A stretch of DNA of 39,689 nucleotides from Deltaproteobacteria bacterium (GTDB taxonomy: Bacteria; Myxococcota_A; Polyangia; JAAYKL01). Shown piece after piece: positions 1 through 39,689 of the stretch. Position 1 is the first letter of the stretch. Every line of letters starts with the position of its first letter. The DNA lies in NCBI GenBank assembly GCA_028713995.1, contig JAQTNF010000036.1, positions 1-39,689 of the forward strand, in the 5' to 3' direction. A program made the translations under genes and the position numbers. Under the pieces are notes generated by a model. That model was not told the DNA's origin and did no database searches. It worked only from the letters and a program-made list of their open reading frames with translations.

Positions 1-1942
1 CCTTGGAGCAGATGTCGAGCCGCGAGAGCATGTCGGTGAGCAGCCGGCCCTGATCCTCGGGCCGCGGCACCACGGGCAGGTCCTCTAAAGGCGCGTGCCA
101 TCTGGCCCGGAGCTTCATCTGCGGGACGCCGTCGTGCAGGAAGCCCATGTCGATGAGGGCCACGGGACGCCCGTCGTAGAGCACCTCGAAAGCCGGGCCG
201 GCGGTGAACTCGCCCAGATCGGTGGTCTCCACGCCCATCTCGGCCGCCAGCGCCGCGAACGCCGCGATCTTCTCGGGCGCCACGGCCGCGGTCATGCGTT
301 CCTGCGCCTCGGACAGCAGGATCTCCCAGGGGTTCAAGCCCTCGTACTTGAGCGGCGCCCGCTTAAGGTCGATGCGCGCCCCGCCCGGATCGCGCGCCAT
401 CTCGCCCACGGACGAGGACAGCCCGCCCGCGCCGTTGTCGGTCAGGCATGTCATGAGGTCCATGTCACGCGCGCGCAAGAGGAAGTCGATCGTGCGCTTC
501 TGCGTGATGGGATCGCCGATCTGCACGGCCGTGGCCGGGGAGCCCTCGTGCAACTCCTCGGACGAGAACGTGGCGCCGTGGATGCCGTCCTTTCCGATGC
601 GGCCGCCGATCATCACGACCCGGTCGCCGGGACGCGCCGCCTTCGCGTGCCCGGGCCTGCCGTTCACCGTGGCCGGCATCACGCCGCCCGTGCCGCAGAA
701 GACGAGCGGTTTGCCGAGGAAGCGCTCCTCGAACACCAGGGAGCCGTTGACCGTGGGGATTCCGCTCTTGTTGCCGCCGTGCTCCACGCCCTCGCGCACG
801 CCCTCGAGCACGCGCTTGGGGTGCAGGAGGCGCGGCGGGATCTCGCCCTCGCGGAAGGGCGAGGCCAGGCAGAACACGTCCGTGTTGCAGAAGAGACGCG
901 AGCCCTGGCCCGTGCCGAGCGGATCGCGGTTGACGCCCACGATCCCGGTCAGCGCGCCGCCGTAAGGGTCGAGCGCCGAGGGCGAGTTGTGCGTCTCCAC
1001 CTTGAAGACCAGGCTCCACTCGTCGTCGAGCTTCCACACCCCGGCGTTGTCCACGAACACGGACAGGCAGAAGTCGCGCTCGCCCAGCGACGCGCGCACG
1101 GCCTCGGTGGCGCCGCGGATGAAGGTCTTGAAGAGCGAGTCGATCGTGAGCTTGCGCCCTTCCTCCTCGTACATGATGCGCGCGTTGAAGATCTTGTGGC
1201 AACAGTGCTCGGACCACGTCTGGGCCAGCACCTCGAGCTCCACGTCGGTCGGGCTCGCGGGCAGGGAGGCCGCGGCCCGCCGCTCGCGAACGGCCGCGTC
1301 GCGGAAGTGGTCGCGGATGGCGGTCATCTCCTCGAGGCTGAGCGCGAGCGTGCGCTCTCGGCTCAGGCGGGAGAGCTCCTTGGGCCCGATCTCCAGATCG
1401 ACGGTCCGCACCTCGGCGCGCGCACCGGACACCACGCGTGGCACCTCGGCGCGCATCCCGCCTTCGGCCTCGAACGCGGCCCGGTCCGCGGTCCTGTGCC
1501 GGTTGATGAGGGGGTTGCCGAGCAACTCGGTCGCGATCCTCTCCACCTCGAACCGGACGAGCTCGCCCGAGAGCAGGTACTGCCGCGAGGTGTAGACCGT
1601 CGCGCCTTGGGGCAGCGCGTCGCCGAGCACGAGCCGGGCCGCCTCGGTGGCCGTGCGCCCCACGTTGTCGGTCACGCCGGGCCGGTACCCGACCTCCACC
1701 ACCCAATCGAAGCCGCGCGCGAGCGGGCGGTCCACGGCCCACTCCTGGATGATCGGATCCGCGATGGCGGCCGCCAGCCGGGAAAGCGGCTCGGAGCCGA
1801 GCTCCGCGTCGACCGTGTAGACGTCTACGGTGCGCACGCGGCTCACGCCGAGGCCCAGATCCTCCGCGATCCGGGCCGCCATACGCGCTCCGAGGGCGTC
1901 GCGGTGGCCGCGTCGGAGCGCGACCTCGATGCGGTGGGCCAT
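1..1942 (-). CDS. purL: Phosphoribosylformylglycinamidine synthase, PurS-PurL fusion type (3' end off window)
   Basis: Purine biosynthesis enzyme converting FGAR to FGAM with ATP and ammonia. The reading frame is open from the ATG at 1942, preceded by a GGAGG-type site, to the left edge, so about 647 codons are visible and the C-terminus is missing. About residue 240 reads WSEHCCHK, the PurL active-site His motif. It is followed by KVETHNSPSALDPYGGA and GGNKSGIPTVNGS, both PurL hallmarks of the nucleotide and FGAR site. The first roughly 150 residues look like PurS: RIEVALRRG, an alpha-beta stretch, then VRTVDVYTVDAELG. I therefore infer a fused PurSL of the kind found in some deltaproteobacteria rather than a stand-alone PurL. 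Glutaminase PurQ is not in view. The PC4-like gene lies 87 bp upstream on the same strand. Confidence 0.9.
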   Translation of the reverse strand, partial: MAHRIEVALRRGHRDALGARMAARIAEDLGLGVSRVRTVDVYTVDAELGSEPLSRLAAAIADPIIQEWAVDRPLARGFDWVVEVGYRPGVTDNVGRTATEAARLVLGDALPQGATVYTSRQYLLSGELVRFEVERIATELLGNPLINRHRTADRAAFEAEGGMRAEVPRVVSGARAEVRTVDLEIGPKELSRLSRERTLALSLEEMTAIRDHFRDAAVRERRAAASLPASPTDVELEVLAQTWSEHCCHKIFNARIMYEEEGRKLTIDSLFKTFIRGATEAVRASLGERDFCLSVFVDNAGVWKLDDEWSLVFKVETHNSPSALDPYGGALTGIVGVNRDPLGTGQGSRLFCNTDVFCLASPFREGEIPPRLLHPKRVLEGVREGVEHGGNKSGIPTVNGSLVFEERFLGKPLVFCGTGGVMPATVNGRPGHAKAARPGDRVVMIGGRIGKDGIHGATFSSEELHEGSPATAVQIGDPITQKRTIDFLLRARDMDLMTCLTDNGAGGLSSSVGEMARDPGGARIDLKRAPLKYEGLNPWEILLSEAQERMTAAVAPEKIAAFAALAAEMGVETTDLGEFTAGPAFEVLYDGRPVALIDMGFLHDGVPQMKLRARWHAPLEDLPVVPRPEDQGRLLTDMLSRLDICSK

Positions 1943-2029
1943 CTTGCTCCTCCTCGTCTGGGCAGGCCATACCATACGGGCGGTTCGCCGCAAAAGGCGA
2001 AAAAAAAGGACGGTTCGTAAGGCGGGAGA

Positions 2030-2269
2030 CTAGTGTTCCTGCTCGCTGGCCTTGAGCTCCTTCTCCAGGGCGTCCACCGCCTGCCGGAGCTCAGGCATGA
2101 AGTCCGTCGCCAGGGAAATCCCCTTGCGCGTGGGCTTCCACTCGCCCTGATCGTCCATATAGTAGATGCGGACGTCAATGTACCTCCGCCCCTTGAACTC
2201 CTTGATTCCGGCCCTGACTTCCTCGGTGGGGTTGCGCTTGAAACTGGCGACGACCTTGTCCTCGGCCAT
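2030..2269 (-). CDS. PC4/p15-like transcriptional coactivator, ssDNA-binding protein
   Basis: A 79-residue protein matching the bacterial PC4 (p15 coactivator) domain. The central pattern EVRAGIKEFKGRRYIDVRIYY, then GEWKPTRKGISLATDFMPEL, is the curved beta-sheet plus C-terminal helix of this fold. Family members bind single-stranded DNA as dimers, and their bacterial roles in transcription or recombination are poorly defined. The ATG at 2269 has GGGAGGATGAC directly upstream. The gene lies upstream of the purL-type gene on the same strand with an 87-bp gap, so co-transcription is possible. It diverges from the patatin gene across an AT-rich 125-bp region. Family assignment is fairly secure; physiological role is unknown. 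Confidence 0.8.
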   Translation of the reverse strand: MAEDKVVASFKRNPTEEVRAGIKEFKGRRYIDVRIYYMDDQGEWKPTRKGISLATDFMPELRQAVDALEKELKASEQEH

Positions 2270-2394
2270 GTCATCCTCCCGCTGTGTTTTTGCCCAATGT
2301 CAGCTTGTCATCACTACCATGAACGTTAATGAATTCAAATATCGAATTTGATACATATGACTTTAAAACATGAGAGAAACGGAGGCCGCGAGGC
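2270..2394. promoter_or_regulatory. AT-rich divergent promoter region
   Basis: This 125-bp spacer between the divergent PC4-like and patatin genes is far richer in A+T than its surroundings, especially 2320-2370. On the minus strand TTGAAT, 16 bp and TAGTGAT form a weak sigma-70-like arrangement for the PC4-like gene. No convincing -35/-10 pair is visible for the + strand gene, although its GGAGG-like ribosome site lies at about 2380. Both promoters are inferred. Confidence 0.35.
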
Positions 2395-3966
2395 ATGAGC
2401 TCGGGAGATCAGGGAGCGCAGGACGGAAAGAGAAGGCCGCTCCCGGGCGCGAAGGCGCACCTCATCCTGCTCGTGGTGGACGCGCAGATCCTCGCATCCC
2501 GCGAGGCCGAGCTCCGGGATCTGGCCGACGTCGAGGACGGGCCCGCGGCAGAGCCCGGACATGGCATCCCGGTCAGCCTGCCCTCTGGCGCGCGGGCCTC
2601 GGTGCTCCTGTACGGGGAGCCTGCCGAGGCCGTGGCCGCCATCCGCGAGCGCCCGGTGGACGCCATCCTGCTCGACAACCGCGGCAAGGACGCGAGCACG
2701 GCCTTCTCGGAGACCGTGGCCGGCCGCATCCTGCCCGAGCTCCTGGCCGGCGCGGTCCCCGGCCGGGCTCCGGCGCGGCGCTCGATCCTGGTCGTGCTCC
2801 CGGACTCGCCTTCCACGCCCCATCACGCGTACGCCGTGGGAACCTTGCACATGGGCGGCGTCATCGTGAGCCCGCCGAGCCTGGCCTTCGCCCTGGAAGC
2901 CGCGTGCCGGGCGGCCGCGCCCACGGGCAAGGGCAAGGTGGCCCTGTGCCTGGCCGGAGGCGGCATCGAGGGCATGTTCTACGAGCTGGGCGTCCTGCGC
3001 GCGCTCGACTCGCGCCTGCGTGACCGCAACCTGGCCGACTTCGACATCTTCACCGGCATCTCGGCCGGCGCCGTGCTGGCGAGCTTCCTGGCCAACGGCG
3101 TCCGCCCCGCGGAGATCGCGGACGCGCTGCGCGGCAAACCGAGCCGCGTCTCGCCCATCTCGCGCGGCATGCTCTTCGAGCCCAACCTGGCCGAGATCGC
3201 CGGGCGCGCGGCCGGCGCCGCGGGCGATCTTCTGCGCGGGCGCTGGATCTCGAGGCCCATCGACTCCGCGCTCAAGGTCACGCCAACGGCCATCTTCTCC
3301 GGCGACAAGCTGCGCCGCCACCTCGAAAACGAGTTCGCCAAACCGGGCCTGACCGACGATTTCGCGCGGCTCAGGCGCGAGCTGTACATCGGCGCCACCG
3401 ACCAGGATACGCTCACCCACGTGACCTTCGGGGAGCAGCCCCTGCGCGACGTGCCCATCTCGCACGCGGTGCGGGCCTCGGCGGCCATGACGCCATACTA
3501 CGCGCCCGAGAAGATCAACGGGCGCTACTATGTGGACGGCATCTTCACGCGCACGCTCAACCTGGACGTGGCCGTGGATCATGGGGCGTGCCTCATCATC
3601 TGCGTCGATCCCCTCACGCCCGTGCAGGCCGCCGAACCGGGTTACGTGAGCAGCCGCGGCGGCTTCTTCAACACCGTGCAGTCGGTCAAGTCCATGATCC
3701 GCACGCGCTTTTCCGAGGTCATCAGCCGTGCCGACGAGGTCTACCCGGACGCGGCGGTCTATCTGTTCTCGCCGACCCCGCGCGACATGGAGCAGATGTC
3801 CGGCACCCTCATGCGCTTCTTCTACAGGACCGAAACCGAGGAGATGGGGTTCGCATCGGCCTGCCAGCGCATCGACCAGGACCACGCCTGGCTGGCGGCC
3901 GATCTCGCGCGCTTCGGTTTCGAGCTGAAGGGACCTGCGAGCCCTACTTGCCCAGCAGGGCCATGA
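2395..3966 (+). CDS. Patatin-like phospholipase with receiver-like N-terminal domain
   Basis: A 523-residue patatin-family serine hydrolase, expected to cleave acyl esters of phospholipids. The catalytic core begins near residue 180: glycine-rich oxyanion loop AGGGIEG (187-193), nucleophile elbow GISAGA (Ser223), and the dyad aspartate in VDGIF (Asp381, in place of the usual DGG). The first 170 residues resemble a response-regulator receiver: LILLVVDAQ, then VDAILLDNRG with Asp94 at the phospho-acceptor position. There is no signal peptide or membrane segment, so a cytosolic enzyme is likely. ATG 2395 follows AACGGAGGCCG. Its last 23 bp overlap the convergent gene at 3944. The substrate cannot be told from sequence. 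The receiver-like assignment is my inference. Confidence 0.85.
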   Translation: MSSGDQGAQDGKRRPLPGAKAHLILLVVDAQILASREAELRDLADVEDGPAAEPGHGIPVSLPSGARASVLLYGEPAEAVAAIRERPVDAILLDNRGKDASTAFSETVAGRILPELLAGAVPGRAPARRSILVVLPDSPSTPHHAYAVGTLHMGGVIVSPPSLAFALEAACRAAAPTGKGKVALCLAGGGIEGMFYELGVLRALDSRLRDRNLADFDIFTGISAGAVLASFLANGVRPAEIADALRGKPSRVSPISRGMLFEPNLAEIAGRAAGAAGDLLRGRWISRPIDSALKVTPTAIFSGDKLRRHLENEFAKPGLTDDFARLRRELYIGATDQDTLTHVTFGEQPLRDVPISHAVRASAAMTPYYAPEKINGRYYVDGIFTRTLNLDVAVDHGACLIICVDPLTPVQAAEPGYVSSRGGFFNTVQSVKSMIRTRFSEVISRADEVYPDAAVYLFSPTPRDMEQMSGTLMRFFYRTETEEMGFASACQRIDQDHAWLAADLARFGFELKGPASPTCPAGP

Positions 3967-4489
3967 TGCGGCGGCGCACTTCCTTGCCGTCCGTGACGGG
4001 CACGAACTCGCCCGCGCCGGCGCCGAGAGCCTTTTCCTCGAGCGCGGGACCGCCCGCGTAAGCCAGCACCACCAAGGAGTCCTTGTCGGCCGCCAACTTT
4101 TCGACCATGTGCAGAGCCTCGGCGCCGCCATCGATGTTGATGGCGACCAGGCTCGGCCGTTCCTTGCCGATCGCGAGCAGCGCGTCGATGTGATCGCCGT
4201 ACGCCTCCACCTCGAAGTCGCGAGCGAGCGCGCGCTTGAGGCCGCGCAGGGTGCCGTCCTCGGAATCGACCACGATCACGCGCTGCTTGTTGGGGGCGAA
4301 GCCGTCCGGCACGGGGTATCCGTACCGCGCCAGAAAATCCAGGATGTCCTGCCGCCTGAATCTCAGGTGCCGCCCCGGAGTCCGAAACGACTTGATCTCT
4401 CCGCGGTTGACCCAGTTGTGGATGGTCTTGAGGTCGGTGGAGCAGATCTTCGCGACTTGCGGAGCAGTGAAGAGATCATCTGCGTGCAT
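3944..4489 (-). CDS. Helix-turn-helix (MerR/excisionase-like) regulator with degenerate receiver domain
   Basis: A 181-residue protein in two parts. Residues 6-58 (LFTAPQVAKICSTDLKTIHN, then a wing with TPGRHLRF and RRQDILDFL) form a MerR/excisionase-like winged helix that should bind DNA. Residues 70-180 have receiver topology (RVIVVDSEDGTLRGLKRAL), but the expected phospho-acceptor is Asn119 in LVAINIDGG, and the usual Lys-Pro near the end is absent. Phosphorylation is therefore unlikely. I chose ATG 4489 because it has CACGGAGAACATC just upstream; an in-frame GTG at 4576 would add 29 residues but lacks a site. It is convergent with the patatin gene (23-bp overlap), so antisense interference is possible. 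Confidence 0.75.
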   Translation of the reverse strand: MHADDLFTAPQVAKICSTDLKTIHNWVNRGEIKSFRTPGRHLRFRRQDILDFLARYGYPVPDGFAPNKQRVIVVDSEDGTLRGLKRALARDFEVEAYGDHIDALLAIGKERPSLVAINIDGGAEALHMVEKLAADKDSLVVLAYAGGPALEEKALGAGAGEFVPVTDGKEVRRRIMALLGK

Positions 4490-4834
4490 GATGTTCTCCG
4501 TGGGGTGCGAGCGGGGGCTGGTCCGGAAGGGCAGGGCCTTCACGTCCTTGCTTTCGATCGTTTTTCGCTCGTTCACGGGCCACTACTTACGCGGGAAGGT
4601 TGCAGGCGTCAAGCCTCTCCCGATCCCGACATCTTCTTGACTTTTCGCGGACTCCGCGTTGCGCAAGAACGCCTCGGGGGCGTGGTGCGACGGACTTTAC
4701 AGCCGGGGTCGAAGCCGATAGCTTTGCGTCTCGAAGAGCAGATCCTTTTCGCCCGCCGCGCGTCTCGAATGGTATCCGGTGCCCCCGAAGGGGGCGCGTC
4801 GAACCGCAGCGGAAGAGGAGGCAAAGGAGCCCGC

Positions 4835-5434
4835 TTGAGCTGCGCGACGCCATCGGACGAGGAATTGATGGGCATGTTTGAGGCCGGGGACGCGGGCGCT
4901 TTCGAGAAGCTCTTTTCCCGCTACAAGGCTCCGATCTTCTCCTTCCTCCTGCGCCAATGCGGCAGCAGGGACACGGCGGGGGATCTGATGCAGGACGTCT
5001 TCATGCGGGTGATCAAGGGCGCCGCGGCGTTCGAGCGCAAGTCCAAGTTCTCCACGTGGATCTACGCCATCGCGCGCAATCTGGCCGTGGACACGGCGCG
5101 CAAGGCGCGGCACCGGGCGCACCCCTCGCTCGATCAGGAGACGCGCGAGGACGGGCCGACGCTCGGCGAGCGCCAGGCGGGCAAGGGACCGGCGCCGGAC
5201 AGGAGCGCCACGGCGAGCCGCATGAGGGAGCACCTCGTCGCGGCCATCGAGCGCCTGCCCGAGGAGCAGCGCGAGGTCTTCCTGCTGCGCGAGTACCACG
5301 GCCTGTCGTTCCAGGAGATCGCCGAGGTGGTGGAGGCCAAGGTGGGCACCGTGAAGAGCCGCATGAGGTACGCGCTCGAGGCCATGAGGATCGAGCTCGC
5401 CGAGTACGCCGACTACGCGAGGACGCTGTCATGA
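4835..5434 (+). CDS. ECF-family RNA polymerase sigma factor
   Basis: About 199 residues with both sigma regions. Region 2 (DEELMGMFEAGDAGAFEKLF, then GDLMQDVFMRVIKGAAAFE and STWIYAIARNLAVD) recognises the -10 element. Region 4 (LPEEQREVFLLREYHGLSF, then EIAEVVEAKVGTVKSRMRYA) recognises the -35. The proposed TTG start at 4835 has AAAGGAGCCCGC ahead of it. An in-frame ATG at 4769 would add 22 low-complexity residues without a ribosome site. A 6-bp-stem hairpin lies at 4781-4795 in the leader. The stop overlaps the ATG of the anti-sigma gene by 4 bp, so the two proteins are translationally coupled. Start choice is the main uncertainty. Confidence 0.88.
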   Translation: MSCATPSDEELMGMFEAGDAGAFEKLFSRYKAPIFSFLLRQCGSRDTAGDLMQDVFMRVIKGAAAFERKSKFSTWIYAIARNLAVDTARKARHRAHPSLDQETREDGPTLGERQAGKGPAPDRSATASRMREHLVAAIERLPEEQREVFLLREYHGLSFQEIAEVVEAKVGTVKSRMRYALEAMRIELAEYADYARTLS

Positions 5435-6591
5435 GCGACGCCTGCCGAGAGTTCGACTCCCTGCTCCTCGATCTCGCTTATGGCGAACTCGACGACGGGA
5501 CCCGCACACGGCTCGAGGCCCACGCCGCGTCGTGCGCCGCCTGCGCCGCCGCCCTCGATGCGATCGTGCTCACGAGGAAATTGTCCGCGCAGATCGAGAC
5601 GCCGGCCCCTCCGGACGCGTTCGACGCCGCCATCCTCGAGGCCGCTCGCCTCGCCACCGCGTCGCACGCCGGGGCACACGGACAGGCCGAGCCCGTTCGA
5701 GTCGCACGGCGCCCGGTCGTGCAGGGGACCTCGCTCGGGGAACGCCTGCGGGCGCTCTTCCTGCGGCCGGCGCTCGTCACGGCGTGCGTGGCGGCGGTGG
5801 TCCTCGGCGTGTCGGTTTTCGTCATGCGCAACACGGCGTCGCCCTCGGGGTCATCCGGGCGACGGGAGTCGCAGTCGCCGTTCCTCGGCCCGGCGCTTCC
5901 GCTCGGCGCGGCTCCGGCCGTCGAGTCGAAAACCGCCGCGCGCGAGGAGGGCGCGCGGATCGAGAATGCACCGGCGGCGTCGGCAACCGCGTTGTCCCCC
6001 AGGGGCAAGCAGGGTGGGGCACGACCGGCCTCGGCCGGACCGGCCAAGGCCGCGGATGGCTTCGTGCAGGCCGAGGACAAGAAAGACCTCGAACAAGACG
6101 CGGACAAGCGCGCCGCTCTCGGCGCGGATCGCGCCCGGAAGACCGAAGCGCCGCGGGAGGAAGCGAGAGGGGCAGGGGCCGCACCCGCGCTCGGCGATCT
6201 GGCGGGCAACGTGGGCGCTGGCGAGACGAGCTACCGGGACGGCATGGCGGCCTATGCACGCGGCGACTGCGCGTCCGCCACCGAGGCCTTAAGGCGCGTG
6301 CTCGGCCCCGCGAGCGGGGCTCCGGACCGCGTGCCGTCCGCGCTGCACCACATGGGACGCTGCGAGAAGCGCCAGGGACGCTGCGCCGAGGCCCTGCCCT
6401 ACTACGACGAGCTGCTGGGCAGATACCCCTCCTACCCGGCTCGCGCGGAGGCCCTCGTCGAGGCCTCGGCCTGCGAGCGGCGACTCGGGCACCTCAACCG
6501 CGCAAAGGCGCGCCTCGACGAGCTTTCGGCCGAGCCCGGCGGCGCAGCCAAGGCCAAGAAGGCCGCCGCGGATCCTTCTTTCGCCGAGTAG
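5431..6591 (+). CDS. Zinc-finger anti-sigma factor with TPR-containing C-terminal domain
   Basis: A 386-residue single-pass membrane protein. The N-terminus has the zf-HC2 (ZAS) signature HAASCAAC (His31, Cys35, Cys38) that binds the cognate sigma factor. A membrane helix follows at about 113-132. Then comes a long Ala/Arg/Glu-rich low-complexity linker (about 135-265) and a C-terminal domain with TPR-like helices (YRDGMAAYARGDCASATEAL, LHHMGRCEKRQGRCAEALPY). The last domain is probably periplasmic and may sense or scaffold something. It overlaps the ECF sigma gene by 4 bp, the usual arrangement for a sigma/anti-sigma pair. It ends 23 bp from the convergent rhomboid gene. Confidence 0.82.
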   Translation: MSDACREFDSLLLDLAYGELDDGTRTRLEAHAASCAACAAALDAIVLTRKLSAQIETPAPPDAFDAAILEAARLATASHAGAHGQAEPVRVARRPVVQGTSLGERLRALFLRPALVTACVAAVVLGVSVFVMRNTASPSGSSGRRESQSPFLGPALPLGAAPAVESKTAAREEGARIENAPAASATALSPRGKQGGARPASAGPAKAADGFVQAEDKKDLEQDADKRAALGADRARKTEAPREEARGAGAAPALGDLAGNVGAGETSYRDGMAAYARGDCASATEALRRVLGPASGAPDRVPSALHHMGRCEKRQGRCAEALPYYDELLGRYPSYPARAEALVEASACERRLGHLNRAKARLDELSAEPGGAAKAKKAAADPSFAE

Positions 6592-6614
6592 CGACGTCGC
6601 GGGGACTTGATCCC

Positions 6615-7328
6615 TCAGTGCACCCAGCCGCCTGGAGGCTCGTCGCGGCGCGCGCCCTCGAGCACCTTGAGCTTGCGGCGCAGCCACCAGTAACGCAGGC
6701 GCGAGGCGAGCTTGCGCGGCCGCCAGAAGCCGGTCACGAGCAGGGCGCCCACGGCCATGCCTCCGAGGTGCGCCGCGTGGCTCACGCCCGAGGCGGCCAT
6801 GAGGAAGTCGACCACCGCGTAGCCGATGGGGATGAGCACGAAGTGCTTCCCCTTCATGGGGAAGATGCCGAAGAAGTAGATGATGCGGTTGGGAAACGCC
6901 ACGGCCCACGCCACCACGAGCCCGTAGATGGCGCCCGACGCGCCCAGCACCGGCGTGCCCGGCGCGAACGCGAGCCCCGTGAGGAACACCACGAGCCCGG
7001 CGCCCGCGCCGCAGATGACGTAGAAGCGCACAAACGCCCGCGTGCCCCACGACTGCTCGAGCGTGCCGCCGAACATCCACAGGAAGAGCATGTTGAACAG
7101 GATGTGTGAGAAGTCCGAGGGCGAGTGCAGCCACATGTACGTGAACGGCTGCCACAGCTCGAGCCCGGGCCACACGAGCGCCGGCGTGACGGCCAGGTGC
7201 TCGACGAGCGTCGCCACCCCGAACCAGCGCACGGTCACGATCTCGACGAGCCACACCGCCGCGTTGGCGATCAGGATCGCCTTGACCGCGGGCGTGAGGG
7301 GCCATCCGGCAAATGACGCGCGCTGCAT
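6615..7328 (-). CDS. Rhomboid-family intramembrane serine protease
   Basis: A 237-residue polytopic membrane protein with the rhomboid catalytic features. These are nucleophile Ser131 in GASGAIYG, catalytic His187 in SHAAHLGG, and the His-Asn oxyanion pair in SHILFNMLFLW (His75, Asn79). The WQPFTYMWLH stretch is typical of the L1 loop and second helix. About six hydrophobic segments are visible, followed by a basic C-terminal tail (RPRKLASRLRYWWLRRK). ATG 7328 follows GGGGAGGCC. It lies 70 bp downstream of the beta-propeller lipoprotein gene on the same strand. Rhomboids cleave single-pass membrane proteins within the bilayer; the substrate here is unknown. Confidence 0.9.
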   Translation of the reverse strand: MQRASFAGWPLTPAVKAILIANAAVWLVEIVTVRWFGVATLVEHLAVTPALVWPGLELWQPFTYMWLHSPSDFSHILFNMLFLWMFGGTLEQSWGTRAFVRFYVICGAGAGLVVFLTGLAFAPGTPVLGASGAIYGLVVAWAVAFPNRIIYFFGIFPMKGKHFVLIPIGYAVVDFLMAASGVSHAAHLGGMAVGALLVTGFWRPRKLASRLRYWWLRRKLKVLEGARRDEPPGGWVH

Positions 7329-7398
7329 GGCCTCCCCATACCGCCCCTGGCGCTGTTGCGCAACGCGGGCCGCGATCCCGAGGGCCCGTTGCTTTGGC

Positions 7399-8880
7399 TC
7401 ACAGCTTCGTCTTTAAAACGACGATGTCGCCGCTGCCTTGATAGGCGTGGAGCGGGCTCTCGCCGTGCGGGCCGTTCCAAGAAGACCAAGACTCTCCTGC
7501 CACGTAGACGCTTCCTTTCCCGTCGACGGCGATCGAGATGCCATTGTCCTGATTGTCGGATCCGTAGAGCGCATGCCTTTTGTAGGAACCGTTTGAGTCC
7601 AGCTTGAGGACCATGATGTCCCAATATCCAGAAAAGGCATTGAGCGGGCTTTCTCCGTTCGGGCCAGCCCAAGAAATCTTTGAATCGCCTGTCACGTAGA
7701 GATCCCCGCTTCCGTCAAGGGCAAGCGAGCTGCCGCTGTCAGAGCCCGATCCGTAGAACGTGTGCCATTCATAGGCGCCGCTCGAGCTCAGCTTGAGGAT
7801 GTAGACGTCCATAGTTCCCGAGGCATCGGAAAAAACGTGGAGCGGGCTTTCTCCGCCCGGGCCGTTCCAGGAGGCGTTGGAGAACCCTGTCACATAGAGG
7901 TTCTTCTTTCCGTCGACGGCAATCGATTGGACGTTCTCCTCCATGTCGGATCCATAAAACGCATGCCACTGATAGGCTCCGCTCGAGGACAGCTTGAGAA
8001 CAAAGATGTCCATGTTTTCGGAAATGGCGTGGAGCGGGTTTTCTCCGGCCGGGCCATTCCAGGAAAGCCAGGACTCACCGGTCACGTAGAGATCTCCGCT
8101 CTGGTCAACGGCAATCGAATTGCCGTAGTCGCCAGCCTCGGATCCGAAAAACGTATGCCACTGATACGCACCATTCGAATCTAGCTTGAGAACGAGTATG
8201 TCGATGAGCCCAGAGAAGGCGTGGAGCGGACTCTGGCCGCTCGGGCCTGTCCAGGACACTGCAGAGAAGCCTGTCAGGTAAAGGTCTCCTCTTCCGTCGA
8301 TGGCAAGCGAGTCACAGAGGTTGTTGTCGCCGGTTTCGAAGAATGCGTGCCACTTGTACGCACCGCTCGAAGACAGCTTGAGAACGAAAATGTCGAAGTA
8401 TCCCGAGGAGTCGGAAAAGATGTTGAGCGGGCTTTCCCCGCTCGGACCGTTCCAGGAGGCTTCGGAGTAGCCCTTTACGTAGAGGTTCCCGTTGCCGTCG
8501 ACTGCAAGAGAGAGGCCGGAGTCATCGCCGACGGACCCATAGAACGTGTGCCACTCGTAGGTGCCGCTCGAGGACAGCTTGAGAATGAAGATGTCGTTGC
8601 CTCCGGAAAACGGGTGGAGCGGGCCTTCTCCGCTCGGGCCGTTCCAGGAGGCGTTGGAGTACCCTGTCACGTAGAGGTTTCCGCTCTGGTCAACCGCAAG
8701 CGACTTGCTGGAGTCATAGCCGGAAGATCCATAGAACGTGTGCCACCATTCCCCGTCGCTATCGGTATCGCCGTCTGAATCGCTGCCGGTGTCCGAGCCC
8801 GTGCCTGCGTCGTCCTTGCCGGACGAGCTGCCCGAGCACGCGGGCAGGAGCGCGATCAGGAAAAAGAGCGCGTGTCGCAT
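7399..8880 (-). CDS. Lipoprotein with seven SBBP-type beta-propeller repeats
   Basis: About 493 residues from ATG 8880, which has GGAGGGACATCC upstream. The signal peptide ends in a lipobox (LLPAC, Cys15), followed by an Asp/Gly/Ser/Thr linker. The rest is seven repeats of about 62-68 residues, each running from (E/K/Q)WH(T/A)F(Y/F)GS through LA(V/I)DxxG(N/D)LYV(T/K)G and SWNGPxGESPL to D(I/V)(F/M)VLKL(S/D)S(S/N)G. This matches SBBP (seven-bladed beta-propeller) repeats. One repeat per blade would close one propeller. The encoding DNA is itself a tandem repeat of about 190-205 bp. I expect a surface or periplasmic lipoprotein; ligand unknown. An upstream in-frame start at 8958 would place the signal peptide internally and was not used. 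Confidence 0.87.
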
Positions 8881-8988
8881 GGATGTCCCTCCGTTCGCGA
8901 AACCGATTCTAACACAGAGCGTCGCGATGACGGTCGCTCCGGTGGACGTGTTGTTCAACCCTCCTGGCCTGTGCTACCAATGTCCCGC

Positions 8989-10227
<1,239 letters not shown>

Positions 10228-10239
10228 CCGGGAGGACCC

Positions 10240-11616
10240 ATGATCGCGCCGCGCATCCTCATCATCGACGACGAGAAGAACATCCGGCTCACGCTGGGCC
10301 TCGTGCTCGAGGGCGAGGGCTACGAGGTGGTGGGCGTGCCCACGGCCGAGGAGGGCTTCAAGATCCTCGAGGGCGACGGGGCCGATCTCGTCATCCTCGA
10401 CATCAAGCTGCCCGGCATGAGCGGCGCCGAGGCCCTGCAGGCCATCCGCTCGGGCACGGCCGAGTACAAGGAAGTGCCGGTCATCATGATCTCGGGTCAC
10501 GCCTCCCTGTCCGAGGCGGTCAGCGCCGTGCGCCTCGGCGCCACGGACTTCTTCGAAAAGCCCCTCGACCGCGACGGCATCCTGGTGCGCGTCGACAAGT
10601 GCCTGAAGCAGCGCCGCCTGGCGCGCGAGGTGGAGGAGCTCAAGGCCGCGGCCGGCGAGCGCGACGAGATGCTCGGCGAGAGCCCGACCATGCGCCGCCT
10701 CACCGAGGAGATCCGCAAGGTGGCCCCCACCAAGAGCCGCGTGCTCATCACGGGCGAGTCCGGCTCGGGCAAGGAGCTCGTGGCGCGCGCCATCCACCGC
10801 ACCTCCCCGCGTGCCGGGATGCCTTTCATCAAGGTCAACTGCGCGGCCATCCCCGGCGAGCTCATCGAGAGCGAGCTGTTCGGCTACGAGCGCGGGGCCT
10901 TCACGGGCGCCCACGGCCGCAAGCCCGGCCAGTTCGAGCTGGCCGACGGCGGCACCCTCTTCCTCGACGAGATCGGCGACATGAGCCTTCCGGCCCAGGC
11001 CAAGGTCCTGCGCGTGCTGCAGTCGGGAGAGCTCACGCGCGTGGGCGGTCAGCGCACCGTCACGGTCGACGTGCGCGTGCTTGCCGCCACCAACCGCGAC
11101 CTCCAGAAAGCCGTGGCCGATGGCACGTTCCGCGACGACCTCTTCTTCCGCATCAACGTGGTCCCGCTCCTGACGCCGCCTTTGCGCGAGCGCCAGGGAG
11201 ACGTGTCCCTGCTCCTCAAGGCGTTCATCTCCCGCTTCTGCAAGGAGAACGGCTACCGCGAAAAGCCCGTCGACGATGAGGTCATGCGCCTCCTGCTCTC
11301 CTACCCGTGGCCGGGCAACGTGCGCGAGCTCAAGAACATCGCCGAGCGGCTCGTCATCATGAGCGGAGATCGCATCACCGTGGCCGACCTGCCCCCCGGC
11401 ATCAGCGGCCGCGCGCCCGCGGCGCCCGCGCCGTCCTTCAGCGGTCCACGCCTCACGCTGCGCGAGTTCCGTGAGAACGTGGAGCGCGACTTCGTGCTGC
11501 GCGTCCTCGAGGAGAACGACTGGAACATCTCGCGCTCCTCGCAGATCCTGGGCATCGAGCGCACCAACCTGCACAAGAAGATCAAGCTCCTCGGGCTCGT
11601 GCGCGCGGGCTCCTAA
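10240..11616 (+). CDS. Sigma-54-dependent response regulator, NtrC family
   Basis: 458 residues in three domains. The receiver (5-120) has acidic pocket IIDDE, phospho-acceptor Asp54 in [10 protein letters not shown], and conserved Lys107 (EKPL). The AAA+ domain (145-380) has Walker A GESGSGKE (172-179), sigma-54-contacting GAFTGA (219-224), DEIGD (Walker B) and ATNRDL. The Fis-type helix-turn-helix is near the C-terminus ([20 protein letters not shown]). It should activate sigma-54 promoters when phosphorylated. ATG 10240 follows a GGGAGGACCC site, 12 bp after the aspartate kinase stop, so the two may be co-transcribed. No kinase gene is adjacent; the partner may be elsewhere. Confidence 0.92.
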
Positions 11617-11691
11617 AGGCCCCTCGGTCCCTTGTCCGGGAGTCCGCAGCCGATATTTCCGACGCCGCGCCTCGAAGCCGCTTTTCCGGCG

Positions 11692-11720
11692 TTGACGCGC
11701 CCGGGGAAACAAGACATAGA
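11692..11720 (+). promoter_or_regulatory. Possible sigma-70-type promoter for the Ser/Thr kinase operon
   Basis: TTGACG at 11692-11697, a 17-bp spacer, then CATAGA at 11715-11720 resembles a housekeeping -35/-10 pair. The start point would be about 50 bp before the kinase ATG. A short hairpin (GCGGG-AAT-CCCGC, 11743-11755) lies in the predicted leader. Motif match only. Confidence 0.35.
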
Positions 11721-11775
11721 TCGAAGAAATGGCGGATTTTTCGCGGGAATCCCGCACGTGGGGTGTGCCACTTCC

Positions 11776-13179
11776 ATGAGCCAGCGCGAGAAATACAGCG
11801 TCCTTCGCAAGCTCGATTCGGGCGGAATGGCCGAGGTGTTCGTCGGCGAGGCCGAGGGCATCGAGGGGTTCAAGAAGCGCGTCGCGATCAAGCGCGTGCT
11901 GCCCCACCTGGCGGAGAACGCCAAGTTCCTCACCATGTTCCTCGACGAGGCGCGGCTCAGCCTGCGCATGAACCACGCCAACGTGGTGCAGGTGTTCGAC
12001 ATCGGGCGCTCGGGCGGCACGTACTTCATCGTCATGGAGTACGTGGACGGCACCAACTTAAAGCGCGTCATGGAGACCATGCGCGAAAAGGGCACCCGGC
12101 TGCCCGTGGCCCACGCTGTCTACATCGTCATGGAGGTGTGCAAGGGGCTGGCCTATGCCCACGCGCTCACCGATCACGACGGCAAGAGCTACGGCATCGT
12201 GCACCGCGACGTGAGCCCGCCCAACGTCCTGCTCTCCAAGCAGGGCGAGGTGAAGATCGTGGACTTCGGGCTGGCCCGGGCCACGAGCCAGCTCGAGCGA
12301 ACCGACCCCGGCGTGGTCAAGGGCAAGTTCGCGTATCTCGCGCCCGAGGCCGCGTGGGGGCGACCCGTGGATCACCGGGCCGACATCTTCGCCTGCGGGA
12401 TCATCCTGTACGAGCTGCTCACCGGCCGCCGCCTGTTCCTCGGCGAGACCGACGTGCAGACCGTCGAGCTCGTGCGGCTCGGCGACGTGCCGTCGGTCTC
12501 GAGGCAGAACCCGGACGTGCCCGCCGAGCTCGAGGCGATCGTCGACAAGGCCCTCGCCAAGGACCCTTCCGACCGCTTCCAGTCGTGCAACGATCTCGGC
12601 GAGATCCTGGCCGGGTTCCTCTTCTCGAAGCGCCTCAAGGTGACCGGCTTCGACCTCCAGCGCGTCGTCAAGACGATCGTGGCGGACGACGAGGCGCGCG
12701 ATGTGCAGAAGCCGTCCATCATCGACAAGCTCATCGAGGATGAGCTCCAGAAGTTCTCGACCCTCGAAGACGAGGTGCGCGACTCCGTCCACGATCTCGA
12801 TCCTGCGGATCGGGGCGGGGAGTTTGCGCTCGACCCGTCGGGATTCGAGGATCCGCGGGCCTGGCTCGGCGAGCTCGGCGTGATCGAGGGGGACGGCCCG
12901 CTGGCGGGTGGCGATGGCTGGCGCGAGCCCGGGCTCGAACCGGACGACGGTCAAGGCCACGACGCGCGGTCCGCGCACGAGCCCGTCTCCCCGGCCGCGG
13001 CGCGTGAAGGACCGTCGCTCGCCCAGATGCTGGAGGGTGAGGTGCGGATGGGATCCGAGATCCGCCACGAAGAGGATCGCAGCCGCAAGTGGCTCCTCAT
13101 GGGCGTAGGCGTGGCCGCGTTCCTGGCGTTCGCCATGATCGTGGCGATCCTGGCCTACGCAGCGGGTGTTGTTCCCTGA
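11776..13179 (+). CDS. Membrane-anchored eukaryotic-type Ser/Thr protein kinase
   Basis: A 467-residue Hanks-type kinase of the myxobacterial style. Glycine loop KLDSGGMAEVFVG (12-24), ATP-binding Lys39 in VAIKR, catalytic loop HRDVSPPNV (143-151), DFGLA (163-167) and APE (189-191) are all present, so it should be active. The kinase domain ends near 290. A long acidic, probably flexible linker follows. One transmembrane helix lies about 10 residues from the C-terminus (LLMGVGVAAFLAFAMIVAIL), so the kinase faces the cytoplasm with almost no periplasmic part. ATG 11776 fits the domain start but has only a weak ribosome site. The PP2C phosphatase gene follows after 108 bp, suggesting a kinase/phosphatase pair. 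Confidence 0.92.
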   Translation: MSQREKYSVLRKLDSGGMAEVFVGEAEGIEGFKKRVAIKRVLPHLAENAKFLTMFLDEARLSLRMNHANVVQVFDIGRSGGTYFIVMEYVDGTNLKRVMETMREKGTRLPVAHAVYIVMEVCKGLAYAHALTDHDGKSYGIVHRDVSPPNVLLSKQGEVKIVDFGLARATSQLERTDPGVVKGKFAYLAPEAAWGRPVDHRADIFACGIILYELLTGRRLFLGETDVQTVELVRLGDVPSVSRQNPDVPAELEAIVDKALAKDPSDRFQSCNDLGEILAGFLFSKRLKVTGFDLQRVVKTIVADDEARDVQKPSIIDKLIEDELQKFSTLEDEVRDSVHDLDPADRGGEFALDPSGFEDPRAWLGELGVIEGDGPLAGGDGWREPGLEPDDGQGHDARSAHEPVSPAAAREGPSLAQMLEGEVRMGSEIRHEEDRSRKWLLMGVGVAAFLAFAMIVAILAYAAGVVP

Positions 13180-13243
13180 GCCCCCCAAGGGGCCAGTTTC
13201 GTTGGAAATTCCCGGAAGCTTCATGTAAGCTGCTTCGGGCGTC

Positions 13244-13267
13244 CCCAGAAGACGCTGTTTTTCTGGG
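13244..13267. repeat. Inverted repeat upstream of the PP2C gene
   Basis: CCCAGAA (13244-13250) pairs with TTCTGGG (13261-13267) across a 10-base loop ending in a T run. It lies 20 bp before the PP2C ATG, in the 108-bp spacer after the kinase gene. It could attenuate or tune translation of the phosphatase relative to the kinase. It is not a canonical terminator because the Ts precede the right arm. Confidence 0.3.
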
Positions 13268-13287
13268 ACTTGCAAAGACGGAGTGTC

Positions 13288-14064
13288 ATGGGAAGGTTTC
13301 TCCGCGCTGCCGGCCTGACGGACGTCGGCCAAGAACGCGAGCACAACGAAGACAGTTACGGGCTGCTCGAGCAGTTCTCCTTGTTCCTGGTCGCCGACGG
13401 GATGGGCGGGCACCGCGCAGGCGACGTGGCCTCCCAGATGGCGATCAAGGCGGTCGAGGAGTTCTTCACCACCACCGAGAAGGAGGACATCACCTGGCCG
13501 TTCCAGTTTGATCCGAACCTCCCCTTCTCGGTGAACCGGCTCGTGACGGCCATACAGGTGGCCAACAGCCGCATCTACCAGGCTTCCCTGCGCAACAACG
13601 AGCACCAGGGCATGGGCACCACGACCGTGTCCATGCACTTCGTAAACGGACTCGACGTCTGCCACATCGCGCACGTGGGCGACTCGCGCTGCTACCGTAT
13701 CCGCGACGGTGCGCTCGAGCTCCTCACCCTGGATCACTCGCTCGTCAACGACTACCTGCGCGCGGCGCCCGACCTCTCGGCCGAACAGATCGCCGAGCTG
13801 CCGCGCAACGTGATCACGCGCGCGCTCGGGATGCAGGATCGGGTCCTGGTCGACGTGCAGACCCACGAGCCCAAGGTCGGCGACGTGCACCTCCTGTGCT
13901 CCGACGGCCTGAACGGAATGATCTCCGACGAGGAGATCCTGCAAACAGTCGTCGGCCACGCGGGCGACGTCGACGGGGCCGCCCGTGCCCTCGTGGATCT
14001 CGCCAACAGCCACGGCGGCGAGGACAACGTCACGGTGGTCCTCGTCGAGGTCGCCGAGGAGTAG
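13288..14064 (+). CDS. PP2C-family Ser/Thr protein phosphatase
   Basis: 258 residues with PP2C metal-binding motifs in order: DVGQEREHNEDS (12-23), VADGMGGHRAG (35-45), AHVGDSRCYRIRDG (128-141), LCSDGLNG (203-210) and GGEDNVTVVLV (243-253). The aspartates of these motifs bind the two Mn/Mg ions. It should dephosphorylate targets of the upstream Ser/Thr kinase, by analogy with PrkC/PrpC-type pairs. ATG 13288 has GACGGAGTGTC directly before it; an upstream TTG at 13270 is less likely. It has no membrane segment, unlike the kinase. The next gene begins 10 bp after its stop, consistent with an operon. Confidence 0.93.
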   Translation: MGRFLRAAGLTDVGQEREHNEDSYGLLEQFSLFLVADGMGGHRAGDVASQMAIKAVEEFFTTTEKEDITWPFQFDPNLPFSVNRLVTAIQVANSRIYQASLRNNEHQGMGTTTVSMHFVNGLDVCHIAHVGDSRCYRIRDGALELLTLDHSLVNDYLRAAPDLSAEQIAELPRNVITRALGMQDRVLVDVQTHEPKVGDVHLLCSDGLNGMISDEEILQTVVGHAGDVDGAARALVDLANSHGGEDNVTVVLVEVAEE

Positions 14065-14074
14065 CCCCTTCCCC

Positions 14075-14482
14075 ATGAAACCACACCTCATCGTCGGCGC
14101 GGCCCTCGTCATCCTGACCGCGGCCTGCGGCGCCGGTTACTCGAGCTCCGAGAAGCTCGGATACGCGGTGACCCAGTTCAACGAGGGCGTTCGCTGGGGA
14201 CGGCTGGGCGAGGTGCTGCCGCGCGTCGACGTGAAGGCGCGCGAGCAGTTCATGGCCCTTCACGCCGGCTGGGGCTCGGACATCCAGATCAGCGCCTACG
14301 AGATCGTCCAGACCGTGCTCGACGACAAGACCGGCAAGGCCGAGGTCACGATCGTCGTGTCGTGGTACCGGGTGAAGGATATGGAGGCCAAGGACACGGT
14401 CCTCGTCCAGCGCTGGATGGAGGGGGAGGACAGCGACTGGCTTCTCGTCGCGGAGGAATACCAGAGTGGAGCGCCTTTCTGA
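14075..14482 (+). CDS. Small lipoprotein of unknown function
   Basis: A 135-residue predicted lipoprotein. The signal peptide MKPHLIVGAALVILTAAC carries a lipobox with Cys18. The mature part is a compact alpha+beta domain (FNEGVRWGRLGEVLPRVD, KAEVTIVVSWYRVKDMEA, VLVQRWMEGED, WLLVAEEYQSG). This recalls small NTF2-like folds, but I would not assign a family. It starts 10 bp after the PP2C stop. Its last 17 bp overlap the TPR lipoprotein gene, so it belongs to the kinase/phosphatase operon. It may be an envelope partner of that pathway; this is inference from position only. Confidence 0.75.
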   Translation: MKPHLIVGAALVILTAACGAGYSSSEKLGYAVTQFNEGVRWGRLGEVLPRVDVKAREQFMALHAGWGSDIQISAYEIVQTVLDDKTGKAEVTIVVSWYRVKDMEAKDTVLVQRWMEGEDSDWLLVAEEYQSGAPF

Positions 14483-15679
14483 TCCGTTCCGATTCTCGTT
14501 TCTCGTAAGCGTTCTCGCCGCGGCGGCCGCGCTCGGCGGCTGCGGGACGGGCGTGCGGCTGCCTTCCGTGCAGGAGCCCATCTCGAGCCGGGCCTGGCGC
14601 GACTGCGCGAGCGACCTTTCGGGGCGCGAGGCCCGCGCCCTCATTGACGATCTCACCCTCGACTCGAAGACCCTCCTGTGCGAGGGCGTGGTGCTCGCGG
14701 CCGACGGCAGGACCGACGAGGCCATCGATCTGCTCACCGAGTCGGGCGTGCGGGACAAGGCGGATCACCGGCCGCACTACCTCATGGGCCGCATCCTGGC
14801 CGACGCGGGAAGATACGAGGAGGCGCTCGCCGCGTTCGAGCGGTCGCGCAAGCGCTTCCCTTCCATGGAGGTGCCCTCGGAGCGCATCGGCCGGACGGTC
14901 CTCGACAAAAAGGGGCCGGACGAGGCGCGGCGCTTCCTCGGGATGGCGCAGGGGCGCGGCCTGTGCCCTTACGGCTGCAAGGGGCTGCTCGCCGACCTGC
15001 AGCACAGGGCCGGCGACGACGGCGCGGCCGAATCGCTCTACGGTGAGATGGTCAAGGACGCGCCGGACGAGCCCGCGGCGTACGTGGGGCTCGCTTCCTT
15101 GCGCAACGCGAAGGGGCTCTACGCCGATGAGGCGGAGCTTTTGGCCAAGGCGCGCGACGCGGCCCACTTCGCGGATCTGAGCCCGGCCCAGCGCGCGGAC
15201 GTGCTCTACGGGCTCGGCTTCGCGCAGTACAACGCGGGCCGGTTCGCACAGGCGAGGGCGGCCATCGCCGCAGCCCTCGCGCTCGACGGCAAGAGGGCCG
15301 ACTGGCACGTGCTCGCGGGCTTCATCGAGCTCAAGGACGGCGACGCCGACAAGGCCCTCGCCGCGTTCGAGAAGGCGCGCGACCTCGACCCGCGCCTCGC
15401 CGCGGCGCACACGGGCGTGGGCGACAGCCTCGTGGCCGCGGGCAGGCCAGGCGACGCGGCCTCGTCCTTCGAGAAGGCGCGCGACCTCGACCCCACGAAC
15501 GCGGTCATCGTCCTCAAGGCGGCCGAGGCCAAGGCCCTCGCGGGTGAACTCGACACCGCGCGCAAGCTCGTCGCCGAGGCGCGCGCCATCGATAAGGAGC
15601 ACCTGCCGCCCGAGATCATGCGGAGGCTCGACAAGCTTCTCGCCGGTCAGGCCGAGGCCGGGCCCGCCGCGCCGCCGAA

Positions 15680-15683
<4 letters not shown>
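14466..15683 (+). CDS. TPR-repeat lipoprotein
   Basis: 405 residues starting at GTG 14466, with GGAGGAATACCAGA upstream inside the preceding gene. The signal peptide has lipobox LGGC (Cys26). The rest is a series of tetratricopeptide-like helical pairs, for example HYLMGRILADAGRYEEALAA, YGLGFAQYNAGRFAQARAAI, ADKALAAFEKARDLDPRLAA and GDAASSFEKARDLDPTNAVI. TPR lipoproteins scaffold envelope complexes. The 17-bp overlap with the preceding gene and the GTGA overlap with hflX place it firmly in one transcript. No specific partner is indicated. Confidence 0.83.
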
Positions 15684-17341
<1,658 letters not shown>

Positions 17342-17380
17342 GGTGCCCGTGACCGCGGAGGGGCGGCGCATCGACCGGTT

Positions 17381-18742
17381 TTACAAACCTCCGGAGGCTT
17401 CCCCCAAAGCGCGTCGGATCGTTCCGGCCATTCCCCGCACCGAAAAAGGTTTCATCAGAAACTGGCGAATTCCCGTGGCCCGCGTGTTGTTCTCATCCGC
17501 CTTCTCGCGACACCCCGTACAAAGGATGATCGGAATATCCGGCCGAATGCGCAAAAGTTCATCGGCCAATCTCGTCCCGGTCATCCGCGGCATGGTCTGA
17601 TCGGTGATAACCAAATCAAACAGCCCGGGATCCTTTCGGAACAGGGCCAAGGCCTCCGCGCCGTCCGTCTCTGTCACGACCTTGTAACCCAGCCGCTCCA
17701 AAATGTTCCGGACGCTTTCAAGCTGAACTTCCTCATCGTCCACCAAGAGAATGCGCTCATGGCCCATGGGAAGATCGAGAGCTCCCGAGGACGCATACGA
17801 TGGAGAACCTTCGGGCTCCACCTGAGGAAAGAAGATATTGAAGGTCGATCCCTTGCCCACCTCGCTGCAGACCGTGATCGCTCCTCCATGACTCCTGACA
17901 ATCCCATGGACCACAGCCAAGCCCATCCCCGAACCTTGCCCGGGCTTCTTGGTCGTAAAGAAAGGATCAAAGATCCGCTCCATCGCTTCACGCGCAATCC
18001 CCGTCCCCGTATCCGCCACGGTCAACCGCAGGTAAGGTCCGGGCTTGAGATCCGGATGGCGCCACGCCAGTTCCGTATCCACCTCCACCCCCGCCAAATC
18101 CACACTCATCACACCGCCCTGTTCCTTCATGGCGTAAACCGCATTGCTGCAAAGGTTCATGACCACCTGATGGAGCTGGGCCGGGTCCGCCAGAATGTCC
18201 CTCGTTTCCTCGTGGACATCCTCACGAATCTCGATCGTGCCGGACAAGGAAGCGCGAAGAATATCAAGGGCCTCCCTTATGACCGGCGCGGCCTTTGTCG
18301 GCCTTCGCTCACACTCTTTTCGCCGGCTGAAAGCGGTGATTTGTTTGACGAGATTCTTCCCCCTCTCGGCCGCTTCGAGCGTCATCTCCAGAAGGCGACG
18401 CATCTGAGGCTCCAGGTGGGCGTCGAGGAGGACCAGCTCCGTATTGATGTAGATCGGGTTCAGAATATTATTGAAATCGTGCACGATCCCACCGGCCAAT
18501 GTCTCCAATGCCTCCATCTTCTGTATCTGCCGCACGTGCTGCTCAACCCTGGCTTGGTGGGCCACGTCCCGCTCGACCGCCTCGGCCGGCTCCGCGCCCG
18601 GGCGCTTTCTGTTCCCGCTTTTGAGATGGACGTTCTTCCCGGCGGGCGGCGGTTTTCGCCCTTCGGGCTGCTTGGGCTTTTTCTCGCGGTCGTTCACGAA
18701 TGGAATCCCTGACTCGGTTCCGCCGGGACCTCCCGGGTTCAA
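17381..18742 (-). CDS. Soluble hybrid histidine kinase (HisKA-HATPase-receiver)
   Basis: About 453 residues. A basic, disordered N-terminus (1-60) precedes a coiled stretch, then the H-box [18 protein letters not shown] (His88), ATPase motifs [11 protein letters not shown] (N box), [18 protein letters not shown] and [11 protein letters not shown]-terminal receiver follows (from about 328) with ILLVDDEE, Asp381 in LVITDQTMP and LMKPFS. There is no membrane helix or PAS domain, so sensing must come from partners or the N-terminus. The DNA is visibly less GC-rich than neighbouring hflX. The TTG at 18742 is the longest start; GTG 18697 is an alternative. It lies 30 bp downstream of the receiver-less sigma-54 activator and may feed phosphate to the 20.8-22.3 kb regulator. 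Confidence 0.85.
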
Positions 18743-18772
18743 TATTGTCTTACCGCTGCCGTTGGTTCGCGT

Positions 18773-19798
18773 CTAGGAGCACACGAGAGTTTGCTTGCCG
18801 CCGATGACGCCATAGCTCTTGAGCTTGCGGTACAGCGTCGCCGAGCCGATCCGGAGCTGCTCGGCCGTGCGCCGCTGGTTCCCGCTGTTCATTTCCAGCG
18901 CCGCGAGGATGTGCTCCTTCTCGACCTCATCGAGCGGCCGAGCCGTTCCCCTGATGACCACGGGCGGGGAAAACGTTTCGCGGATCTCCTCGGGCAGATC
19001 CTCGAGGTCCACGCGATTCGAGCGCGCGAGCGCCACGGCGCGCTCCATGGCGTTCTCGAGCTCGCGCACGTTGCCCGGCCATTCGTAGCGCAGGAGCTGG
19101 TCCGCGGCGCCCGGGGTGAGGCCGGAGATCTTGCGCCCCATCCGGGTCGCCGCGTCCGCGAGCAGCACCCGCGCGAGCGGCAGGACGTCGTCCCTGCGAT
19201 CGCGCAGCGGCGGAACCTGCAGCTCCACCACCTTGAGCCGGTAGTAGAGATCCTGCCTGAACGCGCCGCCGGCGACCCCGTGAGAGAGGTCGCGGTTCGT
19301 GGCGGCCACGACCCGCACGTCCACCGGCCGGCTCTTGTTCTCCCCGACGCGACGGATCTCCCGCTCCTGGAGCACCCGCAGGAGCTTGACCTGCATGCCC
19401 GGCGAAATCTCGCCGATCTCGTCGAGGAGCAGCGTCCCGTGATTGGCGGCCTCGAAAAGGCCGGGCCGATCCGAGGCCGCGCCGGTGAACGCGCCGCGCG
19501 CGTGCCCGAACAGCTCGCTCTCGAGGAGCGTCTCGGTGATGGCCCCGCAGTTGATTGCGATGAACGGACCCGCGGCGCGCGTGGACTCCTCGTGAAGGAG
19601 CCGCGCGATGCGTTCCTTGCCCGAGCCGCTCTCGCCGGTGATGAGGACCGTGGCGTCGACCTTGGCCACGCGGCGCGTCAGGTCCACGACCTGCTGCATC
19701 CTGTCGCTCTTGGCGACGATCCCGTCCGGCTCTTCCGCGTGCTGCGCCACGAGGGCCAATGCCCGGCGATCGGTCGACGGCAGAATCCAGGAGTTCAT
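18773..19798 (-). CDS. Sigma-54 activator lacking a receiver domain
   Basis: 341 residues: only about 25 residues precede the AAA+ domain, so no receiver, GAF or PAS sensor is present. Walker A GESGSGKE (55-62), GAFTGA (102-107), [14 protein letters not shown] and the sensor II region [12 protein letters not shown] are intact. A Fis-type helix-turn-helix ends the protein ([20 protein letters not shown]). ATG 19798 has AAAAGGAGATGAATC upstream, so the short N-terminus looks genuine rather than a missed start. Such activators can be constitutive or controlled by a separate anti-activator or partner, as with PspF. It lies 75 bp downstream of the phasin-like gene and 30 bp upstream of the hybrid kinase gene. 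Confidence 0.9.
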
Positions 19799-19814
19799 GA
19801 TTCATCTCCTTTTC

Positions 19815-19830
19815 CGAAGTGAATACTTCG
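19815..19830. promoter_or_regulatory. Small hairpin ahead of the receiver-less activator gene
   Basis: CGAAGT-GAAT-ACTTCG is a perfect 6-bp stem with 4-base loop in the 75-bp gap between the phasin-like and activator genes, about 17 bp before the activator ATG. In an mRNA covering both genes it could limit read-through or translation and keep the activator below the phasin. No T tract follows on the minus strand, so it is not a classical terminator. Confidence 0.3.
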
Positions 19831-19873
19831 CCTCAAAATCGTGACCACCAAGCCGGGCCGACAACAGGAGGAA

Positions 19874-20164
19874 CTACTTCCCTGCTCGAGCTTGAGGGGG
19901 GTCCCCTGCGTCGAATTGCCGCTCCAGCATGTTGAGTCCCCCGTCGACGAAGTTGAGATAGCTCGTACGAATCTTGTTGGCCTGCTCCATCCAGGCCGAC
20001 GCGATCTCCCGCGTTCTGTCTTGCGCGGTCTTCATGTTGTTCATCGCGAAATCGACGTTTTTCGCGACCTGATCTTGGAAGAAATCCATGTTCTTCACGC
20101 CGTTCTCGACAGTCGCGCGGGCTATCGTGAACATGTCACCCATCATCTTTTCCTGGTTTTTCAT
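19874..20164 (-). CDS. Phasin-like small helical protein
   Basis: 96 residues, almost wholly amphipathic helix with no Cys: MKNQEKMMGDMFTIARATVE, then NMDFFQDQVAKNVDFAMNNM, REIASAWMEQANKIRTSYLN and FVDGGLNMLERQF. This spacing of Phe/Met/Ala with Gln/Asn resembles phasins, which coat polyhydroxyalkanoate granules, though other coiled-coil proteins look similar. ATG 20164 has AGGAGAAAGGATCTCGCG upstream. A near-consensus sigma-54 promoter lies at 20228-20243, giving a leader of about 50 bases. It is followed by the receiver-less activator and hybrid kinase on the same strand. No PHA synthase is in the window, so the granule role is inference. Confidence 0.6.
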   Translation of the reverse strand: MKNQEKMMGDMFTIARATVENGVKNMDFFQDQVAKNVDFAMNNMKTAQDRTREIASAWMEQANKIRTSYLNFVDGGLNMLERQFDAGDPPQARAGK

Positions 20165-20227
20165 CGCGAGATCCTTTCTCCTTTGGTGTGTCTGTTGACC
20201 ACGTGTTGTCGAACAACCCGCTGGCGC

Positions 20228-20243
20228 AGCAATATCCATGCCG
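20228..20243 (-). promoter_or_regulatory. Sigma-54 (-24/-12) promoter of the phasin-like gene
   Basis: Read on the minus strand, CGGCATGGATATTGCT has GG and GC separated by exactly 10 bases, with CGGCATG for the -24 element and TTGCT for the -12 (consensus TGGCACG-N4-TTGCW). Transcription would start near 20217, about 50 bases before ATG 20164. The surrounding 26 bp (20219-20244) recur exactly at 20779-20804, ahead of another small gene. The conserved copy in a second suitable place makes chance unlikely. Confidence 0.75.
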
Positions 20244-20350
20244 CGGTTCGCCATGCTGAAAGCGTGCGCCAAACAGCCGCATTATTCGAAGGCGACCGAG
20301 TCACGACTGAACAGTTGGCCAGAACAAGAACCGCCAATCCGCTATTGGCC

Positions 20351-20410
20351 TGTTCCGCCGGGCAGGACTTGAGTCCTGCCGGGCAAGACTTCCATGAGAT
20401 GAGCGGAACA
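20351..20410. promoter_or_regulatory. Nested inverted repeats: candidate enhancer (upstream activating sequence)
   Basis: The core is a palindrome with 9-bp arms, GGCAGGACT-TG-AGTCCTGCC (20361-20380). It is enclosed by TGTTCCGC (20351-20358) and its complement GCGGAACA (20403-20410). It lies about 140-190 bp upstream of the predicted phasin start point, a usual distance for NtrC-type enhancer sites. It is also 26-85 bp downstream of the Cys-rich gene stop, so a terminator is the alternative. However, no T tract follows the core on the minus strand, which favours protein binding. Confidence 0.5.
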
Positions 20411-20435
20411 GCGTTTCCGGCAGGAGCGGCCGACA

Positions 20436-20708
20436 TCAGTCGAGGGGCGCGGTCGATGTGGGGGCATCGAACATCGCGGTGGGCTTACAATTCGCGGCGA
20501 TCATCAGGTAGAGGGCCACGTTACAGGCGTAGCGCGCCTGGCACTCGCTCCCGGGGAATTTCTTCACCTCGCCGACGAGGTTCCGGTCGCCGGTCGCGGC
20601 CAGCACGATGATGAGGCACTCCTTGCAGTATGGGAATCCGGCCAGCTCCGCGATCGCCGGGTCCCCGCACCGGGCGCACGAGCAAGGGATCATCTTTTCG
20701 ACGTGCAT
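20436..20708 (-). CDS. Small Cys-rich protein, probable metal binder
   Basis: 90 residues with eight cysteines: CSCARC (9, 11, 14), PYCKEC (28, 31), then Cys56, Cys62 and Cys74. The pair C-x2-C (11-14) and C-x2-C (28-31), 13 residues apart, is a likely zinc ribbon or knuckle. A hydrophobic stretch LIIVLAAT follows the second pair. I do not recognise the family. ATG 20708 has GGAGGAAAACAGAT upstream. A sigma-54 promoter at 20788-20803 would give a leader of about 69 bases. It lies between the NtrC-type regulator and the phasin-like gene, all on the minus strand, and shares its promoter sequence with the phasin-like gene, suggesting co-regulation. Confidence 0.7.
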   Translation of the reverse strand: MHVEKMIPCSCARCGDPAIAELAGFPYCKECLIIVLAATGDRNLVGEVKKFPGSECQARYACNVALYLMIAANCKPTAMFDAPTSTAPLD

Positions 20709-20787
20709 ATCTGTTTTCCTCCGCTGCTTGACGCCGTCCGGCCCGAGTGGGCACGCCGGTCGTGTGTTATTGGCCGAGCGCTGGCGC

Positions 20788-20803
20788 AGCAATATCCATG
20801 CCG
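20788..20803 (-). promoter_or_regulatory. Sigma-54 (-24/-12) promoter of the small Cys-rich gene
   Basis: The same 16 bases as at 20228-20243 on the minus strand: CGGCATG, GATA, TTGCT, with the invariant GG-N10-GC spacing. The exact match covers 26 bp (20779-20804). Flanking sequence differs, so the promoter alone is shared and not a larger duplication. Predicted start near 20777. It sits 45 bp after the stop of the NtrC-type regulator gene. Confidence 0.75.
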
Positions 20804-20848
20804 CCTTGCGCGCGGCCAAAGGCCGGGCTCAATCAATCGATCACGGCG

Positions 20849-22270
20849 CTAGTTTTTTCGCATGTGAGGCGTGACGATGCGGTGTTTCTTGAGCAATGTG
20901 TAGAGGCGGGAGCGGGACAGACCGGAGATCTCACAGGCCTCGGGTATGTCGCCTTGCGTATGGGAAAGAATTCCGAGCAGATATTTTCGTTCCGCCTCGG
21001 CAACGGCCCGGGTCCGCACATCTTCGAGGTTGGGCATTTTCGCCGCGTCGTCGAACTTCGAAAACGGCGCGTCACCTCCGGCCGGATCGGGCGCGATTGA
21101 TTCCCTGGCGAGTTGCGTGCGGATGTTCAACGGCAGGTCCTTGGGATAAAGCAGCGGATTGCGACCGGCCGAAGCCAGCGCCCGCTCCAAGGCCTGGGTC
21201 AATTCTCGCACGTTGCCTGGCCAGTCATATCTTGCAAGCACGTCGAAGAACTCCGGTGAAACCCCCTTCGTCTCGACACCGTATTGTTCGCACAAGCGTG
21301 CGATGTAGTAGAGCGCCAGGTCTTTGAGATCCTCCTTGCGCTCCCGAAGCGACGGCAGCGGAATGACGAGCGTGCGAAGGCGAAAGAGCAGATCCTCCCG
21401 GAATTGCCCTCTTTCGGCCATGGCGGCCAGATCGCGGTTCGTCGCCGCGACAAGTCTGAAATCGCTTTGTAACTCCTTCTTGCCGCCCACCGGGCGAAAC
21501 CGCCGTTCCTGAAGCACCCGAAGAAATGTCTTTTGTATGCTTTGCGGAAGCTCGCCGACTTCATCGAGGAAAAGCGTGCCCTGATCCGCCTGCGCGACCA
21601 GACCCTCGCGGCTGCGATCCGCCCCGGTATAGGCGCCTTTTTCGTGGCCAAACAGCACGCTCTCCACGAGCGTCTCGGGCAACGCCGAGCAGTCGACGAC
21701 AACGAAGTTCTTGTCCGCGTACGCGCTGTTTTGATGAATCGCCATTGCGAAAAGCTCTTTGCCGGTGCCTGACTCCCCGGTGATCAGGACATTGGCGCTG
21801 CTGCCGGCGGCCTGTGCCACGAGATCCAAGCTCTCGCCGATCACCGTGCTTCTGCCGATGATCCTTTCGCGCTTCAGCGCCACCGCCAGCTGGCGATTCT
21901 TCTTCTCTTCCTGGTATTGCAGAGCGCGAGTGACAAGCAGCGTGATGTCCTTCGCCGAGGAAGGTTTTTGGATGTAATCCCAGGCTCCGTTCTTTATCGC
22001 CAACTCCGCGCCGTCCGGATCGCCGAAGCCGGTCATGATGATCACTTCCGTAAGGGGAGCGTTCCTGCGGATTCGCGGCAGGAGATCCAGACCGCTTCCG
22101 TCCGGCAGGCGCACGTCCAGCAAAACGACGTCGAATTTGTTCGCATTGGCCGCCCCGGAGCCTTGTTCGAGCGTAAAAGCGCTCGACACGTCGTGCCCCA
22201 TCCGCCTGATGACCGCGGTAATCGATTCGCAATTCGCCTTGTCGTCGTCGATGATGAGTACGTTCGCCAT
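20849..22270 (-). CDS. Sigma-54-dependent response regulator, NtrC family (GAYTGA variant)
   Basis: 473 residues from ATG 22270. The receiver has LIIDDD, phospho-acceptor Asp52 in VVLLDVRLPDGSG and QKPSS. The AAA+ domain has Walker A GESGTGKE (165-172), the sigma-54 loop as GAYTGA (212-217, Tyr for Phe), DEVGE, ATNRDLAAM and [13 protein letters not shown] Fis-type helix-turn-helix is at the C-terminus (GDIPEACEISGLSRSRLYTL). Base composition is lower in GC than most of the window. It is the likely regulator of the three sigma-54 promoters around it and the likely phosphate acceptor of the nearby hybrid kinase. Both links are inferred from position. An in-frame TTG at 22291 is a weaker start. 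Confidence 0.9.
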   Translation of the reverse strand: MANVLIIDDDKANCESITAVIRRMGHDVSSAFTLEQGSGAANANKFDVVLLDVRLPDGSGLDLLPRIRRNAPLTEVIIMTGFGDPDGAELAIKNGAWDYIQKPSSAKDITLLVTRALQYQEEKKNRQLAVALKRERIIGRSTVIGESLDLVAQAAGSSANVLITGESGTGKELFAMAIHQNSAYADKNFVVVDCSALPETLVESVLFGHEKGAYTGADRSREGLVAQADQGTLFLDEVGELPQSIQKTFLRVLQERRFRPVGGKKELQSDFRLVAATNRDLAAMAERGQFREDLLFRLRTLVIPLPSLRERKEDLKDLALYYIARLCEQYGVETKGVSPEFFDVLARYDWPGNVRELTQALERALASAGRNPLLYPKDLPLNIRTQLARESIAPDPAGGDAPFSKFDDAAKMPNLEDVRTRAVAEAERKYLLGILSHTQGDIPEACEISGLSRSRLYTLLKKHRIVTPHMRKN

Positions 22271-22355
22271 GTCGGTTTTCCCGCCAGCCAACTCATACTG
22301 CCTCTCAAAAACAATTCAACCTCTGCTTTCCTTCGATTTCGTTTCCACGATTCGC

Positions 22356-22371
22356 TGGCTCGTTTTTTGCT
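22356..22371 (+). promoter_or_regulatory. Sigma-54 (-24/-12) promoter of the pseudo-receiver gene
   Basis: TGGCTCG, TTTT, TTGCT: one base from the -24 consensus TGGCACG, and a full match to TTGCW, with the exact GG-N10-GC spacing. Predicted start near 22382, about 35 bases before ATG 22417. It lies in the AT-rich spacer between the divergent NtrC-type regulator and the small gene at 22417. It is the best consensus match of the three in this block. Confidence 0.75.
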
Positions 22372-22416
22372 TACAAGAATCCGTTTGAGAATGGAAACAC
22401 TGAATTTTCATCCAAA

Positions 22417-22854
22417 ATGCCGATGACGATGAACTACCTCTATGCCCCGGAATCGATTGGCGACGGTGAATCCATTTTGAAGGAAATACGCGAAATCGTC
22501 GGCGACGATGACGGGATCGAGATGTTTCGCGATTCGATGTCATTGTCGATGAGGTTGAGGCGCCTCGACAACCGCAACGTGGGCTTTGTCGTGATTCTTG
22601 CAACGAAGAGGAAAGACCTCCTGGACATCATCTCCATTTGCGAGGGTTTCCACTCCGCCGACATCGTCCTTCTGGTGCCGGACGGGGAGCAGGCGACCGT
22701 CACGCTGGCGCATCTTCTCAGGCCCAGATTTTTCGGAAGAATGAACCGAGACTTGCCCAACGCCCTGAACGTTTTGAGAAAACTGCATAAAAAGAATGAA
22801 GAGAATCAATCGGATGAGTGGGCTGCCGTTGGAACCGCAGGGAAGAACATCTGA
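22417..22854 (+). CDS. Receiver-like protein without a phospho-acceptor (pseudo-receiver)
   Basis: 145 residues. The pattern of beta strands and helices follows a receiver domain: MNYLYAPE, a long helix (ILKEIREIVGDDDGIEMFRD), NVGFVVILATKRKDLLDIIS, ADIVLLVPDGEQ and FFGRMNRDLPNALNVLRKLH. The strand where Asp should be phosphorylated reads FVVILATKRK, with no Asp, and no early acidic pair is present. I therefore expect a protein-interaction module rather than a phosphorelay step. Three in-frame ATGs (22417, 22423, 22429) are possible; none has a strong ribosome site. It diverges from the NtrC-type regulator and has its own sigma-54 promoter. The fold assignment is tentative. Confidence 0.6.
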   Translation: MPMTMNYLYAPESIGDGESILKEIREIVGDDDGIEMFRDSMSLSMRLRRLDNRNVGFVVILATKRKDLLDIISICEGFHSADIVLLVPDGEQATVTLAHLLRPRFFGRMNRDLPNALNVLRKLHKKNEENQSDEWAAVGTAGKNI

Positions 22855-22974
22855 CATTGCCTCTCTTCCCAGCCGTGAACGCAGGCCTGAGCCAACAGGA
22901 ATGAGGGAGACCGGCACGGTGACGGTCTTCGTCACGATGCCACGCGCCGTCGGACGCCGGTGCGAACCGTCTTT

Positions 22975-23005
22975 GCCTGCATATTTTTGCTTGCATATTG
23001 CAGGC
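22975..23005. promoter_or_regulatory. Inverted repeat with internal direct repeat upstream of the GAF gene
   Basis: GCCTGCA (22975-22981) pairs with TGCAGGC (22999-23005). The interior holds two copies of GCATATT. This AT-rich element stands out in the 208-bp spacer between the pseudo-receiver and GAF genes, about 58 bp before the GAF start. It could be an operator or an RNA hairpin. The rest of the spacer shows nothing recognisable. Confidence 0.35.
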
Positions 23006-23062
23006 CCGCGGCTTGGCTGATAGCGTATCCCGGCACGAGCGATTGCGTCGAGGTGTCTAGCG

Positions 23063-25096
23063 GTGTCCGATCTCGCAACGAAAATCAGACGGTTGGAAGA
23101 GGCTGGCCGAAAGCTCGCGGCCGATCCGGAGCCTGCCGATCTTTGCCAGCGCGTCGTGGACGTGGTGGCCGAGGCCTTCCGCATGGACATCTGCGCCCTG
23201 TTCCTCGTCGAGGACCGGGGCAGGACGGTCCTGGCCGCCCACTACCACTACCAGGTGGACGACGCGTTCCGCGAGATCCCCGTGGGCAAGGGCCTCGTCG
23301 GCTGGGTGGCGGAGCACGGTGAGCCCGCGCTCGTACCTGACGTGCGGGCCGAGCCGCGCTACCTGAACGCCATCGACACCGCGCGCTCCGAGGTGACCGT
23401 CCCGCTGCGGCACGAGGGCAAGGTTATCGGCGTGATCGACCTCGAGAGCCGCGAGCCGGCAGCCTTCGACAGGGACGATCTCCTGCTCCTGTCCGTGTTC
23501 GCGGGCCAGGCCGGGGCCATCCTCGGCGCTGCCCGCGCCCGCGCCGCGCTCGAGGAGGAGATCTCGCGTCTCACGGCCAAGGCGGCGCGCTTCGAGCTCA
23601 TCCACCGCGTGGGCCAGACCCTGGTGGATGGCCCGGATCTCAAGACCGCGATGCAGCGCGTGGCCGAGCTCGTGGCCACGAGCCTCGGGTACAACCACAC
23701 CTCCGTGCTGCTGTTCGATCCGGCGCTCGAGGAGCTCGAGATCATCTCGGCCTACGGCTACTGCGACACCAAGGGGCTTCGGATTCCCGTCTCCCAGGGC
23801 GCCACGGGCTACGCCGCGCGCCACGGGGAGCCGGTCATCATCTCGGACGTGACGAGCGACCCCCGCTACGTGAAGGGCCTTCGCAACGGGCGTTCCGAGC
23901 TGGCCGTGCCCGTCACGCGCGGCGGCGCCGTGTGCGGCGTCATCGACGTGGAGAGCCCGGATCTCGCGGCCTTCGGCGAGAAGGACGTGGCCCTGCTCCA
24001 GGTGGTTGCCTCCTACACGGCCGCCGCGGTCGCGGCTGCGTGCTGCGAGGAGAGCCTCGCGCAGGAGCGGGCCGCGCACGCGCGCACCGAGCTCAAGGTG
24101 CAGCTGCTCGGCAGGGTCGGCGAGGCCCTGAACGCCATCGTCGAGCCCGACGCCCTGTTCGCCGAGATCCTGAGGCTGGCCGCGGAGGTGCTGCACTACG
24201 ACCGCTCGGCCATCCTCCTCGTCGAGCCCGAGACGGGCCACCTGGTCCTCTCCCACAGCCGCGGCTACCCCGAGACCGAGCGCGGCAGCCGCGTCCCGGC
24301 CAACGAGGGCGTCACCGGTCGCGCGTACCGCCTGGGTCAGCCGGTGCTCGTGTCCTCGGTGGAGAAGGACGAGGGCTACATCGAGGTGGCACCCGGAGCC
24401 AAGTCCGAGATGGCCATCCCCCTGCGGGCCGGCAACGAGTGCATCGGCATTCTCGACGTGGAGAGCGTGGAAAGCGTTTTTACGCGCGCCGACCTGGGTC
24501 TCCTCGCGGCGTTCGGCGAGCAGGTCTCGACGGCGCTGACGTCCTCGCGCCTGCGGGCTGACGCGGCGCGGCAGGTGCGGACTCTCGACGAGCGCGCGAG
24601 GCGGCTCGACCTCCTGAACAGGGTGGCGCGCTCGCTCACGCGCCGGCTCGCCATCGACGACCTCATCGAGGTCATCCTGCGCCTGTGCACCGAGGCGTTC
24701 GACATCGACCACTGCGCGATCCTGCTCAAGGACGACACGGCCCCGGACACGCTCGTCCTGCGCGCGGCCATCGGCTACGACCGGGACGCCCCGCGGCGGC
24801 TGCCTCTCGGCAAGGGCATCACGGGACACGTGGCCTCGAGCGGGGTGCCGGCGCTCGTCCCGGACGTGACGCAGGATCCGCGCTACGTGACGGGCATGAG
24901 CGGCGGGCGGGCCGAGATGGCCGCTCCCTTGCGCGTGTTCGGCGACATCATCGGCGTGCTCGACGCGGAGAGCGCGGACGTGGGGGCCTTCGGCGAGGAG
25001 GATCTCGATCTCTTCGCCAGCTTCGCCGCGCAGGCCGCCGTGGCGATCCACAACGCGAACATGGCCGCGCGGTCCGACGGCGCGGGCGGCCGCTAG
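23063..25096 (+). CDS. Protein of four tandem GAF domains without output domain
   Basis: 677 residues made of four GAF domains at about 25-160, 185-325, 350-490 and 520-668. Each ends with the same signature: VPLRHEGKVIGVIDLES, VPVTRGGAVCGVIDVES, IPLRAGNECIGILDVES and APLRVFGDIIGVLDAES. Each also contains a variant of G(K/A)G(L/I)xG(W/H)VA...G.PALVPDV..DPRY. Short helical linkers join them. GAF domains bind small ligands or chromophores and usually pass the signal to a kinase, cyclase or phosphatase domain. Here none follows, so the protein must act through a partner. The start is GTG 23063 after GAGGTG. The CorC-type gene begins 4 bp after its stop. Confidence 0.88.
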   Translation: MSDLATKIRRLEEAGRKLAADPEPADLCQRVVDVVAEAFRMDICALFLVEDRGRTVLAAHYHYQVDDAFREIPVGKGLVGWVAEHGEPALVPDVRAEPRYLNAIDTARSEVTVPLRHEGKVIGVIDLESREPAAFDRDDLLLLSVFAGQAGAILGAARARAALEEEISRLTAKAARFELIHRVGQTLVDGPDLKTAMQRVAELVATSLGYNHTSVLLFDPALEELEIISAYGYCDTKGLRIPVSQGATGYAARHGEPVIISDVTSDPRYVKGLRNGRSELAVPVTRGGAVCGVIDVESPDLAAFGEKDVALLQVVASYTAAAVAAACCEESLAQERAAHARTELKVQLLGRVGEALNAIVEPDALFAEILRLAAEVLHYDRSAILLVEPETGHLVLSHSRGYPETERGSRVPANEGVTGRAYRLGQPVLVSSVEKDEGYIEVAPGAKSEMAIPLRAGNECIGILDVESVESVFTRADLGLLAAFGEQVSTALTSSRLRADAARQVRTLDERARRLDLLNRVARSLTRRLAIDDLIEVILRLCTEAFDIDHCAILLKDDTAPDTLVLRAAIGYDRDAPRRLPLGKGITGHVASSGVPALVPDVTQDPRYVTGMSGGRAEMAAPLRVFGDIIGVLDAESADVGAFGEEDLDLFASFAAQAAVAIHNANMAARSDGAGGR

Positions 25097-25100
25097 CGCC

Positions 25101-26405
25101 ATGGACGACGCCCAATCAGCTCCCCTGATCGAGATCCTGGGCATCGTGGCCTGCCTGGCCGGCAGCTTCTTCTTCTCGGGCGCTGAGACGGCTCTCACGC
25201 GCATCACCGCGAACCGCGCCCGCCACCTCATCGAGTCCGAGCCCGGACGCTACGGGCTCCTGCGGTTCTGGATCGAGAACAGGCGCCGGATCATCGCCGC
25301 GCTGCTCGTGGGCAACAACCTCGTCAACATCCTGTGCTCGATCCTGGCCTACCGCCTGGCCGAGCGCTACGTGCCGAACTACGCCGAGGCCCTCTCGGTC
25401 TTCGGCATGACCCTCGTCATCCTGGCCTTCGCCGAGATCACGCCCAAGAGCCTGGCCCTGCACTATGCCGAGCGCATCGCGGTGCCGGTGCTGCGCGTGG
25501 TGTGGGTGCTCGACAAGCTCCTGTGGATCGTGACGGCGCCCTTGTCCCGCATCCCGGGGCTGTTCCTGCGCGGCGGCGTGAGCGGTCCGGAGGAGCCGCC
25601 CGTGACCGAGGACGAAATTGAGTTCCACATCCGGCTCGGCCACGACCACGAGGTGTTCGAGGAGAAGGAGCAGGGCGATCTCCTGATGTCGGCCGTGGAG
25701 TTCTCGGAGACCACCGTGCGGCAGGTCATGGTCCCGCGCACCGACATCTTCGCGCTCGAGGAGTCGACGCCCGTCGGCGAAGCGCTCGAGGCGGTCATCT
25801 CGCAGGGCTACTCGCGCATCCCGGTCTCGCGCGACAGCCTCGACGACATCGTGGGCCTGCTCTACTCGAAGGACCTCCTGCGCCAGATCGAGAAAGCGCG
25901 CGGCGACGAGCGCGGGACCATCACCCCGCTCCTGCGCAAGCCGCCGTTCTTCGTGCCCGAGACCCTCAAGATCAGCACGCTGCTCGCCGCCATGCGCCGC
26001 CGGCGCCAGCACATGGCCGTCGTGGTCGACGAGTTCGGCGGCACCGCGGGCCTCGTCACCATGGAGGACATCATCGAGGAGCTCGTCGGCGAGATCGGCG
26101 ACGAGTTCGACGTGGACAATCCCATGATCCGCAAGGCCGAGGACGGCCGGTGGATCGTGGACGCCCGCGTCTCTGTCCGCGATCTCGAGGGCGCAACCGG
26201 CATCGCCCTGCCCGACTCCGCGGAGTACGAGTCCGTGGGCGGCTTCGTCACGGCCGAGTGCGGGTGCATTCCGGAGACGGGCCGGGTCGTGGCGGCCGCG
26301 GGGCATGAGTTCAAGGTGGTCGAGGCCGACGCCCGGAGGGTGCTGCGGCTGTCCATCGGGTCCACCGGCGAGGTTGCCCCTGTCGCCGATCGCCCCGATG
26401 ATTGA
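25101..26405 (+). CDS. CorC/HlyC-family membrane protein (CNNM, CBS pair, CorC domain)
   Basis: 434 residues. The CNNM/DUF21 membrane domain (about 5-190) opens with GIVACLAGSFFFSGAETALT and includes NNLVNILCSILAYRL and EITPKSLALHYAERIA. A CBS pair follows at about 205-330 (VRQVMVPRTDIFALE, GYSRIPVSRDSLDDIVGLLY, MAVVVDEFGGTAGLVTMEDI). The C-terminal CorC_HlyC domain (about 345-425) contains GRWIVDARVSVRDLE. Members are linked to magnesium or cobalt export or membrane-stress resistance; the haemolysin label is historical. It starts 4 bp after the GAF gene stop, so the two are co-transcribed. Its last 8 bp overlap the next gene. Confidence 0.9.
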   Translation: MDDAQSAPLIEILGIVACLAGSFFFSGAETALTRITANRARHLIESEPGRYGLLRFWIENRRRIIAALLVGNNLVNILCSILAYRLAERYVPNYAEALSVFGMTLVILAFAEITPKSLALHYAERIAVPVLRVVWVLDKLLWIVTAPLSRIPGLFLRGGVSGPEEPPVTEDEIEFHIRLGHDHEVFEEKEQGDLLMSAVEFSETTVRQVMVPRTDIFALEESTPVGEALEAVISQGYSRIPVSRDSLDDIVGLLYSKDLLRQIEKARGDERGTITPLLRKPPFFVPETLKISTLLAAMRRRRQHMAVVVDEFGGTAGLVTMEDIIEELVGEIGDEFDVDNPMIRKAEDGRWIVDARVSVRDLEGATGIALPDSAEYESVGGFVTAECGCIPETGRVVAAAGHEFKVVEADARRVLRLSIGSTGEVAPVADRPDD

Positions 26406-27003
26406 CGAGGTCATTTCGCTTCTGCGCGCGCAGGCGCGCGGTCGCCGCGTGACCGTCGCCGTCTTTTGCCGGGGCAACCCCGCGCTCGTCGCACGCGTGG
26501 CCGCCGAGGGCCATCCGACCCTGGTCGTGGGCGACAGGTTCGGCCCTTTGCACGCGGCGTTTGGACTCGTCCCGCGCGAGCCGGGCGACGGGCTGGTCTT
26601 CGCCGAGGCGCGCCTCGACGCCCTGCCCGTGGCGCCCGGAAGCGTCGACGTGGTCATCCTGTCCATGGGCCTGCCGTCCCGCGTGGCCCCTGCGTCCGCG
26701 ATCTCGCTCTTCATGGACCTCGTGAAGCCCGGCGGGCTCGTGGTCTGGCCCCACCCCGCTTCGGACACGGCGCGCGGGCGCCTCGGCACAATGCTCGTCC
26801 CCTGGCGGCCGGGCATGGCGCGGGCCGTTCCGAGGCACGAGCAGAGCGCGCTCGCGATGCGGTGCGGGCTTTCGAACGTAGCGCAAATCGCCGCGGCGCG
26901 GCCGTTCTTCCCGTGGGTGATCACGTGGGGCAGGGTCGGGCCGCGGCCATGGTTGAAAAAAGTGGGGCATGGCCTTTCGGGGCCAAACATTGTAGAGTCT
27001 TGA
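26398..27003 (+). CDS. Methyltransferase-like protein, degenerate SAM site
   Basis: 201 residues with the outline of a class I methyltransferase: VTVAVFCRGNPALVARVAAE, then PTLVVGDRFGPLHAA, ARLDALPVAPGSVDVVILSM (motif like the post-II strand) and FMDLVKPGGLVVWPHP (motif like L-x-P-G-G-x-L). The glycine-rich SAM loop is replaced by FCRGNPALV, so cofactor binding is doubtful. ATG 26398 overlaps the CorC-type stop region by 8 bp, indicating the same transcript. It ends 55 bp before the membrane protein gene. Fold recognition is moderate; activity is unknown. Confidence 0.6.
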   Translation: MIDEVISLLRAQARGRRVTVAVFCRGNPALVARVAAEGHPTLVVGDRFGPLHAAFGLVPREPGDGLVFAEARLDALPVAPGSVDVVILSMGLPSRVAPASAISLFMDLVKPGGLVVWPHPASDTARGRLGTMLVPWRPGMARAVPRHEQSALAMRCGLSNVAQIAAARPFFPWVITWGRVGPRPWLKKVGHGLSGPNIVES

Positions 27004-27058
27004 TGTCCGATCGCGCGAACGCGCGGCGGCCAAAAGAAAAAATGCGAGGGTGCAAGAG

Positions 27059-27754
27059 ATGAACATCGAGCGTTCCATTGTGTTCATCTTCAACGACAAG
27101 CAATGGCCGAAGAAGGTGCTGCTCGGGGGTGTGTTCAGCCTGCTCTTCTTCACCGTCTTCTTCGCGTTCGTGGTGGCCGGCTACGTGATGCGGGTCTTCT
27201 GCAACGCCCTCGAGGGGCGCGACGCGAACCTCCCGGACTGGGATGACCTCGGCGGGTTCTTCAACGAGGGCCTCCTGCCGGTCATGATCGGCATCCTCTA
27301 CACGGTGCCCTTCATCGCGCTCTTCATCCTGGAGCAGATTGTCCATGCCATCGTGGGCTTCAGCTTTTCCGCGTTCCTCGTTTTCGGCATGGTGAACCTC
27401 TTCATCAACGCGCTCGTGGGCCTCGTCATCTCGGTGCTCTTCCCGCTCGGCATGGTGCGCTTCGCGGTCAAACGCTCCACCCGCGCGGCCTTTGAGTTCC
27501 GGCACATCTTCGACTTCATCAAGCGCAACCCGGGCACGTACCTCACGGCGTGGGCCGTTTCCACCTTCCTCTTCGGCCTCATCGGCGCAGTGGGGCTCGT
27601 GGGCCTCTTCGTGGGCGTGGCGGTCACCGGCTTCGCCTCGGCGCTTATGTCCGCGCACCTTTACGCCGCCGCCTACCGCGCGTCGAGGCCCTTCGCCGAC
27701 GACCGGGACGGCGAGCTTCGGGCCTCCATGGCCCTCCCGCCGCCGTTGCACTGA
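27059..27754 (+). CDS. DUF4013-like multi-pass membrane protein
   Basis: 231 residues with at least four hydrophobic segments: LLGGVFSLLFFTVFFAFVVA, VMIGILYTVPFIALFIL, LVFGMVNLFINALVGLVISV and TFLFGLIGAVGLVGLFVGVA. The motif GYVMRVFCNALEGRDANLPD followed by WDDLGGFFNEGL is typical of DUF4013 proteins, whose function is not known. ATG 27059 has GCGAGGGTGCAAGAG ahead of it. The 55-bp leader contains a GGCC-TTTCG-GGCC-type hairpin just before the end of the preceding gene. The secreted repeat protein follows after 54 bp. Confidence 0.75.
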   Translation: MNIERSIVFIFNDKQWPKKVLLGGVFSLLFFTVFFAFVVAGYVMRVFCNALEGRDANLPDWDDLGGFFNEGLLPVMIGILYTVPFIALFILEQIVHAIVGFSFSAFLVFGMVNLFINALVGLVISVLFPLGMVRFAVKRSTRAAFEFRHIFDFIKRNPGTYLTAWAVSTFLFGLIGAVGLVGLFVGVAVTGFASALMSAHLYAAAYRASRPFADDRDGELRASMALPPPLH

Positions 27755-27808
27755 GAACCGTGAATCCTCCGCCGTGGGGCGGCGTCCAAACAAGAAGGAG
27801 GAAGAGGC

Positions 27809-28993
27809 ATGAGACCGCCGGGACGATTCGCTGCCGTGATCGCCGTCGCCTTTTTCGCGATTGGGCAGGGCGCTTTGGCCGAGCGCACGCAGGACGCGCT
27901 CAAGGCCGATCTCGACAAGGCCTCGGCCGATCTGGGCAAGGGGTACACGCGGCTCGGGGAGGCACGCGCGGGCGGCCTCGGCGAGGGTCAGACCGCCACG
28001 TTCAGCTACCTGCTCAAGGCCGGCGTCTGCTACCGGTTCATGGCCGTGGGCGGCGACGACGTGAAGGATCTCGACCTTCGCCTCTACGGGGACGGCGCCC
28101 TGCTCGCCTCGGACGCGGGCGCGGTGTCGCGGCCGTTCGCCGAGCACTGCGCGAAAGCGGACATAAAGGCCGAGGTCAGGCTCGAGATGTACAAGGGCAA
28201 AGGCTCGTTCGCCTTCGGCGTCTTCGTGAAGGGAGCGGGCGCGGCCACGGGCGGCCAGGAGGCCCTGCTCAAGGATCTTACGGCCGCGGGCAAAAGCTTC
28301 GGGGCCGGCATGGAGCCTTCCGGCGCTCCCCACGTGGGCCAGCTCGGCCACAGGGAGACCGAGACCGTGGAGATGGAGCTCGACGGCGCGCGCTGCTACA
28401 AGTTCGTGGCCGTGGGCGCACCCGGCGTCACCGACCTCAACATGTGGATCCTCGTGGACGGCGCCGAGGTCGGCAGCGACCGCATCTCGGGCATGCGGCC
28501 CGTGGTGGAGTGGTGCGCGCCCGGGCGCACGCGTGCGTCGGTCAAGCTCTCCATGTACGGCGGCTCGGGCGCCTACGCGCTCGGCGTTTTCGGCGCGCCC
28601 ACGCCCGGCGTGAAGGCCACCGAGAAGGTGGGCGGCGCGGAATCGGACTTCGTCGCGAACCGCATCCGGCAGCTCCACGCCCAGCTCGGCAAGGGCCGGG
28701 CCGCGTCCTCGGCCGTGCTGCGCGGCAACCTCGCCACGGGCGACGAGCAGGTGTTCAAGGTGCGCATGGCGGGCGGGCACTGCTACACCATCATCACCGC
28801 GGGCGCCCCGTCCGTGCGCGATCTCAACCTCTCGCTCGTCGACCGCGGGCGCGAGATCCAAAGCGACAAGACCAATACCAACTTCCCATCGCTCGACACG
28901 AGCCCCTGCCCCGCGTTCACGGGCGAGTACCTCGTCAAGGTGCGCATGTTCTCGGGCTCGGGCCAGTTCGGCGTGCAGGTCTTCTCGGACTAG
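27809..28993 (+). CDS. Secreted protein with three PPC-like repeats
   Basis: 394 residues. A signal peptide ends at about GALA|ER (24). Three repeats of about 115-120 residues follow. Each has a Cys-containing strand (CYRFMAVGGDDVKDLDLRLY, CYKFVAVGAPGVTDLNMWIL, CYTIITAGAPSVRDLNLSLV), a second Cys 35-40 residues later, and a closing strand (MYKGKGSFAFGVFV, MYGGSGAYALGVFG, MFSGSGQFGVQVFS). The paired cysteines probably form one disulfide per repeat. The repeats look like pre-peptidase C-terminal (PPC) beta-sandwiches. ATG 27809 has AAGAAGGAGGAAGAGGC upstream. No catalytic domain is present, so a binding or structural role is likely. Confidence 0.75.
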   Translation: MRPPGRFAAVIAVAFFAIGQGALAERTQDALKADLDKASADLGKGYTRLGEARAGGLGEGQTATFSYLLKAGVCYRFMAVGGDDVKDLDLRLYGDGALLASDAGAVSRPFAEHCAKADIKAEVRLEMYKGKGSFAFGVFVKGAGAATGGQEALLKDLTAAGKSFGAGMEPSGAPHVGQLGHRETETVEMELDGARCYKFVAVGAPGVTDLNMWILVDGAEVGSDRISGMRPVVEWCAPGRTRASVKLSMYGGSGAYALGVFGAPTPGVKATEKVGGAESDFVANRIRQLHAQLGKGRAASSAVLRGNLATGDEQVFKVRMAGGHCYTIITAGAPSVRDLNLSLVDRGREIQSDKTNTNFPSLDTSPCPAFTGEYLVKVRMFSGSGQFGVQVFSD

Positions 28994-29133
28994 GGCCGCG
29001 ACCGCGTCGCATTACATACGCCCGATCCGCGATCCACCCGTTCCCCTGTCTTTGTTCGTTTCCACCCTCTCGGTGTTCCCGCGCAAGCGCCGCGGGGCCG
29101 ACGTCGGTGCCGCGTACGGTCAGCTGCTGGCCG

Positions 29134-29352
29134 TCAGCAAACCCACTTGAGCTTCAGCTTCCTGTGGTTCACGGCGCACTCGCGGAGGTACAGGTTGATG
29201 AGGCTCTGGTAGGGAATGCCCAGCTCTTCGGCGAGCGCCTTGAAATACTCCACCGACGCCTTGTCGAGCCGGATCGTGACCGGCTGCTTGAGGAGCGTCG
29301 CGTAGGGGTTCTTCTCGCCCTTCATCTTCGAAAAGTCATAGTTCGATCGCAT
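29134..29352 (-). CDS. brnA: BrnA-type antitoxin (ribbon-helix-helix)
   Basis: 72 residues. PVTIRLDKASVEYFKALAEE, then GIPYQSLINLYLRECA, is the ribbon-helix-helix DNA-binding fold found at the C-terminus of BrnA/CopG-like antitoxins. In intact brnTA operons it neutralises the BrnT RNase and represses the operon. Here the upstream partner is only a 38-codon stub (29357-29473), 4 bp away. The antitoxin frame is intact and may now act as a solitary repressor. A perfect palindrome at 29476-29486 is a likely operator. Confidence 0.8.
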   Translation of the reverse strand: MRSNYDFSKMKGEKNPYATLLKQPVTIRLDKASVEYFKALAEELGIPYQSLINLYLRECAVNHRKLKLKWVC

Positions 29353-29356
29353 GGCG

Positions 29357-29473
29357 TCACCTCAGGGCGTTCTCGTCGAGGAAGACGGTCTGCGCCTCCT
29401 CGAACGACACGCCGTGCTTGCGTTTGTTCTCGCGGCTCTTGCGCTCGTCCCACTCGAAGCGGATGTCTGTCAT
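29357..29473 (-). pseudogene. brnT: Truncated BrnT-type toxin (N-terminal stub)
   Basis: From ATG 29473 the frame encodes 38 residues: MTDIRFEWDERKSRENKRKH, then GVSFEEAQTVFLDENALR and a TGA. This is the conserved BrnT opening (FEWDExKxxxNxxKHGVSFEEA), but BrnT is normally about 90 residues. The later strands and catalytic residues are absent and the stop lies directly against the antitoxin start. I infer a deletion that fused the toxin's first third to the antitoxin. The fragment should have no RNase activity. Confidence 0.75.
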
Positions 29474-29475
29474 AT

Positions 29476-29486
29476 GTACAGTGTAC
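29476..29486. promoter_or_regulatory. Palindromic operator candidate of the brnTA remnant
   Basis: GTACA-G-TGTAC is a perfect 11-bp palindrome beginning 3 bp upstream of the brnT start. Ribbon-helix-helix antitoxins bind such short palindromes in their own promoters. The sequence around it (GTCTATTACGTACA on the minus strand) is unusually AT-rich for this window, consistent with a promoter. Confidence 0.45.
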
Positions 29487-29555
29487 GTAATAGACAGGTG
29501 GAGGTCAACGGGTCTCGCTTCCCTGTGCAGCGAGCCGTCGTCGGCCCGTGCGGCT

Positions 29556-30521
29556 TCAGCCCTCGCTCCGCACCGAGGCCAAGAGAGCTTCGATCTCCGC
29601 CAGCGATCCGAGGACGCGGACCGCTCCTGCGCCTTCGAGCGCGGCGCGGGCCACGGCGGGGTCGTCGCTTGGCGCGATGACGCCCAGGGGGATGACGCCC
29701 GCGCCGAGGGCCGCGCGCACGTCGTCCGGCGTGTCGCCCGCCATCCAGGCGCGCGTGACGCCGAGCTTCTCGAGGGCCAGCCGCACGGGCGCGGGATCGG
29801 GCTTGAGCGGACCGTCGTCCATGGTGACGACCGCGCGAAAGACGCGCCGCAGGTTATTCTCGGTGAGCGAGCGCAGCGCGTCGGAACGCGGGCGGCCCGT
29901 GACCACGCCCAGCTTGACCCGGCGCGCGAGCCTGCGCAGAATTGAGGGCTCGACGAGCATGGTCTCGGCCGCGCGCAGCCCGGGCTTCGAGGGTGTGCCC
30001 TGGTAGAGCGCCTCGAAGCGCCTCGTCACCTCGGCGAGGGTCGCCTTCGCCCCGGCGCGCGCCACGAGGCGGTAGGTGAGCTCCCAGTCGTCGTTCGCGC
30101 CGCCCGCGGCCTTCGCGGCCGTGATGTCCAAGGGCGTGACCGAGACGCCGAACGTCGCGGCCGTGGCGATGGTGGCCCTGCGGTAGGACGCCGTGGCGTC
30201 GACGAGCGTGTCGTCCATGTCGAAGAGCACGGCCTCGGGCGCGAGCGCGGTCTCAAGGCCGTGGGCGAGCCGCGCGAACGCGATCTCGTCGCCCGGACAC
30301 CTGAACCACACGGGCCGCGTGAAGGCCGACCTGCTCTTCAGGAAGTGCGGTTCCGCTCCCAGGCCGACGAGCACGTCGCGCACCCAGGCCGCGGCCGGGA
30401 TCCGGGCCGCGACGAAGTCCCCGGTCGACGGCAGCGGCTCGCCGCCGAGCCGGGCGAGGATCGCGTTCAGCTCCATCCGCTCCCGTCGCAGTTGCCGTGT
30501 CCGATCGTCGATGACCCGCAT
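29556..30521 (-). CDS. HAD-family hydrolase carrying the C-terminal piece of a lost HisC-like aminotransferase
   Basis: 321 residues. From about residue 97 it is a HAD IA phosphatase: FDMDDTLVDA (Asp101, Asp103), VVTGRP, GPLKPDPAP and AGDTPDDVRAALGAG. It resembles the TIGR01548-type HAD proteins known to occur joined to histidinol-phosphate aminotransferase. The first 95 residues (RTRQLRRERMELNAILARLG, LPSTGDFVAARIPAAAWVRD, VWFRCPGDEIAFARLAHGLE) match the C-terminal small domain of class I/II aminotransferases. The PLP-binding core is missing: the frame meets a stop about 70 bp upstream and the divergent lipoprotein gene follows. I infer a fusion gene that lost its 5' part. HAD activity may survive. 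Confidence 0.72.
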   Translation of the reverse strand: MRVIDDRTRQLRRERMELNAILARLGGEPLPSTGDFVAARIPAAAWVRDVLVGLGAEPHFLKSRSAFTRPVWFRCPGDEIAFARLAHGLETALAPEAVLFDMDDTLVDATASYRRATIATAATFGVSVTPLDITAAKAAGGANDDWELTYRLVARAGAKATLAEVTRRFEALYQGTPSKPGLRAAETMLVEPSILRRLARRVKLGVVTGRPRSDALRSLTENNLRRVFRAVVTMDDGPLKPDPAPVRLALEKLGVTRAWMAGDTPDDVRAALGAGVIPLGVIAPSDDPAVARAALEGAGAVRVLGSLAEIEALLASVRSEG

Positions 30522-30704
30522 CGTGAAACCTTTTGAAAAGGCCCGTTGGACAAGACCTTTCCTTCGTTTATCACGGTTTCGGGCGGTTCACGTGGGGTTT
30601 CAGCGGGAGCCGCGGCCCAGACGACCTGCCGAGGGAAGAGGAGCATGATGGTTGTAGAATGGGTTATATCGTCCAATTCAACCATGTGTGGGAAGGAGGA
30701 GTCC

Positions 30705-31454
30705 ATGAGAAAAGCGACCCATATCCTGTCCGCCATCGCCTGTCTGGTCGCGTTGTCGATCCCGGGCTGCGGCGGGGACGACGACTCGGCCACGGACACG
30801 GGCACCGAGGCGGACGGGGGCCTCGACGCCGGGGACACGGACACCGGGCTCGACATCGCTGTGTGCGCGCCGGAGAACGGCCCGTTCTCGCTCGCGATCG
30901 ACAACGAGTTCTTCCCCATGGTCGTGGGCGCGCAGCGCGTGCTGGACGGCGAGGAGGACGGCGCCGCGATCCACCTCGAGATCACGGTGCTCGACGAGAC
31001 GCAGGACGTGGCGGGCGTGACCACGCGCGTGCTCGAGGAGAAGGAGAGCGAGGACGGCGTGCTGCTCGAGATCTCGCGCAACTTCTTCGTGCAGGCGCCG
31101 GACGGCACGGTCTGCTACTACGGCGAGGACGTGGACATCTACGACGCGGACGGGGGCGTCGTGGATCACGCCGGCGCCTGGCGCGCGGGAGTGGACGGGG
31201 CCCTGCCCGGCATCCAGGTGCCGGCCGCGCCAGAGGTCGGCATGGAGTACGACCAGGAGTACGCGCCGGACGTCGCGCAGGATCACGGCGAGATCACGGC
31301 CATGGGCGAGCACCTCTCCGTGCCCGCGGGCGAGTTCGACGACACGCTCGAGGTCACGGAGACGAGCCCGTTCGAGACCGGCTCCTCCATCAAGATCTAC
31401 GTGAAGGGCATCGGCATGGTCGTGGACGGGACGGTCGTGCTCCAGAGCTATTGA
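30705..31454 (+). CDS. Lipoprotein of unknown function
   Basis: 249 residues from ATG 30705, preceded by GGAAGGAGGAGTCC. The signal peptide MRKATHILSAIACLVALSIP ends in a lipobox (PGC, Cys22). An Asp/Gly/Thr linker follows (about 23-50). The mature domain is beta-rich and acidic: NEFFPMVVGAQRVLDGEEDG, IHLEITVLDETQDVAGVTTR, VLLEISRNFFVQAPDGTVCY and LSVPAGEFDDTLEVTETSPF. It ends with YVKGIGMVVDGTVVLQSY. This recalls small beta-sandwich lipoproteins common in these genomes, but I cannot name the family. The eroded Cys-rich gene follows after 20 bp. Confidence 0.75.
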   Translation: MRKATHILSAIACLVALSIPGCGGDDDSATDTGTEADGGLDAGDTDTGLDIAVCAPENGPFSLAIDNEFFPMVVGAQRVLDGEEDGAAIHLEITVLDETQDVAGVTTRVLEEKESEDGVLLEISRNFFVQAPDGTVCYYGEDVDIYDADGGVVDHAGAWRAGVDGALPGIQVPAAPEVGMEYDQEYAPDVAQDHGEITAMGEHLSVPAGEFDDTLEVTETSPFETGSSIKIYVKGIGMVVDGTVVLQSY

Positions 31455-31474
31455 GCCTCTGGAAAGGAGGAGAC

Positions 31475-31587
31475 CATGCGGCACATAGCGACGATTCCGG
31501 CAATCTTGGGTGGAGACGGACGCGACGGTGGACTGAGGAGGGGACTCGGACGGAGACACCGACAGCGATGCTGACGGCGATACCGAC
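31475..31587 (+). pseudogene. Out-of-frame 5' end of the Cys-rich lipoprotein gene
   Basis: ATG 31475 has an excellent site (AAAGGAGGAGACC) and starts MRHIATIPAILG, the beginning of a signal peptide. The frame then breaks up. A different frame just upstream of 31588, after a TGA, encodes [17 protein letters not shown], the Asp-rich linker typical of lipoproteins here. The signal peptide and linker are therefore in different frames, with the hydrophobic core and lipobox missing. I infer a deletion or frameshift. Confidence 0.6.
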
Positions 31588-31890
31588 ATGAGCCCCTGCG
31601 CGTTCCAGTGCCTCATTCCGGAATCGTGCACCTCCTTCGGGGGAACGGGCACGTCCGGGGCGTGCGCGAACCCGGCCCGGGCCTGCTGCGACGTCGACAC
31701 GGGCTGGTTCGGCACCTTCTGCAACGGCCCTGCCGACTGCGACGACAACTGCAACGGCAGCGGCTGCTCCATGGTCTGCGCGGGCATCGGCGACTGCAAC
31801 CTCGACTGCCAGGGCGGCGGGTGCCAGATCACCGACTGCCCGGCGACAGAGACCTGCGACGATGTGATTGTCTGCAACACCCCGTGCTGA
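31588..31890 (+). CDS. Cys-rich secreted-type domain, remnant of a frameshifted lipoprotein
   Basis: The open part encodes 100 residues with 18 cysteines: CAFQCLIPESC, ACCDVDTGWFGTFCNGPADC, DDNCNGSGCSMVCAGIGDCN and CQGGGCQITDCPATETC. The spacing suggests a disulfide-rich extracellular domain. ATG 31588 lacks a signal peptide and a ribosome site and lies at the end of an Asp-rich linker, so it is probably not the original start. The natural start is at 31475 in another frame. It may be silent, or read only after frame recovery. I cannot assign a family. Confidence 0.5.
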   Translation: MSPCAFQCLIPESCTSFGGTGTSGACANPARACCDVDTGWFGTFCNGPADCDDNCNGSGCSMVCAGIGDCNLDCQGGGCQITDCPATETCDDVIVCNTPC

Positions 31891-31945
31891 CGAGAACTTT
31901 CTGAGCCCGATATCATAGTGAGTCGCGACCACAGGTTGCTGTGGA

Positions 31946-32899
31946 TCAGTCGAAGCGCAGGCCGAGCCCCAGGAGCGCCCCGGCTGAGAAGCCGCCGATC
32001 GAGACGTCGCTCTCGCCGTCGACCCTGCCCACCGGGTTGTCGATGGTGTAGCCGCCCTGCAGGACGATCGAGATGAGGAAGGAGGCGCCGATGGAGAAGA
32101 CCGGGCCCGCGCGCAGGCCGATTTCGCCGGTCAGCCCGTCCACGTCATGCGCGACCACGTCCGCGCCGGCTCTCTTGGCCGACAGGAGAACATAGCCGCC
32201 GCCGCCGCCGCCCTCGACATCGAAGCCCAGGAAGGACGCGATGGCGAAGCGATAGCCGAGATCGAGCCCGATCCAGATGGCGTACGCGGATACGGAGCCG
32301 AGGTGACGCGAGATCGCGCCGTACTCGAAGGCCGCATTGCCGTGGAGGATCAACCCCGTGCCGATCACGCCGCCGCCGCGCAAGCCGACGTGACCCACGG
32401 GCAGGAGCCCGCCAAGGGAGCGGAACCTGGCGCCCCCCTCGACGCCGAACGAGCCGCCCACTTGCGACGGTGTGCGATCCTCGGACGGCGCCCACGCCGC
32501 TGCGCTCGGCTGCGCCGGCATGACGAGCTCGAGCCACGAGGCTCGCAGGAGCTGGGACGCGGCCAGGGCGACGACCCTTGCGGGCTCGGCACCTTTCGGG
32601 ATTGGCGGGATGGTGCGCTCGAGACGCTTGCCGGTCAGCTGATCGTGCGTGGAGATCCGCACGCCGTCCGGCTCGCACCACACGCCCATCGAGAGCGTGA
32701 TGGGCTCCCCGGTGGGGATTGCGCCGCCGCGGTTGATCTCGAAATCGAAGAGGCGCTCGACCTCGGCCGGATTGAGCGCAGGGCAGTCCCACGTCGTGAC
32801 TTTTGCCTTCAATCCCTCTCCTTGCGCAACGGCGGGAGAGGCGAGCAGAAGCAGGAGGAGCACCCGCGAAGAGAGGGTCTTGCCGGGAGATCGCGTCAT
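31946..32899 (-). CDS. Predicted outer-membrane or periplasmic beta-rich protein
   Basis: 317 residues with a signal peptide (VLLLLLLASPAVA|Q, about 26). The first mature part (about 27-125) is a small soluble domain: VTTWDCPALNPAEVERLFDF, EPITLSMGVWCEPDGVRIST. The second part (about 145-317) alternates Gly and hydrophobic residues like an outer-membrane barrel (GLLPVGHVGLRGGGVIGTGL, IWIGLDLGYRFAIASFLGFD, GGFSAGALLGLGLRFD) and ends in an aromatic/acidic pair near the C-terminus. The ATG at 32899 overlaps the stop of the FecR/TPR gene by 4 bp. It is the third gene of a sigma, FecR and barrel operon. Confidence 0.72.
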   Translation of the reverse strand: MTRSPGKTLSSRVLLLLLLASPAVAQGEGLKAKVTTWDCPALNPAEVERLFDFEINRGGAIPTGEPITLSMGVWCEPDGVRISTHDQLTGKRLERTIPPIPKGAEPARVVALAASQLLRASWLELVMPAQPSAAAWAPSEDRTPSQVGGSFGVEGGARFRSLGGLLPVGHVGLRGGGVIGTGLILHGNAAFEYGAISRHLGSVSAYAIWIGLDLGYRFAIASFLGFDVEGGGGGGYVLLSAKRAGADVVAHDVDGLTGEIGLRAGPVFSIGASFLISIVLQGGYTIDNPVGRVDGESDVSIGGFSAGALLGLGLRFD

Positions 32900-33906
32900 T
32901 CGGCGAGGCGCCTCATGCGGGAGGCGTGCACGCCTCCGGGGTAGATGGACAGGTAGCGCCGGGCGTCATCCGACGACAGATCGGCCCGACCCGCAGCCGC
33001 CCAGGACGCGGCGGCCTCGGCGCGGGCATCCTCGGCCATGGGACCGTTGGGAGCGAAGGACCAGCAGCGGCGATAGGCCTCGGCAGCCCGGATGTGGTTG
33101 CCCCGGGCGCGTTCCACGTTCCCCAACGTGAAGAGCGCAACCGCGGTCTGGGGATCGTCCTGGTGGCTCCTCACGGCTTCCTCGAGGAGCGTCGCGGCCC
33201 TTGCCAGCGCGCCTCGGCGCCGGGCCTCGTCCACGCGAGCGAGCATGTCGCCCATGGAGATCGCCCGAGGCGCGTCGGGCTCGGCGGGACGGACGCTTTC
33301 GACCCGGCTCGGCACAGGGGGCTTGTTCTTCGCGGGCGCGGTTGTTGCGCCGCCCAGGGCCACGGCGAGCTCCTCGCCCGCTCCGATCTCGAGGGCCCTG
33401 GGGCCGTCGTCCACCCGGACCCGCCCGCGCTCGACCCGGATCGAGACACGGGTCAGCTCCGCGTCGACCGTGAAGACGGTGCCCACGACCGTGATCTCCA
33501 CGCGGTCGGCCACGACCACCATCCGGCGCCCCTGGGCGTGATCGACCTCGTACCTCACGCGGCCCAGCGACTGGACGACGCGCAGGGATCCGTCGGCCTG
33601 CGGCTCGGGCGAGATGCGGACGCCGCGGCCGAGCGCGGCCCGGCCCATATCCGCAAGCGGGAGGATCGTTTCCTGCGACCGCCCGCCGGCCGGGGGCAAA
33701 AGGCCGATCTTCGCGGACGACAGGCCAAACGCCAGGGCGAGCGCGATCCCGGCGACGGCGGTCCCGATGCCGGCCGCCCACAGGACAGGGCGCCGTCGCG
33801 CTGTGCCCCACGAGGACAGGATCCGGGCGAGCACGCGCCTCTCGCGCACCTCGTCCCAGTGAACCGGCTGCTCGCGCATGGACTTCCAGATGTCATCGTT
33901 CAGCAT
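32896..33906 (-). CDS. FecR-domain membrane protein with TPR tail, probable anti-sigma regulator
   Basis: 336 residues. A short cytoplasmic N-terminus (1-40) precedes a membrane helix (about 42-62, VLWAAGIGTAVAGIALALAF). A FecR-type beta domain follows (about 85-190), with VEITVVGTVFTVDAELTRVS and RVERGRVRVDDGPRALEIGA, the family hallmark. The C-terminal 100 residues hold TPR-like helices (LARAATLLEEAVRSHQDDPQ, ALFTLGNVERARGNHIRAAE). FecR proteins relay envelope signals to ECF sigma factors. It overlaps the sigma gene by 14 bp and the barrel gene by 4 bp, so all three are coupled. Confidence 0.83.
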   Translation of the reverse strand: MLNDDIWKSMREQPVHWDEVRERRVLARILSSWGTARRRPVLWAAGIGTAVAGIALALAFGLSSAKIGLLPPAGGRSQETILPLADMGRAALGRGVRISPEPQADGSLRVVQSLGRVRYEVDHAQGRRMVVVADRVEITVVGTVFTVDAELTRVSIRVERGRVRVDDGPRALEIGAGEELAVALGGATTAPAKNKPPVPSRVESVRPAEPDAPRAISMGDMLARVDEARRRGALARAATLLEEAVRSHQDDPQTAVALFTLGNVERARGNHIRAAEAYRRCWSFAPNGPMAEDARAEAAASWAAAGRADLSSDDARRYLSIYPGGVHASRMRRLAE

Positions 33907-34450
33907 CGAGCAACCTCCTCACGCGCACCTCTGCGGCCGCGATTCTCCTCTTCACCGTCGCGACGGACTTGCCGCACGTCTGCGCGGTCTCTTCCAGCGT
34001 CATCCCCTCGACCCGGCTGAGCACGAGCGGGACGCGCAGCCGCGCTGGCAGGCGGTCGAGCGCCTCGTACACGCTCTCGAGCCTGGGGTGCGTGCCCGCC
34101 GAACCGCTCGCCTGCGACGCCTCCGCGAGCCATTTCCGATCGAGGCGCCCTCGCCGCCGTTGACGCACGAGGCAGCGCGTGGCCCTGCGAACCGCGATGG
34201 CCGTGATCCAGGAGCGCACCTTCACGGGGTCCCGCAGGGTTCCGATGTCATCGAGCACGTCGAGAAACGTCTCCTGCATGACATCGTCGAGGTTTCCCTC
34301 GCTCCCGAGCAGGCGCTGCACCACTCCGGCCACGAAAGCCGCGTGCCGCATGTAGAGCGACTGGAAGGCGCCCCTGTCGCCGCGCCGCAGGCGCTCGACG
34401 AGATCCGCGTCGTCAGAAGGAACGGCCTCGGGTTTCGTGATGGCGGTCAT
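33893..34450 (-). CDS. ECF-family RNA polymerase sigma factor
   Basis: 185 residues. Region 2: DDADLVERLRRGDRGAFQSL, then LDDVMQETFLDVLDDIGTLR and VRSWITAIAVRRATRCLVRQ. Region 4: LPARLRVPLVLSRVEGMTLE, then ETAQTCGKSVATVKRRIAAA. It is shorter and more divergent than the sigma factor at 4.8 kb and lies with a FecR-type partner rather than a ZAS anti-sigma. The ATG at 34450 has only a weak ribosome site. A 21-bp GA tract lies 62-82 bp upstream, near where its promoter should be. Confidence 0.85.
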   Translation of the reverse strand: MTAITKPEAVPSDDADLVERLRRGDRGAFQSLYMRHAAFVAGVVQRLLGSEGNLDDVMQETFLDVLDDIGTLRDPVKVRSWITAIAVRRATRCLVRQRRRGRLDRKWLAEASQASGSAGTHPRLESVYEALDRLPARLRVPLVLSRVEGMTLEETAQTCGKSVATVKRRIAAAEVRVRRLLDAER

Positions 34451-34497
34451 CTATTCACTCAGGGCATACCCGAAGCACAGGATAGCTCAATTTTCTT

Positions 34498-34514
34498 TTT
34501 TGAGCCGCTTCGAG
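34498..34514. repeat. Direct repeat, left copy, flanking the transposase-like gene
   Basis: TTTTGAGCCGCTTCGAG. An identical 17-bp copy in the same orientation lies at 35846-35862. The two enclose 1.33 kb holding only the transposase-like gene, so they may mark element ends or a duplicated target. Confidence 0.5.
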
Positions 34515-34532
34515 AGAGAGAGAGAGAGAGAG
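34512..34532. repeat. (GA)n microsatellite
   Basis: About ten GA dinucleotides in an unbroken 21-bp run, the only such tract in the window. It overlaps the end of the left direct repeat and sits 62-82 bp upstream of the ECF sigma start. Length change by slippage could alter promoter spacing. Confidence 0.85.
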
Positions 34533-34784
34533 CCGCACCCGCACAGACACTGAACACTCTTCCGGGCACATCGAATGGCGATTAGAAAGTTTCGACCAGA
34601 CTGGATGGGTCGGGCGAGCCGCGAAGCGATCATGACGACGAGCGGGCGTCCGATCACTCGGTCGAGGCGGGTTCGAGCGCAACGCGAGGGCTCAAACGGT
34701 GACGACGGCGGTCAAAGGGCAAACCGCGGCCCCGAGATCACGGAGATCCGAGCAAGAACGGTCGAGGATCTGTGACCCCGCCAG

Positions 34785-35801
34785 CTACAACCGCGACGAG
34801 GTGTAGATCTTCACGATCGGCGGGCGGTACGTGCCTTGCGGAAACTCCCGCTCGTGGTACCCGGCTCGGTAATCGATCGACGCCTTGCGATACTCGGCCT
34901 GGAGCTCCATCCACCGGCTCTTGTAGTCACGGCGTCCGTCCGGGTCGCTCGCGTGGCAGAGCGGCTGCGGGCCGCTGTCCGATGGCGTCTTCGGCCGATC
35001 GAAGGGATTAATCTCGTACAGGCGCGGCACGCCGACCACGATCCGGCCCTCTGACCGGCGACGCTCCGCGGCCTCCTCCTCGGCATCGTGCACGAGACAA
35101 CGCACCCGCGTCTGGCGCTGATGAACCGTGAGGCTTTCCCAACCGGGCAGCGGAGCAAGCTCCAGCCGACGCCATCGCAGGTACGTCTTGGGCGTGTGCC
35201 GCTTGTTGCGCGGACCGCCCGCCGCCCAATACCCGGCCCAGTCGATGTCCCAGAACTCGAGCGGGTCGCCGAACGCGAAGTGTCGGTACGTAGAGAAGAA
35301 TGGGGATTCCGAGACGCGTTCCACCTGACGGTCTTTCACCGGGTTCACGAGCGCATACGCGAGCTGCTGCTCGGCCGATGGAAGGTCGAGGCACGGCTCC
35401 ATGCGGTAGCGACCGCCGAAGACATGATTGGTTCGTTCGAGCAGACGATTCGTACCGCGGGCGACGCCGCTCAGGAAGTCGCGGAAGAACGGCGCGACGT
35501 TGCCGATCTGCTCCGCGGTCACGGACACGCCGTCATGGATGTGGTTCAGGTTTCCCGCGAGCCAGTGGAGGTTGAGCGGAGAGAGCTCGAGGGCGCGCAC
35601 GGCGCTGGCGCCGATGAGGTTGAGCGTGCTGGGCACTGGGATGATGGGGCTTTCGGGGTCAAGGGCCTCAAGCGGGCAGCCGAGGTGAAGGAGCGGGTGA
35701 GCAGGGTCGTGGTCCGGCCGGAAGAGAAACAGACGGTCGTTGCAGCGCTGCGTGGCGCTGTAGACGAGATGCGCCTCCACGACCCTGATGCGACCGTCCA
35801 T
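34785..35801 (-). CDS. Y1/REP-type transposase-like protein, possibly inactive
   Basis: 338 residues from ATG 35801 (TAGGACCTCC upstream). The first 170 residues follow the layout of HUH/Y1 transposases: LNLHWLAGNLNHIHDGV with His-Ile-His (87-89), then FFRDFLSGVARGTNRLLER, GGRYRMEPCLD and LAYALVNPVKDRQV, which echo the family's helix, G-x-x-Y-x-x-x and YI-x-NPV motifs. Where REP-type enzymes usually carry the catalytic Tyr (before the ARxxNR stretch) this protein reads SGVARGTNR, so activity is doubtful. The C-terminal half is charged and of unknown role. Direct repeats flank the gene. Confidence 0.6.
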   Translation of the reverse strand: MDGRIRVVEAHLVYSATQRCNDRLFLFRPDHDPAHPLLHLGCPLEALDPESPIIPVPSTLNLIGASAVRALELSPLNLHWLAGNLNHIHDGVSVTAEQIGNVAPFFRDFLSGVARGTNRLLERTNHVFGGRYRMEPCLDLPSAEQQLAYALVNPVKDRQVERVSESPFFSTYRHFAFGDPLEFWDIDWAGYWAAGGPRNKRHTPKTYLRWRRLELAPLPGWESLTVHQRQTRVRCLVHDAEEEAAERRRSEGRIVVGVPRLYEINPFDRPKTPSDSGPQPLCHASDPDGRRDYKSRWMELQAEYRKASIDYRAGYHEREFPQGTYRPPIVKIYTSSRL

Positions 35802-35845
35802 GGAGGTCCTATCGGTCGTTCGAGGAGGAAAGTTGCGTGGAAAAA

Positions 35846-35862
35846 TTTTGAGCCGCTTCGAG
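35846..35862. repeat. Direct repeat, right copy, flanking the transposase-like gene
   Basis: Exact copy of the 17 bp at 34498-34514, in the same orientation, 45 bp upstream of the transposase-like start codon. The sequence outside the repeat differs on the two sides. Confidence 0.5.
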
Positions 35863-35883
35863 CGGGATCGTGCCCCATCCCTA

Positions 35884-39689
<3,806 letters not shown>

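Follow-up and report, generated by a model that had tools for sequence, protein, structure and literature searches.

In Myxococcus xanthus, the genes nla28S and nla28 form an autoregulated kinase/activator operon (PMC9765219), and Myxococcota generally have many sigma-54 activators (PMC12316311). For phasins, RpoN is reported to regulate phaF negatively in Pseudomonas putida (PMC9049629), and regulation in Ralstonia eutropha is by PhaR, which is not known to act as an ATPase activator (PMC12849132). Here we describe a locus in a 39,689-nucleotide stretch of DNA from Deltaproteobacteria bacterium (the window) that resembles nla28S–nla28 in that genes for a kinase and for activators lie close to sigma-54 promoters, with probable autoregulation. 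It differs in having two promoters identical over 26 bp and in its targets, which are a phasin-like gene, an ORFan and the gene for a conserved protein, p145; moreover, no activator-binding repeats were found at the locus. As in the phaF and PhaR cases, a phasin-type gene appears to be under dedicated regulatory control; unlike in those cases, the phasin-like gene is immediately preceded by a putative sigma-54 promoter and stands outside a PHA synthase operon. The sigma-54 machinery itself is well known. The two promoters, P1 and P2, provide a clean natural case in which a core promoter was apparently copied next to unrelated genes, and suggest a route for wiring an orphan gene into an existing switch. 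In addition, the locus points to a conserved, uncharacterised pair formed by the activator EBP1 and p145, and the local regulon seems to include the phasin-like gene.

On the minus strand EBP1 comes first, followed by P1, the Cys-rich ORFan, P2, the phasin-like gene, EBP2 and a hybrid histidine kinase. The features of the locus are as follows.

17381–18742, minus strand: hybrid histidine kinase (HisKA, HATPase, receiver)
18773–19798, minus strand: EBP2, sigma-54 activator (AAA+ with GAFTGA, Fis-type HTH, no N-terminal sensing domain)
19874–20164, minus strand: phasin-like protein of 96 aa, predicted to form a helical hairpin; its relatives adjoin PHA-synthesis genes
20219–20244, minus strand: P2, very likely a sigma-54 core promoter (26-mer copy 2), ahead of the phasin-like gene; predicted start ~20217
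20361–20380, no strand: 20-bp palindrome GGCAGGACTTGAGTCCTGCC, found once in the genome; lies between the Cys-rich gene and P2
20436–20708, minus strand: Cys-rich protein, 90 aa, ORFan (CxC-x2-C...C-x2-C)
20779–20804, minus strand: P1, very likely a sigma-54 core promoter (26-mer copy 1), ahead of the Cys-rich gene; predicted start ~20777
20849–22270, minus strand: EBP1, activator (receiver domain, sigma-54 AAA+ with GAYTGA, Fis-type HTH)
22356–22371, plus strand: P3, third sigma-54-like promoter, TGGCTCGTTTTTTGCT, found by a scan of the window; ahead of p145
22429–22854, plus strand: p145, conserved protein, divergent from EBP1; true start probably the ATG at 22429

Two identical putative core promoters

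The sequence GCGGCATGGATATTGCTGCGCCAGCG occurs at 20219–20244 and 20779–20804 with exact identity over 26 bp, both copies lying on the minus strand, 560 bp apart. The bases adjoining it differ between the copies on either side, and the similarity of the upstream flanks is not above chance (P = 0.37 and 0.56). This comparison bears out the exact duplication with differing flanks described in an earlier note on this DNA, and a longer duplication of the neighbourhood was rejected because the flanks lack similarity. A peptide common to the N-termini of both genes was likewise rejected as the source of the identity, since the spacings to the ATG differ by 16 nt, which is not divisible by three. With up to three mismatches allowed, the 26-mer has only two copies in its own 4.98-Mb genome and none in the 317 other genomes of the class. 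The earlier note had held that dozens of copies inside genes would speak for a dispersed repeat, and had expected the 26-mer to define a genome-wide regulon. With two copies in the genome, not many at random positions, a dispersed repeat was rejected, and the 26-mer does not define such a regulon. As exact 26-bp pairs of this kind are expected about 7e-6 times per window at the window's base composition, it is highly improbable that the pair is a chance match or dispersed repeat and not two promoters. A search for known structured RNAs gave a single match, below threshold.

Each copy contains CGGCATGGATATTGCT on the minus strand with GG-N10-GC, the GG falling at −25/−24 and the GC at −13/−12, and both fit the sigma-54 promoter pattern (GG/GC at −24/−12, 10-bp spacing, TGGCAC-N5-TTGCW-like sequence). 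The 26-mer spans about −27 to −2, the complete core promoter with its melted region, and ends at the start site. P1 begins 95 nt and P2 79 nt before the ATG of a same-strand gene, and ribosome-binding sites are present. The first position is C, not T, as at four of the 36 putative sigma-54 sites of the genome, and both promoters are very GC-rich at −10 to −2.

The host genome encodes one RpoN (single PF04552 match, 2.2e-65) with an intact RpoN box, ARRTVAKYRE. In a scan of the sigma-54 regulon by pattern only, the strict pattern TGGCAN6TTGCW was found 31 times, versus five for the reversed control; 29 of the 31 sites fall between genes, and for 23 a gene on the same strand starts no more than 300 bp away, as counted with a simple gene caller written for this analysis. 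This excess, together with the placement at gene starts, indicates that sigma-54 promoters are common and recognisable in the genome. Genes behind these sites include ones resembling gvpA, nuoE and fliL. A strong sigma-54-like site, TGGCACCCGCCTTGCA, is found ahead of a gvpA-like gas-vesicle gene (C110, ~9890; L052).

Strand, distance, rpoN and the genome-wide sites all fit the proposal of the earlier note that the two copies are sigma-54 promoters ahead of two unrelated small genes, and on this sequence evidence we consider it very likely that both are. P1 and P2 agree at all 26 positions, against at most 20 of 26 for any pair among 36 distinct putative promoters (630 pairs), and column frequencies give a probability of ~1e-9 for an independent match. 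Thus, their identity goes beyond the shared promoter consensus, and appears to reflect recent copying, conversion or joint selection, not consensus alone. Another protein could bind the short dyad GCTGCGCCAGC, located at −14 to −4 in both copies, with selection keeping all 26 bp; the identity does cover the non-consensus positions −10 to −2. However, the dyad is short, close matches to it are common elsewhere in this GC-rich genome, and no third promoter with the dyad was found. Since the dyad is ordinary background and other sigma-54 promoters have unrelated bases at these positions, the further shared site downstream of −12 that had been suspected in the earlier note is unsupported, and we regard a combined promoter and operator as unlikely.

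Genes and regulators of the locus

The Cys-rich protein has no relative in the 318 genomes of the class or in a scan of GTDB contigs. The product of the gene behind P2 falls below the curated Pfam cut-off for phasins (PF09361; E = 0.03, 15 bits versus 24.9; best relative E = 0.0024), and is therefore named phasin-like only. Its predicted structure is a long helical hairpin, with which a fold search returned no significant match, and the GTDB contig scan gave no relatives for this protein. Relatives stand in the order PhaE–PhaC–MaoC–phasin in the same genome (C29) and in G002, with the PHA names assigned by sequence resemblance, not by family search. The cluster in the host genome (L069, 8198–10886, C29) resembles a class III PHA synthase cluster and lacks a sigma-54-like site immediately in front. 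A phasin-like gene in G005 likewise comes after the gene of a receiver-type activator, and TGGCACGATTGTTGTA stands 90 nt before the start of the match; the −12 element of this site is GT, not GC, and the activator is no clear EBP1 orthologue (38%).

Both EBP1 and EBP2 have the hallmarks of the NtrC family, with PF00158 matches at E below 1e-60 each, HTH_8, and GAYTGA in EBP1 or GAFTGA in EBP2. No terminator-like site was detected on the minus strand between the phasin-like gene and EBP2. Given this and the short gaps, the phasin-like gene, EBP2 and the histidine kinase likely form one operon.

p145 belongs to a family with no match in PDB, Pfam or NCBIfam, and is possibly a partner of the activator EBP1. 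Relatives of p145 occur in seven other genomes of the class, and EBP1 orthologues adjoin p145 in six (G227, G013, G011, G002, G193 and G009). Across the aligned part, these orthologues share 54–63% identity with EBP1; the one in G013 is truncated at a contig edge, and the recognition-helix region is similar among those of full length. A sigma-54-like site lies 68–78 nt (about 72) before the start of six of nine p145 genes, namely those in the window, G013, G004 (two copies), G011 and G227, against a background of 2.8e-4 per position. With promoter scores taken from a hand-made consensus matrix, the site of the window reaches 16.9 and those of two relatives 15.3 and 15.7, and three are weak (11.3–11.6). 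P3 and the conserved EBP1/p145 pair, overlooked in the earlier note, define the local regulon better than the 26-mer does.

Near p145 in G004, G011 and G013 (L096, L098 and L095), sigma-54-like sites also occur ahead of SPFH (hflK/hflC-like) genes and ahead of a small membrane protein resembling DUF2892, which hints at an envelope-related regulon.

Proposed circuit and candidate activators

The EBP1 orthologue of G009 comes after a kinase gene whose end it overlaps, and the product of this kinase gene shares 46% identity with the window's kinase over 395 aa. This adjacency and this identity suggest that the window's histidine kinase is probably the partner of EBP1. Based on these findings, we propose as the probable arrangement that P1 and P2 are duplicate core promoters of a local EBP1-centred regulon, running from the kinase through EBP1 to P1, P2 and P3. 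A signal would act on the histidine kinase to yield phosphorylated EBP1, which, bound at nearby enhancer sites, would hydrolyse ATP to open the RNA polymerase–sigma-54 complexes waiting at the promoters. The outputs would be the Cys-rich protein from P1, the phasin-like protein, EBP2 and the kinase from P2, and p145 from P3. Because P2 would carry the kinase, the loop would be self-reinforcing, with positive feedback through kinase expression, which is also reported for nla28S–nla28 (PMC9765219). The data thus support a local, EBP1-centred regulon, and give no support to a genome-wide one defined by the 26-mer.

Two putative activator genes, EBP1 and EBP2, adjoin P1 and P2. Sigma-54 activators work at a distance through DNA looping, so that P1 and P2, 560 bp apart, could use one enhancer. 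Local alignment, k-mer comparison and Gibbs sampling revealed no motif common to P1–P3 and five upstream regions from relatives above the level of shuffled sequences. The palindrome at 20361–20380 is a candidate enhancer, or else a candidate RNA hairpin. Several points count against the EBP1 model, namely the lack of an enhancer motif in these searches, the equal proximity of EBP2 as a candidate activator, the C at the first position and the GC-rich −10 to −2 of P1 and P2, the weakness of three of the six sites before p145, the differences in G005, and the reliance of the promoter scores on a hand-made matrix. EBP2, or a distant activator, might instead drive P1 and P2 as sigma-54 promoters, leaving EBP1 with p145 and genes outside the locus as its only targets. 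The GAFTGA motif of EBP2 is intact, and EBP2 lies within the likely P2 operon, where it could autoregulate directly; moreover, of the genomes in which p145 and EBP1 are paired, most are without the phasin-like gene and none has the Cys-rich one. However, the kinase in this same likely operon resembles the EBP1-paired kinase of G009, and the EBP1 gene lies directly upstream of P1. We therefore consider control by EBP2 or a distant activator a real but less probable rival, and retain EBP1 as the probable activator of all three promoters.

Origin of the second copy

The dissimilar flanks imply either that the core promoter alone was copied or that an ORFan-bearing stretch came between two copies. 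In the EBP1-centred model, one core promoter would have been copied, or converted, within the locus; P1 and P2 would be identical for that reason, and a lineage-specific gene would have come under the same control. The alternative that the repeats are an insertion scar, in which an inserted stretch of ~534 bp carrying the ORFan has a long target duplication or a recombination site on its two sides and the promoter likeness is minor, would account for the placing of the Cys-rich ORFan precisely between direct repeats whose flanks are unrelated. Yet the limits of the repeat are those of the sigma-54 core promoter (−27 to −2), and each copy has the spacing to its gene that a promoter should have; ~534 bp leaves no space for a transposase, the base composition of the stretch between the two 26-mers is unremarkable, and an empty site was seen in no close relative. 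Such a scar is hence a poor explanation, and copying of the core promoter is our tentative reading. Recombination between the direct repeats would be predicted to remove the ORFan, so that the phasin-like gene would keep a single intact promoter.

More speculatively, core promoters may spread within a locus as enhancer-free modules of ~26 bp (−27 to −2), in this case recruiting a newborn ORFan to an activator already in place, with EBP1 and p145 as an uncharacterised signalling pair of this class in which p145 modulates the activator; we put this forward as a tentative idea with a limited chance of being right.

Two further repeats were noted in the window. A 25-bp exact repeat (7858–7882 and 8635–8659) lies in a putative lipoprotein gene and is probably an internal protein repeat, and a tandem repeat at 37490–37620 belongs to a gene for a lipoprotein-like product with abundant D, T, G and S.
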